A stretch of 64,000 nucleotides of DNA from Sporichthya polymorpha DSM 43042. GTDB taxonomy: Bacteria > Actinomycetota > Actinomycetes > Sporichthyales > Sporichthyaceae. Shown one piece after another: positions 1 through 64,000 of this stretch (positions within the stretch are counted from its first letter, which is position 1; the number at the start of each line of letters is the position of its first letter). The stretch covers positions 530,907-594,906 of the forward strand of contig NZ_KB913029.1 in NCBI RefSeq assembly GCF_000384115.1, read 5' to 3'. Under the pieces are notes generated by a model that searched no databases, was not told the DNA's origin, and saw nothing but the letters and a program-made list of their open reading frames with translations. Position numbers and translations under genes: made by a program.

Positions 1-163
1 ACGCGAACACGACGATCGGCAGCAGCGCGAGATTGACCAGCGCCAGCAGCGCGATGCCGGCGACCAGCCGGGGGTCGCCCCGGCGGGCAAGCCGCTTGCG
101 CGGGCGGGGCGCGGGGACCCCGCGGGTGCTCAGCGCCGGCAGCAGGGCGGTGGGCGTCCTCAT
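1..163 (-). CDS. Membrane protein partner of BlaI, N-terminal part only (possible M56-type sensor peptidase)
   Basis: Only the first 54 codons are visible; the gene runs off the left edge. Its ATG overlaps the stop codon of the upstream blaI-like gene (ATGA), so the two are translationally coupled. The visible part has a basic N-terminus (RPRKRLARR around residues 20-28) followed by one hydrophobic segment at about residues 33-53. Genes directly downstream of BlaI/MecI/CopY repressors usually encode M56-family (BlaR1/MecR1-like) membrane metallopeptidases that inactivate the repressor. The part seen is too short to show a zinc motif, so that assignment rests on gene order. A metal transporter is the main alternative. 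Confidence 0.4.
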   Translation of the reverse strand, partial: MRTPTALLPALSTRGVPAPRPRKRLARRGDPRLVAGIALLALVNLALLPIVVFA

Positions 164-543
164 GGCGGCGGCGGGTCCGGGTGCAGGATCGCGGCCAACT
201 CCTCGAGCAACGCCGGGTCCGCATGTTCGCTCAGCAGGTGCGCGAGCACCGCGCGGCGATCGGTCGCCGCTAGCAGCAGACGATCGATCGCCTGCGCGGT
301 GAGTTGGTCGTGGTCGCCCGCCGCGCGGTAGAGGTTGCGCTGGCCATCACTGGAGCGCTCGACCAGGCCCTTGGTGGTGAGCCGGGAGAGCACCGTCAAC
401 ACCGTGGTCGGGGCGCGCGACGGCCCGGGCAGTCGCGCCGCGACCTCCTGCGCGGTGAGCGTGGTACCGGCCTCCCACAGCTGGCGCAGGACCTCGGCCT
501 CGAGCTCACCGAGGCGCCGGCCCGCGATATCGAAGCGCACCAC
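160..543 (-). CDS. BlaI/MecI/CopY-family transcriptional repressor
   Basis: This 127-residue protein has the family's usual length and layout. An N-terminal winged helix (about residues 10-75, with LTAQEVAARL and TTVLTVLSRLTTKGLVER forming the recognition region) is followed by a C-terminal helical dimerisation part. BlaI-type repressors bind TACA/TGTA dyads and are removed by proteolysis through a membrane sensor, or by metal in the CopY branch. A matching palindrome lies directly upstream at 580-597, so autoregulation is likely. It is coupled to a truncated membrane gene. Cysteines are absent, so direct metal sensing like CopY is unlikely. Confidence 0.85.
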   Translation of the reverse strand: MVRFDIAGRRLGELEAEVLRQLWEAGTTLTAQEVAARLPGPSRAPTTVLTVLSRLTTKGLVERSSDGQRNLYRAAGDHDQLTAQAIDRLLLAATDRRAVLAHLLSEHADPALLEELAAILHPDPPPP

Positions 544-579
544 CCGCGTCTGCCTCCCTCGCTGCTATGGACCAGGGCC

Positions 580-597
580 CTCTACAACACTGTAGAG
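580..597. promoter_or_regulatory. BlaI-type operator palindrome
   Basis: Perfect 7-bp arms CTCTACA and TGTAGAG are separated by ACAC. This contains the TACA/TGTA core recognised by BlaI/MecI repressors and lies 37 bp upstream of the blaI-like start. It is the only such dyad I saw nearby. Confidence 0.7.
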
Positions 598-640
598 CCA
601 GCGGCGCGAAATCGGGCCGGGAGATTGATCGAGAGGGAGG

Positions 641-1066
641 TCACGCGCCTGGCCCGTGGACGCAGGGCTGGATGTGCAGGCAGGCAGCCAGCGCGGAGGC
701 GTTGTCCGCGGCCATTGCCCGTGCCACCACGATCAGGTCGGCCACCCGCGGGTCGACGACCCGGTAGTGACAGAAACGGCCGTCGCGGCGCGCTGCGATG
801 TAGCCGCAGTCGGACAGGCACGCCAGATGCGCCGAGACCCGCCCTTGGGACAACCCGATGCGGGCGACGCATTCGCTCACGGTGTGTTCGGTGGTGAGCA
901 GGAACTCCAGCAGGCGCAGCCGGGTCGGGTCCCCCAGCGCGCGGAAGAACTTCGCCACCACCGCGACCTGCTCGCCGGTATCCCCGAGCAGGGAGACCCC
1001 AGCCACTGGCGGCGGAGGCGCGGGCGCGGCGGTTCGTGGGGTGATGGTGCGCACGTTGCCGGCCAT
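641..1066 (-). CDS. ArsR/SmtB-family metal-responsive repressor (CmtR/actinobacterial MerR type)
   Basis: The 141-residue protein has the ArsR winged helix (FFRALGDPTRLRLLEFLL at about residues 40-57). The pair Cys83-x3-Cys87 sits in the LACLSDCG stretch, equivalent to Cys57/Cys61 of mycobacterial CmtR (Cd/Pb sensor). C-terminal Cys129 and Cys135 could supply the third thiolate. Streptomyces mer operons use an ArsR-family repressor rather than the proteobacterial MerR type, which fits its position divergent from merA. It probably represses the merA-merB operon and itself until Hg(II) or an organomercurial product binds the thiols. Cd/Pb specificity cannot be excluded. Confidence 0.8.
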   Translation of the reverse strand: MAGNVRTITPRTAAPAPPPPVAGVSLLGDTGEQVAVVAKFFRALGDPTRLRLLEFLLTTEHTVSECVARIGLSQGRVSAHLACLSDCGYIAARRDGRFCHYRVVDPRVADLIVVARAMAADNASALAACLHIQPCVHGPGA

Positions 1067-1102
1067 GGCTTTCCAGTTCCTTCCGCGACCTACTCATCCG
1101 CC

Positions 1103-1139
1103 TGGACGAATACTACAACGCGCCATACATTCGGGAATG
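1103..1139 (+). promoter_or_regulatory. Promoter and probable operator of the merA-merB operon
   Basis: TGGACG (1103-1108) and TACATT (1126-1131) are separated by 17 bp and resemble a sigma-A promoter. An inverted repeat CATTC-GG-GAATG (1128-1139) overlaps the -10 element and start region. A flanking CGAAT/ATTCG pair at 1108-1132 adds a wider dyad. This would let the divergent ArsR-type repressor block both directions. Confidence 0.5.
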
Positions 1140-1258
1140 CGGATTGGACGGTTCGCAGGCGGGTACCTCACACGCCGGACCACCGGCCGCGTTCACCCGC
1201 CTGCCCCGGGCACCGGAGCAGTGCTCGGCCCCACCGCACGGACTGCAGGAGGTCCCTT

Positions 1259-2647
1259 GTGATCGAGCCCCCAGCCATCGACCTGGCCGTGATCGGGTCC
1301 GGGGGCGCGGCGATGGCCGCGGCCATTACCGCCCGCCAGGCCGGGAAGACGGTGGTGCTGATCGAGGAGGGCACCCTGGGCGGCACCTGCGTCAACGTCG
1401 GGTGCGTGCCGTCCAAGACGCTGCTCGCCGCCGCCGGGGCACGGCACGGCGCGTTGAGCAACCCGTTCCCGGGCGCCCCGACCTCGGCCGGCCCGGTGGA
1501 TCTGGGCGCCCTCGTCGCGCAGAAGGACGAGCTGGTCGGGGCGCTGCGCCAGGCCAAGTACGCCGCCGTGGCCGACGCCTACGGGTTCGAGGTGCGCCCC
1601 GGCCGGGCCCGCTTCCTCGACGCCGACACCCTCACCGTCGACGGGGCAGTACTGCCGGCCCGGGCGTACCTGATCGCCACCGGTGCCGCCCCGGCCGACC
1701 CGCAATTACCCGGCCTGGACGCGGTCGACTGGCTGACCTCGACCACGGCGATGGACCTGAGCGAGGTGCCCGAATCCCTGATCGTGATCGGCGGCGGCTA
1801 CGTCGGGATGGAACAGGCCCAGCTCTTCGCGCACCTGGGCAGCCGGGTCACCCTCATCGGGCGCCTGGCCCCCGCGGCCGAACCCGAACTCGCCGAAGCG
1901 CTGCGTGCGGTGTTCACCGACGACGGGATCACCCTGATCGAGGATCGCGCCGCCACCGTCGAGACCGAGGGTGGCCGGGTCGTGGTGGTGACCCGGTCCG
2001 GTCAGCGCGCGCGAGCTGCGCGGTTGCTGGTGGCGACCGGCCGGGCGCCGCGCACTGCCGCGTTGAACCTGGACGCGGCCGCGGTGAAGACCGATGACCG
2101 CGGCTTCGTCCTCGTCGACGCCCACCAGCGCACCTCCAACCCCGCCGTCTTCGCCGCCGGGGACGTGTCCGGGGCACCGCAGTACGTCTACGTCGCGGCC
2201 GCCGCGGGGCGGGTGGCCGCGCTGAATGCCACCGGGGCAGCGGGCGAACGCCCGGCGAGCGTGGACTACACCGGGATGCCCGCGGTGGTGTTCACCCGCC
2301 CACAGCTCGCCTCGGCCGGACTCACCGAGGCCCAGGCGCTGGCCGCCGGGCACCGCGCCGACACCCGAATCCTGGACCTGGCCGACGTGCCCAGGGCGCT
2401 GGCCAACCACGACACCCGCGGCGTCGTCAAGCTCGTCGCCGACGCCGACACCGGGGCAGTGCTGGGCGTACACGCCGCCGCCGAGTCGGCCGGGGAGATC
2501 ATGCTGGCCGCCACGTACGCGATCAAGGCGCGGATGACCGTCGATGAGATCGCCGACACCTGGGCGCCGTATCTGACCATGGCCGAGAGTCTGCGCCTGG
2601 TCGCCGGGCTGTTCCGCAACGAGATGCCCACCTCCTGTTGCGCCTGA
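1259..2647 (+). CDS. merA: Mercuric reductase MerA (without N-terminal HMA domain)
   Basis: This NADPH-dependent flavoenzyme reduces Hg(II) to volatile Hg(0) in the cytoplasm. The 462 residues show the FAD-binding GSGGAAMAAA start, the redox pair Cys44/Cys49 (GGTCVNVGCVPSK), an NAD(P)-binding GGGYVGMEQAQ segment, and the C-terminal vicinal Cys460-Cys461 that delivers Hg(II) to the active site and distinguishes MerA from lipoamide dehydrogenases. The N-terminal metal-binding NmerA domain is absent, as in many actinobacterial enzymes. GTG at 1259 is chosen because AGGAGG lies 6 bases upstream. Codon 150 is TTA (1706-1708), very rare in such a genome. Confidence 0.93.
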   Translation: MIEPPAIDLAVIGSGGAAMAAAITARQAGKTVVLIEEGTLGGTCVNVGCVPSKTLLAAAGARHGALSNPFPGAPTSAGPVDLGALVAQKDELVGALRQAKYAAVADAYGFEVRPGRARFLDADTLTVDGAVLPARAYLIATGAAPADPQLPGLDAVDWLTSTTAMDLSEVPESLIVIGGGYVGMEQAQLFAHLGSRVTLIGRLAPAAEPELAEALRAVFTDDGITLIEDRAATVETEGGRVVVVTRSGQRARAARLLVATGRAPRTAALNLDAAAVKTDDRGFVLVDAHQRTSNPAVFAAGDVSGAPQYVYVAAAAGRVAALNATGAAGERPASVDYTGMPAVVFTRPQLASAGLTEAQALAAGHRADTRILDLADVPRALANHDTRGVVKLVADADTGAVLGVHAAAESAGEIMLAATYAIKARMTVDEIADTWAPYLTMAESLRLVAGLFRNEMPTSCCA

Positions 2648-2678
2648 ACACCCGCGCCCTGGGAAGGAGCACCGGGAA

Positions 2679-3410
2679 ATGAGCACCCACTCCCACCACG
2701 CCGAGACCAACCACGTCGATTCCGGTGTGCTGGCCACTCGGCTCGCCGCCGCGTTCAACGGCGGCGGGGCCAGCAGGGCCCGCCCCTGGCTGTGGCGCCC
2801 ACTGCTCCAACTCCTCGCCCGGGGCGAGCCGGTGAGCCTCGATCGGATAGCCGAGGCCACCGGCCGGACCCCCGAACAGGTCCGCGAAGCGCTGGCCGCG
2901 AACCCCGACACGGAGTACGACGTCCACGGCCACGTCGTCGGCAGCGGCCTCACCCAGAACCCGACACCGCACTGCTTCGAGGTCGACGGGCGCAGCCTGT
3001 ACACCTGGTGCGCGCTGGATACCCTGATCTTTCCCACGGTCCTGGACCGGCCCGCGCAGGTCATGTCCCCGACCCCGGGCAGCGGTGAGCTGGTGCGCGT
3101 GGGCGTGGACCCCATCGCGGGTATCACGTCGTTAGATCCGGTGACCGCGGTCGTGTCCGTCCTGATCCCCGGCACCGGGGCCGGGGTGCGTGCGTCGTTC
3201 TGCAACCAGGTCCACTTCTTCGCCGCCCCCACCCTGGCCGCCGGCTGGCTCACCGAACACCCTGGCGGAGTCGCGATAGGCGTCGCGGACGCGTTCGAGC
3301 TGGGCCGGCGCCTGGCCCGGGACCTGGCGCCGGGCACCCCGTCCGCCGCCGGACCGCACGGCCCACGACCCGGCCCCGCCTCATTCGATTCTCGCGAAGG
3401 AGACGCATGA
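2679..3410 (+). CDS. merB: Organomercurial lyase MerB
   Basis: MerB protonolyses C-Hg bonds, releasing Hg(II) for MerA. The 243-residue protein has an N-terminal winged-helix-like part (about residues 40-90). The catalytic triad is visible as Cys111 and Asp114 in YTWCALDTLIFP and Cys175 in SFCNQVHFF, matching Cys96/Asp99/Cys159 of the R831b enzyme. A GGAAGGAG ribosome site precedes the ATG. Its stop overlaps the next gene by ATGA. Codon 152 is TTA (3132-3134), the second TTA found in this operon. Confidence 0.93.
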   Translation: MSTHSHHAETNHVDSGVLATRLAAAFNGGGASRARPWLWRPLLQLLARGEPVSLDRIAEATGRTPEQVREALAANPDTEYDVHGHVVGSGLTQNPTPHCFEVDGRSLYTWCALDTLIFPTVLDRPAQVMSPTPGSGELVRVGVDPIAGITSLDPVTAVVSVLIPGTGAGVRASFCNQVHFFAAPTLAAGWLTEHPGGVAIGVADAFELGRRLARDLAPGTPSAAGPHGPRPGPASFDSREGDA

Positions 3411-4768
3411 CGGAGCAGTTCGATGTGATCGTCATCGGGATGGGCCCGGGCGGGGAGGTCGCCGCGTCCCGGCTGCTGAGCGCCGGACGCCGGGTCGCGG
3501 TCATCGAGGCGGAACTGATCGGCGGCGAGTGCGCCTACTGGGCGTGCATCCCGTCCAAGACCCTGCTGCGCCCACCCGAGGCGGCAGGCGAGGTCGCCCG
3601 CGCCGCGGGCGTAGACGGTGCCCGCCTGGACTGGCCCGCGACCCGCACCTACCGGGACTACATGATCCGCCACCTCGACGACACCAACCAGATCAGCGGC
3701 TACGAGAAATCCGGCGCCACCGTCATCAAGGGCGCCGCCCGCATCACCGGGCCTGGCACGGTCGAGGTCGACGGGCGCGTGCTGAACGCGGCCGACATCA
3801 TCATCGCCACCGGCTCCACGGCCGTCCTCCCTCCGGTCGCGGGGCTGGAAACCGTCCCGGTGTGGACCAACCGGGAAGCCACCACCGTCACCGAGATCCC
3901 CGCCCACGTGGTGATGCTCGGCGGCAGCGCCGTCGGAACCGAACTCGGAACATTCCTGCACCGCTTCGGCGCCCAGGTCGCCATCGTCGAACGTTCGGCG
4001 ACGCTGCTCTCGCGGGAGGACCCACGGGTTGGGGAAATCCTCGGCGCACGGATGCGCGCCGAAGGCATCGACGTGCGCACCAGCGTCACCGCCACCCGCG
4101 CCCACCGCGAGGGCACCGAGACCGTGATCACCCTCGACGACGGCACCGAATTGCGCTGCGACATCGTCGTGGTGGGCGCCGGGCGCCGCCCCCGCACGAC
4201 CGATCTGGGTCTGGACACGCTCGGCGTCACCCTCGGGGACAAGGGCGGAATCGCGGTCGACGAACACTGTCGCGCCGGCGACGGACTGTGGGCGGTCGGG
4301 GACGTCACCGCGATCATGGCCTTCACCCACGTCGCCAAATACCAGGCCCGCATCGCCGCCGACGCCATCCTCGGACGCCCGCATCCGGCAACCTATGAGG
4401 GCATCCCGCGGGTGGTGTTCACCGACCCCGAGGTCGCCGCCGTCGGGCTGACCCCCGCCCAGGCCGACCAGCAGGGCCTGCGAACCGCGAGCGTCGAGCT
4501 CAACCTGGCCGACGCGATCGCACGGCCGTGGACCTACGAACAGGATCCTCAGGGCCACCTGGGGCTGCTCGCAGACCACGACAAGGGCGTACTGCTGGGC
4601 GCCTGGGCCGTGGCCCCCATGGCCGGGGAGTGGATCCACCAGGCCGCCCTGGCGATCCGCACCCGAATCCCGATCGACGTCCTCCTCGACCAGGTCGCCC
4701 AATTCCCCACCTACAGCGAAGGCTTCCACGCAGCCCTGGAACAACTCGATCTGCCCGCATACCGCTGA
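3407..4768 (+). CDS. FAD-dependent pyridine nucleotide-disulfide oxidoreductase of the mer operon
   Basis: This 453-residue protein belongs to the lipoamide dehydrogenase/mercuric reductase superfamily. It shows the FAD motif GMGPGGEVAA (residues 11-20), the redox pair Cys42-x4-Cys47 (GGECAYWACIPSK), a second nucleotide fold (GGSAVGTELGTFLHRFG) and the GLWAVGDVTA FAD motif. The C-terminus lacks the Cys-Cys pair of MerA and ends in an interface-like segment (FPTYSEGFHAALEQL). It is therefore a different reductase from the upstream MerA. Translational coupling to merB suggests a role in thiol recycling or mercury handling. The substrate cannot be read from sequence. Confidence 0.85.
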   Translation: MTEQFDVIVIGMGPGGEVAASRLLSAGRRVAVIEAELIGGECAYWACIPSKTLLRPPEAAGEVARAAGVDGARLDWPATRTYRDYMIRHLDDTNQISGYEKSGATVIKGAARITGPGTVEVDGRVLNAADIIIATGSTAVLPPVAGLETVPVWTNREATTVTEIPAHVVMLGGSAVGTELGTFLHRFGAQVAIVERSATLLSREDPRVGEILGARMRAEGIDVRTSVTATRAHREGTETVITLDDGTELRCDIVVVGAGRRPRTTDLGLDTLGVTLGDKGGIAVDEHCRAGDGLWAVGDVTAIMAFTHVAKYQARIAADAILGRPHPATYEGIPRVVFTDPEVAAVGLTPAQADQQGLRTASVELNLADAIARPWTYEQDPQGHLGLLADHDKGVLLGAWAVAPMAGEWIHQAALAIRTRIPIDVLLDQVAQFPTYSEGFHAALEQLDLPAYR

Positions 4769-4914
4769 AGACGACGCCGAGTATGGGTGGGCGTGCGCCC
4801 GCGCCGTACTCCCACGGCAGGCGCCCCCGGCCCGACACCGGTCGATACCGCTGCCCCGGACAACCGCGGCGGCGTCCCTGGCCTCACCCCATCCGTGACC
4901 GGCAGCATCCGCAG

Positions 4915-4952
4915 CGCGGGGAGTGTGACGCCGAAGCAGCGCACTCCCCGCG
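4915..4952. terminator. Bidirectional hairpin between convergent genes
   Basis: Perfect 11-bp arms CGCGGGGAGTG and CACTCCCCGCG with a 16-base loop lie between the end of the mer-operon reductase and the end of the convergent metallothionein-like gene. There is no clear T-tract, as is usual in actinomycetes. Confidence 0.6.
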
Positions 4953-4974
4953 TCGCGGGCCGCTGCTCAGCCGG

Positions 4975-5124
4975 TCAACCCCCGGCCTTGACCATGGTCT
5001 GCCCGCAGCAGCAGGACGGGGCTTGCTGGCCCTGGCAGTTCGCCGGGGCCGCCTTCGTCACGGTCAACTCACACCCGCAGTCCTCAAGCGGACACCGATA
5101 GATCTCGCCCTTACGAAACGGCAT
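4975..5124 (-). CDS. Small Cys-rich metallothionein-like protein
   Basis: The ATG at 5124 is preceded by GAGGAGGTG, which decides the start and gives a 49-residue protein. It has seven cysteines: Cys11, Cys16 and Cys18 in RCPLEDCGCEL, Cys30, and the run Cys38-Cys40 before GQTM. The pattern of a CGC-type site followed by a second Cys cluster and a glycine resembles short actinobacterial metallothioneins. It probably sequesters Hg, Cd, Zn or Cu in the cytosol. It is transcribed divergently from the MerR-type regulator through a promoter with the overlong spacer typical of MerR control. Confidence 0.65.
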   Translation of the reverse strand: MPFRKGEIYRCPLEDCGCELTVTKAAPANCQGQQAPSCCCGQTMVKAGG

Positions 5125-5158
5125 GGATCTCACCTCCTCATCGTTTGATTCGACTGCG

Positions 5159-5190
5159 AAGCTAGAACCCGGACCCGGGGGCCAGGTCAA
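5159..5190 (-). promoter_or_regulatory. MerR-type promoter of the metallothionein-like gene
   Basis: On the minus strand TTGACC (5185-5190) and TAGCTT (5159-5164) are separated by 20 bp, the 19-20 bp spacing that MerR-family activators correct by DNA distortion. The spacer holds an imperfect dyad, ACCTGG against CCGGGT. Confidence 0.65.
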
Positions 5191-5213
5191 CTGCACGGTC
5201 GGAGGAGACCCAG

Positions 5214-5690
5214 ATGATGCGGCAAGGACTGACCATCGGGCAGGCCGCCCAGGCCGCGGGGTTGACCCGCAAGGCCGTCCGGGTCTACGAAACCCGGGGC
5301 CTGCTGCCGGTAGCCGATCGCACGGCGGCCGGCTACCGCCTCTACAACTCGACCGACATCGAGTTGCTGAGTTTCATCCGCCAGGCCCGCACCCTCGGCC
5401 TGCGCCTGGACGACATCCGCGTCGTGCTGGACATCAAGAACGGCGGAAACGCACCGTGCAGCGCCGTGCGGGATCTACTCGACACGCGCATGGCCGAGAT
5501 CGACGCCACCGTGCGGGAACTGCTCGCACTTCGCGACACCCTCACCGCCGTACGCGAAGGTGCCGACACCTGTCCCGACAACACCGCCACCGTCTGCCCG
5601 ATCATCGAGGACGCGGAACCGGACAACACAGCACGGGGCTCTTCTCCCCCACAACACCCGCAGCGGCAAAAGGATCCATCGGCCCGATAG
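5214..5690 (+). CDS. MerR-family heavy-metal regulator with an Hg-type Cys triad
   Basis: The 158-residue protein begins with a MerR winged helix (LTIGQAAQAAGLTRKAVRVY) and a coiled-coil dimerisation helix (about residues 80-117). Cys82, Cys120 and Cys128 fall almost exactly where Tn21 MerR has its Hg(II)-binding Cys82/Cys117/Cys126. ZntR- or CadR-like sensors share part of this set, so Hg versus Cd/Zn is not settled. A GGAGGAG site precedes tandem ATGs at 5214 and 5217; either may be used. The C-terminal tail (about residues 135-158) is low complexity. The likely target is the divergent metallothionein-like gene. Confidence 0.85.
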   Translation: MMRQGLTIGQAAQAAGLTRKAVRVYETRGLLPVADRTAAGYRLYNSTDIELLSFIRQARTLGLRLDDIRVVLDIKNGGNAPCSAVRDLLDTRMAEIDATVRELLALRDTLTAVREGADTCPDNTATVCPIIEDAEPDNTARGSSPPQHPQRQKDPSAR

Positions 5691-5795
5691 CCGAACCCCC
5701 ACTGGTACGCCAATGACGGACAGTCAGATGTGCCCGGCCACGCTCGCCGCGGGGGCCCACAAGCCCGGTCCTTTCGTGTCGTCCCGGAAACGTCG

Positions 5796-6040
5796 GTGCT
5801 GCCGGACAGCATCGCCTACGCCCGGGTGTCCACCGACGCCCAGGACCTCGAAGCGCAGCGCCAAGCCCTCGCGGGACGCGGAGTCGGCCCGAGCGGGTCT
5901 ACGTCGACCACGGCTTGACCGGGCACGGCCTGCCGACCTGCCGGGACTGCGCGGGGTCCTCGCGGCCTGTCGGGCTGCGCGCCGCGGGCCATTGGGGCCG
6001 ACTCTGCGTTCAGAGGACAAGTCCCCGGACACGCCGGGGC
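5796..6040 (+). pseudogene. Broken serine recombinase (resolvase/invertase) N-terminal fragment
   Basis: A GTG start opens DSIAYARVSTDAQDLEAQRQ, the classic resolvase N-terminus with the catalytic-serine motif (ARVST). The reading frame is then lost: ERVYVDHGLTG continues in a second frame from about 5891, and LRGVLAACRA in a third near 5945. Two frameshifts and the missing C-terminal two-thirds make this a pseudogene. It is probably the remnant of a Tn3-type or ICE resolvase that once accompanied the mercury cassette. Confidence 0.8.
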
Positions 6041-6235
6041 GATTCACTCCGATCTTCGTTCTCGTTGTTCTATTCACCGCCACTTACCTTTGCAACCGCC
6101 AATTCACCGTTGCTAACCGCTATTGCCGGCCTCTCACTCCAGCACTCAACTCTTTCGCTCCAGGTCAGCAGACATATGCATTCTTCGAATGTACGGTGGT
6201 CGCCGTCCGGCTTTATCGGGGAGGGCGTTGCGACG
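6041..6235. other. AT-richer spacer upstream of the relaxase, possible oriT remnant
   Basis: No gene is seen. Composition drops clearly in GC compared with its surroundings. Near-repeats such as TTGCAACCGCC (about 6089-6099) and TTGCTAACCGC (about 6110-6120) occur. Origins of transfer often lie just upstream of MobF relaxase genes, so this may be a decayed oriT; that is position-based inference only. Confidence 0.3.
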
Positions 6236-7379
6236 GTGTTGAGTTCGGCGAAGATCGGAACCGCCTCATGGCGGTACTACACCGCCGGCGTCGCCTGCGC
6301 GGCGACCGAGTTCTACCTCGGGATCGGCGAGGCCCCGGGCCGGTGGTCGGGGCGCGGCCTACCGGAGTTGGGTCTGGACCCGGGCGCGACGGTGCGCGAA
6401 TCGGAGCTGGAGGCATTGTTCGCGCGGGCGCTGCACCCGGTCACCGGCGCGCGGTTGGGGCGGGCGTGGCGGCAGGACGGGGTAACTAGGTTTGACTTGA
6501 CGTTCTCTGCGCCGAAGCGTCAGTTCGCTGTGGGCGTTGGGAGATTCGGATACCGCAGGTGCTGTTCGAGCCGCACACCGGGCAGCCGTGGCGGCGGCCA
6601 TGACGTACCTGGACACGCACGCATCTTGGTCGCGGCGCGGCATGAACGGGGTGGAACAGGTCGCCACGTCGGGCTTGGCGGCGGCGAGCTTTGAGCACCG
6701 GACCAGCCGCTGTGGTGACCCGCAACTCCACACCCACGCGTTGGTGGTGAACAAGGTCCGGTGCGAGGACGGGCGGTGGCGCACTCTGGATGCCACCGAG
6801 CTGTATCACCACAAGAAATCCGCGGGCGTCATTTATCACGCGGCCCTGCGCAGCGAATTGCACGCGCGCCTTGGTGTCGTCTTCGAGGAAGCGAATGCCC
6901 ACGGCCAAGCAGAGATTTTCGGGATCCCGGCCGGGCTGGTGAAGCTGTGGTCGAAAAGGACCGCGCAAATCGAACCCGAAGCCGCGACGAAAATCGCTGA
7001 ATACGAGAGCTCTCTCGGCCGGTCACTCACATCTGCCGAGCAGGCCGCGGTAACGAAAGCGGCGGTGTTGAAGACCCGCCCAGGCAAGACGCACCCCGAT
7101 CCGGCGACGCTGGCTCAGTCGTGGGCCGTCGAGGCCGAGCGCGCCGGCTACCGGCGTGAGGAGTTTGTCCGGGTTCCCGAAATCGCCCCCGCCGATGAGT
7201 CGCATCGGGCCTGCGAAAGTCCGCGCCGTCGCTCTGCGGGCCGATTGCGCACACAGATGGACATGCAACGCCATCGCCATGCCGTACCGCGGTCGGCAGT
7301 CCTCCTTTCGCGCACATCTACGTGCGCGCGACCCCCGGCCGTTCGTATCCGTCGGCCCATGCGCAGGAGGCACTCATGA
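6236..7379 (+). pseudogene. Frameshifted and truncated MobF (TrwC/TraA-type) relaxase
   Basis: A GTG at 6236 with GGGGAGGG upstream starts a relaxase N-terminus with the catalytic-tyrosine stretch ASWRYYT. Near 6510, inside the conserved DLTFSAPK segment, the frame shifts by one. It continues as SLWALGDSDTAGAVRAAH and later carries the metal-binding histidines in FEHRTSRCGDPQLHTH, equivalent to the three-His site of TrwC. After about 7190 the similarity decays, and a stop at 7379 removes the whole helicase half. The protein could nick oriT only if the shift were suppressed, so conjugation is probably lost. Its stop overlaps the excisionase start. Confidence 0.85.
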
Positions 7380-7594
7380 TTGCCGCAGAGCAGTCAGGCG
7401 CCCAACCACCGGTTCTGCTCACCGTCGAGGACGCCGCGCGCGCGATGGCCGTCGGACGCACTACCATCTACCAGCTTCTGGCTGCCCGATCTCTGCGCTC
7501 GGTCAAGATCGGTAGCGCCCGCCGGATCCCACTCGATGCCATCCGCGACTACGTCGCCGACATCAGCGCGGAGCAGGCCAGGACCCGGCGTTGA
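7376..7594 (+). CDS. Excisionase-like helix-turn-helix protein
   Basis: The 72-residue protein starts at an ATG with AGGAGG 5 bases upstream. It is an AlpA/Xis-type MerR-like winged helix: LLTVEDAARAMAVGRTTIYQLLAARSLRSVKIGSARRIPLDAI is the standard pattern of an excisionase DNA-binding domain. It overlaps the integrase gene by TTGA, the canonical xis-int arrangement in pSAM2-like actinobacterial elements. Its role would be to steer the integrase towards excision. Confidence 0.85.
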   Translation: MIAAEQSGAQPPVLLTVEDAARAMAVGRTTIYQLLAARSLRSVKIGSARRIPLDAIRDYVADISAEQARTRR

Positions 7595-8829
7595 GCCGCA
7601 GCGCCAACGGCCGATCGTCGATCCATGAGGGAGCCGACGGCTATTGGCACGGATGGGTCACCGTCGGCGTCCGCCCAGACGGCACACCGGACCGTCGACA
7701 CCGCATGGCCCGCACCAAAGCAGAGCTCACCACCAAGGTGCGCGAACTCGAAAAGAAGCGCGACGCCGGACAACTGACGCCAGCGGGGTCAGTGCCCACC
7801 GTTGCGGAGTGGCTGCGGACGTGGCTGGACACCATTGCGCCGCGGACCGCGTCCGCGACGACCATCGAGACCGTCTACCGTCCACGGGTCGAGCGGTGGG
7901 TGATCCCCCGCATCGGCGGGCACCGACTGGACCGCCTACGTCCGGAGCATCTGGACGCCCTATATCTGGATCTGGCCGCCGCGGGACTAGCGACCAAGAG
8001 TGTCCTGATGGTTCACCAGATCCTCAGCCGCGCGTATCGCATGGCGATGCGCCGCGGAATCGTCGGACGTAACATCACCGCCTTCGTCGACCCACCACGG
8101 CACCGCGAGCCCGAGATGAGTCCCCTCACTCAGGACGAGGCTCGCCGCATCCTCACCGCCGCAGCCGACGTGCCGAACAGCGCCCGGTGGTCGGTCGCAC
8201 TGGCACTCGGCCTCCGCCAGGCGGAGGCGCTGGGCCTGCGCTGGCAGCACGTCGACCTCGACCGCCAACAGATCCGGGTGTTCCAGCTGCGACAAGAGCC
8301 GTATAGGCACGGCTGCGAACAACCCGCGGTCTGCGCCGAGGGCCGCCACCGGAGCCGATGCGGATCGGGCTGCGCTGGCCACGCCCGCTACTGCCCCCAG
8401 CGAGTCGGCGGTGATTGGCGGTTCCATGAACCGAAAGGCGGCAAAGCCCGCACCATAGTCCTGCCCGCTCCATTGGCCGACCAACTGGTCCAACACCGCG
8501 CCGCTCAGGACGCCGCGCGGACCGCCGCCGGGCCGATGTGGCACAACCTCGACCTGGTCTTCACCCAACCGGACGGCCGGCACCTCAGCCCCGAGCAGGA
8601 CTGGCGAGCCTGGAAGGGCCTACTCAAGGCCGGCGGCGTGCCCGACGCCCGACTTCACGACGCCCGCCACACCGCCGCCACGCTGCTGCTGGAGCAGGGG
8701 GTCGACATCCGTGTAGTCCAGCAGATCCTCGGGCACTCCTCCCTGGCCGTGACTAAGCGCTACACCCACGTCACCGACACCCTCGCCCGCCAGGCCGCCG
8801 ACCGGATGGGGCGGGCCCTGTGGGACTGA
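7591..8829 (+). CDS. int: Tyrosine recombinase / site-specific integrase
   Basis: This 412-residue phage-type integrase contains an N-terminal AP2-like arm-binding region (about residues 10-60), an SAM-like core-binding domain (65-165) and the catalytic domain. Catalytic residues are visible: Arg209 (LGLRQAEAL), Lys282 (PKGGKARTI), His356-x2-Arg359 (LHDARH), His382 (LGHSS) and Tyr391 (KRYTHV). An insertion between the second and third motifs (about residues 238-272) carries five cysteines and several histidines (Cys242, 248, 257, 261, 268). It starts at TTG overlapping the excisionase stop. It ends 162 bp from the tRNA-Leu 3' end. Confidence 0.93.
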   Translation: MSRSANGRSSIHEGADGYWHGWVTVGVRPDGTPDRRHRMARTKAELTTKVRELEKKRDAGQLTPAGSVPTVAEWLRTWLDTIAPRTASATTIETVYRPRVERWVIPRIGGHRLDRLRPEHLDALYLDLAAAGLATKSVLMVHQILSRAYRMAMRRGIVGRNITAFVDPPRHREPEMSPLTQDEARRILTAAADVPNSARWSVALALGLRQAEALGLRWQHVDLDRQQIRVFQLRQEPYRHGCEQPAVCAEGRHRSRCGSGCAGHARYCPQRVGGDWRFHEPKGGKARTIVLPAPLADQLVQHRAAQDAARTAAGPMWHNLDLVFTQPDGRHLSPEQDWRAWKGLLKAGGVPDARLHDARHTAATLLLEQGVDIRVVQQILGHSSLAVTKRYTHVTDTLARQAADRMGRALWD

Positions 8830-8900
8830 TCGGTGGCGGGCCAGCGGTCGGCGAGAACGGCCTGGACGCTGGCGGACGCCCCCAAACGGGGACGGCCGCC

Positions 8901-8930
8901 GCTACTGAACTGCTACTAGAACTGCTACTA
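8901..8930. repeat. Tandem 12-bp repeats, probable integrase arm-binding sites
   Basis: GAACTGCTACTA occurs twice without a gap (8907-8918 and 8919-8930), preceded by a partial unit GCTACT. Its position between the integrase gene and the tRNA attachment site is where attP arm-type sites are expected. Confidence 0.6.
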
Positions 8931-8991
8931 GGCCGCGCCGCGAACCACAACTCGACCGAGTCGAAACCGGCGTTTGCGCAGGTCAGCGCGG

Positions 8992-9075
8992 TGCCCGGGA
9001 CGGGATTTGAACCCGTACTCCCTTGCGGGAAGCGAGGTTTAAGCTCGCCGCGGCTGCCAGTTACGCCACCCGGGC
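8992..9075 (-). tRNA. tRNA-Leu (anticodon TAA)
   Basis: The minus strand folds as a class II tRNA. The acceptor stem pairs GCCCGGG with CCCGGGC. The anticodon stem GCGAG/CTCGC encloses loop CTTAAAC with anticodon TAA. A long variable arm (TTCCCGCAAGGGAG) is followed by the T-arm ACGGG-TTCAAAT-CCCGT. CCA is not encoded. This is the tRNA reading UUA, the counterpart of Streptomyces bldA. Its 3' half faces the integrase gene and is presumably the attachment core of the element, restored on integration. Confidence 0.95.
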
Positions 9076-9135
9076 AGGATGGGGCGGGCTCACGTTACCG
9101 AGCATGGGCCGGTGTGGAGCGGAAGGAGCTCTGTC

Positions 9136-11292
9136 GTGCCGGTGCGAGGACCGCTGCGCGGGCTGCTCCTCGCTCTGATCGCGGGCGTCACCGCGCTGGC
9201 GGTGGTGACGGGGTGGGTCCACACCCAGATCGCCGACGACCGGGCCTTCGCCAACCGCACCGTCGACGCGCTGGCCCAGCCGGAGGTGCGGCAGGTGGTG
9301 GCCGCGGCCGTGGCCGACGAACTCGCGGTCCGGGTGCCGCGAGCCCTTGAGTTCCGCCCGGTCATCGAGATCGCGGTGGAGGGCGTCGTGGCCTCCCCGG
9401 CGTTTCGCGGTGTCTTCGTCGCGGCCGTCCGCGACCTGCACCGCACGATCCTCGACGGCAGCGACGAGACGGTCACGCTGCGCCTGGTCGACCTGGTGCT
9501 CGTGGTCAAGACCCAACTGGCCGTGCTCAATCCCGAGCTCGCGGACCTGATCCCCGACGATCTCACCGACTCCCTGGTGCAGATCTCCGCCGACTCCCTC
9601 CCCGGAGGTTCGCTGCGGAGCCTGGACGGGGCCTCGCGGGCCGCGCCGGTCCTGCCGATCGCCGCGCTGGGCCTGCTCGGGGCCCTGGTCCTCACCGGCG
9701 GCTACACCCGCCGCACGCTGGCGACCGGCGGGGTGGCCGTGGCGTGCGGCGCGGCCCTGGGGTACGCCCTGCTCGTCGGCACCGCCGCCGTCCTGGGGAG
9801 GAGAATCCGCGGCGCCCTCGGCCCGCAGGCGGACATCGTGGAGTCCGCGATCCGCGCGGAACTGCTCGACGGCGCGGGCTACGTCGCGACCCTCGCCGGG
9901 TCCGCCGGGCTGGTCTTCGCCGGCAGCGTACTGCTCAGCGCACGTGGGGTGCGCCCGCTGGACCTCGTGCACCTGGCCCGCCGGACGTGGCTGCGGGGAC
10001 GGGGGCGCGGTCGGCGGACGGTCGAGTGGGTGGCCCTCGCGGTCCTCGGCGCCTGGATGGTGCTGCAGCCGGAGGCGGCGCTGCGCGCGGGCGTCGTCGT
10101 CACCGGTACCGCGCTGGTGACGGTCGCGGTCGGGGAGATCCTGCGGCTGACGTTGCCGGACGCCGCGGCCGACCCGCCCGTGGACCCGGCCCGGGATTCG
10201 GCTCGCGCGCGGCGCGCGTGGCGCCTGCATCCGGCGGTCGCGGTCGCCGTGATCGCCACCGTGTCCGGCGCCGGCGTCGCGGTGGCGGTGACCCAGGGCG
10301 GCGGCAGCGGCGACGCGCGGTCGCGGCAGGCGGTGACCGACCCGCGGTGCAACGGGAGCGTGCTGCTCTGTGACCGCCGCCTGGACGCCGTCGTCCTCGC
10401 GATGACGCACAACTCGAACTCGGCCACGTCCGACGGTTACGTCAAGGCCAACCACGTGACCGGGATCCGGTCGCAGCTCGACGCCGGCTACCGGGGGCTC
10501 GCCCTCGACGTGTACGCCGGACTGCGCAATCCCCGGACCCCGAACGTCGTCATCACCGACCGCACCGTGCCGAGCGGTCCCGAGCGTGCGGCGTTGATCG
10601 CGGACATCGGAGCCGCTGCCGTGCGGGCCGCCGAGGAGATCCGCGACCGAGCGCTGGCCGCCGGCGGCGAGCGGGACCTCTACCTGTGCCACGCACTGTG
10701 CGAGATCGGCGCCACACCGGCCGAGCGGGAGCTGCGCGGCATCCGGAAGTGGATGGACGCCCACCCCCGCGAGGTGCTGGTGATCGTCGTGCAGGACGAG
10801 GTGCCCGCCGCGCAGATCCTCCCGGTTTTCGAACGCGCGGGCCTGGCCCGGCTCGCGCATCGTCAGGACCTCGAGGACCCGTGGCCGACGCTGGGAGAGC
10901 TGATCGACTCCGGTCGGCGGCTGGTGGTTTTCGCGGAGCAGTCCGGCGGCGAGGCGCCGTGGTGGCACGCGGCGTACCGGTACCTGCAGGAGACCCCGTT
11001 CTCGGTCGCCCGGGTCGAGGACTTCTCCTGCGCACCGGCCCGCGGCGGGACCGATCCCCGGTTGTTTCTGGTCAACCACTTCCTGTCCCCGCCGAGTCGC
11101 GCCAAGGCCGAGAAGGCCAACGCGGCGCCGGTGCTCGCCGAGCGCCTGATTCGGTGTCAGCAGGAGCGCGAACGACTGCCGAACCTCGTCGCCGTCGACT
11201 TCCACGCGACCGGCCAGGTGCTCGAAGTGGTGCGGAGGCTCAACGGTGTCCCCGCTCCGACGGACCAGGGCCCCGGCTCTCCGGTTTCGTGA
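9136..11292 (+). CDS. Membrane-anchored PI-PLC-like phosphodiesterase domain protein
   Basis: The 718-residue protein has a TM helix near residues 10-30 and a long soluble loop. Several TM segments follow between about 170 and 345, and another around 375-395. An extracellular PI-PLC X-like domain (about 400-700) has a catalytic-type MTHNSNS, a QLDAGYRGLALDVY stretch and a second-histidine region LYLCHALCEIG. Such domains are related to phosphatidylinositol-specific phospholipase C, but bacterial family members have unknown substrates. GTG at 9136 is preferred over an upstream start because GGAAGGAG lies 7 bases before it. Its 3' end overlaps the convergent UDG gene by 53 bp. Confidence 0.75.
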   Translation: MPVRGPLRGLLLALIAGVTALAVVTGWVHTQIADDRAFANRTVDALAQPEVRQVVAAAVADELAVRVPRALEFRPVIEIAVEGVVASPAFRGVFVAAVRDLHRTILDGSDETVTLRLVDLVLVVKTQLAVLNPELADLIPDDLTDSLVQISADSLPGGSLRSLDGASRAAPVLPIAALGLLGALVLTGGYTRRTLATGGVAVACGAALGYALLVGTAAVLGRRIRGALGPQADIVESAIRAELLDGAGYVATLAGSAGLVFAGSVLLSARGVRPLDLVHLARRTWLRGRGRGRRTVEWVALAVLGAWMVLQPEAALRAGVVVTGTALVTVAVGEILRLTLPDAAADPPVDPARDSARARRAWRLHPAVAVAVIATVSGAGVAVAVTQGGGSGDARSRQAVTDPRCNGSVLLCDRRLDAVVLAMTHNSNSATSDGYVKANHVTGIRSQLDAGYRGLALDVYAGLRNPRTPNVVITDRTVPSGPERAALIADIGAAAVRAAEEIRDRALAAGGERDLYLCHALCEIGATPAERELRGIRKWMDAHPREVLVIVVQDEVPAAQILPVFERAGLARLAHRQDLEDPWPTLGELIDSGRRLVVFAEQSGGEAPWWHAAYRYLQETPFSVARVEDFSCAPARGGTDPRLFLVNHFLSPPSRAKAEKANAAPVLAERLIRCQQERERLPNLVAVDFHATGQVLEVVRRLNGVPAPTDQGPGSPVS

Positions 11293-12106
11293 CCGGGTCG
11301 GCCGCAGCGACGGCCGCCGCCCGCCCGAGCACGGCGTCGAGCATGGATTCGGTCAACTTGCCGGTGAAGGTGTTCTGCTGGCTGGGGTGGAACGAGCCGA
11401 GCAGCAGCAGCTCGCCGGCCGGGCCGTCGAGGGTGTACTCGGCCGCGTGCCCGAACTTCGGCTTCGGCCGCGGGATGACGACGCCGTTCGCGGCCAGGGT
11501 GGCGAGCGCCGCCTCCCACCCGAACGAGCCGAGGCAGACGACGGCGCGGACGTGCGGCAGCACCATCGCGACCTCGCGGTCGAGCCAGGGCCGGCACGCG
11601 TCGCGCTCGTCGTTCGTCGGCTTGTTCAGCGGCGGGGCGCAGCGGACGGCGGCCGCCATGCGCGTGGAGATCAGGCGCTGACCGTCCCCCGCGTGCGTCG
11701 AGGTCGGGATCGCGGCCAGCCCGACCCGGTGCAGCGAGGCGAACAGCCAGTCGCCACTGCGGTCGCCGGTGAAGATCCGGCCCGTGCGGTTCCCGCCGTG
11801 CGCGGCCGGGGCCAGACCGACGATCAATACCCGAGGCTGGTCGTCCCCCCACCCGGCGATCGGCCGACCCCAGTACGGCTCGTTGATGTACGCCTTCCGC
11901 CGCTCGACCGCGACCTGCTCCCGCCACGCCACCAGCCGCGGGCAGGCCCGGCACACGGACTGACGTGCCGTCAGCTCCGCCAGGTCGGGGGCGCTCCTCG
12001 CCAGCTTCCGGACCGCGGCCGCCGTCCCGGCCACCGGCGTCGCCGCCGTCGCCGGGTCGTCGGGCCACCCGGTGCCCGGTAGGACGAACGGCCGACGATC
12101 ACTCAC
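11240..12106 (-). CDS. Uracil-DNA glycosylase, family 5 (UDGb-type)
   Basis: The 288-residue protein matches the iron-sulfur UDG superfamily. It has motif A GLAPAAHGGNRTGRIFTGD, typical of family 5 where family 4 has GEAPG. Motif B-like HPSQQN lies near residue 250, and cluster cysteines begin at Cys52-x2-Cys55 (SVCRACPRL), with others in VRCAPP and RDACRPW. It excises uracil, hypoxanthine or other deaminated bases from DNA. The GTG start follows a TAATGT -10-like hexamer by 6 bases with no Shine-Dalgarno sequence, so translation is probably leaderless. It is divergent from the P450 gene across a 29-nt palindrome. Confidence 0.88.
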   Translation of the reverse strand: MSDRRPFVLPGTGWPDDPATAATPVAGTAAAVRKLARSAPDLAELTARQSVCRACPRLVAWREQVAVERRKAYINEPYWGRPIAGWGDDQPRVLIVGLAPAAHGGNRTGRIFTGDRSGDWLFASLHRVGLAAIPTSTHAGDGQRLISTRMAAAVRCAPPLNKPTNDERDACRPWLDREVAMVLPHVRAVVCLGSFGWEAALATLAANGVVIPRPKPKFGHAAEYTLDGPAGELLLLGSFHPSQQNTFTGKLTESMLDAVLGRAAAVAAADPVTKPESRGPGPSERGHR

Positions 12107-12147
12107 CCACCGACATTAACAGCCACCCGCCCGCGACCGTCCGCACC

Positions 12148-12176
12148 GTCGACAAGGGGTGACACCCCTTGTCGAC
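12148..12176. repeat. Perfect palindrome centred on TGACA, divergent UDG/P450 promoter region
   Basis: Arms GTCGACAAGGGGT and ACCCCTTGTCGAC flank the trinucleotide GAC. Its core AAGGGGTGACACCCCTT recurs, slightly varied, at 57151-57220. It sits upstream of both genes rather than behind either, so an operator or mobile repeat is likelier than a terminator. Confidence 0.75.
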
Positions 12177-12290
12177 GAGAAGGCGTCGGAATTCGGCGGT
12201 GGCGGCGGGGCGGGGAGTGCGGGACGATCGGGCTGCCCGAAAGCTCACCACCCCCGAAAGCTCAAGCCCAAGAGCACGCAGGGAGCAGCG

Positions 12291-13550
12291 ATGCCGGCCT
12301 ACCGGACGATCGAGAACATCCAGCTCGGCGACGTGGAGTTCTGGAAGCAGCCGCTGTCGGAGATCGACCGGGCCTTCGCGGCCCTGCGGGAGGAGTCCCG
12401 CCGCGGGGGTGGACTGTGCTTCCACGAAGAGGTCACGCCGATGGGCAGTGACACCCCCGGGCCCGGGTACTGGTCGGCGGTCACGTTCGACGACGTCCGG
12501 ACGGTCAACCGCGACCAGCAGGTGTTCTCCTCCGCGTCCGGCGTGATCTCCGGCGACTCGGACCCCGAGTACCTCGCCGTCGGGTCGATCATCGTGATGG
12601 ACAACCCGCGGCACCACCAGCTGCGCAGCCTGGTCTCGAAGGCGTTCACCCCGCGGACGCTGGCGCAGGCCGAGGCCTCGATCCGCGACCGGGCGCGGCG
12701 GCTGATCGACGCCGCCCGCGAGACCGGCGGGTCGTGCGACTTCGTCTCCTCGTTCGCCGCTCCCCTGCCGCTGCAGGTCATCTGCGACATGCTCGGCATC
12801 CCCGAGTCCGACGAGGCACAGGTCTTCCACTGGACCAACGTGCTGCTCGGCCTCGGCGACACCGAGCTGGTGACCAGCGCCTCCGACCTGACGACCGTCG
12901 CGACCGAGTTCCTCGGCTACGCCGCGCGGCTCGGCGTCGAGCGCGCGGAGCACCCCGGCGACGACCTGGCCTCGCTGCTGATGCAGGCCGAGGTCGATGG
13001 CGAGCGCCTGACGCCGTTCGACTTCGCTGCCTTCGTCGTCCTGCTCTCGATCGCGGGCAACGAGACCACGCGGCACGGCCTGTCCTGGGGCATGCATCTG
13101 CTCACCGAGCACCCCGACCAGCGCGCGCTGCTGACGGAGAACTACGAGGAACTGGCGCCGCGCGCGGTCGAGGAGATCGTCCGCTGGGCCAGCCCGATCC
13201 TGCACATGCGCCGCAAGGCGCTGACCGACACCGTCGTCGGTGACACCAAGATCGCGGCCGGCGACAAGGTCGTGATGTGGTACTGGTCGGCCAACCGCGA
13301 CGAGGACGTCTTCGCCGACGGGCACCGCTTCGACATCCAGCGTCCCAACGCCGGCGAGATGGTCGGCTTCGGCGGCGGCGGGACCCACTACTGCCTCGGC
13401 GCGAGCCTCGCCCGGCGCGAGATGACGATCATGTTCGACGAGATCCTGCACAGCCTGCCCGACCTGCAGATCACGGCCCCGCCGAACCGGCTGCAGGCGA
13501 ACTTCGTCAACGGCATCAAGTCGATGCCGTGCGAGTTCTCGGTGGCCTGA
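12291..13550 (+). CDS. Cytochrome P450 (CYP125/CYP142-like)
   Basis: This 419-residue soluble monooxygenase has the I-helix oxygen motif (AGNETTRH), the K-helix ExxR (EEIVRW) and the heme loop GFGGGGTHYCLGASLARRE with the axial thiolate near Cys368. The sequence around HMRRKALTDT and the short N-terminus resemble actinobacterial P450s acting on sterol or alkyl side chains (CYP124/125/142). The substrate is not deducible. The ATG at 12291 is chosen because the family starts close to it and GGGAG lies upstream. No ferredoxin gene is adjacent. Confidence 0.88.
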   Translation: MPAYRTIENIQLGDVEFWKQPLSEIDRAFAALREESRRGGGLCFHEEVTPMGSDTPGPGYWSAVTFDDVRTVNRDQQVFSSASGVISGDSDPEYLAVGSIIVMDNPRHHQLRSLVSKAFTPRTLAQAEASIRDRARRLIDAARETGGSCDFVSSFAAPLPLQVICDMLGIPESDEAQVFHWTNVLLGLGDTELVTSASDLTTVATEFLGYAARLGVERAEHPGDDLASLLMQAEVDGERLTPFDFAAFVVLLSIAGNETTRHGLSWGMHLLTEHPDQRALLTENYEELAPRAVEEIVRWASPILHMRRKALTDTVVGDTKIAAGDKVVMWYWSANRDEDVFADGHRFDIQRPNAGEMVGFGGGGTHYCLGASLARREMTIMFDEILHSLPDLQITAPPNRLQANFVNGIKSMPCEFSVA

Positions 13551-13553
13551 GCC

Positions 13554-14105
13554 TCAGTCTCGCACCGGCTCGTAGCGCAGGATGAAGGCCCCGGAGGCGA
13601 GATCCTGCCGACCGACCAGGCGCAGGTCGACGTGCTCGGTCAGGCCCGCGAACAGGTACGGCCCGTGCCCGGCGAGCCGCGGCCAGACGAGGAACTCGTA
13701 GGAGTCGATCAGGCCGAGTCCGGCTAGTGCGAGCGGCAGCTGCATCCCGCCGGTGTAGAGCGGTCCGCCCGGCTGTTCCTTGAGGTCGCGGACGAAGGTC
13801 TCCAGATCCCCGCGCACGATCTCTGCGTTCCAGTCGACTGTTTCCAGCGTGCTCGTCACGACGTACTTGCGCGCCGCGTCGATCTCGCGGGCGAACGGGA
13901 GCATCCACTCCGGGACGTCGGCGAGGATCCCCGGGGGCCGCCAGGCCGCCTCCATCATCTCGTAGGTCACGCGGCCGAACAGGAGCCCGTCGGCGCGCGC
14001 GATCTGCTCCATCGCGAAGCGGTGGACGTCCTCGTCGGGGGTGATCGCCAGGTGGTCGCAGCAACCGTCGACCGTCAGATTGATCGAGTACCGGAGCGGG
14101 CGCAT
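13554..14105 (-). CDS. Dihydrofolate reductase / RibD C-terminal-family protein
   Basis: The 183-residue protein has the RibD_C fold signature: an N-terminal MRPLRYSINLTVDG strand, FGRVTYEMM, an NADPH-binding stretch GGPLYTGGMQLPLAL and DSYEFLVWP. Members are small NADPH reductases of mostly unknown substrate, related to DHFR and riboflavin-pathway pyrimidine reductase. It is convergent with the P450 gene, 3 bp apart, and lies downstream of ppx on the same strand. It may be a stand-alone reductase; nothing here ties it to folate or flavin synthesis. Confidence 0.8.
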   Translation of the reverse strand: MRPLRYSINLTVDGCCDHLAITPDEDVHRFAMEQIARADGLLFGRVTYEMMEAAWRPPGILADVPEWMLPFAREIDAARKYVVTSTLETVDWNAEIVRGDLETFVRDLKEQPGGPLYTGGMQLPLALAGLGLIDSYEFLVWPRLAGHGPYLFAGLTEHVDLRLVGRQDLASGAFILRYEPVRD

Positions 14106-14120
14106 CCGCCCAACCTACGG

Positions 14121-15062
14121 TCACGAGGCGAGGGAAGCCGCGATCCCGTCGAGGATGTCGTGCTCGGAGGCGATCAGGTCGAGCTCGCCGAGGCGGCGGA
14201 CGATCCGGTCCACCACCAGGGCACCGGCGCCGATGACGTCGACGCGGCCGGGGTGCATGACGCCGATCGCGGCCCGCTGGTCCTTGGTCGCGGCCAGCAT
14301 GCGGGCCGAGATCTGATGCACCGTCTCGGCGGGGACGCGCGTGCCGTGGATCGCGACCGGGTCGTACGCCTCCAGGCCCAGCGAGATCGCGGCGATGGTC
14401 GTCACCGTGCCCGCGACGCCGATCAGCGTCCGCGCCTTCTCCAGCGGCACCACCTCGGCCGCGAGGTCGATCGCGGCGTCGATGTCCGCGGTGGCGGCGG
14501 CGATCTCCTCCGCGGTGGGCGGGTCCGAGTGCAGGCGCCGCTCGCGCATCCGCACGCACCCGACGTCCACCGACCGCGACGCGAGGACGCTCGCGGCGCC
14601 GTCGGCCACGTCGCCGAGGACGAACTCCGTCGACCCGCCGCCGACGTCGACGACGAGGTACGGCCGGGCCAGGTCCGCATCGGTCGCGGCGCCCAGGCCC
14701 GCGGTCGCGCCGGCGAACGAGAGCGCGGCCTCCTGCTCCCCGGTGACGACCTCGGGCTCGACGCCGAGGATCTCGGCGATCCCGGCCCGGAACTCGGCGG
14801 CGTTCTCCGCGTCCCGGGAGGCGCTGGTCGCGACGAACCGGATCCGCTCCGCTCCCGCCGCCCGGATCGCCTCGGCGTACTGGCGGGTCGCGGCGAAGGT
14901 CCGCTCCAGCGCCTCCGGCGCGAGGCGGCCGGTCGCGTCCACGCCCTGTCCGAGCCGGACGACCAGCATCCGGCGGTCGACGTCGACCAGCCCGGAGTCG
15001 GTGACCTCCGCGATCAGCAGGCGGATCGAGTTCGTCCCGCAGTCGATACCGGCGACTCTCAC
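14121..15062 (-). CDS. ppx: Exopolyphosphatase / guanosine pentaphosphatase (Ppx/GppA)
   Basis: The 313-residue enzyme belongs to the ASKHA superfamily: phosphate-1 motif GIDCGTNSIRLL, then VATSASRDAEN, the catalytic-Glu region GEQEAALSF and phosphate-2 motif VVDVGGGSTEFV. It would degrade polyphosphate or pppGpp in the cytoplasm. It is the short actinobacterial two-domain type without the C-terminal HD part. The GTG start overlaps the stop of DUF501 by GTGA. The order eno-ftsB-DUF501-ppx is conserved in actinobacteria. Confidence 0.92.
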   Translation of the reverse strand: MRVAGIDCGTNSIRLLIAEVTDSGLVDVDRRMLVVRLGQGVDATGRLAPEALERTFAATRQYAEAIRAAGAERIRFVATSASRDAENAAEFRAGIAEILGVEPEVVTGEQEAALSFAGATAGLGAATDADLARPYLVVDVGGGSTEFVLGDVADGAASVLASRSVDVGCVRMRERRLHSDPPTAEEIAAATADIDAAIDLAAEVVPLEKARTLIGVAGTVTTIAAISLGLEAYDPVAIHGTRVPAETVHQISARMLAATKDQRAAIGVMHPGRVDVIGAGALVVDRIVRRLGELDLIASEHDILDGIAASLAS

Positions 15063-15559
15063 GGGTCCACCTCCACGCAGGGCCCCTTGCGCCACCACTC
15101 GCCGAGGAGTTCGAGCGCCTCGTCCCCGAGCGGGTTGACGCCGGGGCCGGCGGCGAGCGAGTGCCCGACGAGGACGTGAAGGCACTTGACCCGCCGCGGC
15201 ATCCCACCGGCGGAGGTGCCCGCGATCTCGGGGACCTCCTCGATCTCGTCCCGCGTCGCGAGGTAGGCCTCGTGGGCACGCTGGTACGCCCCCGCGAGCT
15301 CGGGGTCGTCGGCCAGACGGGCCGTCATCTCCCGCATCAGACCCGAGGCCTCGAGGGTCCCGATCGCCGAGGCGGCGGTGGGGCAGGTCAGGTAGTACAG
15401 CGTCGGGAACGGGGTGCCGTCGTCGAGGCGCGGCTTGGTCTTCACCACGTCGGGGAGCCCGCACGGGCACCGGTGCGCGACGCCGACCGCGGCCCGCGGA
15501 GGTCGACCCAGTTGGGCCTTCACCACGGCGGCGTCGGCGGGCTCGAGGCCCGAGGTCAC
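15059..15559 (-). CDS. DUF501 domain protein
   Basis: This 166-residue protein belongs to a conserved actinobacterial family of unknown function found between ftsB and ppx. It has a Cys-containing GVAHRCPCGLPDVVKTKPRL segment, then PFPTLYYLTCP and the C-terminal RVKCLHVLVGHSLAAGPGVNPLGDEAL. The paired Cys and His could bind metal, but no activity is known. GTG at 15559 overlaps the ftsB stop (GTGA) and is overlapped by ppx, so the three genes form a translationally coupled string. Co-inheritance with ftsB hints at cell-envelope growth; that is inference. Confidence 0.85.
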   Translation of the reverse strand: MTSGLEPADAAVVKAQLGRPPRAAVGVAHRCPCGLPDVVKTKPRLDDGTPFPTLYYLTCPTAASAIGTLEASGLMREMTARLADDPELAGAYQRAHEAYLATRDEIEEVPEIAGTSAGGMPRRVKCLHVLVGHSLAAGPGVNPLGDEALELLGEWWRKGPCVEVDP

Positions 15560-16110
15560 GGAGCCGCCCGCCCCGTGGGCAGCTCGCTGACGGGCTGCGC
15601 GGCCTCGTCGACGGAGTCGAGCATGCGGTCCCACCACGGGCCCTCGGCCTTGGCGCGGGCCTCCTGCTCCTTCTGCACGAGCATCGGGTCGGAGACGCGG
15701 AACGCCATCTCGCCGGGCATCACGTAGTGCAGGCGGCGCCGGGCCTCGCGCTCGATCGCGTACGGCTCGTTCGCCGCGGCGACCTGCCTCTCGAGTTCGG
15801 CGACGCGCTCGGTGTCCTGCGCGACCTGCTGCCGAAGGTCGGAGATGTTGTTGCGCTGCGCGACGTAGCGCTGGGCCGGGATCGCCACCGTCATCGCGAC
15901 GACGAACAGCACGGCCGCGAACACCGCGGCCCGCCGTGTGAAGTAGCTGCGGGGGCCGCTGCCCGGCGGCGTGACCGCGACCGGCGCGGCCTGGGCCGGG
16001 ATCCGCGCCCGGCCGCTGTGCACCGCCGGCCGCGCAGCGCCGCGGCTCGCGGCCGGGCGAGCCCGGTCCCGAGACGTCGGTCGCGCGGCGGCGCGGCGGG
16101 GCACCTTCAC
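15556..16110 (-). CDS. ftsB: Septum formation initiator FtsB/DivIC
   Basis: The 184-residue bitopic protein has a long basic, Ala/Pro-rich cytoplasmic N-terminus (about 55 residues), one TM segment (about 60-82) and a periplasmic coiled coil (ISDLRQQVAQDTERVAELERQVAAAN). The conserved YAIEREARRRLHYVMPGE follows. It is a divisome component that works with FtsL and FtsQ. It lies 7 bp downstream of eno and overlaps DUF501. The N-terminal extension is a common actinobacterial feature. Confidence 0.88.
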   Translation of the reverse strand: MKVPRRAAARPTSRDRARPAASRGAARPAVHSGRARIPAQAAPVAVTPPGSGPRSYFTRRAAVFAAVLFVVAMTVAIPAQRYVAQRNNISDLRQQVAQDTERVAELERQVAAANEPYAIEREARRRLHYVMPGEMAFRVSDPMLVQKEQEARAKAEGPWWDRMLDSVDEAAQPVSELPTGRAAP

Positions 16111-16117
16111 GTCAGAC

Positions 16118-17410
<1,293 letters not shown>

Positions 17411-17455
17411 TCAGACAGCGCTGACGACACTACCGAGCGTTCGCAACGCGACGGC

Positions 17456-17475
17456 GGAGCCGCACCGGCGGCTCC
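17456..17475. terminator. Hairpin between the DUF885 gene and eno
   Basis: Arms GGAGCCG and CGGCTCC enclose a 6-base loop about 60 bp downstream of the DUF885 stop and upstream of eno. There is no T-run. It plausibly ends the mfd-mazG-DUF885 transcript. Confidence 0.4.
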
Positions 17476-17537
17476 GGGTGAACACGAAGATGCTTCATTC
17501 GATTGTCCGCCTTCGCCCGATTCGCCCACCGCGGGGC

Positions 17538-19190
17538 CTACCGACCGAGCAGGGTGCGCAGGTGCCGCGGGGGCGGCGAGCCGTGGGCGAGCAGGCGGTC
17601 GTGGACTTCGCGCTCCGCCCGTCCCGGGTCCGCGGCCCGGACCTCGGCGACCAGGTCGCGCACGCCGAGATACCCGACGAAGTACGTCGAGAGCTGGGTG
17701 GAGGTGAGCAGGGACCGGCGCCACTTGCCGTGGGCCTCGCCCTCCTCCTGGTGGCCGCGGCCAGTCATCAGCGCCATGGCCTCGTCCTGCGTCATCCCGC
17801 GCGTGTGGACGCGGACATCGAGGATCGTGTTGATCGTCATCCGCAGCTGCATCTTCAGCTGCTGCATCCGCAGGGCGTCGCCACCGAAACCGTGACGGGC
17901 CATCAGCTCCTCGGAGTAGACCGCCCAGCCCTCGACGAACGGGCCGCTCCAGAACGCGGCGCGCACCTTCGTCGGCGCCACGCAGCGACGGTCGTGCGCG
18001 AGCTGGAGCACGTGCCCGGGCATCGCCTCGTGGATCGTGAGGTTCCGCAGCATGTGGCAGTTGTACTCACGGAAGAACGAGCTGACCCGCTCCGCCGGCC
18101 AGTCGGCGGGGGTCGGCGAGATCGCGTAGAACGTCGGCAGGTTCGCGGTCTCCAGCGGGCCGGGCGGGTCGCAGTAGGCGACCGCGACGCCGCGGTGGAT
18201 CTCCGGCATGACGACGATCTCGACCGGGTCGTCGTGCACGGTGACGAGGTCGTGCTCGCGCACGAACGCGGTCGTCTCGACCAGCGTCTGCTCGGCGAGG
18301 CCGACGATCGTGTCGTTGGTCGGGGCCTCGGCGGCGAGGCCGTCCAGCACACGCCGGACCTGCTCGGGCCCGGGGCGGCCGCCGTCGATCCGCGCGGCGG
18401 TCTCGGCGATCTCCGCGCTGATCCGCTCCAGCTCGGCCTCCGCGCGGGCCAGCAGGGTGTCCGGGTCGTCGTCGGTGTCGAGCGTGAGCCGCAGCCGGCG
18501 GGCGAACAGCTCCGGCCCGAGCCGTGGGTCGCCGGACGCCTCCGGGAGCCGGTCGGACAGCCACGCCAGGTGCTCGGTGAGCGCGTCGGAGGCAGCCTCG
18601 GCGAGGGGCTCGATCAGCGTGCGCAGCCCGGGGTCCTGGGCCGCGGCGACGGTGCGCTCGAGCTCGGTGGCGATCAGCGTCCGCGTCCCGGTGAACTGGC
18701 CGATCGCGGTCTCGACGTGGATCGCCGGCATCGCTTCGAGGTCCGTGCGGGCCTGGGCAAGCAGGGCCGGAATGGCCGCCAGCCGGCCCGCGAGCGAACG
18801 GATCCGGTCCGCGGCGGGGGCGAACTCGCGGGCGAGCAGCAGGTGCAGCGCCGTGCCCGGGTTGGCCTCCAGCGGGTTCCACGCGTGCTCGCGCAGCTCG
18901 GTCAGCTCGAAGACCCGCCGGCGCAGGTGGTGGACGAGGATCTCGCGGTCGACGGACTCCGCGGCGCTCGCCGCCGGCGGCAGCGCGGCCAGCTCGTCGA
19001 GGCGGGCCGAGCGCCGGGCGAGCTCGTCGGCGCGGGCCACGGGGCCGGTCGCGGGCAGCTGGTTGTCGAACCGGTGGTCGCCGAGCGCCGTCGCGGTGAC
19101 CGGTTCGAGCGCGAGGTGCTCGTCGAGGATCTCCGCCGCGGCGGCGACGAACGCCTCGGTGTAGTCGGCTCCGTCGGCCGTGGTCGTCAT
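17538..19190 (-). CDS. DUF885-family zinc-peptidase-like protein
   Basis: The 550-residue mostly helical protein carries HEAMPGHVLQLAHD near residue 400, the HExxPGH motif of the DUF885 family. This family is related to thermolysin-fold metallopeptidases, in which the two histidines bind zinc. The downstream FVEGWAVYSEELM supplies the usual second-glutamate stretch. No signal peptide is seen, so it is probably cytoplasmic. The ATG at 19190 overlaps the mazG stop (ATGA), ruling out the longer upstream extension. The natural substrate is unknown. Confidence 0.82.
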   Translation of the reverse strand: MTTTADGADYTEAFVAAAAEILDEHLALEPVTATALGDHRFDNQLPATGPVARADELARRSARLDELAALPPAASAAESVDREILVHHLRRRVFELTELREHAWNPLEANPGTALHLLLAREFAPAADRIRSLAGRLAAIPALLAQARTDLEAMPAIHVETAIGQFTGTRTLIATELERTVAAAQDPGLRTLIEPLAEAASDALTEHLAWLSDRLPEASGDPRLGPELFARRLRLTLDTDDDPDTLLARAEAELERISAEIAETAARIDGGRPGPEQVRRVLDGLAAEAPTNDTIVGLAEQTLVETTAFVREHDLVTVHDDPVEIVVMPEIHRGVAVAYCDPPGPLETANLPTFYAISPTPADWPAERVSSFFREYNCHMLRNLTIHEAMPGHVLQLAHDRRCVAPTKVRAAFWSGPFVEGWAVYSEELMARHGFGGDALRMQQLKMQLRMTINTILDVRVHTRGMTQDEAMALMTGRGHQEEGEAHGKWRRSLLTSTQLSTYFVGYLGVRDLVAEVRAADPGRAEREVHDRLLAHGSPPPRHLRTLLGR

Positions 19191-19870
19191 GCTCCCCCGC
19201 CCTCCCCCGGCTCGCGGGCCGCGGCCGATTCCAGGTCCCGGACCGTCGCGGCGAAGCGCCGGCACGCGGCGCGGAGCTCGGCCTCGGCGTCGAGGCCGCG
19301 GGCCCGGGCGGCCGCAACCGTTGCGAACAGCAGCTCACCCAGGTCGGCGTCGGCCGGGACGTCGGCCTGCGGCACCGGCACGACCAGCGGGGCCTTCTCG
19401 GCCCGGGAGAGCAGCTTGTCCGCCAGCGCGAGCGCGGGCTGGGCCAGCGGCACCCCGTCCATCGCGGAGGTGCGGCCCTTCTCTGCCGCCTTGAGCTTCT
19501 CCCAGTTCGCCTCGACGTCGGCCGCGGTCTCGGCGACCTCGTCGGCGAACACGTGCGGGTGCCGGCGGACCAGCTTGGCCGCGATCCCGGCGGCGACGTC
19601 GTCGATGTCGAAGGGGTCCGCGGCGTCCTCGGCGGCGATGCGCGCGTGGAAGACGACCTGCAGCAGCAGGTCCCCGAGCTCCTCGCGCAGGTGCGCGCGG
19701 TCGCCGGACTCGACGGCCTCGATCGTCTCGTAGGTCTCCTCGACCAGGTACTTCAGCAGCGAGGAGTGGGTCTGCTCGGCGTCCCAGGGACACCCGCCCG
19801 GCGAGCGGAGGCGGTCCATGACCGCCACCAGCTCCAGCAGCGCCGCCCCGGGGCGGTCGGGCCGATTCAC
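19187..19870 (-). CDS. mazG: Nucleoside triphosphate pyrophosphohydrolase MazG
   Basis: The 227-residue MazG has the typical N-terminal LRSPGGCPWDAEQTHSSL and the metal-binding EExxE...ExxD set in LVEETYETIEA and REELGDLLLQVVFHA. It hydrolyses (d)NTPs to NMP and PPi, and homologues remove damaged nucleotides or lower ppGpp. The C-terminal half is a shortened second MazG-like region without full metal ligands. It overlaps both neighbours by ATGA, so SurA-like, mazG and DUF885 are translationally coupled downstream of mfd, a common actinobacterial layout. Confidence 0.93.
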   Translation of the reverse strand: MNRPDRPGAALLELVAVMDRLRSPGGCPWDAEQTHSSLLKYLVEETYETIEAVESGDRAHLREELGDLLLQVVFHARIAAEDAADPFDIDDVAAGIAAKLVRRHPHVFADEVAETAADVEANWEKLKAAEKGRTSAMDGVPLAQPALALADKLLSRAEKAPLVVPVPQADVPADADLGELLFATVAAARARGLDAEAELRAACRRFAATVRDLESAAAREPGEGGGA

Positions 19871-20472
19871 CCCTTGGGCGCCTTGAGGAAGTCCCAGGAG
19901 GTCACGGTGATCTGACCCACCTTCGGATCGAACGTCCCGTACCGCGGGTTCACCTTGATCCGCAGCGACTCGGCGACCGCGATCAGGCGCTTCGCGAACT
20001 CCTCGTTCAGCTGCGTCTCGCCCGCGTTCGGGAACTGCTGCTCGATCGCCTCGCTGATCTTCCGTTCGATCGTGAAGCGTCGGTACACCTCGTCGAGCGA
20101 CTCGACGGTGACGTTGTTCTGCGCGGCGAGCTCCGCGAGCTCGTCCGCCGAGCGGCTCTCGGCCGAGCGCGTCTCCTCGATGTCCGCCTCGGTGATCCGG
20201 AGGTTCATCTGCTGAGCGGCGCGCTCGAAGACCAGGTTCAGCACGCGCCGCTCGACCTCGACGCGGGCGGCGTCCGGGTCGAGCTCGGTCGGCAGCCCGA
20301 ACTCCTCCCGCTGCTCGCGAACCTGGTCGAGGTAGCTCTGGATCTCCGTGACCGTGATCCGCTGGTCCTCGACGATCGCGGCCGCACCCAGCTGGCTCGG
20401 CTCGCAGGCGGACAGACCGCCGAACGTCACGGCGGCGGCGAACAGGAGCGCGACGCGCCTGCTGCGGTTCAC
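19867..20472 (-). CDS. SurA N-terminal-domain lipoprotein
   Basis: The 201-residue protein has a basic N-terminus, a hydrophobic stretch and lipobox GLSAC (lipidated Cys near residue 23). It then resembles the SurA N-terminal chaperone domain (VEDQRITVTEIQSYLDQVREQ through RRFTIERKISEAIEQQ). There is no parvulin PPIase domain. It ends in a small C-terminal strand region (RYGTFDPKVGQITV). It is probably an extracytoplasmic folding factor anchored to the membrane. It sits 10 bp downstream of mfd and overlaps mazG. Confidence 0.8.
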   Translation of the reverse strand: MNRSRRVALLFAAAVTFGGLSACEPSQLGAAAIVEDQRITVTEIQSYLDQVREQREEFGLPTELDPDAARVEVERRVLNLVFERAAQQMNLRITEADIEETRSAESRSADELAELAAQNNVTVESLDEVYRRFTIERKISEAIEQQFPNAGETQLNEEFAKRLIAVAESLRIKVNPRYGTFDPKVGQITVTSWDFLKAPKG

Positions 20473-20482
20473 GCGGATCTCC

Positions 20483-23400
20483 TCAGGACTTGCCGGCGGT
20501 GTTGGCGCTCGAGATGTCGGAGGTCACCAGCTCGACGACCTGCCGGGCCCAGTCCAGCAGCTCCAGGCCGACGAGCGGGGTTCCACCGACCCGTGCGGTG
20601 CTCGGGCGCGGCACGAGGATCGTACGCACGGGCGCCTTCACCACGGACTTCGGGTACAGGCGCTGCAGACGCATCTGCTGGGACTCGCGCAGCGTCACCG
20701 GACTGAACCGGACGTGCGGCCCGGCGACCGTCACCTCCTCGATCCCGGCGCCCCGGACGAGCGAGCGGAAGCGCGCGACGGCGAGCAGGTTCTCCACCTC
20801 GGTCGGCACCGGCCCGTAGCGGTCCGTGAGCTCGTCGCGGACGGCGGTGATGTCCTCCTCCGGGTCCCGCCCGGAGATCGAGCCGATGTCCGCGATGCGC
20901 TTGTACGCCTCCAGGCGCAGGCGCTCTCCGGGGATGTAGTCGTGCGGGATGTGGGCGTCGACGGGCAGCTCGACCCGCACCTCCGACGGCGGGGCCTCCT
21001 TGCCCTCCCCCTGCGCCTTGTACTCGGCGACGGCCTCGCCGACCATCCGGACGTAGAGGTCGAACCCGACGCCCTCGATGTGGCCGGACTGCTCGCCGCC
21101 GAGCAGGTTGCCGGCGCCGCGGATCTCGAGGTCCTTCATCGCGACGTACATGCCGGCGCCGAGCTCGGTGTGCTGCGCGATCGTCGCGAGCCGCTCGTGC
21201 GCGGTCTCGGTCAGCGGCTTCTCCGGCGGGTACAGGAAGTACGCGTACCCCCGCTCGCGCGAGCGCCCGACGCGGCCGCGGAGCTGGTGCAGCTGCGCGA
21301 GGCCGAGCACGTCGGCGCGCTCGACGATCAGGGTGTTGGCGTTGGAGATGTCCAGGCCGGTCTCGACGATCGTCGTGCAGACGAGGACGTCGAAGCGCTT
21401 CTCCCAGAAGTCGACGATGACCTGCTCGAGCGTGTGCTCGTTCATCTGCCCGTGCGCGGTGGCGATGCGCGCCTCGGGGACGAGCTCGGCCAGGCGCTTT
21501 GCGGCCTTCTCGATCGACTCCACGCGGTTGTGGACGTAGAAGACCTGACCCTCCCTCAGGAGCTCGCGGCGGATCGCGGCCTGGATCTGCTTGTCCTGGT
21601 ACGGCCCGACGAAGGTGAGGACGGGGTGCCGCTCCTCCGGCGGGGTCTGGATCGTCGACATCTCCCGGATGCCGGTGATCGACATCTCCAGCGTCCGCGG
21701 GATCGGGGTCGCGGACATCGTGAGGACGTCGACGTGCGTCCGCAGCTTCTTCAGCTGCTCCTTGTGCTCGACGCCGAAGCGCTGCTCCTCGTCGACGATG
21801 ATCAGCCCGAGGTTCTTGAACTGCGTCGTCGCCGCCAGGAGCCGGTGCGTGCCGATGACGACGTCGACGCTGCCGTCGGCGAGACCCTCGAGGACGGCCT
21901 GGGCCTCGGACGCGGTGTTGAACCGGGAGAGGTTCTTCACCGTCACCGGGAACGGCGCGTACCGGTCGGAGAAGGTCTGGAAGTGCTGCTGGGACAGCAG
22001 TGTCGTCGGGACCAGGACCGCGACCTGCTTGCCGTCCTGCACCGCCTTGAACGCCGCGCGGACCGCGATCTCCGTCTTGCCGTAGCCGACGTCGCCGCAG
22101 ATCACGCGGTCCATCGGGTACGGCTTCTCCATGTCGGCCTTGACCTCGTCGATGGCCCCGAGCTGGTCGGGCGTCTCGATGTAGGGGAAGGCGTCCTCGA
22201 GCTCACGCTGCCACGGGGTGTCCGGCGCGAAGGCGTGCCCGGGGGCGGAGGTGCGCGCGGCGTAGAGGCGGATCAGCTCACCCGCGATCTCCTTGACCGC
22301 CTTGCGGGCGCGGCCCTTCGCCTTCTGCCAGTCCGCGCCGCCGAGGCGGTGCAACGCCGGCTGTTCGCCGCCGACGTAGCGCGTGACGGCCTCGAGTGCG
22401 TCCGACGGGACGTAGAGCCGGTCGCCGGGCTGGCCGCGTTTGCTCGGCGCGTACTCGATGACGAGGTACTCGCGCGTCGCGCCCCCGACGGTGCGCTGCA
22501 CCATCTCCACGTACTTTCCGACCCCGTGCTGGGAGTGCACGACGAAGTCGCCGGGCCGCAGCTGCAGCGGGTCGACCATGTTCTTGCGCCGGCTCGGCAT
22601 CCGGCCGCGCAGGTCCTTGGTCGAGATCCCCGCCCGGCTGGTGAGGTCGAACTCGGTGAGGACCGCGAGCTTGCGCGCCTCGTCGACGAACCCGGTCGCG
22701 AGCTCCGCGCACGTCACCAGCGCCATGCCCGGCTCCGGCGGACCGGCGATCTCGTCGACCAACCGCACCGGGAGGCTGTCGGCGGCGAGCACCTCGACCG
22801 TGCGCTGCGCCGTCCCGTGCCCGGCCGCGACCATCACCACCGACCAGCCGTCGGCCAGCCAGCCCTGAACGTCCGCCACCGCCCGCGCGGTCTCGCCCCG
22901 GTAGGCCTCCGGCGCCCGCGCCCCCAGCGCAGCGTCCGAAGGATCGGTCGCAATAGCAGCCACATCGTCGGACGCACCGTCATCGGCGGTGTCGGTCGAG
23001 GCGAAGGGCGCGATCGTCCACCACGGGAGCCCGAGGCCGCGGATGTGGTCGCGGACCTCGGCGAGGTCGCGGAGCGCGGCGGCGCCGAGGTCGATCGGGG
23101 CCTGACCGCCGACGGCGGCGCCGGACCAGGAGGCCTCGAGGAACTCCTGGCTGGTGCGGACGAGGTCGGCCGCGCGGGCACGGACGCGCTCGGGGTCGCA
23201 GGCGACGATCAGGGTGCCCGGCGGCATCTGGTCGACGAGGAGCTCCATGCGGTCGACCAGGACCGGCGAGAGCGCCTCCATGCCGTCGACCGCGATGCCG
23301 TCGGCGATGCGTCCGACGATGTCCTCCAGCTCCGGGTGCGAGGTGCGCAGCGCGGCCGCGCGGTCCCGCACCTCCTTGGTCAGCAGGAGCTCCCGGCACG

Positions 23401-24118
23401 GGGGCGCCCACAGCGTCTCGCGGGTCTCGGCCTTCTCCCCCGTCTCCAGGCTGCGCTGGTCGGCGACCTTGAACGGGCGGATCTCCTCGACCGTGTCGCC
23501 CCAGAACTCGACGCGGAGCGGGTGCTCCTCGGTCGGCGGGAAGACATCGACGAGACCACCACGGACGGCGAACTCGCCGCGGCGCTCGACAAGGTCGACG
23601 CGCGCGTAGGCGGCCGCGGCGAGTCCGTCGACGACGGCGTCGAGCTCGACCTCGTCGCCGACCCGGAGGCTGACCGGTTCCAGCTCCCCCAGGCCCGGCA
23701 CCATCGGCTGCACGAGGCTGCGCACGGGGCAGATGACGACGTCGAGCGGGCCCGCCGCCGGGTCGTCCGGCATCGGACGCGTGAGGCGGCGCAGGACGGC
23801 CAGCCGGCGGCCGACGGTGTCCGCGCGGGGCGACATGCGCTCGTGCGGGAGCGTCTCCCACGACGGGAACACCGCGACGCGCTCGGCCGGGAGCAGCGCG
23901 GAGAGGGCGGCCTGCAGGTCCTCGGCCTCGCGGCCGGTCGCGACGACGGCCAGCACGGGGCGGCCGGTGCGGGCCGCGAGCGCGGCCAGGGCGAACGGGC
24001 GCAACCCGGGCGGGCCGATCAGGTCCAGGCTCGGCAGGTCACCGGCCTGGGCGCGCGTCAGCGCGTCGGCGAGCACCGGATCGGTGGCGACGACGTCGAG
24101 GAGACCGGACAGCGGCAC
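20483..24118 (-). CDS. mfd: Transcription-repair coupling factor Mfd
   Basis: The 1211-residue ATP-dependent translocase releases stalled RNA polymerase and recruits UvrA. Visible parts are the UvrB-like N-terminus ([23 protein letters not shown]), the RNAP-interaction domain starting at [17 protein letters not shown], Walker [12 protein letters not shown], the DEEQ box ([13 protein letters not shown]), SATPIPRT, the translocation motif (QLRGRVGRS) and the C-terminal TRCF domain. GTG at 24118 is chosen: GGAAGAGG lies upstream and the homologous N-terminus begins there, although the frame stays open further upstream. Confidence 0.95.
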
Positions 24119-24155
24119 GGTGAGCCTCTTCCCATGCGGGTGCGGACAACGCGAA

Positions 24156-24184
24156 CACCCCGGATCCGCAACCGGACCGGGGTG
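24156..24184. promoter_or_regulatory. Inverted repeat in the divergent mfd/lipoprotein promoter region
   Basis: Perfect 8-bp arms CACCCCGG and CCGGGGTG are separated by 13 bp, between the mfd start and the lipoprotein gene. It may be an operator; no regulator is identifiable. Confidence 0.4.
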
Positions 24185-24247
24185 GTCACAGCCTACGTCG
24201 GCCCGGCGACAACACGTCCGGGCCGACCGCCTGGGAGGATCGCGGGC

Positions 24248-24769
24248 ATGAGCACGCAGCGGAGTGGGCACTGGCGACGCACGGTGGCGATCGGGGCCGT
24301 CCTGGTCCTCGCCCTGGCCGGCTGCAGCGACGACGACGGCGGCGACACCGACGCCCTCGGGGAGGACCTGGAGGCCTCGGAGAGCCCCTTCCCCGCCCCC
24401 GGCAGCTACGCGGACAAGGTCAACCGGCTGTGCGACCAGCTCGCCGCGGACAGCCTCGACGTCACCGGCGGCGAGGACCCGACCCGCGCCCAGTTCCTCG
24501 AGGACCAGCCGAAGCTGGCGGCGCTCATCGAGACCTTCGACGCCGAGGTCGCCGAGCTCCCGGTGACGGACACCGACCGGACCGCCGCCGACGCGATGAA
24601 GGCCTTCCAACGCTCCAGCGACGAGAGCTACGCCAAGGTCGTCGACGCCGCGAAGACCGGCGACGACGCCGCGTTCCAGAGCGCGTTCACCGCGTTTCTC
24701 GAGGGCTTCGCGGAGACTGACGCCGACGAGAACATCCAGGCCCAGGGCATCTTCTGCCCCGGTCGGTAG
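24248..24769 (+). CDS. Putative lipoprotein of unknown function
   Basis: The 173-residue protein starts with a basic N-terminus, a hydrophobic stretch and lipobox LALAGC, followed by an acidic linker ([20 protein letters not shown]). The remaining domain (about residues 55-173) is helical, with two cysteines (NRLCDQL and IFCPGR) that could form a disulfide. GGAGG lies about 9 bases before the ATG. I do not recognise a family. It is convergent with the secreted transglycosylase-like gene, 3 bp apart. Confidence 0.7.
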
Positions 24770-24772
24770 ACC

Positions 24773-25675
24773 TCAGCGCCGGCAGCGCAGCTCCCGGTCG
24801 GGAACCTCGAGCAGCCGGTCGACGACGGTCGCGGCGAGCAGCTCCCACTGGGCGTACCGGTTGGGGAACGCCGAGCGCTGGACGGCCTGGGCGGCGACGG
24901 TGAGGGGCATCCGCTCCCAGCCCGGGATCGAGACCAGCGGCCCGTAGAAGGCGGCCGCGGCGTAGGCCGGGGTGGTGATCTGCTTGCGGGTGCCCCAGCC
25001 GTAGGACGGGCGCTGCTGGAACAGCCCGAGCGAGTCGCGGTCGCCCCAGTTCAGGTTGCGGATCCAGGACTCCTGGTAGGCAGTCGCGAGCGCGATCACC
25101 GCGGCGCGCGGCGGGAGACCGAGCAGCTGGCCGACGGCGACGATCGTCCGCGCGTTCGCCAACTGGTGCGCGTCGAGCGCAGGCAGTTGCTGGATGCGCC
25201 GGGTGTAGCCGCACGCGCGGGACAGGTGCGGCAGCCGGGCGCGGCGCTGAATCGGCTTCGCCAGCACCCGCTGCGGCAGCGGCTGGCCGATCACGACCTC
25301 GGGCCGGCGCAGCGCCAGCTCCGGCCGCGCCGCGGCGCGGGAGGCCCGCACGTCCGCGGTAACGGGTTCCGACGTGACGCCCGGGGTGGCAGCGCTCGGC
25401 GCGGGAGTCGCGGTCCGCTCCCAGCCCCGGGGCAGGAACCGGTCCCCGGGCGCGGGCGCCGGGCCGGCGGGGCCGAGCGGCGACGCCAGGGCGGCCGCGT
25501 CCACGGCGTCGGCGTGCGGTTCGTCCGCGATCACCGGGCTCGCGAGGGCCGCGCCGACGAGGGAGAGGGCGACGGCCGCGGCGAGGGAGTGACGGCCGTG
25601 GCTCGGGCGGAAACGCGAGAGGCGACGTGGTGAGCCAGGCCACAGCCGGCGGTGCGCGTGGTGGGTGGGGAACAC
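24773..25675 (-). CDS. Secreted lytic-transglycosylase-like protein, paralogue 1
   Basis: A long signal sequence (hydrophobic core AAAVALSLVGAALA, likely cut before DEPHAD) leads to a Pro/Ala-rich linker. The C-terminal domain contains ACGYTRR, NARTIVAVGQLLGLPPRAAV, the probable catalytic-Glu stretch YQESWIRNL and SLGLFQQRPSYGWGT. The LGLFQQRPS pattern marks a widespread actinobacterial family with lysozyme-like features. It probably acts on peptidoglycan outside the cell. GTG at 25675 gives 300 residues, but no good ribosome site is visible, so the start is uncertain. A close paralogue is encoded at 30611-31681. Confidence 0.72.
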   Translation of the reverse strand: MFPTHHAHRRLWPGSPRRLSRFRPSHGRHSLAAAVALSLVGAALASPVIADEPHADAVDAAALASPLGPAGPAPAPGDRFLPRGWERTATPAPSAATPGVTSEPVTADVRASRAAARPELALRRPEVVIGQPLPQRVLAKPIQRRARLPHLSRACGYTRRIQQLPALDAHQLANARTIVAVGQLLGLPPRAAVIALATAYQESWIRNLNWGDRDSLGLFQQRPSYGWGTRKQITTPAYAAAAFYGPLVSIPGWERMPLTVAAQAVQRSAFPNRYAQWELLAATVVDRLLEVPDRELRCRR

Positions 25676-25884
25676 GGGAAAGGACCGTAGATCGGCACCT
25701 CGGACCCGTTCCCGAGCCGCTTTCGTCTCCGTCGAGCACCCTCCGGAGCACTGTCCGGCCTGTCCCGTTTCGTCCGCGTGTTGTGCGGCGTGTCGCGCGA
25801 GGTCACCGTGATCTACCGGACAAATCTTCCGCAGCCGCCGCGTGCTGCGTGCGCCGAGGGACGGCGGGTAGCCGCTCCTTCGTA

Positions 25885-26796
25885 ATGCCAAAGAGTCGGA
25901 TCCAGACGCCGCGTCACCTCGACGCGACCCAGCCGGTGGGCGGGGCCGTCGGGGCCGCTGTCGACGCCGCACCCGCGCCCGGCGCCGCCGGCGAACTCGT
26001 CGCGGGGGCGCCCTTCGGGCTCGGCGACCGGTACCGGTTGCGGCGGCTGCTCGGCACCGGCGGCATGGCGTCGGTGTGGCTCGCGGACGACGTCGGCGGG
26101 CGCGAGCCCGTGGCCGAGGCGGTCGCGGTGAAGATCCTCGCCGACTCCCTGGCCCTGGACCCCCAGTTCGTCGACCGGTTCCGCCGGGAGGCGCAGATCG
26201 CCGGAACGCTGCGGCACCCGCGGCTCGTGGCGGTTGTCGACGACGGCGGCGACCACCGCCGCCCGTACCTCGCGATGGAGTACGTGCGCGGGAAGACCCT
26301 CGCCCAGCGGATGAAGGCCGACGACCCGCCCGACGCGATGACGCTCGCGCGGCACATGCTGGAGGCCGTCGCCTACGTGCACGACTCCGGGGTCGTGCAC
26401 CGCGACATCAAGCCGTCGAACCTGCTGCTCACCGACACCGGCGAGGCGAAGCTCTTCGACTTCGGCATCGCGCTCTCCCCCGCCGCCGCGCGCCTGACGC
26501 AGACCGGCGAGGTCATGGGCACCGCGCGGTACGTCGCACCCGAGGTGCTCGAAGGTGTCGCCCCGACCTACCGCTCCGACCTGTACTCGTGCGGCGTGCT
26601 GCTCGAGGTCTGCGTCGGCGCGAGCGCGCCGCCCGTCCTCTGGGACGTCATCGACGCCTGCACCCGCCTGCGCACGTCCGAACGCCCGGCTTCCGCCCGC
26701 GAGGCGCTCGCCCTGCTCGAGCGCGCCGGGCCGGCGCGCACCCCCCGTCCGCGGTCCCACCCGTCCACGACCCGAGGAGCCGAACCGTGTCGGTGA
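25885..26796 (+). CDS. Serine/threonine protein kinase, soluble, with a shortened C-lobe
   Basis: The 303-residue Hanks-type kinase has the P-loop LGTGGMASVW, VAVK lysine, αC glutamate in RREAQIAG, catalytic HRDIKPSN, DFG and GTARYVAPE. After SDLYSCGVLLEV, the usual segment of a full kinase (TGRPPF to the αG region) is missing, and the protein passes directly to PPVLWDVIDACTRL. No TM or PASTA domain is present. It overlaps the next membrane-protein gene by 10 bp and is probably co-transcribed with the class A PBP two genes on. It may phosphorylate cell-wall factors; whether the short C-lobe folds normally is uncertain. Confidence 0.85.
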   Translation: MPKSRIQTPRHLDATQPVGGAVGAAVDAAPAPGAAGELVAGAPFGLGDRYRLRRLLGTGGMASVWLADDVGGREPVAEAVAVKILADSLALDPQFVDRFRREAQIAGTLRHPRLVAVVDDGGDHRRPYLAMEYVRGKTLAQRMKADDPPDAMTLARHMLEAVAYVHDSGVVHRDIKPSNLLLTDTGEAKLFDFGIALSPAAARLTQTGEVMGTARYVAPEVLEGVAPTYRSDLYSCGVLLEVCVGASAPPVLWDVIDACTRLRTSERPASAREALALLERAGPARTPRPRSHPSTTRGAEPCR

Positions 26797-27503
26797 GCCC
26801 AGCCCGGTCCAGCGCGGCCCGGATTCGCACCACCGGATCCCCGACCGACGCCACCATCGGCGGTCGGCCGACGCACCGGCGCCGGACGCTCCTGCCCGCG
26901 CAGTTGCGCCCACGCCGACGGCAGCAGCAACTCGACCCGGCGACCGTGATCGCCCGGCAGCGCCGGGTGTTCGGCGGTGTGAAGATCGGCGCCGCGTTCT
27001 TCGGCTGGGTCACCGCGGTCGGCATGACGGTGCTGCTCACCCTCGGCGTCCTCACGCTGATGATCGCGATCGGCGTCGTGCTCGGCACCGACCCGGACAG
27101 CGCCACCGACGGTGCCGCGTCCAACGCGGTCGCGGTCAGCATCCTCGGCGCGATCCTGCTCGCGGTCGTCCTGTTCGGCGCCTTCCTCTGCGGCGGCTAC
27201 GTGGCCGCGCGCATGGCTCGGTTCGACGGACTCCTGCAGGGCGTCGCGGTCTGCGGATGGACGGTGGGCGTGCCGGTCGCACTGTTCCTGCTCGCCCTCG
27301 TGCTCGACCTCGGCTTCCGAGACGTCGCGCTCTCCCTGCTGCCGAGCATCGCGACGGCGGTGCTCGGGCTCGGTGCGCTCGGCGTCGCGGCGCTCGGCGC
27401 GATCACGGGCGGTCTGATCGGTGAGCGGTACCACCGCGTGGTGGACCAGGTCGGCCTGACGGGCGGTCCGACGGAGGGTGCCGGCGCGGAGGAACGTGCG
27501 TGA
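26787..27503 (+). CDS. Four-TM membrane protein of unknown function
   Basis: The 238-residue protein has a basic N-terminal tail of about 65 residues (RRRQQQLDPATVIARQRR). Four hydrophobic segments follow (about 72-98, 112-137, 148-175 and 182-208), with FLCGGYVAARMARFDGLLQG between the second and third, and a polar C-terminus. The glycine-rich GGYVAARMAR turn is common in small actinobacterial membrane proteins annotated only as hypothetical. GAGGAG precedes the GTG. It is sandwiched by overlap between the kinase and the PBP gene, suggesting a part in regulated cell-wall synthesis; that is context only. Confidence 0.72.
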   Translation: MSVSPARSSAARIRTTGSPTDATIGGRPTHRRRTLLPAQLRPRRRQQQLDPATVIARQRRVFGGVKIGAAFFGWVTAVGMTVLLTLGVLTLMIAIGVVLGTDPDSATDGAASNAVAVSILGAILLAVVLFGAFLCGGYVAARMARFDGLLQGVAVCGWTVGVPVALFLLALVLDLGFRDVALSLLPSIATAVLGLGALGVAALGAITGGLIGERYHRVVDQVGLTGGPTEGAGAEERA

Positions 27504-29551
27504 ACCTGGGGAAGCAGATCCGGGCCGGGGGACCGCGTGTCGTCGGCGCGATCGGGGCCGTGGTGTTCGCCCTGCTGGCGACGCTGTCGGCCGGGTTGTA
27601 CTCGCTGACGGAGTCTCAGGCCGTGGCGCTGGAGGAGTGGATCCCGTCCTCGGCGGTCGCGCCCGACGCCCCGCGGCGCTCGAGCGTGCTCGCCACCGAC
27701 GGGTCGGTGATTGCGACGTTCGGCGTGCAGGACCGCGTCGACGTCGACCTCGCCGACGTCGCGCCGGTGCTGCAGGACGCGGTGCTCGCGATCGAGGACA
27801 ACCGCTTCTACGACCACGGCGCCATCGACCCCGTCGGCATGGTGCGTGCCCTGACGGCGAACATCGCGGCGGGTGGCGTCAAGGAGGGCGGCTCGACGCT
27901 GACGCAGCAGTACGTCAAGCAGGCGCAGGTCGCGGCCGCCGAGAACGACGACGACGTCAGCCGCGCGACCGAGACGACGATCTCCCGCAAGGTCCGGGAG
28001 ATGGGCGCGGCCCTGGCGGTCGAGAGCCGCCTCGACAAGGACGAGATCCTCGAGCGGTACCTGAACCTCGTGTACTTCGGCAACGGGGCGTACGGCGTCC
28101 AGGTCGCCAGCCAACGCTACTTCAGCAAGCCTGCGAAGGACCTGACGCTGCCTCAGGCAGCGCTGCTCGCCGGCATCGTGCGCTCCCCCACCGCGTACGA
28201 CCCGATCAAGAACCCGGAGAACGCGACCCAGCGCCGCAACGTCGTCCTGACCCGCATGGCCGAGGTCGGCCGGATCAGCCGCGAGGAGGCCGAGGCCGCC
28301 AAGTCCGAGTCGCTCGACCTGAAACCGACGCCGCTGCGCCTCGGCTGCGCCGACGCGGTGCACCCGTGGTTCTGCGGCTACGTCGTGGCGGAGGTCCGCG
28401 CGATGGAGAGCCTGGGCGACTCCCCCGGCGAACGCATGGAGCGCTTGTACGAGGGCGGTCTGACGATCCGGTCGACGCTCGACCCCAAGGTGCAGGCGGC
28501 GGCGCAGGCGTCGGTCGACGACCACATTCAGCGCGGCCACGACATCGCCAGCGCGATCGTGATGACCGAGCCGGGCACGGGCGCGGTGCGGGCCATCGCG
28601 ATGAACCGGGACTGGGGCGAGGACACCGACGCCGGCGAGACGACCGTGAATTACGCCCTCGACCGCAACCAGGGCGGCAGCGCGGGCTTCCAGGCCGGCT
28701 CGGCGTTCAAGCCCTTCGTCGCGGCCGCCGCGTTGAAGAAGGGCATCGAGCCTTCGAAGCGGTTCAGCGCGCCGTCGTCGGTGACCGTGGACGGCTTCAC
28801 CAACTGCGCGACCGGCCGCACGTACCCGCCCTACGGCGTCGGCAACTACGAGAAGCGCGGCTTCGGCTCGCTCGACCTCGCCCAGGCGACCGCGATGTCG
28901 GTGAACACGTACTACGTCCAGCTCGCCGAGGAGGTCGGCACCTGCGCGCCGCCGGAGCTCGCCGAGAAGATGGGCGTCAAGCGCGCGGACGGCGAGGACC
29001 TCTCGCGGGTGCCGTCGTTCGTGCTCGGCGTCGACGAGGTGTCGCCGCTGCGGCTGGCCGAGGCGTACGCAACGTTCGCGGCGGACGGAAAGCACTGCGC
29101 CTCCCGCGCCATCGTCGGGATCACCGAGCCCGACGGGGGTGAGCTCGAGGTTCCCGGCCGCGACTGCGAGCAGGTGCTTCCGAAGGAGGTCGCCCGCGGG
29201 GTGACCGAGCTCCTCGAGAGCGTGATCGACGGTGACATCGACGACCGCACCGGGGCGAAGATGTCCCTCGGCCGCCGGCCCGCAGCCGGCAAGACCGGGA
29301 CGACCAACGACGCGACCGCGGTCTGGTTCGCGGGCTTCACCTCCCAGCTCGCCGCCGCGGTGTGGGCCGGCTACCCCGACGGGTCCCGCCCGCTGAAGAA
29401 CGTCCGCGTCGACGGGCAGCGGTACGAGACCCTCTTCGGCGGCGCCCTTCCCGGCCCGATCTGGCGCGACGCCATGCTGGCCGCGTTGAAGGGCGAGCCG
29501 ATCAAACGGCTCGCGACCCCGGTGACGGCGTTCGGCCGCGGCGAGGACTGA
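27500..29551 (+). CDS. Class A penicillin-binding protein
   Basis: The 683-residue bifunctional enzyme has an N-terminal TM helix (about residues 15-35) and a GT51 glycosyltransferase domain with catalytic Glu99 in AIEDNRFYDHG, plus GGSTLTQQYVKQ. The transpeptidase domain shows SxxK as SAFK near residue 401, SVN in MSVNTYYV and KTG near residue 597 (AGKTGTTND). It polymerises and cross-links peptidoglycan. Its GTG overlaps the membrane-protein stop by GTGA. The order kinase, membrane protein, PBP suggests phosphorylation-linked control. No PASTA domain is present. Confidence 0.92.
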   Translation: MNLGKQIRAGGPRVVGAIGAVVFALLATLSAGLYSLTESQAVALEEWIPSSAVAPDAPRRSSVLATDGSVIATFGVQDRVDVDLADVAPVLQDAVLAIEDNRFYDHGAIDPVGMVRALTANIAAGGVKEGGSTLTQQYVKQAQVAAAENDDDVSRATETTISRKVREMGAALAVESRLDKDEILERYLNLVYFGNGAYGVQVASQRYFSKPAKDLTLPQAALLAGIVRSPTAYDPIKNPENATQRRNVVLTRMAEVGRISREEAEAAKSESLDLKPTPLRLGCADAVHPWFCGYVVAEVRAMESLGDSPGERMERLYEGGLTIRSTLDPKVQAAAQASVDDHIQRGHDIASAIVMTEPGTGAVRAIAMNRDWGEDTDAGETTVNYALDRNQGGSAGFQAGSAFKPFVAAAALKKGIEPSKRFSAPSSVTVDGFTNCATGRTYPPYGVGNYEKRGFGSLDLAQATAMSVNTYYVQLAEEVGTCAPPELAEKMGVKRADGEDLSRVPSFVLGVDEVSPLRLAEAYATFAADGKHCASRAIVGITEPDGGELEVPGRDCEQVLPKEVARGVTELLESVIDGDIDDRTGAKMSLGRRPAAGKTGTTNDATAVWFAGFTSQLAAAVWAGYPDGSRPLKNVRVDGQRYETLFGGALPGPIWRDAMLAALKGEPIKRLATPVTAFGRGED

Positions 29552-29558
29552 CGCCCCG

Positions 29559-30521
29559 TCAGGCCCCGATCGTCGCGTCCTCGGCGGGATCGGGGACGGC
29601 GGCGAGCGTGGCGCCCGGACCGGGCATGCCGCGGCCGGTGCGGAGCAGCGTGCGCCACTGGGCGGAGCTGTAGTCGGCGGGCTCGGTGGTGTCGAGGAAG
29701 TCGCGGAGGACGGCGAGGAAACGCTCCGGGTCGGTGTGGTGCGGGAAGTGACCGGCGTCGGCGAAGATCTCGAGCCGGCTGCCCGGCATCGCCTCGTGGA
29801 CGAGGTGGGCCTGGTCGACGGGGATGATCGCGTCGCGGGCGCCCCAGATGAGCAGCGTCGGCATGCCCTCGGCGAGGTAGCAGCGGTCGAGCATCGTGAT
29901 GACCTGCCCGCGCCGGTCTACGGCCGCGCGCAACGTCCGCAGGAACGCGCTGCGCGCCGGTGAGTCGGGCAGGGCGTCGAACAGGCGCATCAGGTCACCG
30001 GCGTCGCGGCCGAGGTCGGTGTCGAGCCACCGCAGCACCCGAAGGCCGACCGATCCGGCCGTCCGCACCCCCGGCAGGCGCAGCAGCGGCAGGAGCGTCT
30101 CGACGCCGGGCGTCGCGACCAGGTGGAACAGCGGGTGCGTCTTGGGTCCGACGCCGCCGGTGCACACGAGCACGAGGCGTTCGCAGCGCTCCGGGAACTG
30201 GTAGGCGAACTGCATGGCCACGCCGCCGCCGAGCGAGTGCCCGCAGACGGTGACGCGGTCGAAGCCCAGGACGCTGATCAGGTCGCGCATCCCGCAGGCG
30301 AAGGCGGCGATCGAGTAGTCGGCCCGGGGCCGGTCGGAGCGTCCGTGCCCGAGTAGGTCGGGGGCGATCACGGTGTAGTGCTCGGCGAGGGAGTCGATCA
30401 CCGGATCCCAGGTGTCGGAGCTGTCGCCGATGCCGTGGAGAAGCAGCAGGGGCGGGCCGCTCCCGGCGGTGCGGAACGCGCGGCGGTACCCGTGGACGGT
30501 GACGTACGAGATCGGGGGCAC
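29559..30521 (-). CDS. Alpha/beta-hydrolase
   Basis: The 320-residue protein has the oxyanion-hole motif LLLHGIGDSSDTW, nucleophile elbow VCGHSLGGG (Ser near residue 96), an acid in LIWGARDAIIP and a histidine in DAGHFPHH, the complete catalytic set of α/β hydrolases. The lid-like insertion between VCTGG and the acid is similar to haloperoxidase- or epoxide-hydrolase-type enzymes. No signal sequence is present. It is convergent with the PBP gene (7 bp gap). A near-palindrome lies upstream at 30566-30581 (GTTAACTCGAGGTAAC). Substrate unknown. Confidence 0.85.
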   Translation of the reverse strand: MPPISYVTVHGYRRAFRTAGSGPPLLLLHGIGDSSDTWDPVIDSLAEHYTVIAPDLLGHGRSDRPRADYSIAAFACGMRDLISVLGFDRVTVCGHSLGGGVAMQFAYQFPERCERLVLVCTGGVGPKTHPLFHLVATPGVETLLPLLRLPGVRTAGSVGLRVLRWLDTDLGRDAGDLMRLFDALPDSPARSAFLRTLRAAVDRRGQVITMLDRCYLAEGMPTLLIWGARDAIIPVDQAHLVHEAMPGSRLEIFADAGHFPHHTDPERFLAVLRDFLDTTEPADYSSAQWRTLLRTGRGMPGPGATLAAVPDPAEDATIGA

Positions 30522-30610
30522 GGCCGGAGCGTGCCAGCGCGCTTTTCCCGCACCGGGACCACGGCGTTAACTCGAGGTAACCGCCCCCTGGGTGTGTCTC
30601 GGGTGTCGGC

Positions 30611-31681
30611 TCAGGTGCTGCGCAGCGGAGTGCAGTTCAGCGAGTCGACGGGGACCTTCAGCACCGAGCTGACGAGCTGTGCGGCCATGCGCTCCCACCG
30701 GGCGTACGCGTTCGGGAACGCGGAGACCTGGACGTCCTGGGCGGCCACCGTCAGCGGCAGCCGGTGCCAGCCACGGACCTCCGTCAGCTCGGTGTAGAAC
30801 TTCCGCGCCGAGTAGTTCGGGTCCGTCACCTGGGAGTAGCTGCCCCAGCCCGCCGACGGGCGCTGCTGGAACAGACCGGCGGAGTCGAGGTGCCCGCCGC
30901 GGAGGTTCTTCAGGTACGACTCCTGCAGCGCGGTCGCGATCGCGATCACGGCGGCGCGCGGGGGCAGGCCCATCCGCTGCGCGACGTCGATGATGATCCG
31001 CGCGTTGCGCTGCTGCTCGGCGTTCAGCGTCTCGTTCTTCTGCGCGTACAGGTTGTAGCCGCAGGCGCGCTGCAAAGCCGCGAGCCGCTGCGCGGCCGCG
31101 ACGGCCAGGCGCTGGTCCCGCAGGGCCTTCGCGCGGACCCGGGCCTGGTTCGCGGCCTTGCCGCCGAGGACGGCCCGCATCTGGTCGCGGGTCGCCCGCT
31201 CGGAGACGACGACCCGCTGGACGTCGGGGGCCGCGCCGGCGCCGGCCACGGACTCCAGGGCCACGCCGCCCGTGCTGCCGCCGACCCCGCCGAGGGTGAC
31301 GCCGCCGACGGCGGTCACCGCCACCGCCGCTCCCGCCGCTGCGGGCACCGCGATCGGCATCCGGCGCTTCGGGGCCCGCCGGTGGCCCCGGGGCCGGGGC
31401 GCGGGCTCGGTATGGATCGCGGGGCGGGTCTCGGGGTGGGCCTCGGCGCGCACCACGTCGACCGGCACGACGGCCGGCGGCTCCGGGATGCTCGGGGCGC
31501 GGTGCTTGCCGCCGGCGGGGACGGGTTGGGACGACGGAGCGTCAGCGGACGGGCGCGGAGCGCGGCGACGGCCGGTCGCGCCCGGGAAACTTTTGCCCGG
31601 CGACTCCACGGCCCCCGTCGGGGCAGCATCCGGGGCGCACGCTGGTTCGGTACCGCCGAGAGGGCGGGCGTGACGGCCCAT
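30611..31681 (-). CDS. Secreted lytic-transglycosylase-like protein, paralogue 2
   Basis: The 356-residue protein has a long basic Pro/Ala-rich cytoplasmic N-terminus, one hydrophobic anchor (PIAVPAAAGAAVAVTAVGGV) and a coiled linker (RVRAKALRDQRLAVAAAQRL). Its C-terminal domain parallels paralogue 1: ACGYNLY, NARIIIDVAQRMGLPPRAAV, LQESYLKNL, SAGLFQQRPSAGWGS. It is probably membrane-anchored with the enzyme domain outside. The ATG at 31681 has only a weak purine-rich upstream stretch. The two paralogues bracket the kinase-PBP operon, suggesting an old local duplication. Confidence 0.72.
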   Translation of the reverse strand: MGRHARPLGGTEPACAPDAAPTGAVESPGKSFPGATGRRRAPRPSADAPSSQPVPAGGKHRAPSIPEPPAVVPVDVVRAEAHPETRPAIHTEPAPRPRGHRRAPKRRMPIAVPAAAGAAVAVTAVGGVTLGGVGGSTGGVALESVAGAGAAPDVQRVVVSERATRDQMRAVLGGKAANQARVRAKALRDQRLAVAAAQRLAALQRACGYNLYAQKNETLNAEQQRNARIIIDVAQRMGLPPRAAVIAIATALQESYLKNLRGGHLDSAGLFQQRPSAGWGSYSQVTDPNYSARKFYTELTEVRGWHRLPLTVAAQDVQVSAFPNAYARWERMAAQLVSSVLKVPVDSLNCTPLRST

Positions 31682-31780
31682 ACTTTTTTCTACGGGCGAC
31701 AGCGGCCTACCCCTCCCATCGGCAGGGCCAGGTTGGGAAAGGCCTTGGTAAGGCCGTCCCGACGAGTCCCGACATGTACC

Positions 31781-31828
31781 GGCGTCGACACCGTCGTCGA
31801 CGTCGGCGTCGACACCGTCGTCGACGAC
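31781..31828. repeat. Two-copy 24-bp tandem repeat upstream of paralogue 2
   Basis: The unit GGCGTCGACACCGTCGTCGA plus CGTC is followed at once by a second copy ending CGAC. Each unit is itself rich in GTCGAC palindromes. It lies in the leader region between the transglycosylase-like gene and pth. Confidence 0.8.
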
Positions 31829-31871
31829 ACAACGCCCGGGCTCGTACCCCACCTCGCGGGGGTCCGAAACG

Positions 31872-32453
31872 TCACGAATTGAACGTATTTTGCGTTCGCT
31901 CGAGACCCTCGCGGACGAGCATCTCGACCGCGTCGGCGCAGCGGTCGATCTCGAGGTCGAGATCCTTGCGCTCGGCGGCGGAGAAGTCGCGCAGGACGTA
32001 GGCCGCGGGGTCCATGCGCCCCGGCGGCCGGTCGATGCCGAACCGGATCCGGTGGTAGTCGCCCGTCCCGAGGGACCGACGCAGCGACTTCAGCCCGTTG
32101 TGGCCGTTGTCGCCGCCCCCGAACTTGGCCCGGAGGGCGGCGAACGGCAGGTCGAGCTCGTCGTGGATCACGACCAGCCGCTCGGCCGGGACGTCGTAGT
32201 ACTTGCACAGCCCGGAGACCGGGCCACCCGACTCGTTCATGTACGAGCGCGGCCGGGCGAGCACGACGGGCGGCCCGCCCGGGCCGCCCAGCCGGATCTC
32301 CGCGACGTCCGCGCGCGCCTTGTGGACCTTGAACGACGAGCGGGCCCGCTCGGCCAGGGTCTCGACGACGAGGAAGCCGATGTTGTGCCGGTTCGCGACG
32401 TACTCCGGCCCGGGGTTCCCCAGGCCGACGACGAGCCAGCGGTCCTCGGACAT
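31872..32453 (-). CDS. pth: Peptidyl-tRNA hydrolase
   Basis: The 193-residue Pth1 enzyme recycles peptidyl-tRNA by cleaving the ester bond. It has GLGNPGPEYVANRHNIGF with the catalytic histidine, PRSYMNESGGPV, VIHDELDLPFA with the conserved Asp, and GGDNGHNGLKSL. Length is standard. It lies 45 bp downstream of rplY on the same strand; the order glmU-prs-rplY-pth is conserved in actinobacteria. Confidence 0.95.
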   Translation of the reverse strand: MSEDRWLVVGLGNPGPEYVANRHNIGFLVVETLAERARSSFKVHKARADVAEIRLGGPGGPPVVLARPRSYMNESGGPVSGLCKYYDVPAERLVVIHDELDLPFAALRAKFGGGDNGHNGLKSLRRSLGTGDYHRIRFGIDRPPGRMDPAAYVLRDFSAAERKDLDLEIDRCADAVEMLVREGLERTQNTFNS

Positions 32454-32498
32454 GGGAACCCTCTGGTGCAGCGTTCGGGCGCGGGAGTGCGCGTCGAA

Positions 32499-33140
32499 CT
32501 ACTCGGCGGCCTCGGCGGGAGCGTCGCCCTCGGCCTCGGCGGCCGCCTCGGCCGCGGGAGCCTCGCCCTCGGCGGCCTCGCCCTCGGCGTCCGGCTCCGC
32601 GGTGACCGGCACGGGGATGATGTTGACCGCGAGGTGCTCGGGGTCGGTGACGAGCTCGACGCCGGTCGGCAGGTCGATCTCCTTCGCGAGGACCTGGGAG
32701 CCGATCGGGCGACCGGTGATGTCGACCTCGAACGCCGACGGGATGTGGGTGGCCTCGGCCATCACCTCGAGGGTGTTGAGCTCCTGGGCGACCATGGCGT
32801 CCGGCACCGGCTCGCCGGTGACGTTCAGGGCGACCTCGACCTTGACCTTCTCGCCGCGCTTCACGATGAGCAGGTCGACGTGCTCCAGCACGCCCCTGAT
32901 CGGGTCCCGCTGGACGTCCTTCGGGATCGCGAGCTCGTTCTTGCCGTCCAGGTCGATGGAGAGCAGGACGTTCGCCGTCTTGAGGGCGAGCATCAGGTCG
33001 TGGCCCGGCAGGGTGATGTGCTTCGGGTCCTGACCGTGCCCGTAGAGGACGCCCGGGACCTTGTGGTCGCGGCGGATCCGCCGGGCGGCGCCCTTGCCGA
33101 ACTCGCTGCGCGACTCGGCGCTGATCTTGACCTCGGCCAC
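32499..33140 (-). CDS. rplY: 50S ribosomal protein L25/general stress protein Ctc
   Basis: The 213-residue protein is of the long TL5/Ctc type. The N-terminal 5S rRNA-binding domain (EFGKGAARRIRRDHKVPGVLYG, about residues 11-95) is followed by the CTC β-domain with HIPSAFEVDITGRPIGSQVLAKEIDLP. The last 35 residues or so are an Ala/Glu-rich acidic tail (EGEAAEGEAPAAEAAAEAEG), common in high-GC homologues. It is transcribed with pth and downstream of prs. Confidence 0.95.
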   Translation of the reverse strand: MAEVKISAESRSEFGKGAARRIRRDHKVPGVLYGHGQDPKHITLPGHDLMLALKTANVLLSIDLDGKNELAIPKDVQRDPIRGVLEHVDLLIVKRGEKVKVEVALNVTGEPVPDAMVAQELNTLEVMAEATHIPSAFEVDITGRPIGSQVLAKEIDLPTGVELVTDPEHLAVNIIPVPVTAEPDAEGEAAEGEAPAAEAAAEAEGDAPAEAAE

Positions 33141-33358
33141 GGTGGAACTCCTCTTTCACAAACGAACGTGGAACGTGTTTCTCACGTACGGGGGCGGTGG
33201 GTCGATGCTCGACGTGGGCGCGGCAAGCGCTGGCCCACGGAGGACCGGACTCGCCGTCGATCACGGAGGCCCTACCCCGAATCCGGGGCGGTCTCCCTCG
33301 CCGGGCAACCCCGGAAGCCTACCGGACGCCCGGCCACACCCTTACCCCGCGTGGGGCG

Positions 33359-34336
33359 TCAGCCCTGGCCCTCGAAGAGGCTGGTGACGGAGCCGTCGTC
33401 GAAGACCTCGCGGATCGCGCGGGCGATCAGCGGAGCGATCGAGAGCACCGTGAGCTTGTCGAACCGGCGCTCCTCCTCGATGGGGAGCGTGTTGGTGACG
33501 ACGACCTCGGAGATCCGGGAGTTCTTCAGCCGGTCCACGGCGGGGCCCGAGAGGATCGCGTGGGTCGCGGCGACGATGACGTCGGCGGCGCCGTTCTCGA
33601 ACAGGGCGTCGGCGGCCTGGGTGATGGTGCCGGCGGTGTCGATCATGTCGTCGACGAGGACGCAGGTGCGGCCCTCGACCTCACCGACGACCTCGTGGAC
33701 CTTGACCTGGTTGGGCACGTTCGGGTCGCGGCGCTTGTGGACGATCGCGAGCGGGGCGCCGAGGCGGTCGGTCCACATGTCGGCGACGCGGACGCGGCCG
33801 GCGTCCGGGGAGACGACCGTGAGGCGGTTGCGGTCGACGCGGTTGCCGACGTAACGGGTCAGCAGCGGCAGCGCGAACAGGTGGTCGACGGGGCCGTCGA
33901 AGAAGCCCTGGATCTGCGCGGTGTGCAGGTCGACGGAGATGAGGCGGTCGGCGCCGGCGGTGCGGAACAGGTCCGCGATCAGGCGCGCCGAGATCGGCTC
34001 ACGGCCGCGGTGCTTCTTGTCCTGGCGGGAGTAGCCGTAGAACGGCATCACGACGGTGATGCGCTTGGCCGAGGCGCGCTTGAGCGCGTCGACCATGATC
34101 AGCTGCTCCATGATCGCCTGGTTGATCGGCGTCGCGTGGCTCTGGATCACGAAGGTGTCCGCGCCGCGGACCGACTCCTGGAACCGCACGTAGATCTCGC
34201 CGTTGGCGAAGTCGAGCGCGGTCGTGGGGGTCGGCTCGATACCGAGCTCCGAGGCGATCTCCTCGGTCAATTCGGGGTAGGCGCGGCCCCCCATGACGAG
34301 CAGCTTCCGCTCGCCGGTGGTCGTGATACCCGTCAT
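33359..34336 (-). CDS. prs: Ribose-phosphate pyrophosphokinase
   Basis: The 325-residue class I PRPP synthase makes PRPP from ribose 5-phosphate and ATP. It has FANGEIYVRFQESVRG, the ATP-loop region YGYSRQDKKHRGREPI, the signature DLHTAQIQGFFDGPVDHL and the PRPP loop VLVDDMIDTAGT. It is 94 bp downstream of glmU and 218 bp upstream of rplY. PRPP feeds nucleotide, His, Trp and decaprenyl-phosphoribose synthesis. Confidence 0.96.
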   Translation of the reverse strand: MTGITTTGERKLLVMGGRAYPELTEEIASELGIEPTPTTALDFANGEIYVRFQESVRGADTFVIQSHATPINQAIMEQLIMVDALKRASAKRITVVMPFYGYSRQDKKHRGREPISARLIADLFRTAGADRLISVDLHTAQIQGFFDGPVDHLFALPLLTRYVGNRVDRNRLTVVSPDAGRVRVADMWTDRLGAPLAIVHKRRDPNVPNQVKVHEVVGEVEGRTCVLVDDMIDTAGTITQAADALFENGAADVIVAATHAILSGPAVDRLKNSRISEVVVTNTLPIEEERRFDKLTVLSIAPLIARAIREVFDDGSVTSLFEGQG

Positions 34337-34430
34337 GGGTCTGCTCCTCCGGGGCCCTGGCGTCGGATGCGGTGGGGACGCTAGGCAGCAGTGTCCTTCA
34401 TGCCCGGTTCATCGCGCGAATCGGGGGAGT

Positions 34431-35876
34431 TCAGGACCCGTTCGTCCGATCGGGGCCCGCCTCCCGCGCCGCCGCGGCCGCCTTCGCCGACTTCGAGTCC
34501 GGGCGCTTGCGCTCGACCCAGCCCTCGACGTTGCGCTGCTTGCCGCGGGCAACGGCCATCGCCCCGGGCGGGACGTCGGAGGTGATCACCGACCCCGCCG
34601 CCACGTACGCCCCGTCGTGCACCGTGACCGGCGCGACGAGCATCGTGTCGCAGCCCACGAAGGCGTGGTCGCCGACTCTCGTGCGGTTCTTGGTCTGCCC
34701 GTCGTAGTTCACGAAGATCGTCGCCGCGCCGATGTTGGTGCCGTCGCCGATGTCGCCGTCGCCGACGTAGGACAGGTGCGGGACCTTCGAGCCCATGCCG
34801 AGGTTGGAGTTCTTGACCTCGCAGAACGCGCCGACCTTGCTCTTCGCCGCGAGTTTCGTGCCCGGCCGCAGGAACGTGAACGGGCCGGTCGAGACGCCGG
34901 GGCCGATCTCGACGTCGGTCGCGTGGGTGGCGAGCACCGTCGCGTCCTCCCCCACCTCGACGTCGGTCAGCGTCGTGTTCGGCCCGACGACCGCGCCGGT
35001 GGCGATCCGGGTCCGGCCGTGCAGCTGGGTGTTCGGGGCGATCGTGACGTCCGGGGCGAGGGTGACCTCGACGTCGATCCACGTCGTCGCGGGGTCGACG
35101 ATCGTGACGCCGGCGCGCATCCACTGCTCGCAGACCCGGTCGTTGAGCAGGCGGCGCAGGTGCGCGAGCTGGACGCGGTCGTTGATGCCGTGGATCTCGT
35201 TGAAGTCCTGCGCCGGCAGGGCGCCGACGCGGTGGCCGTCGGTGCGCAGGATCTCGAGGGTGTCGGTGAGGTACTCCTCGCCCTGGCTGTTGTCGGTGCG
35301 CAGCCGGCCGAGGGCGTCGCGCAGCAGGGCGCCGTCGAAGGCGTAGATGCCGGAGTTGATCTCGGCGATCTCGCGCTGGACCTCGGTGGCGTCCCGGTGC
35401 TCGACGATCGCGGTGACCGCCCCGCTCTCGTCACGGACCATGCGACCGTAGCCCGTCGGGTCCGGGACGATCGCGGTCAGCACGGTGGCGGCGTTGCCCT
35501 CGGCGGCGTGGTGGTCGAGCAGCGCCTGCAGGGTCTCGGTGCGCAGCAGCGGCACGTCGCCGCAGACGACGAGGACGGTGCCGGTGACGTCCGGGGCGCC
35601 GCCCTCGAGCGCGATGCGGACCGCGTGACCCGTGCCGTTGCGGGGCTCCTGGACGACCGGCACGGCGTCGGCGTCGATCTCACCGAGGTGCGCGGTGACG
35701 AGTTCCCGGCCGGAGCCGACGACGACGATCACGCGCTCGGGGTCGGTGCCCCGGGCGGCGGCCAGGGCGTGCCCGACGAGCGACCGCCCCCCGAGGGTGT
35801 GCATCACCTTCGGGGTCGACGACTTCATCCGGGTGCCTTCGCCGGCGGCGAGCACGATCACGGCGGCGGGCTTCAC
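34431..35876 (-). CDS. glmU: Bifunctional GlmU (UDP-GlcNAc pyrophosphorylase/GlcN-1-P acetyltransferase)
   Basis: The 481-residue enzyme makes UDP-GlcNAc for peptidoglycan. The N-terminal uridyltransferase domain starts VIVLAAGEGTRMKSSTPK and includes EPRNGTGHAV. The C-terminal left-handed β-helix acetyltransferase contains RPGTKLAAKSKVGAFCEVKNS and TNIGAATIFVNYDG. The tail is charged and Ala-rich. GTG at 35876 has GGAGGACC upstream and matches the family start; the frame is open further upstream through the tRNA-Gln gene, which cannot be coding. Confidence 0.95.
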   Translation of the reverse strand: MKPAAVIVLAAGEGTRMKSSTPKVMHTLGGRSLVGHALAAARGTDPERVIVVVGSGRELVTAHLGEIDADAVPVVQEPRNGTGHAVRIALEGGAPDVTGTVLVVCGDVPLLRTETLQALLDHHAAEGNAATVLTAIVPDPTGYGRMVRDESGAVTAIVEHRDATEVQREIAEINSGIYAFDGALLRDALGRLRTDNSQGEEYLTDTLEILRTDGHRVGALPAQDFNEIHGINDRVQLAHLRRLLNDRVCEQWMRAGVTIVDPATTWIDVEVTLAPDVTIAPNTQLHGRTRIATGAVVGPNTTLTDVEVGEDATVLATHATDVEIGPGVSTGPFTFLRPGTKLAAKSKVGAFCEVKNSNLGMGSKVPHLSYVGDGDIGDGTNIGAATIFVNYDGQTKNRTRVGDHAFVGCDTMLVAPVTVHDGAYVAAGSVITSDVPPGAMAVARGKQRNVEGWVERKRPDSKSAKAAAAAREAGPDRTNGS

Positions 35877-35903
35877 GGGGTCCTCCAGCGTCCGGTCAAC
35901 TTG

Positions 35904-35974
35904 CTCCCGGGGGAGGATTCGAACCCCCATAAAGCGGACCAAAACCGCTTGTCCTGCCCTTAGACGACCCGGGA
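35904..35974 (-). tRNA. tRNA-Gln (anticodon TTG)
   Basis: The minus strand gives acceptor stem TCCCGGG/CCCGGGA, a D-arm in GTCGTCTAAGGGCAGGAC, anticodon stem GCGG/CCGC with loop TTTTGGT (anticodon TTG), and T-arm GGGGG-TTCGAAT-CCTCC. The discriminator is G and CCA is not encoded. It lies just upstream of glmU on the same strand, a position conserved in many actinobacteria. Confidence 0.95.
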
Positions 35975-35989
35975 TCGGCAGAGGTGAGG

Positions 35990-36694
35990 CTACTTGCTCG
36001 CGCGGAAGTCCGCGTTCTTCCCGGACCCGCGGACGGGCTTGGTGCCGTCGGGGGCGACCGTTTTCAGGGCGGGCTTGGCCTCGAGGTGGGCCAGGCCGTT
36101 CCAGGCGAGGTTGACGAGGTGAGCCGCCACGTCGGCCCGCTTCGGCTTGCGGACGTCGAGCCACCACTGCCCCGTCAGCGCGACCATGCCGACCAGCATC
36201 TGCGCGTACATCGGGGCGAGCTTCGGATCGAAGCCGCGGGCCTTGAACTGCGCGACCATGATGTGCTCGACCTGGCTGGCGACGTCGGAGATCAGGCTCG
36301 CGAAGCCGCCGGTGGACTGCGCGACCGGTGAGTCGCGGACGAGGATCCGGAACCCGTCGGTGTTGGTCTCGATGTACTCCAGCAGCGCGAGCGCGGCCTG
36401 CTCGGCGAGCTGCCGCGGGTTGCGGCTGGTCAGCGCGTTCGTCATGCGCTCGAGGAGGAGCTCGATCTCGCGGTCGACGACGACCGCGTAGAGGCCTTCC
36501 TTGCCACCGAAGTGCTCGTAGACGACCGGCTTGGAGACGCCGGCCTTCGCCGCGATCTCCTCGACCGAGGTGCCCTCGAACCCCTTCTCGGCGAACAGGC
36601 GACGGCCGACGTCGACGAGCTGGAGGCGGCGCTCCTTGCCCGACATCCGGGCACGGGTCGCCGCGCGCCCGTTCGAGTCGGAAGGTTCGGCCAT
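35990..36694 (-). CDS. TetR-family transcriptional regulator
   Basis: The 234-residue protein has a TetR helix-turn-helix (RRLFAEKGFEGTSVEEIAAKAGVSKPVVYEHFGGKEGLYAVVVDRE) and a helical ligand-binding domain with QWWLDVRKPKRADVAAHLVNLAWNGL. The tail is basic. It resembles actinobacterial regulators of lipid metabolism (FasR/FadR-like), and the gene upstream on the same strand is a fatty-acid desaturase. Control of that gene is an inference from proximity. ATG at 36694 starts the conserved part. Confidence 0.85.
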   Translation of the reverse strand: MAEPSDSNGRAATRARMSGKERRLQLVDVGRRLFAEKGFEGTSVEEIAAKAGVSKPVVYEHFGGKEGLYAVVVDREIELLLERMTNALTSRNPRQLAEQAALALLEYIETNTDGFRILVRDSPVAQSTGGFASLISDVASQVEHIMVAQFKARGFDPKLAPMYAQMLVGMVALTGQWWLDVRKPKRADVAAHLVNLAWNGLAHLEAKPALKTVAPDGTKPVRGSGKNADFRASK

Positions 36695-36735
36695 GGGACC
36701 AGTCTGCCTAATTTCGGCCGACGAGCGTGCTCGAC

Positions 36736-37677
36736 TCAGGTGGCGCGTCGGGCTTCGAGGCGCTTGGCGTCGGGCCACCGGACGTTCGAGGCCCAGCCCA
36801 GCCTCTCGAAGATCCAGATCAGGCGGGCACTGGTGTCGATCTGACCGCGGAGGACGCCGTGGCGAGCCGAGGTCGGGTCGGCGTGGTGCAGGTTGTGCCA
36901 CGACTCGCCGAAGCTGAGGATCGCGAGCCACCAGACGTTGCCGGAACGGTCGCGGCTCTTGAACGGCCGGTTCCCCACGACGTGGCAGATCGAGTTGATC
37001 GACCAGGTGACGTGGTGCAGCAGCGCGACGCGGACCAGCGTCGCCCAGAAGAACGCGGACAGCGCGCCCTGCCAGGACATCGACCACAGGCCGCCGATCA
37101 CCGCCGGCAGCAGGGTCGAGACCGCGACCCAGGTCGGGAAGTGGCGCGAGATCTTGACGATGTCGGGGTCGGCGAGCAGGTCCGGCGCGTACTTGCGGGC
37201 CGGCGTCTGCTCCTCGTCGAAGAGCCAACCGAGGTGGGCGTGGTACAGCCCGCGCATCAGCCCGCGGACGCCCTCGCCGTGGCCCCAGGGCGAGTGCGGG
37301 TCACCCTCGGAGTCGGAGAACTGGTGGTGCTTGCGGTGGTCGGCGACCCAGCGGATCAGCGGGCCCTCGATGGCCAGGCTGCCCATGATGCCGAGCGCGA
37401 TGCGCAGCGGCCGCTTGGCGCGGAACGAGCCGTGCGTGAAGTAGCGGTGGTACCCGACGGTGATGCCGAATCCGGTGATGACGTAGAAGACGCCGGCGAT
37501 GACGACATCGCGCCAGTGCAGCCCCCAGCCCCACATGACGGGGACGATCGCGGCGACCGCGAGAAGCGGCACGACGATGACGAGCCCCAGAACGGCCTGT
37601 TCGAGCCAACCCTTCCGTTCCGATCCCATCGTTCCCTTGACCTCGGGGGTCGGCGGAAGCAGCTGGGTTGTCGCCAT
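36736..37677 (-). CDS. Acyl-CoA/fatty-acid desaturase
   Basis: The 313-residue integral membrane di-iron desaturase shows the three histidine boxes HRYFTH, HRKHHQ and HNLHH, with four TM segments arranged in pairs around them (for example VLGLVIVVPLLAVAAIVPVMWG). It resembles stearoyl-CoA Δ9-desaturases, such as mycobacterial DesA3, and would introduce a double bond using O2 and an electron donor. No cytochrome b5 or reductase is fused. A TetR regulator is encoded 41 bp downstream. Confidence 0.92.
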   Translation of the reverse strand: MATTQLLPPTPEVKGTMGSERKGWLEQAVLGLVIVVPLLAVAAIVPVMWGWGLHWRDVVIAGVFYVITGFGITVGYHRYFTHGSFRAKRPLRIALGIMGSLAIEGPLIRWVADHRKHHQFSDSEGDPHSPWGHGEGVRGLMRGLYHAHLGWLFDEEQTPARKYAPDLLADPDIVKISRHFPTWVAVSTLLPAVIGGLWSMSWQGALSAFFWATLVRVALLHHVTWSINSICHVVGNRPFKSRDRSGNVWWLAILSFGESWHNLHHADPTSARHGVLRGQIDTSARLIWIFERLGWASNVRWPDAKRLEARRAT

Positions 37678-37867
37678 GCAGAAGCTCGTTTCGTCGGGGA
37701 CTGCTCGGTCGAAAGTGACCTACGTGTCCGTAGGTTACGGTTCGGGAGCTACCCACCGCACCCACTTGTGATGCGTCCCATCCGAACGGTGGATGAACCT
37801 TGCCCGTCCGGGCCGGATCGCTCTGATACGGACGTCGGCGCCTGCTCCGACCGCGTCGGCCGTTCGA

Positions 37868-38659
37868 TCAGGCCGGGACGCGGGCGACGACGAAGATCCG
37901 CCGGAACGGGAACGTGACCGTCCCGTCGCTGTTCGGAGGGTACGCGGTGCGCAGAGCCGCTCCGTAGTCGGCGAGGAAGGCCTCGCGCGCTGCTTCGTCC
38001 CCCTCCAGCACCGCGAGCACCGGGCGCAACGCCGTCCCCCTCGTCCAGCGCAGCACCGGATCGGGCCCGTCGAGGCGGTGCAGGTAGGTGGTCTCCCAGA
38101 CGTCCGGGCGGGCGCCGGCCGCGGCGAGGACGTCGGCGTAGCGGACGGGGGCCTCGACGGCCTCCCGGCGCTCGGGGATGCCGGCGAGGCGGTCGCGCCA
38201 GGCGGGGCTGCGGGTGGCCTCGCGGAGCAGGACGTGGCTCGGGGACTCGACGTTGCCGGGGACCTGGAAGGCCAGCGCGCCGCCGGGGGCGACGGTGCCC
38301 AGCCAGCCCGGGAGCCGGTCCAGGTGGTCCGGCAGCCACTGGAGCATCGCGTTGGAGAACCACACGTCGACGGGCTCGTCCGGGGCCCAGGTGGACGCGT
38401 CTGCGACCTCGTAGCGGCAGAGGGCGGCCCCGGGTTCGGCGAGCTCGGTCCGGGCCGCGGCGATCATCTCGGGCGAGGAGTCCGTGCCGAGGACGTCCGC
38501 GTCCGGCCAGCGGCGGGCGAGCAGCCGCGTCGAGGTGCCGGTGCCGCAGCCGAGGTCGACGACGCGGGCGGGCTGCTCGACGTCGACGGCCGCGAGCAGG
38601 TCGCGCGCGGGTCGGGTCCGCTCGTCGGCGTAGGTCAGGTAGGTCTGCGGGTCCCACAT
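37868..38659 (-). CDS. tam: Trans-aconitate 2-methyltransferase
   Basis: The 263-residue SAM-dependent enzyme methylates trans-aconitate, relieving inhibition of the citric-acid cycle. It starts with MWDPQTYLTYADERTRPARDLL, typical of Tam. SAM motif I is VVDLGCGTGTST, motif II is GTDSSPEMI, and WFSNAMLQWLPDH and PGGALAFQVPGN follow. GGAGGA precedes the ATG. It is divergent from a MarR-type gene of the TamR kind, the arrangement known from Streptomyces, where TamR represses tam and responds to trans-aconitate or citrate. Confidence 0.92.
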   Translation of the reverse strand: MWDPQTYLTYADERTRPARDLLAAVDVEQPARVVDLGCGTGTSTRLLARRWPDADVLGTDSSPEMIAAARTELAEPGAALCRYEVADASTWAPDEPVDVWFSNAMLQWLPDHLDRLPGWLGTVAPGGALAFQVPGNVESPSHVLLREATRSPAWRDRLAGIPERREAVEAPVRYADVLAAAGARPDVWETTYLHRLDGPDPVLRWTRGTALRPVLAVLEGDEAAREAFLADYGAALRTAYPPNSDGTVTFPFRRIFVVARVPA

Positions 38660-38694
38660 GGTGTCCTCCGCCGACCCACCGTGATCGACAACTC

Positions 38695-38726
38695 TCTTGA
38701 TGTCAAGAAAATATCGTGGCTATATT
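38695..38726 (+). promoter_or_regulatory. tamR promoter with overlapping MarR-type operator
   Basis: TTGATG (38698-38703) and TATATT (38721-38726) are 17 bp apart, a near-consensus promoter. The palindrome TCTTGA-TG-TCAAGA (38695-38708) covers the -35 element and lies in the divergent tam/tamR space, so bound TamR would block both genes. Confidence 0.75.
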
Positions 38727-38733
38727 CGGGTTC

Positions 38734-39228
38734 ATGCAGGACGAGGTGGACCGGCTCGTCGCCGCGTGGCGACGCGAACGGCCGGACCTGGACACCCGGC
38801 CGCTGGAGGTGCTGAGCCGGGTGACCCGGCTCGCCCGCCACCTGGACCGGGCCCGCCGCAGCGCGTTCACCGAGCACAACCTCGAGGCGTGGGAGTTCGA
38901 CGTCCTCTCCGCGCTCCGCCGTTCGGGTGAGCCGTACCAGCTCTCCCCCGGCGCGCTGCTGAACCAGACCCTCGTGACGTCCGGGACCATGACCAACCGG
39001 ATCGACCGCCTCGCCGCGAAGGAACTCGTCCGCCGCGAGCCCGACCCCGCCGACCGCCGCGGCGTCCTCGTCGTCCTCACCCCCCAGGGCCGCGCCGTCG
39101 TCGACGACACCCTCACCGACCTCCTCGCCCACGAGCAGAAGCTCCTCGCCGGCCTCACCGACCGCCAGCGCGACCTCCTCGCCGACCTCCTCCGCGACCT
39201 CGTCGCCCCCTTCGACAATCCCGAGTGA
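38734..39228 (+). CDS. tamR: MarR-family regulator, TamR/UrtR type
   Basis: The 164-residue protein has the extra N-terminal helix of the UrtR subgroup (MQDEVDRLVAAWRRERPDL) before the MarR core. The winged helix includes SPGALLNQTLVTSGTMTNRIDRL and DRRGVLVVLTPQG. In Streptomyces, TamR senses trans-aconitate/citrate and controls tam and citric-acid-cycle genes. The ATG at 38734 lies 7 bases after a TATATT -10 box and lacks a Shine-Dalgarno sequence, so the mRNA is probably leaderless; an in-frame ATG at 38716 would sit upstream of the expected transcription start. Confidence 0.88.
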   Translation: MQDEVDRLVAAWRRERPDLDTRPLEVLSRVTRLARHLDRARRSAFTEHNLEAWEFDVLSALRRSGEPYQLSPGALLNQTLVTSGTMTNRIDRLAAKELVRREPDPADRRGVLVVLTPQGRAVVDDTLTDLLAHEQKLLAGLTDRQRDLLADLLRDLVAPFDNPE

Positions 39229-39232
39229 CCCC

Positions 39233-39295
39233 GCTTCACCGGCTGAGCCCCGCGCTTCACCAGCTGAGCCGCGCGCTTCACCGGCTGAGCCCTTC
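39233..39295. repeat. 21-bp tandem repeats (GCTTCACCRGCTGAGCC units)
   Basis: Three units spaced 21 bp apart (starting near 39233, 39254 and 39275) are followed by inverted partners GGCTGGTGAAG at 39312-39322 and 39332-39342, giving several possible hairpins. They lie between the convergent tamR and ABC-F genes and may end transcription from both sides. Confidence 0.75.
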
Positions 39296-39427
39296 TTCAC
39301 CGGCCCTGCCCGGCTGGTGAAGCAGGGTCCTGGCTGGTGAAGACGAGGCGCGAAAGCGGGGGTCAGCTGTCGGCGAGCTCGGCGGCGGAGAGCCACTGCT
39401 CCCCGAGGGAGGCCTTCTCGGCGGCGA
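39256..39427. repeat. Upstream copy of a ~172-bp segmental duplication including the ABC-F gene tail
   Basis: This segment matches 39470-39641 at a constant offset of 214 bp with scattered substitutions. Its part at 39363-39427 still reads on the minus strand as a diverged C-terminus (EKASLGEQWLSAAELADS then stop), compared with EKASLEEQWLLAAELADG in the live gene. It has no attached gene, so it is a duplicated fragment. Confidence 0.85.
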
Positions 39428-39469
39428 CCCGGTCGCGTCTGAGCCCGCTTCGGCCACACGCGCGCCAGC

Positions 39470-39641
39470 TTCACCGGCTGAGCCGCGCGCCTCACCAGCT
39501 GGGCCCTTCTTCACCGGCCCTGCCCGGCTGGTGAAGCAGGGTCCTGGCTGGTGAAGACGAGGCGCGAAAGCGGGGGTCAGCCGTCGGCGAGCTCGGCGGC
39601 GAGGAGCCACTGCTCCTCGAGGGAGGCCTTCTCGGCGGCGA
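39470..39641. repeat. Downstream copy of the duplication, containing the true ABC-F 3' end
   Basis: The copy runs from the repeat-rich spacer through the ABC-F stop at 39577 into its last 21 or so codons. The 43 bp between the copies (39428-39469) show nothing recognisable. Confidence 0.85.
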
Positions 39642-41364
39642 GTTCGCGGAGGGTGCCGTCGAGCTCGGCGACCTTCGCGTAGTCGCTGGCGTGGGTCGCG
39701 AGCTGGTCGTGAAGGTCGGCCTCGGCGGCGGCGATCTTCTCCAGCCGGCGCTCGATGCGGGTCAGCTCCTTGCGGGCGGCGCGGGCGTCGGCGCCGGACG
39801 CGGCGGCCTTCGCGGGAACCGCGCTGTCGACGCCCGGCGCAGCGGCGGGCGCGGATGCGGCGGCGCGGAGGGCGAGGTACTCGTCGACGCCGCCCGGGAG
39901 CATGCGCAGCCGGGCGTCGCCGAGGAGGGCCTGGACGGTGTCGGTGGTCCGCTCGAGGAAGTAGCGGTCGTGGCTGACGACGAGGAGGGTGCCGGGCCAG
40001 CCGTCGAGGAGGTCCTCGAGCTGGGTGAGGGTCTCGATGTCGAGGTCGTTGGTGGGCTCGTCGAGGAACAGGACGTTGGGCTCGGTCATCAGCAGCCGCA
40101 GCAGCTGCAGCCGCCGGCGCTCACCGCCGGAGAGGTCGCCGACCGGGGCCCACTGCCGGTTCCCGGTGAACCCGAACCGCTCGAGCATCGAGGACGCGGT
40201 GTGCTCCTTCTTGCCGAGCGTGATGTATTTCGCGATCCGCTCGACGGAGGTCAGCACCCGCTCGGTCGGGTCGAGCTCGCCCACCTCCTGCGAGAGATGG
40301 GCCGCCTTCACCGTCACGCCGACCTTCACCGACCCCGACGCCGGGGACAGCTGCCCCAGCAGCAGGCGCACGAGCGAGGTCTTCCCGCTCCCGTTGACCC
40401 CGACGAGGCCGACCCGGTCGCCCGGGCCGAGGTTCCACGTCTGACGGTCCAACAGAATCTTGTCGCCGACCTTCAGCGTGACGTCGTGCAGCTCGTACGC
40501 GGTCCGGCCGAGGCGCGCGCTCGCGAACCGGACGAGCTCCTGCGAGTCCCGCGCCGGGGGCTCGCGCTCGATCAGCGCGTTCGCCGCGTCGATGCGGAAC
40601 TTCGGCTTCGACGTCCGCGCCGGCGGGCCGCGCCGCAGCCAGGCCAACTCCTTGCGCGCGAGGTTCGCCGCGCGCTCCTCGGTCGCCTGCGCGACGCGCT
40701 GCCGCTCCGCCTTCGCGAGGACGTACGCCGCATACCCGCCCTCGTAGGCGTGGACCGCGCCGTCGGAGACCTCCCACGTCCGCGTGCAGACCGCGTCCAG
40801 GAACCACCGGTCGTGCGTCACGACGAGCAGCGCCTGCGGCGAGGAGGCGAGGTGCTCCGCGAGCCACGCGATGCCCTCGACGTCGAGGTGGTTGGTCGGC
40901 TCGTCGAGGACGAGCAGGTCCGGCGCGGCGATCAGCTCACGCGCGAGCGCGATCCGGCGCCGCTCACCGCCCGAGCACGGCCCGACGACCGTGTCGAGCC
41001 CCGCCGGGAAGGCCGGCAGCGACAGCCCACCGAACAGGCCGGAGAAGACCGCGCGCACGCGGGCGTCGCCCGCCCACTCGTGCTCGGGGCGATCGCCGAC
41101 CACGACCTGACGGATCGTCAGCTCCGGGTCGAGGTTGTCCGCCTGCGACAGCACCGCGACGCGCAGCCCACCGGAGTGCGTGACGCGTCCGGTGTCGGGC
41201 TCCTCGACCTTCGACAGCACGCGCAGCAGCGTCGACTTGCCGGCGCCGTTGCGGCCGACGACACCGATCCGCTCCCCCGCCGCGAGGCCGAGGGAGACAC
41301 CGTCGAGCAGCCGCGTCGGGCCGTAGGCCTTCGAGACGGCTTCGAGATTGACGAGGTTGCTCAT
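39577..41364 (-). CDS. ABC-F family ATPase (Uup/EttA-like)
   Basis: The 595-residue soluble protein has two ABC domains: Walker A GRNGAGKST with signature SGGERRRIALARELI, then GVNGSGKTS with SGGERRRLQLLRLLM. They are joined by the ABC-F linker. A C-terminal coiled-coil extension (about residues 520-595, RAARKELTRIERRLEKI) is like that of Uup. ABC-F proteins act on ribosomes in translation or antibiotic protection, not transport. The third gene of ksgA-ispE-ABC-F, it starts 16 bp after ispE; a GTG 12 bp upstream is an alternative start. Its 3' end is duplicated downstream. Confidence 0.9.
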   Translation of the reverse strand: MSNLVNLEAVSKAYGPTRLLDGVSLGLAAGERIGVVGRNGAGKSTLLRVLSKVEEPDTGRVTHSGGLRVAVLSQADNLDPELTIRQVVVGDRPEHEWAGDARVRAVFSGLFGGLSLPAFPAGLDTVVGPCSGGERRRIALARELIAAPDLLVLDEPTNHLDVEGIAWLAEHLASSPQALLVVTHDRWFLDAVCTRTWEVSDGAVHAYEGGYAAYVLAKAERQRVAQATEERAANLARKELAWLRRGPPARTSKPKFRIDAANALIEREPPARDSQELVRFASARLGRTAYELHDVTLKVGDKILLDRQTWNLGPGDRVGLVGVNGSGKTSLVRLLLGQLSPASGSVKVGVTVKAAHLSQEVGELDPTERVLTSVERIAKYITLGKKEHTASSMLERFGFTGNRQWAPVGDLSGGERRRLQLLRLLMTEPNVLFLDEPTNDLDIETLTQLEDLLDGWPGTLLVVSHDRYFLERTTDTVQALLGDARLRMLPGGVDEYLALRAAASAPAAAPGVDSAVPAKAAASGADARAARKELTRIERRLEKIAAAEADLHDQLATHASDYAKVAELDGTLRELAAEKASLEEQWLLAAELADG

Positions 41365-41380
41365 GGTCGGACGCACTCGG

Positions 41381-42289
41381 TCACGTACGGAGCACCTTGG
41401 CGCCGGGGACGGGGCCGCCGGCCCGCTTCACGTCGCGGCACAGGCCCATCGCGGTCAGCCCGACGGCGACGTCGATCGCGGCCTCGGGCGAGCGGACCAG
41501 GAACGCGACCGTCGGGCCGCTGCCGGAGACGATCGCCCCGAGCGCGCCGAGTTCGGCCGCGGCGCCGAGGGTCTGGGCCAGGGCGGGCCGCAGCCCGACC
41601 GCGGCGTCCTGCAGGTCGTTGGACAGCGCGGCCCCGAGCGCCTTCGCGTCCCCGGAGCGCAGCGCCGCCATCAGCGCGTCGTCGACGGCCGGCTCCGGAA
41701 CCTCGACACCCGCGGCATGGCGCAGCCGGTCACACTCGGCGTACACCGTCGGCGTCGACAGGCCCTCGGCCGCGACCGCGAGCACCCAGTGGAACTCCCC
41801 GCGCCCGAGCACCGGCGAGAGCAGCGTCCCGCGTCCGGTGCCGATCGCCGTCCCGCCGAGCAGCGCGAACGGGACGTCCGACCCCAGCGTCGCCGCGATC
41901 CCGGCGAGCTCCTCGCGGGAGAGCGCGGTGCCCCACAGCGCGTCGCAGGCGACGAGCGTCGCGGCCGCGTCGGCGCTGCCGCCGGCGAGCCCGGCCGCGA
42001 CGGGGATGCGCTTCACCAGGCGCAGGTGCACGCCCTCAGCGATCCCGGTCGCCTCGGCGAGGGCGTTCGCGGCGCGCACGGCGAGGTTGCCCTCGTCGAG
42101 CGGGACCTCGGGGTCGGGTTCGGCGAGCGTGACCGCGATGTCCTCGGCGGGCTCGGCGATGACGTCGTCGTAGAGACCGACGGCGTGGAAGACCGTCGCG
42201 AGGTCGTGGTACCCGTCCTCGCGCAGGGGGCCGACCGCGAGCTGGAGGTTGACCTTCGCCGGGGCGCGCACGGTCACGCTCTGCCGCAC
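41381..42289 (-). CDS. ispE: 4-diphosphocytidyl-2-C-methyl-D-erythritol kinase
   Basis: The 302-residue GHMP kinase catalyses the ATP-dependent phosphorylation step of the MEP isoprenoid pathway. The N-terminal VRAPAKVNLQLAVG, ATP loop PVAAGLAGGSADAAATL and C-terminal GAIVSGSGPTVAFL are the three GHMP motifs. It lies 63 bp downstream of ksgA, the usual bacterial pairing. Confidence 0.95.
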   Translation of the reverse strand: MRQSVTVRAPAKVNLQLAVGPLREDGYHDLATVFHAVGLYDDVIAEPAEDIAVTLAEPDPEVPLDEGNLAVRAANALAEATGIAEGVHLRLVKRIPVAAGLAGGSADAAATLVACDALWGTALSREELAGIAATLGSDVPFALLGGTAIGTGRGTLLSPVLGRGEFHWVLAVAAEGLSTPTVYAECDRLRHAAGVEVPEPAVDDALMAALRSGDAKALGAALSNDLQDAAVGLRPALAQTLGAAAELGALGAIVSGSGPTVAFLVRSPEAAIDVAVGLTAMGLCRDVKRAGGPVPGAKVLRT

Positions 42290-42352
42290 GCTGGTCCTCC
42301 CCTCCTCGGGAGGCGGACTACCCCCCGGCGCTCAACCTAGTGCGGCCCGACC

Positions 42353-43201
42353 CTACGGGCGCGGCCTGTGGGCGGCGATGCGGGCGAAGTCACCCACGTC
42401 GAGGGCCTCCCCGCGGGCGGTGGGGTCGACGCCCGCGGCCTCGAGCGCGGCGGTCGCGGCGGCGGACGACCCGGCCCACCCCGCGAGCGCGGCGCGCAGC
42501 ATCTTGCGCCGTTGCGCGAAGGCGGCGTCGATCACCGCGAACGTCTCGGCGCGGTCGGCGGCCGGGGGCTCGCGCCGCCGCAGCAGCACCAACCCGGACT
42601 CGACCCGCGGCGCCGGCCAGAACACCGCCGCCCCCACCGAACCGGCCCGGCTGACCTCGGCGTACCAGCGCGCCTTCACCGACGGGACGCCGTAGACGCG
42701 GCTGCCGGGCGTCGCGGCGAGCCGCTCGGCCACCTCGGCCTGGACCATCACCAGCGCCCGCGCGAGCGACGGGAACGTCTCCAGCGCGTGCAGCAGCACC
42801 GGCACCGCGACGTTGTAGGGCAGGTTCGCGACCAGCGCGGTCGGCTCCGCGGGCAGGTCGGCCGCGGCGACCCGTAGCGCGTCCGCGCAGACGACGTCGA
42901 GACGGTCGGCCCGCTCCGGCGCCTGCGCCGCCACCGTCCCCGGCAGCGCGGCGGCCAGGCGCGGGTCGATCTCGACGGCGACGACGCGCGCGGCGGCCGG
43001 CAGCAGGGCGAGCGTCAGCGACCCGAGGCCGGGGCCCACCTCCAGCACCACGTCGGACGGCCCGACCTCGGCGACGCGCACGATGCGCCGCACCGTGTTC
43101 GGGTCGATGACGAAGTTCTGCCCGAGGGTCTTCGTGGGGCTGATCCCGTGCTCGGCAGCGAGCGCGCGGATCTGTGCGGGCCCCAGCAGGCCGTCGCTCA
43201 C
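42353..43201 (-). CDS. rsmA: 16S rRNA dimethyladenosine transferase KsgA/RsmA
   Basis: The 282-residue SAM-dependent enzyme dimethylates two adjacent adenines in helix 45 of 16S rRNA. It begins with the family-typical [23 protein letters not shown] motif I is [12 protein letters not shown] and the catalytic motif is NLPYN ([11 protein letters not shown]). The C-terminus has the usual [10 protein letters not shown]. It starts at GTG. Upstream, the canonical neighbour rpfB is separated from it by a peptidase gene on the opposite strand. Confidence 0.95.
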
Positions 43202-43230
43202 GTGCGCTCCGATCCCCGTACGTTTCCCTC

Positions 43231-43956
43231 ATGCCTGCAGACGCGCCCACCATTCTGGCGACCAGCGGCGGCCTCCAGCTCGGCCACCGCACCCGGTACG
43301 AGTTCTCGCCGCTCACGGAGTACGCCGTCGAGCTGTCCGGGGTGGCCGGCCGGGCGCCGCGGATCTGCCTGCTCACGACCGCCCTCGGCGACGACCGCGC
43401 GATGCTGACCCTGCTCTACGAGGCCGCGCAGGTCGCCGGCTGGGTGCCCAGTCATCTCGCGCTGTTCCCGATGCCGAACGTCCCGGACATTTCCGCGCAC
43501 CTGCTCGCCCAGGACGTGATCTGGGTCGGCGGCGGCAGCGCCGCGGGCCTGCTGGCGATGTGGCGCCTGCACGGCGTCGACGTCGCGATGCGGACGGCCT
43601 GGGAGGCCGGCGTGGTGCTCACCGGCGTCAGCGCGGGCTCGCTGTGCTGGCACGTCGGCGGGACGACCGACTCGTTCGGCCCGGACCTGCGTCCGGTCAC
43701 GAACGGCCTCGCCCTGCTGCCGTTCTCCAACGGCGTCCACTACGACTCCGAGTCCCAGCGCCGTCCGCTGTTCCACCGCCTCGTCGCCGACGGGACGCTG
43801 CCGGACGGCTACGCGACCTCCGACGGCGCCGGTCTGCTCTACCGGGGCACCGAGTTCGTCGAGGCCCTGATCGAACGCGACGACGCGGCCGCCTACTCCG
43901 TTGCGGGAGTGAACGGCCGCGCCGTGGAGACGCCGTTGGACGTGCGTCGGCTCTAG
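43231..43956 (+). CDS. Peptidase E (S51 family)
   Basis: The 241-residue protein has the nucleophile motif TGVSAGSLCWH (Ser near residue 135), an upstream IWVGGGSAAGLL oxyanion region, and YATSDGAGLLY with DGAG typical of S51 α-aspartyl dipeptidases. It would cleave Asp-X dipeptides in the cytoplasm. The ATG follows a TACGTT -10-like box (43219-43224) by 6 bases without a ribosome site, suggesting a leaderless transcript. It interrupts the otherwise collinear rpfB-ksgA series on the opposite strand. Confidence 0.88.
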   Translation: MPADAPTILATSGGLQLGHRTRYEFSPLTEYAVELSGVAGRAPRICLLTTALGDDRAMLTLLYEAAQVAGWVPSHLALFPMPNVPDISAHLLAQDVIWVGGGSAAGLLAMWRLHGVDVAMRTAWEAGVVLTGVSAGSLCWHVGGTTDSFGPDLRPVTNGLALLPFSNGVHYDSESQRRPLFHRLVADGTLPDGYATSDGAGLLYRGTEFVEALIERDDAAAYSVAGVNGRAVETPLDVRRL

Positions 43957-43971
43957 CTTTCTGACAGGGCC

Positions 43972-45123
43972 TCAGGAGAAGAGGCGGCGGCCGCACACGG
44001 GCCAGGGGCTCGCGCCGCGCTCCTTGTAGAGGAGTTGGGCCCGGTAGGTCTGCTCACGCGGCGGGGCCTGGTGCGGGAGGCCGGAGCCTCCGACCGAGCG
44101 CCACGTGGGGGCGTTGAACTGGTAGAGCCCGTAGTACGGACCGGCCGGGTTCACCGCACGCGGGTTCCCGCCCGACTCGCACTCCGCGAGCGCGGCCCAG
44201 TTCAGGTTCTCGGCGCCGGTGCGGCCGTACTGGCCTGCCTTGGTGCCGATGCGCACGACCTGCTCGACCGGCTCCTTGAGAACCCGGCTGGAGACGGTGT
44301 CGCGCTTGGCGACCTTGCCGTCCTTGCTGATCAGGTCGAGCGTCAGCTCCTTGACGCCCTTGACGCCCTTCTTCACGACCTTCGTCTCGCCGAAGTACAT
44401 CGTGCGGTCCTTGATCTCGCGGACCTTGAAGGGGATGTCGACCTTCACCGTGATGCGGCGCGAGTCGACGCGGACGACGCGGATCGTCGAGCCGTCCTTC
44501 GGAGCGGCGTCGAGCTTCGGGCCGACCTCGTCGAGCGCACCGAGCGAGATGCCGGCCTCGAGGAGAACCTGGCGGACGCTCGTCGCGACCGTCGAGAGCT
44601 CGCGGGTCTTGCCGTCCGCGACGACGGTGACGTCACGCGGGGTGAGGACGCGGAGCTTGAGGCCCTCGCGGCCGATCGCGGAGGACCGCGACGCGGAGAC
44701 GTACATGTTGTCGTCGCGCAGACCCAGCTCGCCGAGAGCGGCGTCGACGCTGGTCGCCGTGACCCACACGCGACGGGTGGCGCCGTCGACCTCGAGGTCG
44801 ATCGGGCGGCCGAACCGGATCGCGATGCGCTGGCCCTCCGCGACCGGACGGTCGAGCGGGGGAACCACGACGTCGTGCTCAGTGACCTGAATGCCCTCGC
44901 GCTCGAGGACTCCGGCGACGGTGCCGGCGAAGGTGTGCACCTTCTTCGTCTCACCGTCGACGGTCAGCTCGATGGTCTTGTCGAAGCTGACGAAAGCCGT
45001 CACACCCACGACCATCGCGGCCACGATCGCCGCGTGAATGGCCCACTGACGACGACGCCGCACCTTTCGGCCGGGCGACGACGGCATCTGCGCGGGGGCA
45101 GACGTCGGCTCAGATGTATGCAC
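43972..45123 (-). CDS. rpfB: Resuscitation-promoting factor RpfB
   Basis: The 383-residue cell-wall-associated muralytic enzyme has a basic N-terminus and one TM anchor (about 28-47). Three DUF348 ubiquitin-like repeats follow (for example IELTVDGETKKVHTFAGTVAGVL), then a G5 domain (about 225-295) and a C-terminal Rpf lysozyme-like domain with catalytic Glu in NWAALAECESGGNPRA and YYGLYQFNAPTW. It cleaves peptidoglycan to restart growth of dormant cells. The gene order metG-tatD-rpfB-ksgA is conserved in actinobacteria. Confidence 0.95.
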   Translation of the reverse strand: MHTSEPTSAPAQMPSSPGRKVRRRRQWAIHAAIVAAMVVGVTAFVSFDKTIELTVDGETKKVHTFAGTVAGVLEREGIQVTEHDVVVPPLDRPVAEGQRIAIRFGRPIDLEVDGATRRVWVTATSVDAALGELGLRDDNMYVSASRSSAIGREGLKLRVLTPRDVTVVADGKTRELSTVATSVRQVLLEAGISLGALDEVGPKLDAAPKDGSTIRVVRVDSRRITVKVDIPFKVREIKDRTMYFGETKVVKKGVKGVKELTLDLISKDGKVAKRDTVSSRVLKEPVEQVVRIGTKAGQYGRTGAENLNWAALAECESGGNPRAVNPAGPYYGLYQFNAPTWRSVGGSGLPHQAPPREQTYRAQLLYKERGASPWPVCGRRLFS

Positions 45124-45578
45124 GGTGCTCCAGACGTCGAGCTACCCGGGCACGGTGGTCCCGGTTCCACTCGGCCCCGCCGGCCTCGGCGCGGACGCCG
45201 GTACCGGGGTGGGAGGGGCTCTGCGATCCCGGGCCAGTACTCCGATCCCGGCCACTGAGCGCAGGACGATAAGCACCGACTTCGCTGCCTGGCAAACCGC
45301 TGAGAGCCCTCTCCCGGCGGTTCGGCGCGCGAAAACGGCGCTCCTGGCGACGAGTCATGTGCACGACGTTACGAGTTGGTCGCGGGCGTGTCCGAGGCGC
45401 TCAGAACACAATTCCCCTGGACTTTGCGTGTCTTTGGTTCTTGATCGACACCAAAGGCAAGTCCGATTCGGGTCTTTTGTTGACCTTCGGACCTGGGGAA
45501 AACGGTGCGAGATACCTCACGCGGGCAATTCGGCCGAACGGGCCCAATTCGCCTCGCGCGACACGCCCGAGCCGACCG
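45124..45578. other. 455-bp leader/promoter region of rpfB
   Basis: No convincing gene is seen; an 84-codon minus-strand frame inside has no family features. A hairpin CTTTGGT/ACCAAAG (45432-45456) lies in a less GC-rich stretch (45410-45500). I looked for the conserved GACAGCTAACC-type block of the c-di-AMP (ydaO) riboswitch that often precedes rpf genes and did not find it. Most of the region is probably a long 5' leader. Confidence 0.4.
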
Positions 45579-46424
45579 TCAGAACGGGCCGAACATCCGC
45601 TCCGTCGTGGCCGCGAGGGCCACGCCGAGCTCGTTGGGGTCCTCGCCCCTGACCTGCGCCATCGCCCGCACCGTCAAGGGAATCAGGTACGGCGCGTTGG
45701 GCCGGCCGCGGAACGGCAGCGGGGTCAGGAACGGGGCGTCGGTCTCGACCAGGAGCAGGTCCCGCGGGGCGAAGGCCAGCGCGTCCCGCAGGTACTGGTT
45801 CGCCTTGTACGTGACATTGCCTGCGAACGACAGAACGTAGCCCGCGTCCGCGCACGTGCGCGCCATGCCGACGTCGCCGGAGTAGCAGTGGAAGACGACA
45901 CGCTCCGGAGCGCCTTCCTCACGCAGGATGCGCAAGACATCTGAGTGGGCGTCACGATCGTGGATCACCAGGGTTTTGTCGTGCCGCTTGGCGATCTCGA
46001 TGTGCCGGCGGAACGACTCCTGCTGCAGCGCGTGGTTGTTCTCGCCCTCGGTGCGGAAGTAGTCGAGCCCGGTCTCGCCGATCCCCCGTACCTCCGGCCG
46101 CGCCGCCAGGGCGTCGATCTCGGCAAGAGCGGCGTCGAGGTCCGCCAGGCGCGGGGCCTCGTTGGGGTGCAGCGCGACCGTGGCCCACACCGCGTCGTGC
46201 TCGGCCGCGACGTCCGCCGCCCAGTGCGAGGACGGGACGTCGATGCCGATCTGGATCAGCGTCGGGACGCCGACCGCGGTCGCGGCCGCGACCGCGGCGC
46301 CGACGTCGGGCTCCTGCAGGTCCAGGTGCGTGTGCGCGTCGGGCACCGGAACCTCGAGCGGCTCCGGGGCGGGCGGTGCTGCGTCGGTGTTCTCCTTGCC
46401 GTCCCGGCGTTGCCGCTGCGCCAT
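45579..46424 (-). CDS. tatD: TatD-family metal-dependent hydrolase
   Basis: The 281-residue TIM-barrel protein starts its conserved part at DAHTHLDL (first two metal histidines). Catalytic-Glu motif IGETGLDYFR, HDRDAHSD, FHCYSGD and ETDAPFLTP follow. TatD enzymes are 3'-5' DNases or D-aminoacyl-tRNA deacylases. ATG at 46424, 13 bp after metG, gives the normal length; a longer frame overlapping metG is unlikely. About 25 extra N-terminal residues are low complexity. Confidence 0.92.
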   Translation of the reverse strand: MAQRQRRDGKENTDAAPPAPEPLEVPVPDAHTHLDLQEPDVGAAVAAATAVGVPTLIQIGIDVPSSHWAADVAAEHDAVWATVALHPNEAPRLADLDAALAEIDALAARPEVRGIGETGLDYFRTEGENNHALQQESFRRHIEIAKRHDKTLVIHDRDAHSDVLRILREEGAPERVVFHCYSGDVGMARTCADAGYVLSFAGNVTYKANQYLRDALAFAPRDLLLVETDAPFLTPLPFRGRPNAPYLIPLTVRAMAQVRGEDPNELGVALAATTERMFGPF

Positions 46425-46437
46425 TACTCGCCGCCCA

Positions 46438-48243
46438 TCACATGTCAGCTGCCAGGCGCGCGAGTTCCTCGTCCACGATCGACGGGTCGAGCTTCGTGAA
46501 GATCGGCTTCGGCGGCTCGAGCCTGGTGCCGGCGGCAATCGGGCGCGACGCCCAGACCGCGGACGCGGACGTGTAGTCCCCGCGCAGCACCGAATAGTCG
46601 TCGTTGCCCTCCTCGGACACCTCGTCGATGCGGGGCGTCGGCGCCCAGACGTCGGAGTTGCCGAGCAGCTCGTGGACCTTCTGCGAGCTGTGCGGGAGGA
46701 ACGGCGTCAGCAGCGCCTTGCAGTCGTCGACCAACTGGAGCGCGGTGTGGAGGATCGTGGCCTGGCGAGCCCTGTTCTCCTCGCCCTCCTTGAGCTTCCA
46801 CGGCGCGGTGTCCGACAGGTACTTGTTCGCGGCCGCGACGACCGTCATCGCCTCGGAAATCGCCGCCTTCTGCCGCGACCGGTTGAGCAGGTCGCCGACG
46901 GGACCGAACGCGGCCTTCGCGGTCGCGAGAACCTCGCGGTCGACGTCGAGGAGCTCACCGGGCTGCGGGATCTCGCCGAAGTTCTTCGCGGCCATCGAGA
47001 TCGAGCGGTTGACCAGGTTCCCCCAACCCGCGACGAGCTCGTCGTTGTTGCGGCGCAGGAACTCGTCCCAGGTGAAGTTGGTGTCAGAAGTCTCCGGCCC
47101 GGCGACGGCGAGGTAGTACCGCAGCGCGTCGGCGTCGTACCGGGCGAGGAAGTCCTTGACGAAGATGACGATCGAGCGCGAGGAGGAGAACTTCTTGCCC
47201 TCCATCGTCAGGTACTCGCTCGAGACGACCTCGCTCGGCAGGTTGAGCGCACCGAGCTCGCCCGGCGTGCCGCCCTGATCGCCCCGGCCCGAGTAGCCGA
47301 GCAGCAGCGCCGGCCAGATCACCGAGTGGAAGACGACGTTGTCCTTGCCCATGAAGTAGTAGGCCTCGGCGTCCGGGTTGTGCCACCAGGCCTTCCACGC
47401 GTCCGGGTCGCCGGAACGGCGCGCCCACTCGACGCTCGCCGACAGGTAGCCGATGACCGCGTCGAACCAGACGTAGAGGCGCTTGTCGTTGCGGTCGCGC
47501 CAGCCGTCGAGCGGGACCGGCACGCCCCAGTCGATGTCGCGGGTGATCGCGCGCGGGCGCAGGTCGTCGACCAGGTTGAGGCTGAACTTCAGGACGTTGG
47601 GACGCCAGTCCCCGCCCTTGGACTGCAGCCACGACCCGAGCGCGTTCGCGAACGCGGGCAGGTCGAGGAAGTAGTGCTCCTCCTCGACGAACCGCGGCGT
47701 CTCCCCGTTGATCTTGCTGACCGGGTTGATCAGGTCGGCCGGGTCGAGCTGGTTGCCGCAGTTGTCGCACTGGTCGCCGCGCGCGCCGTCGTACCCGCAG
47801 ATCGGGCAGGTGCCCTCGATGTAGCGGTCGGGCAGCGTCCGGCCGGTCGACGGCGAGACCGCGCCCATCATCGTCTTCGGGATGACGTAGCCGTTGCGGT
47901 GCAGCCCGAGGAAGATCTCCTGCGCGATCGCGTAGTGGTTGCGCGTGCTCGTCCGCGTGAAGAGGTCGTAGGTCAGCCCGAGGCCGCGCAGGTCCTCGGT
48001 GATGACCTTGTTGTAGCGGTCCGCGAGACCCTTGGGGCTGAGCCCTTCCTTGTCCGCCGCGACCAGGATCGGCGTCCCGTGCTCGTCCGTCCCGCTCACC
48101 ATCAGGACGTTGTTCCCGGCCATCCGCTGGTACCGGCTGAAGACGTCCGACGGGACGCCGAACCCGGCGACGTGTCCGATGTGCCGCGGTCCGCTCGCGT
48201 ACGGCCACGCGACCGCGGTGAGGATGTGACGGGGGGAAGCCAT
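46438..48243 (-). CDS. metG: Methionyl-tRNA synthetase
   Basis: The 601-residue class I synthetase has the HIGH motif (SGPRHIGHV), a zinc knuckle with CPICG and CDNCG, the KMSKS-like loop GKKFSSSRS and an anticodon-binding helical domain. There is no C-terminal EMAP-like dimerisation domain. It charges tRNA-Met and lies directly upstream of tatD. Its promoter must lie in or cross the repeat-rich 418-bp gap upstream. Confidence 0.96.
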
Positions 48244-48282
48244 GCGTCGATCCTAGGCGCGGACCGCCACCCCTTTTCCTCG

Positions 48283-48358
48283 CGGGATGACGTCCCCGGC
48301 GCGCCCCTTGTCAGCCCGCTCCGGGGCCGACACCCACCCCCTGCGGGACGTCATCCCG
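48283..48358. repeat. 14-bp inverted repeat upstream of metG
   Basis: Arms CGGGATGACGTCCC (48283-48296) and GGGACGTCATCCCG (48345-48358) are perfect complements 48 bp apart; each half contains the palindrome GACGTC. Its position 40-115 bp before metG suggests two operator half-sites or a looped leader structure. Confidence 0.7.
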
Positions 48359-48384
48359 GGGTGGTTCGGCCCGGCCCGGCCCGT

Positions 48385-48447
48385 CCCGTCCCCGTCCCCG
48401 TCCCCGTCCCCGTCCCCGTCCCCGTCCCCGTCCCCGTCCCCGTCCCG
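48385..48447. repeat. Hexanucleotide (CCCCGT)n tandem repeat
   Basis: About ten nearly perfect CCCCGT units form a simple-sequence tract in the metG-rsmI gap. Copy-number changes by slippage would be expected. Confidence 0.9.
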
Positions 48448-48450
48448 ATC

Positions 48451-48660
48451 TTCTGCGGCGCGGCGCGCCTATCGAGGCCCCGGGATGGGCGCGGCGCGCA
48501 GGAGAAGTAGGGGGTCGGGGTCGACTTCTGTGGCGCGGCGCGCCTATCAACGCCCCGCGAAGGGCGCGGCGCGCAGGAGAAGTTGGGGGTCGGGGCCGAC
48601 TTCTGCGGCGCGGCGCGCCTATCGAGGCCCCGCGAAGGGCGCGGCGCGCAGGAGAAGTTG
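48451..48660. repeat. Three copies of a 75-bp palindromic repeat
   Basis: Units start at 48451, 48526 and 48601. Each begins TTCTGYGGCGCGGCGCGCC, continues TATC and ends GGCGCGGCGCGCAGGAGAAG, so each can fold into a GC-rich hairpin whose arms end in ACTTCT and AGAAGT. The last unit abuts the rsmI stop and may end its transcript. Confidence 0.85.
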
Positions 48661-48661
48661 G

Positions 48662-49549
48662 TCAGGAGCGCGCGCGCTTGGCGGCGACGACGGCGTCGAA
48701 GACCTCGCGCTTGGGGAGGCCGGCCGAGGCGGCGACGGCGGCGATCGCCTCCTTGCGGGTCTCGCCGGCGGCCTCGCGATCGGCGACGCGGGCCGCGAGT
48801 TCGGCGGGCGCGACGGCGCCGGCCTCGGCCGGGGGCGCGCCGGCGACGACGACGGTGATCTCGCCCTTGACCCCGTCGGCGGCCCAGGCGGCGAGGTCGG
48901 CGAGGCCACCGCGGCGCACCTCCTCGTAGGTCTTGGTCAGCTCCCGGCAGACCGCGGCCGGGCGGTCGGCGCCGAAGGCCTCGGCCATCGCGGCGAGCGA
49001 CTCGGCGAGGCGGTGCGGCGCCTCGAAGTAGACCGACGTCCGCGGCTCGGTCGCGAGCTCGGCGAGCCGGGCCCGCCGCTCCCCCGCCTTGCGCGGCAGG
49101 AATCCCTCGAAGCAGAACCGGTCGACGGGGAGCCCCGACACCGCGAGCGCCGCCAGGACCGCGGACGGCCCCGGCACGACCGTCACCCGGACCCCGGCGG
49201 TCACGGCCGCGGCCACGAGCCGGAACCCCGGGTCGGAGACCGACGGCATCCCGGCGTCGGTCACGAGCAGGACCCGCGCGCCGGCGGTCAGGGCCTCGAG
49301 CAGCTCCGGCGTCCGCCCGGCCTCGTTGCCCTCGAAGTAGGAGACGACCCGGCCCCGGACCTCGACCCCGAGCCCCGCGGCGAGCCGACGCAACCGGCGC
49401 GTGTCCTCGGCCGCGACGACGTCTGCGCTCCCGAGCTCGGTCACGAGCCGCGGCGCCGCGTCCGCGTAGTCACCGATCGGCGTCCCCGCGAGCACCAGCA
49501 CCCCGCCCGCGTCCACCTCGCCCGAGTCCGCGCCGCCCTGTCCCGTCAC
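48662..49549 (-). CDS. rsmI: 16S rRNA (cytidine-2'-O)-methyltransferase RsmI
   Basis: The 295-residue TP-methylase-fold enzyme 2'-O-methylates C1402 of 16S rRNA. It has [17 protein letters not shown], the [11 protein letters not shown] motif, [28 protein letters not shown] and [17 protein letters not shown]. The C-terminal Ala-rich helical part ([25 protein letters not shown]) is the usual RsmI extension. It is divergent from the protein mannosyltransferase gene, a conserved actinobacterial arrangement. Confidence 0.95.
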
Positions 49550-49581
49550 GGCCCCATCCTCCCGCCCGGTGACCTCGCACT

Positions 49582-49678
49582 CCGCTCATGCATGAGCGGG
49601 GAGTCGAAATTCGGACATCGCGAGGGCGAATTTCGACCACCCAGTCATGGAGGAGCCACCACCCGCTCATGCATGAGC
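49582..49678. promoter_or_regulatory. Twin GCTCATGCATGAGC palindromes flanking an inverted repeat, rsmI/pmt divergent region
   Basis: CCGCTCATGCATGAGCGG (49582-49599) and GCTCATGCATGAGC (49665-49678) are perfect palindromes. Between them GTCGAAATTCG (49603-49613) and CGAATTTCGAC (49627-49637) form a perfect 11-bp inverted repeat. The A/T-rich GAAATTC half stands out in this GC-rich setting. It is a strong operator candidate for one or both divergent genes. Confidence 0.6.
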
Positions 49679-49771
49679 AGAGCGACGGCGCGGCGGGGCG
49701 GAACAGCGACGGCGCGGCGGGGGCGGCGCGGGGGCGCGGGGCGGAGGACGGGGCTCCCTACGATCTTGGCC

Positions 49772-51319
49772 GTGAGCACGCCAGGGGGCCCCGCGCGGGT
49801 GCGGGGGTCCCTCGGGCCGATGCCGACCGGGCTCTGGGCGTGGCTGGGGCCGCTGCTGGTGACGGTGTTCGGGGGGTTCCTGCGGTTCTGGAACCTCGGC
49901 CGGCCGAACGCGGTGGTCTTCGACGAGACGTACTACGTCAAGGACTCGTGGTCGATCCTCAACCACGGCTACGAGCGGGCGTACGTCCGGAACGCGGACG
50001 CGAAGCTCGTCGAGGGCAGCGAGGAGATCCTGCTCGACCGGGCGACGTTCATCGTCCACCCGCCGGTCGGGAAGTGGGTGATCGCGCTCGGGGAGAAGGT
50101 CGGCGGCCTGGACGCGGTGGGCTGGCGGCTCGGGGTCGCGGTCATCGGGACGGCGTCGATCTTCCTCATCGCCCGGGTCGGGATCCGGCTGACGCGTTCG
50201 ATCGTGCTCGGCTGCCTGGCGGGGTTCCTGCTCGCGGTCGACGGGCTCGCGGTCGTGATGAGCCGGACGGCCCTGCTCGACGGCAGCCTCTCCTTCTTCC
50301 TCCTCGCGGCGTTCGCGTGCCTGCTCGTCGACCGCGATCACGCGTTCGAACGCGCCCAACGCCTCGTCGACCGGGGCAAGGCCGGGGAACGCCTTCGCCT
50401 CGGCGTCCGGCCCTGGCGGATCGCGGCCGGCCTGTGCTGCGGCCTCGCGGTCGGCACGAAGTGGAGCGCGCTCCCGTTTCTCGCGGTCTTCGGGATCCTC
50501 GCCGTCCTCTGGGACCGCAGCGCCCGCGCCGTCGCGGGCGAGCCGAAGCCGCTGCGCTCGATGCTCCGGCGCGACGCGGTCCCGGCGTTCGTCTCGCTCG
50601 TCGGGCTGTCGGCGGTCGTGTACGTCGTCAGCTGGTCCGGCTGGCTCGCGACCGGCGGCGGCTGGTCACGCCAGTGGGCGTCCGACCGCGACACCGCATT
50701 CCCCTTCATCCCGGACGCGATCCGCTCGCTGTGGCACTACCACGACGAGATGAAGGTCTTCCACACGAATCTGACGGACGATCACCCGTACGAGTCCCAC
50801 CCCTGGGGCTGGCTCGTCCTCGCCCGGCCGGTCGCGTACTGGTCCGAGGACGACGATCTGGGCGAGCACGGCTGCGAGGCGCGGCGCTGTGTCCGCGAGG
50901 TCCTCGGCATCGGGACGCCGATGCTCTGGTGGGCCGCCACCGCCGCCCTGGTCTGGCTGATCTGGCGCTGGGCCGGCGCGCGGGACTGGCGCGCCGGCGC
51001 GGTCCTCGGCGGCATCGCGGCCGGCTGGCTCCCGTGGTTCCGGTACGAGGACCGCCCGATGTTCTTCTTCTACGCGATCTCGTTCCTGCCGTACCTCGTC
51101 CTCGGCCTGACGATGGCGCTCGGCGCGCTCGTCGGCCCCGCCCCCGGGGTCGGGGCGAGCAAGCGGGAACGCCGCCGGCGCCAGCTCGGCGCCTGGGCCG
51201 CCGGGGCGCTGGTGCTGCTGATCGTCGGAAACTTCTTCTACCTGTATCCGCTGCTCACCGGCGGCTCCCTGCCGCGCGGCGAGTGGTTGGACCGGATGTG
51301 GTTCAAGACCTGGATCTAG
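49772..51319 (+). CDS. pmt: Dolichyl-phosphate-mannose-protein mannosyltransferase (GT39)
   Basis: The 515-residue polytopic enzyme transfers mannose from polyprenyl-phosphate-mannose to secreted proteins, as in mycobacterial Rv1002c. It has RFWNLGRPNAVVFDETYYVKD with the catalytic DE pair in the first loop, FIVHPPVGKW, about ten TM segments and a conserved HPWGWLVLARPV. GTG at 49772 is the preferred start; a TACGAT -10-like box ends 7 bases before it and no ribosome site is seen. Its position divergent from rsmI matches other actinobacteria. Confidence 0.92.
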   Translation: MSTPGGPARVRGSLGPMPTGLWAWLGPLLVTVFGGFLRFWNLGRPNAVVFDETYYVKDSWSILNHGYERAYVRNADAKLVEGSEEILLDRATFIVHPPVGKWVIALGEKVGGLDAVGWRLGVAVIGTASIFLIARVGIRLTRSIVLGCLAGFLLAVDGLAVVMSRTALLDGSLSFFLLAAFACLLVDRDHAFERAQRLVDRGKAGERLRLGVRPWRIAAGLCCGLAVGTKWSALPFLAVFGILAVLWDRSARAVAGEPKPLRSMLRRDAVPAFVSLVGLSAVVYVVSWSGWLATGGGWSRQWASDRDTAFPFIPDAIRSLWHYHDEMKVFHTNLTDDHPYESHPWGWLVLARPVAYWSEDDDLGEHGCEARRCVREVLGIGTPMLWWAATAALVWLIWRWAGARDWRAGAVLGGIAAGWLPWFRYEDRPMFFFYAISFLPYLVLGLTMALGALVGPAPGVGASKRERRRRQLGAWAAGALVLLIVGNFFYLYPLLTGGSLPRGEWLDRMWFKTWI

Positions 51320-51338
51320 AAGACGCCAGACTGTCCCC

Positions 51339-54281
51339 GTGGATCTCTCCCGCCTGACCGGACCGGTGCGCCAGCTGGGGGCGACGGTCGCGAACGCGTC
51401 GGAGGTGATCCGGTACGGCGGACTGCTGACCGGCGAGCTGCCGAGCGAGTTCTCCGTCGTCGCCCGCCGGTCGATGTTCCGGCTCCGCCGCTACTTCCCG
51501 GACGACGTCAACTCCGGCGCCCCGGTCCTGCTCGTGCCACCGCTGATGATGTCCGCCGACGTCTACGACGTCTCCCCCTCGACCAGCGCGGTGCGGTTCC
51601 TCCACGAGTCCGGGCTGGACCCCTGGGTGGTCGACTTCGGCGCGCCGGAGCGGGAGGAGGGCGGCCTCAAGCGGACCGTCGTCGACCACGTCCTCGCCGT
51701 TCACGAGGCGGTCGACCTGGTCCGCGCGCACACGAACCGCGACGTCCACCTGTCCGGCTACTCGCAGGGCGGGATGTTCGCCTACCAGGTCGCGGCGTAC
51801 CGGCGCAGCTCCGGCATCGCCAGCCTGATCACGTTCGGGGCGCCGGTGGACTCCCGGGCGACGCGGGTGTTCGGCGTCGTCGCGGAGGACGTCATCACCG
51901 AGGTCGCGGGGTTGCTCGCCGACCACGTCCTCGTGCACGTGAGCCTGCCCGCGTGGGCGAGCCGGTTCGGGTTCCGCCTGCTCGACCCGGTCAAGTCGAC
52001 GCGGACGCGCCTGCACTTCCTGCTCCAGCTCCACGACCGGGAGGCGCTGCTTCCCCGCGAGGGCCAGCGGCAGTTCCTCGACAACAACGGCTACGTCGCC
52101 TATCCCGGCCCGGCGATCGCGGAGTTCGTGAAGAACTTCCTCGCCCACAACCGGATGCTGCAGGGCGGCTTCGTCATCGGCGACGTCATGTCGACGCTCG
52201 CCGACATCACCTGCCCCGTTCTCGCCTTCGTCGGGACGCTGGACTCGATCGCCCCGCCGCCGTCGGTGCGCGCGATCGCCCGCGCCGCCCCGAAGGCCGA
52301 CACCTTCGAGGTCGAGGTGCCGACCGGGCACTTCGGGATGGTCGTCGGCTCCGGCGCGAGCCGGGCGACCTGGCCGCGCGTGGCCGACTGGGTCACCTGG
52401 CGCGAGCTGCGCGGCGGCCGTGCCGAGGACCGACCCGACGCCATCGCGGTCCTCGACGTCGACGCCGAGTTCGAGCCGCGCCCCAACACCGCGCCGCTGC
52501 ACGCGGGCGTCGACGTCGCCGGGTACGCGGTCACCGTTGCGTGGTCAGGCCTCGGCGCCGCGGCCGGCGGCCTGCGCGCGCTGATCAGTCTCGCCGGCGA
52601 CGCCCAGCACGTGCTGCCGCGCCTGGCCCGGCTCGAGCGGCTGTCCGCCGACGAGCGCGTCTCGGTCGGTGCCCTCCTCGAGGAGCGCACCCGGAACAAC
52701 GCGGCCGACCACTTCTTCGTCTTCGACGGCCGCGGACACACCTACGCCGACGCCGGCGTCCGCGTCGACAACGTCGTGCGCGGGCTGCTCTCGATCGGGG
52801 TCCGGCCCGGCGACTCCGTCGGTGTCCTGATGTCGACGCGGCCCAGTGCGCTGGTCGCGACCGCCGCGCTGAACCGGATCGGCGCGGTCGCGGTCATGCT
52901 CCGCCCCGACGGCGCGACCGCGGTCGAGGCGCGCCTCGGCGACGTGAAGCGGATCATCGCCGATCCCGAGCACGCGGAGGCGGCGCGGGCCGCGCGGAAG
53001 GTCTCGGTCTACGTCCTCGGCGGCGGTGGGGCCCCGCGCACCCTCGGCCCCGGCATCACCGACCTCGAGCGCATCACGCCGGCCCTCGTGCAGATCCCCG
53101 AGTGGTACGTCCCCAACCCCGGCCGCGCCTCGGATCTCGCCTTCCTGCTGTTCACCGGCGAGGGCACGACGACCCGCTGCCATCGGATCACCAACGGCCA
53201 GTGGGCGCGCTCGGCCTACGGCACCGCGTCGGCGGCGAAGCTCTCCCCGGCCGACACCGTCTACAGCGTCACGCCGCTGCACCACGCGGCCGGCCTGCTC
53301 ACCAGCGTCGGCGGGGCGCTGGCCGGCGGGTCACGGCTCGCACTGGCGACGTCCTACGACCCGGCGACGTTCTGGTCCGAGGTCCGCCGCTACGGCGTCA
53401 CGGTCGTCTCCTACACCTGGACGCTGCTGCGCGACCTCATCGAGGCCGACCGCGTCCCCGGCGAGCGGCACCACCCGGTGCGCCTGTTCGTCGGGTCCGG
53501 GATGCCGACCTGGCTCTGGCAGCGGACCGTCGACCGCTTCCCCACCGCCGGCGTGCTGGAGTTCTTCGCCTCCAGCGGGGAGGACGTCGTCCTCGCGAAC
53601 CTCTCCGGCCGGAAGGTCGGCGCGAAGGGGCGGCCGATCCCCGGCAGCGCCGAGGTCGCGGTCGTCTCGTGCGACCTGGCGACCGGCGAGCTGCGCCGCG
53701 ACCTCGACGGCGTCGGCGCGCGGTGCGCCCCCGAGGAGCCCGGGCTGCTCGTCGCCCGCTGCTCCCCCACGACGCCGGACGCGCTGCGGGACGTCCTCGC
53801 CCCCGGCGACGCCTGGCGCTCCACCGGGCACGTCTTCCGCCGGGACGCCGACGGCGACCACTGGCTGATCGGCGCCCTCGCCGACCTGGTCCACACCGCG
53901 GGCGGCGTGGTGCCACCGGCGCCCGCCGAGGACGCGCTCGGCACGCTCGACGAGGTCGAGCTCGTGGCTGCGTACGGCGTTCGCGTCGACACCGAAAGTG
54001 ACACGCCGCCGGCCGAGGAGCTGCACGCCGCCCTGGTGCTGCGCCGCGGACGCACGCTCGACGCCCCCGCGGTAACCGCGGCCCTGGCCGGGCTGTCGGC
54101 ACTGCATCAACCCGCCGTCGTGCGGGTGCTCCCGACCATCCCGGTCACCACGTGGTGGCGCCCGTTGCGGGCCGCGCTGCGCGCCGACGCGGCGGCAGAA
54201 GCGCTGGTCACGTGGGTGCGGCAGCCCGACGGGAGCTATGCGGAGCCGCCGAAGGCACGCCGCCGACGCCGCGGAACGTGA
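51339..54281 (+). CDS. Lipase-like hydrolase fused to a degenerate acyl-CoA ligase domain (Rv1683-like)
   Basis: The 980-residue fusion has an N-terminal PhaC-like α/β hydrolase (about 1-365) with nucleophile LSGYSQGGMF and histidine PTGHFGMV. A C-terminal AMP-binding-fold domain (about 440-970) follows. Mycobacterial Rv1683 has this order and is linked to triacylglycerol metabolism. The ligase half lacks key residues: the P-loop reads LLFTGEGTTTRCHRIT, the usual YG(S/T)TE region reads SSGEDV, TGD is TGH near residue 830, and the catalytic Lys motif near residue 938 reads TTWWRPLRAAL. Adenylation is therefore doubtful. It starts at GTG 19 bp after pmt. Confidence 0.85.
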   Translation: MDLSRLTGPVRQLGATVANASEVIRYGGLLTGELPSEFSVVARRSMFRLRRYFPDDVNSGAPVLLVPPLMMSADVYDVSPSTSAVRFLHESGLDPWVVDFGAPEREEGGLKRTVVDHVLAVHEAVDLVRAHTNRDVHLSGYSQGGMFAYQVAAYRRSSGIASLITFGAPVDSRATRVFGVVAEDVITEVAGLLADHVLVHVSLPAWASRFGFRLLDPVKSTRTRLHFLLQLHDREALLPREGQRQFLDNNGYVAYPGPAIAEFVKNFLAHNRMLQGGFVIGDVMSTLADITCPVLAFVGTLDSIAPPPSVRAIARAAPKADTFEVEVPTGHFGMVVGSGASRATWPRVADWVTWRELRGGRAEDRPDAIAVLDVDAEFEPRPNTAPLHAGVDVAGYAVTVAWSGLGAAAGGLRALISLAGDAQHVLPRLARLERLSADERVSVGALLEERTRNNAADHFFVFDGRGHTYADAGVRVDNVVRGLLSIGVRPGDSVGVLMSTRPSALVATAALNRIGAVAVMLRPDGATAVEARLGDVKRIIADPEHAEAARAARKVSVYVLGGGGAPRTLGPGITDLERITPALVQIPEWYVPNPGRASDLAFLLFTGEGTTTRCHRITNGQWARSAYGTASAAKLSPADTVYSVTPLHHAAGLLTSVGGALAGGSRLALATSYDPATFWSEVRRYGVTVVSYTWTLLRDLIEADRVPGERHHPVRLFVGSGMPTWLWQRTVDRFPTAGVLEFFASSGEDVVLANLSGRKVGAKGRPIPGSAEVAVVSCDLATGELRRDLDGVGARCAPEEPGLLVARCSPTTPDALRDVLAPGDAWRSTGHVFRRDADGDHWLIGALADLVHTAGGVVPPAPAEDALGTLDEVELVAAYGVRVDTESDTPPAEELHAALVLRRGRTLDAPAVTAALAGLSALHQPAVVRVLPTIPVTTWWRPLRAALRADAAAEALVTWVRQPDGSYAEPPKARRRRRGT

Positions 54282-54384
54282 CGAGGCTTTCGAGATCGTC
54301 GTTTCAAGCCTGTAGCCACGGTCAGTCTTCCTTCGTACGCTGCGTTCGACAGCGGTGCGGACCTGCGGCCCCCGGCAACGGAAC

Positions 54385-54410
54385 AAAACCCGGTTTCGGA
54401 CGGGTTTTCT
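54385..54410 (+). terminator. Intrinsic terminator after the hydrolase-ligase gene
   Basis: Arms AAAACCCG and CGGGTTTT enclose GTTTCGGA and run into TTTTCT, an unusually classical terminator for this genome, 104 bp after the stop. Confidence 0.75.
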
Positions 54411-54547
54411 CCCTGGCGAGAGCGGTGGGATCTGGACCACACTCGGTTACGCTCACCATGACGTAACGGGCGATTCCCCAGGATCCGGCCGCGGGTCGGT
54501 TCCTGGGTTTCCTGGGCTCCAGCCCGGGGCCGACGGACGGAGGGACT

Positions 54548-55444
54548 GTGGCTGACGCCGTACGGCAGTCCCTGATGCGTCCGCGCGCGGCGTCGGTGAC
54601 CCGCTTCGGTCGCGAACTGATCGCGATGGTCGTGCTCTTCACGATCTACAAGTTCGGCCGCGTCGTCCACACCTCGGACGTCAATCTCGCCTATGAAAAC
54701 GCACAGCGGGTCTGGGACCTCGAGCGCTGGGCGCGGCTGCCGAACGAGCTCCACGCGCAGCAGGCGATGCTCCCGATGCAGTGGCTGGTGGAGTTCGCGA
54801 ACACCTACTACGCGTTCGTGCACCTACCGGGAACGGCGGCGTTCCTGATCTGGATGTACCTGCGGCGGCCGCAGCTCTACCCGCCGGTGCGCCGCGCGAT
54901 CATCGCGATGACGGCGATCGCCCTGCTCGGGCACATCCTGTTCCCGCTCGCGCCCCCGCGCATGCTCACCCAGTACGGCTTCGTCGACACCGCCGCGCTG
55001 TACGGGCCGAACGTCTACCACGACGACCCGGACGCGCAGTCGCTGATCAACCAGTACGCCGCGATGCCGAGCCTGCACGTCGGCTGGGCGATGCTCGTCG
55101 CCGCCGGCCTGATCGCCGCGTTCAAGACCCGCTGGCGCTGGCTGTGGCTGCTGCACCCGACGATCACCGCGATGGCCGTCGTCGGCACCGCGAACCACTA
55201 CTGGATCGACGGGATCATCGCCTGCCTGCTGCTGGCGCTCGTCGTCTACCTCTGCGGCAACCACGTCGTGCCGTGGTACCGGCTGAACCCGGTCCACGTC
55301 GTGCGGCAGCGCCGCGCGGCGAACCAGCCGGACTACTACGGCATCGTCCCCGCCGAGCGCCCGGCCGCGCCGGCGCCGACCACCACCGCGGACGCTCCCG
55401 CGGAACCGGCCCTCGAGCCCGCGGGGCGGGCAGCGCAGGACTGA
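54548..55444 (+). CDS. PAP2-superfamily membrane phosphatase/inositol-phosphoceramide-synthase-like protein
   Basis: The 298-residue protein has about six TM segments and the PAP2 catalytic signature in variant form: PLAPPRMLTQYG, MPSLHVGWA with the conserved histidine, and NHYWIDGI with the second histidine and Asp. This spacing is typical of actinobacterial Aur1/IPC-synthase-like PAP2 enzymes that transfer phospho-head groups or dephosphorylate lipids. The C-terminal 40 residues are a cytosolic Pro/Ala tail. GTG is preceded by GGAGGGAC. An inverted pair GTTACG/CGTAAC lies in the upstream region near 54445-54466. Confidence 0.87.
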   Translation: MADAVRQSLMRPRAASVTRFGRELIAMVVLFTIYKFGRVVHTSDVNLAYENAQRVWDLERWARLPNELHAQQAMLPMQWLVEFANTYYAFVHLPGTAAFLIWMYLRRPQLYPPVRRAIIAMTAIALLGHILFPLAPPRMLTQYGFVDTAALYGPNVYHDDPDAQSLINQYAAMPSLHVGWAMLVAAGLIAAFKTRWRWLWLLHPTITAMAVVGTANHYWIDGIIACLLLALVVYLCGNHVVPWYRLNPVHVVRQRRAANQPDYYGIVPAERPAAPAPTTTADAPAEPALEPAGRAAQD

Positions 55445-55460
55445 GTTCGCCGGGCGCCGC

Positions 55461-56180
55461 TCAGCGGCGCGCGTGCCGTCCCCGGACCTCGTCCGTCCGG
55501 GTCACGCGACCCTCGCCGTAGCGGAGCCCGCCGGCGGTGAGGTCCAGCTCGACGCGGTCGGGCTCGACGGCGTCGTCGGCGGCCTGCTGGGCGGCCCAGG
55601 CGATGTAGCGCACCCACTCCAGGCTGGAGCCGCGGCTGGCCGCGCTGGAGATCTCCGCCGCCTTCGGGAGGCGGCCGGCGATGGTCTCGTCGAGCATCAG
55701 CGGCTGGACGCCGCCGACGCCGCGCCGGTAGCCGGCGAAGTAGAGCAGGCGGGTGCAGGTGTCGGCGTCGAGGTCGGGCAGCCGGGACGTGGTCCGCAGC
55801 GCGAGGTAGGCCGCGCGCAGGGCCGCGGTGCCGGGGCGCTCGACGCGCAGGCCGGCGAGGGCCGCCTCCAGACGGTCCCCCGCGGGGTCGCCGGCGAGGG
55901 CGCGACCGGCCCGGCGGCGGCCGGAGGCCTGCTCGCCGTCGGTCCACATCAGGACGGCGGCGAGGAGCTGTCGGGCGCTCGCCCGGTCCTCACGCCAGCG
56001 CAGCGCGACGTCGAAGACGTCCTGTCGCCAGACCTGACCGTTCTTCGGGAACCCGGCGGGCCACGCGTCGTCGGGCAGGGCGGAGCGCCACTTCGCCGCG
56101 GGGAGGGCGACCGGCCGCTCCTCCCCGGGCAGGGCACGCAGTCGGTCGGCGGCCGCCCGGGCGCGGCGCCCCGAGCTCAT
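55461..56180 (-). CDS. Possible OGG-fold DNA glycosylase-like protein
   Basis: The 239-residue protein is helical. It has WPAGFPKNGQVWRQDVFDVA at the N-terminus, Arg/Ala-rich helices in the middle and TCTRLLYFAGYRRGVGGVQPLMLDETIAGRLPK towards the C-terminus. The LLYFAG...PLMLD block resembles actinobacterial proteins annotated as 8-oxoguanine-DNA-glycosylase-fold, where similar blocks read KFLYFAG...PLILD. No clear HhH-Lys-Asp catalytic signature is visible, so activity is uncertain. The ATG at 56180 follows GGAG. It is convergent with the PAP2 gene. Confidence 0.5.
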   Translation of the reverse strand: MSSGRRARAAADRLRALPGEERPVALPAAKWRSALPDDAWPAGFPKNGQVWRQDVFDVALRWREDRASARQLLAAVLMWTDGEQASGRRRAGRALAGDPAGDRLEAALAGLRVERPGTAALRAAYLALRTTSRLPDLDADTCTRLLYFAGYRRGVGGVQPLMLDETIAGRLPKAAEISSAASRGSSLEWVRYIAWAAQQAADDAVEPDRVELDLTAGGLRYGEGRVTRTDEVRGRHARR

Positions 56181-56334
56181 GAGGACGACTCCGGACGCGA
56201 GTGACGCACGGTGATCATGAAACGCACGGTAAGAGTCCCGTGCACCCATTGCGACCGCACTGCGCCGTTCGGATGCCCTTTCGGCCGCCTGCGGATTGAT
56301 CGTCCGGAGGGGTGTCCTACGCCACTTCCTGTGC

Positions 56335-56514
56335 TAGCGTCCCTGCCAGGTTGAAGGCGAAGCAGTTCCCCGTACGTTCTTGAAACGCCCACGGAGACAC
56401 ACCTCCGGAGGGCGTTTTGTCTTTCGGGGGCACGTGAAGCCGACGACCTGGGGCCTCGAGGCGAGGTCTGTCAGATCGTGCAGTGCGCACGGCTTTTGAA
56501 GGAGCACATCCAGC
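56335..56514 (+). promoter_or_regulatory. cspA promoter and long leader with a terminator-like hairpin
   Basis: TAGCGT (56335-56340) is a plausible -10 box, giving a leader of about 165 bases. Within it AAACGCCC (56383-56390) pairs with GGGCGTTT (56410-56417), with an inner CGGAG/CTCCG stem, followed by TGTCTTT. This looks like an intrinsic terminator or cold-sensitive attenuator before the coding region. The rest of the 334-bp gap upstream (56181-56334) shows no gene. Confidence 0.55.
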
Positions 56515-56718
56515 ATGACCCAGGGCACCGTGAAGTGGTTCAACGCCGAGAAGGGCTTCGGCTTCATCGCTCAGGACGACGGCGGCGCGGACGTCTTCGT
56601 TCACTACAGCGCCATTCAGTCGAACGGCTACCGGACGCTGGAGGACAACCAGCGGGTGGAGTTCGAGATCACCCAGGGCGCGAAGGGCCCGCAGGCCGAG
56701 AACGTTCGCGCGATCTGA
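56515..56718 (+). CDS. cspA: Cold-shock protein CspA family
   Basis: The 67-residue OB-fold RNA chaperone has RNP1 KGFGFIAQ and RNP2 DVFVHYSAI, with the usual [12 protein letters not shown] start. It melts RNA structure during cold or growth transitions. The long structured leader suggests post-transcriptional control, as in other cspA genes. A strong hairpin follows at 56776-56809. Confidence 0.96.
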
Positions 56719-56775
56719 CCTGCTCACTTCTCTGACCGCCCCGGCCTGCTGGCCAGGCTGAGCGGCAGAACTGCC

Positions 56776-56809
56776 GGAGGGCCGTCACCCGGGTGGGTGG
56801 CGGCCCTCC
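56776..56809 (+). terminator. Terminator hairpin after cspA
   Basis: Arms GGAGGGCCG and CGGCCCTCC enclose a loop that itself pairs CACCC with GGGTG. It lies 57 bp after the cspA stop, without a T-tract. Confidence 0.65.
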
Positions 56810-56975
56810 GCGCGTCCCGGCGCCGTGCGCGCTGCCCCGCACCGCGGGTGTCACCGGCCGCGTCGTCCGCGCGGAGCGGCTCGGCGGCCCCGCCGCCGTG
56901 CCGGGCTCCGCGTCGTGGAGGATCGTCCGGTGGAGTTCGGTCTGTCGCTGCTCGTCCTCGCCTCCGCCGACGGTC

Positions 56976-57152
56976 ATGCCGAAGGCTGAGGCCCGCTCCC
57001 CGCAGGAGAAGGTCGCGGCCAAGATCCGCGCGGGCAAGCTGAAGAAGAAGTGCTGCAAGTCCAAGCCCCGATGCAAGAAGTGCCCCGTCCGCGCCCTGAA
57101 GAAGGCCCGCCGCAAGGCCGAGAAACGCGCCGCGAAGGCCGCCGCCACGTAG
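56976..57152 (+). CDS. Tiny Lys/Arg-rich protein with a CC-x6-C-x2-C motif
   Basis: The 58-residue protein is extremely basic and has one cysteine cluster, KKKCCKSKPRCKKCPVRAL. Small actinobacterial proteins with similar CCxSxPRCxxCPV motifs are widespread and have no known function; the four cysteines could bind zinc or an Fe-S cluster, and the charge suggests nucleic-acid contact. No clear ribosome site precedes the ATG, so the start is moderately sure. It is convergent with the cobalamin-binding-protein gene, sharing the hairpin array at 57151-57220. Confidence 0.7.
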   Translation: MPKAEARSPQEKVAAKIRAGKLKKKCCKSKPRCKKCPVRALKKARRKAEKRAAKAAAT

Positions 57153-57220
57153 GGGTGTCACCCTTTCTGGCGCCAGAAAAGGGTGACACCCCTTACTGCG
57201 CAGTAAGGGGTGTCACCCTT
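57151..57220. repeat. Overlapping long palindromes with TGWCA centres; bidirectional terminator that also encodes a gene tail
   Basis: Three alternating units of AGGGGTGTCACCCTTTC or its complement build two overlapping palindromes. At 57151-57193 the arms meet at GGCGCC with one extra base. At 57179-57220 the palindrome is a perfect 42 bp meeting at CTGCGCAG. The element separates convergent genes. The minus-strand gene stops at 57193, so its last codons (VTPLTAQ) come from the repeat. Confidence 0.85.
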
Positions 57221-58281
57221 TCTTTTCCACAGGCGAGCAAGGTCCGCGTCCGCGACCAGTCGGCCTCGGCGACGTCGGTCGCGGTGCCGGTCGCGGTGCC
57301 GGTCACGGTGACGAGGACGGCGTCGAGGGCGTCGAGGCCGAGGCGGACGGCGGCGGCGGGGACGCCGCGGGCGGTGAGGATCTCGGCGAGCCAGCCGACG
57401 AAGTCGGTGAACAGCTCGACGTCGTCGAGGAACAGCGCGGTGGTGAGGAAGTCGAGGATGTAGCCGATGTCCTCGACGGTCCGGGCGCGCTGCTCGGAGT
57501 CGTAGGCGGCCATCGGGGGGAAGACGCGGGCGAGTTCGGCCATCGTCGCGTCGACGAGGTCGCCGTGGGCGGCGCGGAGCCGGACGTGGGCGTCGTCGGG
57601 GTGCTCGAGCGGCGGAGCTTGGTCGGTGAACGACGGCCAGGCGTCGGACTCGATGAGCTCGAGCGCGGCGGTCGGGTCGGGGGCCCATCCGTTGGCGCCG
57701 AGGGCGAGCGCCCACCGGCCGTCGGGGCCGAAGCCACGGCCGCCGGCGAGGACGGGTACGCCGGCGCCGCGCGCGGCCTCGATCATCCGCCGGGCGCGCT
57801 GCAGCGAGGTCGAGACCGAGCAGGAGAGCGCGACGAGGTCCGGGCCGAGGTCGTGCAGGTACGAGACCAGGTGCGGCGTCGGAACCGAGGCGCCGAGGTA
57901 GGAGACGTCCCAGCCGGACAGGCGCAGCGACTCCGAGAGGATCCGCGCGGGCAGCGCGTGCCACTCCCCCTCCACGCAGGTGACGACGATCCGCCCGCGG
58001 GCCGGCCCGGCGGCGGTGCGCGCGCCGAGGGCGGCGACGACGTCCTCGCTGATGCTCGTGGCGACGTGCTCGCGGGCGACGCCCCAGCTGTTGGTGGCCC
58101 ACTGCCGGCCGACCTCGAGCTGGGCGGGTCGGACGAGCTCGTCGAAGATGCGGATCGCCGGGACGCCCCGCTCGAGCTCGCCGAGGGCGGCGGCGACGGC
58201 GGCGGTCCGGTCGCCCCGGCTCAGGGCGTCCCAGTACCGGTCGCGGACGTCGGCGGACAGCGCGGCCTCGGTCACGGTCAC
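57193..58281 (-). CDS. Cobalamin-binding (B12) sensor protein with photoreceptor-type motifs
   Basis: The 362-residue protein has an N-terminal four-helix bundle (about 10-90) with Trp61-x9-Glu71-His72, the Wx9EH motif that caps adenosylcobalamin in CarH/LitR photoreceptors. A Rossmann-like B12 domain (about 96-210) has the probable lower ligand His108 in EGEWHAL, LSCSVST and LAGGRGFG. A further helical domain (about 235-325, DIGYILDFLTTALFLDDVELFTDFVGWLAEIL) has no HTH; it may be globin-like, as in photocobilins. Its GTG overlaps the phosphatase stop (GTGA), tying it to the partner-switching operon. The last residues derive from a repeat. Confidence 0.85.
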   Translation of the reverse strand: MTVTEAALSADVRDRYWDALSRGDRTAAVAAALGELERGVPAIRIFDELVRPAQLEVGRQWATNSWGVAREHVATSISEDVVAALGARTAAGPARGRIVVTCVEGEWHALPARILSESLRLSGWDVSYLGASVPTPHLVSYLHDLGPDLVALSCSVSTSLQRARRMIEAARGAGVPVLAGGRGFGPDGRWALALGANGWAPDPTAALELIESDAWPSFTDQAPPLEHPDDAHVRLRAAHGDLVDATMAELARVFPPMAAYDSEQRARTVEDIGYILDFLTTALFLDDVELFTDFVGWLAEILTARGVPAAAVRLGLDALDAVLVTVTGTATGTATDVAEADWSRTRTLLACGKERVTPLTAQ

Positions 58282-59477
58282 GCGTCCTCCGCCCGCAACG
58301 CGAGCAACGCGATGTCGTCGTGGGACCGGCCGTCGAGGTACTCCAGGACGAGCTGCTCGATCCGCTCGGTGATCGCCTGCGCCGTCATGTCGACGCAGTC
58401 GCCGACCATCGCGGCCAGCCGGGTCGACCCGAGGAGCTGGTCCCCGACGCGCGCCTCGGTGACGCCGTCGGTGTAGAGCAGCAACGTCTCTCCCGGCTCG
58501 AGCTCGACCGTGGTGCCGCGGAAGCGCGCCTCGCGCAGCATGCCGACGATCATGCCGGTCGTCTCGACGGTCTGCACCGTCCCGTCCCGACGGAGGAGCA
58601 ACGGCGGCGGGTGCCCGCCGGTCGCGAGGTGCACGGTGACGCCGCCGTCGCGGCGGGCGAACCGGCCGTGGACGACCGAGAGGAACTTCGAGCCGTCGAC
58701 GGCGAGCATCGCGTCGTTGAGGACGGTCAGGGTCCGGACGGGGTCGGTCTCGACGAGCGCCGCGGTGCGCAGCGACTGCCGGGCCTGCCCGGTGAGGACG
58801 GCGGCGTTGACACCCTTGCCGCAGACGTCGCCGATGTCGAACGCCCACGCCCCGCCGCAGGGGTAGACCTGGTAGAAGTCGCCGCCGATCGCGGTCGCCT
58901 GCTGAGCGGGCCGGTACCGCGCCCCGAGCTCGACGCCCTCGACGTCGGGCAGGTCGGGCGGTAGCAGCGCGGCGCGCAGGGTGCTCGCGAGCGCGGCCCG
59001 CTCCTCGTAGATCCGGGCCGACGCGACGGCGAGCGCGGCCCGCTGGGCGAGGGCGTCGGTCATGGCGTCGAGAACAGCCGCCTCGTCGCCGAGGGCGTCG
59101 GTGCGCCGGGCGAGCACGAGCGCGCCGGTCACCGACCCGTACGCGTGCAGGGGGACGGTGATCAGCTCGGCCGGGGCGTCGGCCAGTTCCTTGGCCAGGG
59201 CGGGGTCGGCGCCGAGTTCTTCGAGGAGACCGGGGTCGTCCAGCGGCCGCGAGCCGGGGTGCTGGGCGGCGGCGGGGATCGTGGTCGTCGTGTGCTCGCG
59301 CGGCGCCCCCGTCCCGACGCAGACCACGCGGTGCACGGAACCGTCGGGCGCGAGGACGGCACCCCACGCGGCGAGGCGCGGGACGGCGAGGGTGACGACG
59401 CGGCCGAGCGTCCGGCGCAGGTTCAGCGTCCCCGCCAGCGCCAGTCCGGCGTCGGCGGCGAAGCGGTCGACGCTCAG
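58278..59477 (-). CDS. GAF-PP2C (SpoIIE/RsbU-type) serine phosphatase, probable CTG start
   Basis: The C-terminal PP2C domain (about 170-395) has metal-binding motifs IGGDFYQVY and DIGDVCGKG, then GGHPPPLL, LYTDGVTEAR and SHDDIALLAL. It would dephosphorylate the STAS antagonist. The N-terminal GAF-like domain begins LALAGTLNLRRTLGRVVTLAVP, upstream of the first GTG (59336). The open frame has no ATG, GTG or TTG upstream of that point until it enters the RsbW gene; a CTG at 59477 overlaps the RsbW stop as CTGA, exactly like the other junctions in this operon. That gives 399 residues; starting at 59336 would cut the GAF domain. Confidence 0.85.
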   Translation of the reverse strand: MSVDRFAADAGLALAGTLNLRRTLGRVVTLAVPRLAAWGAVLAPDGSVHRVVCVGTGAPREHTTTTIPAAAQHPGSRPLDDPGLLEELGADPALAKELADAPAELITVPLHAYGSVTGALVLARRTDALGDEAAVLDAMTDALAQRAALAVASARIYEERAALASTLRAALLPPDLPDVEGVELGARYRPAQQATAIGGDFYQVYPCGGAWAFDIGDVCGKGVNAAVLTGQARQSLRTAALVETDPVRTLTVLNDAMLAVDGSKFLSVVHGRFARRDGGVTVHLATGGHPPPLLLRRDGTVQTVETTGMIVGMLREARFRGTTVELEPGETLLLYTDGVTEARVGDQLLGSTRLAAMVGDCVDMTAQAITERIEQLVLEYLDGRSHDDIALLALRAEDA

Positions 59478-59956
59478 CCGACGCCCGCCTTCGAGGAGCC
59501 CTCGGCCTGGCCGGCGGCGGGAGCCGGGCGGTGCAGGGAGAACAGGTCGGCGTCGGCGGTCGCGCTGTCGGGCAGCATCAGGCTGAACCAGACGGCCTTG
59601 CCGCCGGCGCGGGCCTCGATGCCCCAGTCGTCGGAGACGGCGGCGACGATCTTCAGGCCGCGGCCGGACTCGGCGAAATCCTCGTCCAGCGGGACGAACG
59701 GGCGATGCAGCATGGGCTCGCCGTCGGCGATCGAGATCGTGACCCGGTCGGCGGCCGAGATGGAGAGGGTGACGTCGGTCCGCGCGTGCCGGACCGCGTT
59801 GGCGATCAGCTCACTGACGCCCAGCTCGGCGTCCTCGACGAGGCGCGCGAGGTCCCACTCCAGCAGGGTGTCGCGCACGAAGTGCCGCCCGTGCGTCACC
59901 GACAGCAGGTCGGCGCTCAGCAGGAGCCGTCGTTCTCGGAAGGGGGTACTGCTCAT
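59474..59956 (-). CDS. RsbW-type anti-sigma factor/serine kinase (HATPase_c)
   Basis: The 160-residue GHKL ATPase has N-box ELGVSELIANAVRHA with the Mg-ATP asparagine, IADGEP and G-box ESGRGLKIVAAVSDDWG. Such proteins bind a sigma-B/F factor and phosphorylate the STAS antagonist. The C-terminal 30 residues (HRPAPAAGQAEGSSKAG) are a disordered tail. The ATG overlaps the STAS stop (ATGA) and its stop overlaps the phosphatase start (CTGA). No sigma gene lies in the operon, so the partner sigma factor must be elsewhere. Confidence 0.9.
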   Translation of the reverse strand: MSSTPFRERRLLLSADLLSVTHGRHFVRDTLLEWDLARLVEDAELGVSELIANAVRHARTDVTLSISAADRVTISIADGEPMLHRPFVPLDEDFAESGRGLKIVAAVSDDWGIEARAGGKAVWFSLMLPDSATADADLFSLHRPAPAAGQAEGSSKAGVG

Positions 59957-60345
59957 CTCGTCCGTCCGTCCTCGACTGCGAGGGCTTCGCCACCGTGCCG
60001 CTCGTGGCCGCGCATCGCCGCTTCGACCGAGCCGAACTGGGGGAACAGCTCGGTCAACCCGCAGATCTCGATCACCCGCCGAATGACGTGGTGGGTGTAG
60101 ACCAGGCGGACCCACCCGTCCCGGGCCGCCGCTTCGCGGTGACCGGCCACCAGCGCCCGCACCACGGAGGAGTCGATGAACGAGACGTTGAGCATGTCGA
60201 TGACCAGGTGACCGTCGCCGGCCTGCAGGTGCGCGAGCAGCGACTCCTCCAGCTGCTCGTCGGCCGCGTCCCACTCCCCGGTCAGGGCGAGGACCGGCGG
60301 TCCCGCCTCCACCGGGCGCGTGACCAGGACCTGACCCATCTCCAC
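59953..60345 (-). CDS. STAS-domain anti-sigma factor antagonist
   Basis: The 130-residue SpoIIAA/RsbV-like protein has ALTGEWDAADE and the phosphoacceptor region MLNVSFIDSSVVRALV, with Ser59 or Ser60 after Asp58. The glycine normally following the serines is valine here. The last 20 or so residues extend beyond the fold. Unphosphorylated, it would sequester the RsbW-like kinase and free a sigma factor. First gene of the four-gene operon; AGAGGTGGAG precedes its ATG, and a SigF-like promoter lies 26 bp upstream. Confidence 0.9.
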   Translation of the reverse strand: MEMGQVLVTRPVEAGPPVLALTGEWDAADEQLEESLLAHLQAGDGHLVIDMLNVSFIDSSVVRALVAGHREAAARDGWVRLVYTHHVIRRVIEICGLTELFPQFGSVEAAMRGHERHGGEALAVEDGRTR

Positions 60346-60370
60346 CTCTCGTTGCCGTACCGGTCGGTCC

Positions 60371-60396
60371 TACCCCTCGCGGCGGATTGCCGAACC
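60371..60396 (-). promoter_or_regulatory. SigF/SigB-like promoter of the partner-switching operon
   Basis: On the minus strand GGTTC (60392-60396) and GGGTA (60371-60375) are separated by 16 bp, close to the mycobacterial SigF consensus GGTTT-N15-17-GGGTA. The expected transcription start is about 15-20 bases before the STAS start codon. Confidence 0.6.
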
Positions 60397-60481
60397 TGTG
60401 AAACGGGTGACAGCGCCGAGCCTACGGGGCGCTGACCTGCGGCTCCAGGGCATCAGGGCGCCGGTCGGGTAACCAGGAGGG

Positions 60482-61024
60482 ATGACGACGATCCGGAGCG
60501 CCGGACACGGCACGGCGACGCAGGACGAGCTCACGGAGCTGTTCCGCGGAGCCGGGATCACGCACGTGGTGGACGTCCGGCGGTTCCCGGGCAGTCGACG
60601 GCACCCGCACGTCGGGCGGGACCGGATGACGGAGTGGCTGCCGGCGGCGAGCATCGACTACCGGTGGGTCGCCGAGCTCGGCGGCCGCCGGCGGCCGGAC
60701 CCGGACTCGACGCACGTCGGCCTGCGCAACCTGCAGTTCCGCGCGTACGCCGACCACATGGAGACGGCGGAGTTCGCGGCGGCGGTCGACGACCTGCTGG
60801 GGCTCGCGCACGCGGCGTCCGTGCTGGTGATGTGCTCGGAGTCGGTGTGGTGGCGCTGTCACCGCCGGCTGCTCGCCGACCACCTGGTGCTGGTGTCCGG
60901 GGTGGCGGTCGAGCACCTGTTCCACGACGGCCGGCTCGCGGACCACCCGGTGACGCCCGGCGCCCGGCCCGCCGGGGACCACGTCGTCTACGACGCGGTC
61001 CCGGACGAGCCCGGGGATCCCTGA
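60482..61024 (+). CDS. DUF488 domain protein
   Basis: The 180-residue protein belongs to DUF488: TIRSAGHGTATQDELTELFRGAGITHVVDVRRFPGSRRHPH, AELGGRR in the middle and VLVMCSESVWWRCHRRLLADHL at the end. Conserved Arg, His and Cys residues in these blocks suggest an enzyme or nucleic-acid-binding protein, but the function is unknown. GGAGGG precedes the ATG. It is divergent from the STAS operon and could share its control region. Confidence 0.88.
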   Translation: MTTIRSAGHGTATQDELTELFRGAGITHVVDVRRFPGSRRHPHVGRDRMTEWLPAASIDYRWVAELGGRRRPDPDSTHVGLRNLQFRAYADHMETAEFAAAVDDLLGLAHAASVLVMCSESVWWRCHRRLLADHLVLVSGVAVEHLFHDGRLADHPVTPGARPAGDHVVYDAVPDEPGDP

Positions 61025-61050
61025 CCAGCTCGGCGGCGTAGCTTGCGCGC

Positions 61051-61410
61051 ATGGATGCGGACACTCCCCGGGTACTGGTCAACACGCGCCGGCTGGAGCC
61101 GACGGTCACGGCCGGAGCGGCCTGGAAGCTGCAGGAGAGCCGGCGCGACCTCGACTCGAACGTCATCGTCCTGCCGCCCGGCGGCGGGATCGACGCGCAC
61201 GACGGCCCGCCGCTCGACGTCCTGGTGCACGTTCTCGCCGGGTCCGGGGAGCTCGGGACCGACGGCGAACCGGTCGCGCTTGAGCCGGGCGCGTTGGTGT
61301 GGCTGCCGCGCGGGTCGCGGCGCCAGTTCACCGCGGGGCCGGAGGGGTTGCGCTACCTGACTGTCCATCAGCGTCGGCAGGCCCTGACCTTGGAGCCGTT
61401 CTCGGGGTAA
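61051..61410 (+). CDS. Cupin-domain protein
   Basis: The 119-residue single-domain cupin has DAHDGPPLDVLVHVLAGSGEL as cupin motif 1 (one His and acidic ligand changes) and PGALVWLPRGSRRQF as motif 2, where the usual metal histidine is Arg. Metal binding is therefore doubtful, and it may be a small-ligand-binding protein. The ATG lies 6 bases after TAGCTT (61039-61044) without a ribosome site, indicating a leaderless transcript. Confidence 0.8.
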   Translation: MDADTPRVLVNTRRLEPTVTAGAAWKLQESRRDLDSNVIVLPPGGGIDAHDGPPLDVLVHVLAGSGELGTDGEPVALEPGALVWLPRGSRRQFTAGPEGLRYLTVHQRRQALTLEPFSG

Positions 61411-61487
61411 GACCGACCCCTTTCTAAAACACAATCTCATTGACGGAAGAGGTCCGTCCGAGGACTGTGTTCAGGAAAGGACGCTCC

Positions 61488-61949
61488 ATGACCACGACCA
61501 GCGGCCGGCCCGCGCCCACCACGCGCGACCGGCTGATGACGGACCGGGACGCCGGGTTCGAGGCGTTCTGGATGCTCCGTCTCGCGTTCACCGTCGCCCC
61601 GATCGCGTTCGGGCTCGACAAGTTCTTCGACATCCTCGTCGAGTGGGAGATCTACCTCGCCGACGACCTCGTCCGGTGGCTCCCCGGGGACGCGACCGAG
61701 CTGATGTACGCGGTCGGCGTCATCGAGATCGTCGCGGGCGTCGCGGTGTTCCTGCGCCCGCGCTTCGGCTCGCTCCTCGTCGCCGCGTGGCTCCTGGGCA
61801 TCATCGTCAACCTGCTGGTGGTGAACGACTTCTACGACGTCGCCCTCCGCGACTTCGGCCTCCTCCTCGCCGCCCTCACCCTCGCCCGCCTCGCCGCGAA
61901 GTACGACCCCGACCCCCTCCTCACCCGGCCGGCGATTCTCCGTCACTGA
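61488..61949 (+). CDS. DoxX-like four-TM membrane protein
   Basis: The 153-residue protein has a short polar N-terminus and four TM segments: about 28-48 (RLAFTVAPIAFGLDKFF), 68-87, 92-110 and 115-135. The first helix with GLDKFFD resembles the DoxX/SURF4 superfamily, some of whose members act in redox or membrane stress. AGGAAAGG precedes the ATG. Its 3' end overlaps the convergent EthD gene by 29 bp. Function unknown. Confidence 0.7.
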   Translation: MTTTSGRPAPTTRDRLMTDRDAGFEAFWMLRLAFTVAPIAFGLDKFFDILVEWEIYLADDLVRWLPGDATELMYAVGVIEIVAGVAVFLRPRFGSLLVAAWLLGIIVNLLVVNDFYDVALRDFGLLLAALTLARLAAKYDPDPLLTRPAILRH

Positions 61950-62325
61950 GACCGTCCCCGAGGACCACGGACTCCTCGGTGAAGAAGATCGGCGAGTGCG
62001 CGAGGTCGATGAAGCGGCGCTCGTCCTCCAGCAGCGCCCGCCCGGCCGCCCGCCCGGCCAGGTCGGCCTGCACCGCGGCGAGATCCTCGACGCTGTCCCA
62101 CCAGAGCTCCGCGACCCCGTCGAACGGCGCGCCGCCCGGCCACCGCGCCTCGACCGCCGGCGCCAACCGCGGGTCGGTGACCCCGAGGCTCTGGACGTAT
62201 CGCCGGATCCGCAGCGTCTCCGCGTGGGCCCGCACCAGCGGCGCGTGCTCCTCCCGCCAGTACCGCGCGAACTCGGTGTGGCTCAGCGATTCCCGGCGCC
62301 GCAGACAGAAGACGAGCTTGATCAC
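61921..62325 (-). CDS. EthD-family dimeric α+β barrel protein
   Basis: The 134-residue protein has the EthD pattern: IKLVFCLRRRESLSHTEFARYWREEHAPLVR, the RRYVQSLG strand, PFDGVAELWWDSVEDL and a C-terminal FFTEESVV. EthD proteins are small ferredoxin-like dimers often found with oxidative catabolic pathways. Starts at GTG. A long palindrome lies just upstream (62337-62375). No catabolic genes are nearby, so its role is unknown. Confidence 0.83.
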   Translation of the reverse strand: MIKLVFCLRRRESLSHTEFARYWREEHAPLVRAHAETLRIRRYVQSLGVTDPRLAPAVEARWPGGAPFDGVAELWWDSVEDLAAVQADLAGRAAGRALLEDERRFIDLAHSPIFFTEESVVLGDGLSDGESPAG

Positions 62326-62336
62326 CCGCCCAGCGT

Positions 62337-62375
62337 CCCATCCCCACTGGAGATGACATCTCCAGTGGGGATGGG
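62337..62375. repeat. 18-bp-arm palindrome with GAC centre
   Basis: Arms CCCATCCCCACTGGAGAT and ATCTCCAGTGGGGATGGG flank GAC, and GGAGATGTC recurs once more at 62378-62386. It lies between the permease stop and the EthD start, so it could end the permease transcript or act as an operator. Its centre TGACA matches that of the palindromes at 12148 and 57151. Confidence 0.85.
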
Positions 62376-62390
62376 GTGGAGATGTCCTCG

Positions 62391-64000
62391 TCAGGGGGCG
62401 GGGCGGCGGGAGCCGGCGAGGGCGGCGGCGGTCGCCAGGAGCCCGCAGGTCGCGACGATCCCGAGCAGCGGGAGCCACGGGATCGTGAGCGCGGGGCTGA
62501 CGCCGGTTCCGACGAGGTCGGTGGCGATCGCGTGGCGGACGAGGAGGCCGAGCCCCACCGCGGTGAGCCCGCCGAGCACCAGGCCGGCGCCGGTGACGAA
62601 GCCCGCCTGCCAGATCGCGGCCCGGCGGAGCTGGTCCGGCGTCGCGCCGAGCAGGGTGAGGGTCCGCGACTGCCGACGGCGCTGGGTCGCGCCGATCAGG
62701 GTCGCGTTGACGACCGCGATCGCGGCGTAGAACCCGGCCGGGCCGAGCAGGATCGTCAGCCCGAGGTTGTTCGCGCGCCGGACCTCCGCGGTCACGGCGT
62801 CGATCCACTCGTCGCCGGTCAGCACGGTCGCGCCCGGCAGGTCCCGGGCGAGCGATGCGCGCGCCGCCTCGACGTCCGCTCCCTCGTGCAGGACCACGAA
62901 CAGCTCCGCCGCCGGCGTCGGGGCGACCTGGCCCGCGACAAGGTCGACCGGCAGCAGGATGTCGCCGTAGAGGTCGGGGGCGTCGGGCACGACCGCGACG
63001 ATCCGCAGGCGGTGCTCCTCGCCGTTGATCCGGACGGCGACGCGATCGCCGAGGCCCTTGCCGGCGTCGGTGGTCCAGCTCCGCGAGACCGCGACGGCGC
63101 GGCCGTGCAGGTCGTCGATGCTGCCCTTCGTGGCGCGCAGGCCGCGGGCGGCGGTCGCGGTCGCGACGTCGACGGCGTCGACGTCCTCGCGCGCGAACCC
63201 GTCGAGGTCGAGGTGCACCGGCACGACGTGACGCTGGTCGACGAGGCGGACGGCCGGGTGATCGGTCACCCGCGTCAACACCGCCTGGTCGCCCTCGGCC
63301 TGGACGACGAGCGGCGCGCGCAGGTGCGCGCGGTCGAGCGCGGACGTCCAGTCGGCGGTGAAGCTGAGCGCGAGGAGCATCGAGGAGGCGATCGCGGAGA
63401 TCGCGAGCACCGGGGCGGCGACCGCGGTCGTCGTCCGCACACCCGCGCGCAGGTCGTCGCGGGCGATCCGTGCCGCGACGTCACGGGCCACGAACGGTCG
63501 CGCCAGCAACCCGGCGACGCGTGGGATGAGGAACGGGCCGAAGCACATCAGCCCGATCACGACGACCTCAGGCAGCAGCACGGCCGCGATCAGGGCGAAC
63601 AACGGACCGGTGCGGTCGGCGTAGATCACCGCGACGACGACGGTGGCTCCGACGCCCGCCAGGCAGAGGGTGCCGACGATCCACTGCGTGACGCTGGGCC
63701 GGCCGCGCTCGATCACGGCCTCGCGCAGAGCCGCCGTCGGTGGGACCTTCGCCGCCCGCCGCGAGGACCGCCACGCCCCGAGCAGGGCGACGGCCATCCC
63801 CGTCGGGGCCGCGATCGACCAGGCGAGCCACGGCGCCGGCGCCACGAGGTGCTGGTCGGTGAGCCCGATGTGCCGCACGAGGGCAAGCACCGGCCCGGCG
63901 AGCGGCGTCGCGATCAGACACCCCGTCAGGGATGCCGCGACCGCGACGGCGAGCGACTCCCCCAGGACCAGCCGGCGCACCTGCCCGCCCGTCGCTCCGA
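62391..64000 (-). CDS. FtsX/MacB-type ABC transporter permease, C-terminal part
   Basis: The visible 536 or so codons run from the right edge to the stop, so the N-terminus is missing. They begin in a permease helix (VRRLVLGESLAVAVAASLTG), include repeated TM segments and a large extracellular loop (about 63300-62800, with VTDHPAVRLVDQRHVVP). They end with a second FtsX core (GLTILLGPAGFYAAIAVVNATLIGATQRRRQSRTLTLLGATPDQLRRAAI). Two FtsX units in one chain indicate a large actinobacterial permease for lipoprotein or peptide export. The ATPase partner is outside the window. Confidence 0.82.
   Translation of the reverse strand, partial: GATGGQVRRLVLGESLAVAVAASLTGCLIATPLAGPVLALVRHIGLTDQHLVAPAPWLAWSIAAPTGMAVALLGAWRSSRRAAKVPPTAALREAVIERGRPSVTQWIVGTLCLAGVGATVVVAVIYADRTGPLFALIAAVLLPEVVVIGLMCFGPFLIPRVAGLLARPFVARDVAARIARDDLRAGVRTTTAVAAPVLAISAIASSMLLALSFTADWTSALDRAHLRAPLVVQAEGDQAVLTRVTDHPAVRLVDQRHVVPVHLDLDGFAREDVDAVDVATATAARGLRATKGSIDDLHGRAVAVSRSWTTDAGKGLGDRVAVRINGEEHRLRIVAVVPDAPDLYGDILLPVDLVAGQVAPTPAAELFVVLHEGADVEAARASLARDLPGATVLTGDEWIDAVTAEVRRANNLGLTILLGPAGFYAAIAVVNATLIGATQRRRQSRTLTLLGATPDQLRRAAIWQAGFVTGAGLVLGGLTAVGLGLLVRHAIATDLVGTGVSPALTIPWLPLLGIVATCGLLATAAALAGSRRPAP

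Follow-up and report, generated by a model that had tools for sequence, protein, structure and literature searches.

The window analysed here, 64,000 nucleotides of the genome of Sporichthya polymorpha DSM 43042, carries a four-gene operon that encodes a STAS protein, a HATPase, a GAF-PP2C phosphatase and a full-length photocobilin, the last consisting of a four-helix bundle, a Rossmann domain and a C-terminal bilin-binding globin domain. Photocobilins are light sensors, described only recently, whose chromophores are vitamin B12 and a pigment of the bile type. The photocobilin has the same standalone B12 plus globin architecture as SasPcob of Saccharothrix syringae (PDB 8J2W/8J2X), with full-length similarity and the same checked adenosylcobalamin (AdoCbl) and biliverdin (BV) residues. 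We consider it fairly probable that the operon forms a complete light-responsive partner-switching module in which the photocobilin acts on the adjacent phosphatase.

The operon and its products

The four genes all lie on the minus strand, and the gene calls (60345 to 57193) bear out the earlier description of an operon joined by overlaps of 4 bases each, which are exactly ATGA, CTGA and GTGA. The features are:

59953–60345, minus strand: STAS anti-sigma-factor-antagonist (PF01740, TIGR00377)
59474–59956, minus strand: RsbW-type HATPase (HATPase_c_2, PF13581)
58278–59477, minus strand: GAF-PP2C (SpoIIE-type) phosphatase with a CTG start (PF07228)
57193–58281, minus strand: photocobilin, 362 aa (phmmer and Foldseek matches to SasPcob structures)
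58027–58245, minus strand: B12 four-helix bundle with Trp61-x9-Glu71-His72 (PF02607, E 1.1e-10)
57661–57996, minus strand: B12 Rossmann domain with E-x-H (His108, the lower axial ligand) and the equivalent of SasPcob His137 (PF02310, E 7.9e-22)
57295–57612, minus strand: C-terminal bilin-binding globin (phycobilisome-like) domain with equivalents of SasPcob Asp270 and Trp296 (PF00502 at E 0.0044, under the cut-off; 8J2W alignment; model)
60370–60396, minus strand: SigB/SigF-like promoter motif GGTTC-N16-GGGTAG, ~25 nt upstream of the STAS GTG codon
57178–57221, no strand: 44-bp palindromic dispersed repeat at the 3' end of the operon (half-site counts in the genome)

The CTG start of the phosphatase gene is unusual; its frame offers no ATG, GTG or TTG until 59336, homologues begin level with residue ~7 of the protein read from CTG, and an identical CTGA overlap is present in the sister species.

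Residues 14–324 of the photocobilin align to 8J2W/8J2X (phmmer, E 2.8e-90), and its model matches 8j2x at E 2.8e-26 and TM 0.85 (Foldseek). In the profile search PF02607 and PF02310 both exceeded their cut-offs and no DNA-binding domain was detected, in agreement with the first-pass annotation. The protein does have the residues highlighted there (Trp61, Glu71-His72 and His108, counted from GTG 58281), and the light-type signature W-x9-EH plus ExH to which they belong shows little or no variation across 147 aligned relatives. Every checked B12- and BV-contact residue of SasPcob is kept: in the numbering of P0001, W62, E72, H73 and E107-W-H109 correspond to SasPcob Trp61, Glu71, His72 and His108, and D272, W298 and H138 to the BV-contact residues Asp270, Trp296 and His137. 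The bilin globin domain spans residues ~230–330, a five-helix region in the predicted model, and there is no Cys between residues 225 and 330. The annotation was thus right to put a sensor of the B12 photoreceptor type into the operon together with STAS, HATPase and PP2C genes but wrong to call it CarH/LitR-like, as the protein is a photocobilin whose second (bilin) chromophore domain had been overlooked. By analogy with SasPcob, for which these properties were demonstrated (PMC10979010), it would bind AdoCbl and BV and respond to light with Co–C cleavage and a quaternary change. A supply of AdoCbl is likely, because the strain's own genome encodes CobO and AdoCbl-dependent mutases; no other B12-type regulator was found among its PF02310 B12-binding proteins. 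A corrinoid methyltransferase partner was rejected as the main reading, given weak scores with the MtbC/MtgC models and no methyltransferase neighbour.

The phosphatase (PF07228, E 9.4e-44 in the profile search) carries the acidic motifs GGDFY, DIGDVCGKG, YTDGVTEAR and SHDDIA, and the metal-binding GD, GD, DG and DD motifs are invariant in 33 PP2C relatives. Its AlphaFold model (mean pLDDT 93) matches the fold of the Rv1364c RsbU domain, SpoIIE and RssB, and shows a GAF-like order of elements followed by a 42-residue helix running into the phosphatase domain. The GAF label given earlier is missed by the protein's own sequence, which stays under the PF01590 threshold, but agrees with this model and with 27 of the 33 close relatives, which match the profile. 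For PP2C proteins with a GAF domain and a long helix, control of the coiled-coil linker by sensor domains or a bound partner has been proposed (PMC12143880).

The HATPase, with N-box ELIANAV and a G2-like GRGLKIV, belongs to HATPase_c_2 (PF13581, 43.7 bits against a cut-off of 27.4), so that its assignment to RsbW stands at the superfamily level and fails at the equivalog level (15.8 bits against 145, and 10.9 against 155). A PDB sequence search with it returned nothing useful, and it may serve as a sigma-factor binder. The STAS protein (PF01740, E 2.5e-14; TIGR00377, 54.3 bits against a cut-off of 53.45) contains the phosphorylation-site motif FIDSS, with Ser after Asp, and its PDB relatives include RsfB and SpoIIAA.

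Conservation of the sensor–phosphatase pair

We compared 150 actinobacterial photocobilin loci, comprising 70 from a class sample and the 80 closest named loci. In 137 of them (57/70 and 80/80, respectively) the gene immediately upstream of the photocobilin gene encodes a GAF-PP2C, a linkage far beyond chance considering that the S. polymorpha genome has 10 SpoIIE-type phosphatases to choose from. In a tree with 19 other PP2Cs, including 9 paralogues encoded in the same genome, the photocobilin-linked enzymes make up one side of a branch with 97/95 support that is recovered in 97% of bootstrap trees. The other two genes are less constant: a STAS gene is found directly downstream of the photocobilin in 82/150 loci and within 3.2 kb in 97/150, an RsbW-type gene within 3.5 kb in 32/150 (the profile may miss diverged ones), and near the pair both are often missing or on the opposite strand. 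The conserved core is therefore the sensor–phosphatase pair, with STAS and HATPase varying in place and presence, and a kinase encoded at another site must often do the work, since the HATPase is absent near most photocobilins. The full order STAS-HATPase-PP2C-photocobilin recurs at loci L038, L039, L064, L085, L095, L100, L151, L160 and L167.

The first-pass annotation had proposed the neighbourhoods of homologues as a check, and partner-switching genes do stand beside photocobilins across many genera; the contrary outcome that it named, homologues never found beside such genes, is contradicted by this conservation. No fusion of a photocobilin with PP2C, STAS or HATPase occurs in the 150 loci, and Rosetta-stone support for direct contact is accordingly absent. 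The fixed photocobilin–PP2C pairing and the distinct PP2C clade are new, although the photoglobin paper (Schneider et al. 2022) may already list such neighbourhoods.

Proposed signalling route and competing explanations

In the favoured mechanism, the photocobilin would bind adenosylcobalamin, together with a bilin if one is available, and is expected to form a head-to-tail dimer in the dark. Green light, or red light via the bilin, would break the Co–C bond, release the adenosyl group and loosen the dimer, as for SasPcob. The lit protein would then contact its dedicated GAF-PP2C and alter the activity of that enzyme, the most likely contact site being either the GAF domain or the long helix of the linker. 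The phosphatase would set the phosphorylation of STAS, on which it would depend whether the HATPase kinase is sequestered and lets go of its client, most likely a sigma factor of the SigB/SigF type. Through a SigF-like promoter in front of the operon, the circuit would feed back on itself. The chromophores, the photochemistry and the in-trans action on an enzyme have been shown for SasPcob/AbPcob (PMC10979010), while for S. polymorpha we infer the photocobilin–PP2C contact, the sense in which light acts and the nature of the client as a sigma factor.

The presence of a SigB/SigF-like promoter is suggestive only, judged from the nucleotide motif: both boxes and the total length of 27 nt are kept in the sister species and the spacer has diverged, and GGTT-N17-GGGTA occurs 5 times in 5.5 Mb, the reversed pattern used as a control 4 times. 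The motif was rejected as a feature common to photocobilin operons, being confined to the window and the sister species (2/134 orthologous upstream regions). The operon itself contains no sigma factor gene. Genome-wide questions were answered through family searches of the strain's own genome, which revealed 3 SigBFG sigma factors over the family cut-off, all outside the operon, 2 of them with no adjacent HATPase_c_2 gene.

A partner-switching arm that works without sigma control, the HATPase acting on another STAS-type or a non-sigma client, is a possibility to be taken seriously, if not the one we expect. It would fit the superfamily-only match of the HATPase, the 32 HATPase_c_2 matches in the genome, an operon devoid of a sigma gene and the many photocobilin–PP2C pairs with no HATPase nearby. 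However, the SigF-like motif and the two SigBFG genes without an adjacent HATPase point towards a sigma client, as do the SigF regulators Rv1364c and RsfB among the relatives of the PP2C and STAS proteins.

The identity of the second chromophore is uncertain because the complete S. polymorpha genome has no PF01126 heme oxygenase at E<=10, apart from a fragment with E 0.8. None was found in the sister genome G012 either, and the enzyme is absent from 32/66 photocobilin genomes of the class sample. The same module might thus run on a photocobilin loaded with B12 only, no heme oxygenase meaning no BV, and we regard this too as possible without favouring it. The light sign may then be opposite, since it inverts without BV: AdoCbl-only SasPcob activates a diguanylate cyclase in the dark and inhibits it in the light (PMC10979010). 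The equivalents of Asp270, Trp296 and His137 are nevertheless retained, both by the window protein and by main-clade photocobilins from genomes lacking heme oxygenase. This speaks for continued binding of a bilin-type ligand, which might be scavenged or come from an unrecognised enzyme. An obligate association of photocobilins with heme oxygenase was rejected, the enzyme being present in 34/66 photocobilin genomes and 126/328 others (Fisher p 0.055), a weak association.

As heme oxygenase is missing from about half of the hosts in the class sample although they keep the pocket, the bilin could be a second signal. This allows a broader, tentative and rather doubtful scenario in which a two-cofactor photoreceptor, acting in trans on one conserved GAF-PP2C clade in many actinomycete families, would provide light input to a SigB/SigF-type stress response, with a bilin, scavenged or from an unknown enzyme, perhaps setting the light sign.

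It is unlikely that the sensor reads cobalamin or redox state (AdoCbl versus hydroxocobalamin, or cofactor loading) and not light as such. The activity of the photocobilin-diguanylate cyclase AbDPcob in the dark does shift with AdoCbl occupancy itself, and the genome holds many B12 enzymes, but its corrinoid enzymes belong to other families, SasPcob is photoactive, and the light signature is the near-invariant one described above. Contact of the photocobilin with STAS or HATPase in place of the phosphatase seems more improbable still: STAS is its frequent immediate neighbour, but the PP2C neighbour is far more constant and forms a dedicated clade, and STAS and HATPase genes are so variable in presence and strand. 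A CarH/LitR-type photoreceptor that lost its DNA-binding domain can be practically dismissed, for despite the common B12 motif the CarH NCBIfam model scores 45.8 bits, far under its cut-off of 400, and the full-length photocobilin match takes in the C-terminal bilin (globin) domain, which contradicts such an origin.

Known systems and the 3' end of the operon

Photocobilins acting by protein contact, and a link of SasPcob to STAS/SpoIIE/PP2C proteins, have been proposed (PMC10979010); the function of standalone photocobilins was called unclear by their discoverers. A light-controlled stress switch of this kind had already been predicted, and the window operon would be a further member. It differs in its order STAS-HATPase-PP2C-photocobilin with 4-base overlaps, in the putative SigF-like promoter and in a host without recognisable heme oxygenase; the related S. 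coeruleofusca locus L107 has the order PP2C-photocobilin-STAS-HATPase. AbDPcob (PDB 8J2Y) has the same photosensory unit, and light-activated enzyme control was demonstrated there, but its output enzyme is fused and its key BV residue is His, not Asp. CarH/LitR proteins share the B12-binding module with the W-x9-EH and His lower-ligand motifs, whereas the window protein lacks their MerR DNA-binding domain and has an extra bilin domain. The RsbU/RsbP/RsbZ-type switches of B. subtilis and C. difficile (PMC12143880) and Rv1364c of M. tuberculosis show the same succession of sensor domain, linker helix and PP2C, with a STAS antagonist and a HATPase kinase; in the window, the light/B12 sensor is encoded separately and would act in trans, a formal parallel to the action of RsbT on RsbU.

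In the window operon all four components, from sensor and phosphatase to antagonist and kinase, share a single transcript, and the 150-locus comparison singles out the adjacent GAF-PP2C as the first partner candidate. If the proposed mechanism is correct, it would give bacterial partner switching a light input based on B12 and would amount to a natural optogenetic phosphatase that acts in trans.

The photocobilin gene takes its final codons and its stop from the 44-bp palindromic repeat, which is terminator-like in appearance. The repeat is identical and equivalently placed in the sister species, and its half-site has 171 copies in the genome compared with 0 for the reversed control.

Operon composition and identity of the B12 protein

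The operon's four genes occupy the minus strand from 60345 to 57193 and are linked by the overlaps ATGA, CTGA and GTGA, all three as described in the first-pass annotation.

60345-59953, minus strand, STAS protein
59956-59474, minus strand, HATPase
59477-58278, minus strand, GAF-PP2C phosphatase
58281-57193, minus strand, B12 protein (photocobilin)

To judge from the sequence, the phosphatase must start at an unusual CTG (59477), since the first ATG, GTG or TTG of its frame comes only at 59336, the alignment of PP2C relatives begins at about residue 7 of the CTG-started protein and the CTGA junction is identical in the sister species. The STAS, HATPase_c_2 and SpoIIE domains of the operon proteins exceed the Pfam cut-offs. 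The initial label of RsbW-type kinase holds at the superfamily level and not beyond it. In the label GAF-PP2C, the SpoIIE/PP2C part stands; the window protein itself gives no detectable GAF match, yet 27 of 33 relatives of this PP2C match that domain. In the AlphaFold model (mean pLDDT 93), elements in a GAF-like arrangement lead into a helix of 42 residues, after which comes the PP2C fold.

The B12 protein carries two B12 domains and a weak Phycobilisome match (residues 244-326). Over residues 14-324, its closest relatives in the PDB are 8J2W/8J2X (SasPcob of Saccharothrix syringae, E 2.8e-90) and 8J2Y (AbDPcob, E 2.9e-51), which are photocobilins: B12 photoreceptors whose C-terminal domain is globin-like and binds biliverdin (PMC10979010). 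Comparison of the photocobilin model with 8j2x gave a TM of 0.85. The B12 residues Trp61, Glu71, His72 and His108, on which the CarH/LitR-like reading had been founded, are present, and these numbers are those of SasPcob. The SasPcob residues surrounding biliverdin (Asp270, Trp296, His137) are also kept; His137 and the Asp270 equivalent occur in 79/79 aligned named relatives.

Conservation of the sensor-phosphatase pair

Photocobilins and their action in trans have already been published, and a link of SasPcob with STAS, SpoIIE and PP2C-like proteins has been predicted as a stress-response input (PMC10979010). Our analysis adds that the pairing with PP2C is near-universal and that the partner is monophyletic, together with gene-order variants, a promoter motif and a heme-oxygenase puzzle.

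A survey of 394 genomes from the same class found photocobilin relatives (E<=1e-20) in 66; flanks of about 6 kb in both directions were read for 69 of the matches in this class sample and for 80 named loci of the genome collection. A same-strand PP2C gene lies directly upstream at 57/70 class loci (window included) and 80/80 named loci; of the loci lacking it, at least L083 is truncated by a contig edge. In the tree of PP2C catalytic domains, all 79 photocobilin-linked PP2Cs used fall on one side of a branch (support 97/95; 97% of bootstrap trees), opposite 19 other PP2Cs, among them the nine paralogues of the window's own genome. Upstream position and tree together thus indicate that photocobilin and PP2C are the conserved core, STAS and kinase being more loosely associated.

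The commonest order elsewhere is PP2C-photocobilin-STAS (30/70 class, 52/80 named loci), and the STAS-HATPase-PP2C-photocobilin order of the window recurs at L038, L039, L064, L085, L095, L100, L151, L160 and L167. No photocobilin gene fusions were seen in the class-sample and named loci. L053 and L057 have two tandem photocobilin genes, about 1.15 kb apart, between PP2C and STAS. No intact PP2C neighbour was detected at L083, L086, L088, L090, L092, L096, L098, L099 and L101-L105 (L101 is fragmentary); these are mostly more distant photocobilins (28-38% identity where aligned), several with altered bilin residues.

Chromophore supply and proposed signalling

AdoCbl is a plausible cofactor in the host because its genome encodes CobO and AdoCbl-dependent mutases. 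The remaining six PF02310 proteins of this genome are enzymes, and no CarH was therefore seen among them. The supply of biliverdin seems less obvious. Heme oxygenase (PF01126) is absent from the complete genome (at E<=10 only a fragment, E 0.8) and was not found in 32/66 class-sample and 9/37 named photocobilin genomes, counts that may overlook diverged or unrelated enzymes, as matches in some class members are only weak. Bilin pocket residues are intact in main-clade photocobilins from genomes lacking it. Omission of biliverdin inverted the light effect of SasPcob on a test enzyme (PMC10979010), and the absence of heme oxygenase is consequently relevant to the sign of the light response.

On the reading we favour, light would remove the adenosyl group and change the photocobilin dimer; the altered photocobilin would contact the GAF-linker-PP2C phosphatase, and the changed phosphatase would reset STAS phosphorylation and with it the kinase's grip on its client. 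Control of such phosphatases through a coiled-coil linker, by sensor domains or a bound partner (RsbT on RsbU), has been argued (PMC12143880). Contact with the adjoining PP2C, the sign of the light effect and the client are all what we infer.

Promoter motif and operon end

GGTTC-N16-GGGTAG lies upstream of the STAS gene; both boxes occur at equal spacing in the sister species, with a diverged spacer sequence. The motif resembles the consensus of actinobacterial SigB/SigF promoters, suggesting a SigB/SigF-like promoter before the operon. The genome contains GGTT-N17-GGGTA five times in all, and a similar upstream motif was not found in lineages other than those of the window and sister species. 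Three sigma factors of this genome exceed the SigBFG cut-off; a HATPase_c_2 domain is encoded immediately upstream of one of them and of neither of the others.

Two features lie at the 3' end:

56977-57152, plus strand, small ORF rich in Lys and Cys (MPKAEARSPQEKVAAKIRAGKLKKKCCKSKPRCKKCPV...), convergent with the operon
57178-57221 (and 57154-57190), 44-bp palindrome AAAGGGTGACACCCCTTACTGCGCAGTAAGGGGTGTCACCCTTT, assessed by half-site counts in the genome

The longer frame of the ORF, at 56793, has no Pfam match. The palindrome provides the photocobilin stop codon in window and sister species alike. Its half-site has 171 genomic copies, mostly in pairs spaced 31 bp apart, against none for the reversed control; the palindrome is a genus-level REP- or terminator-like repeat.
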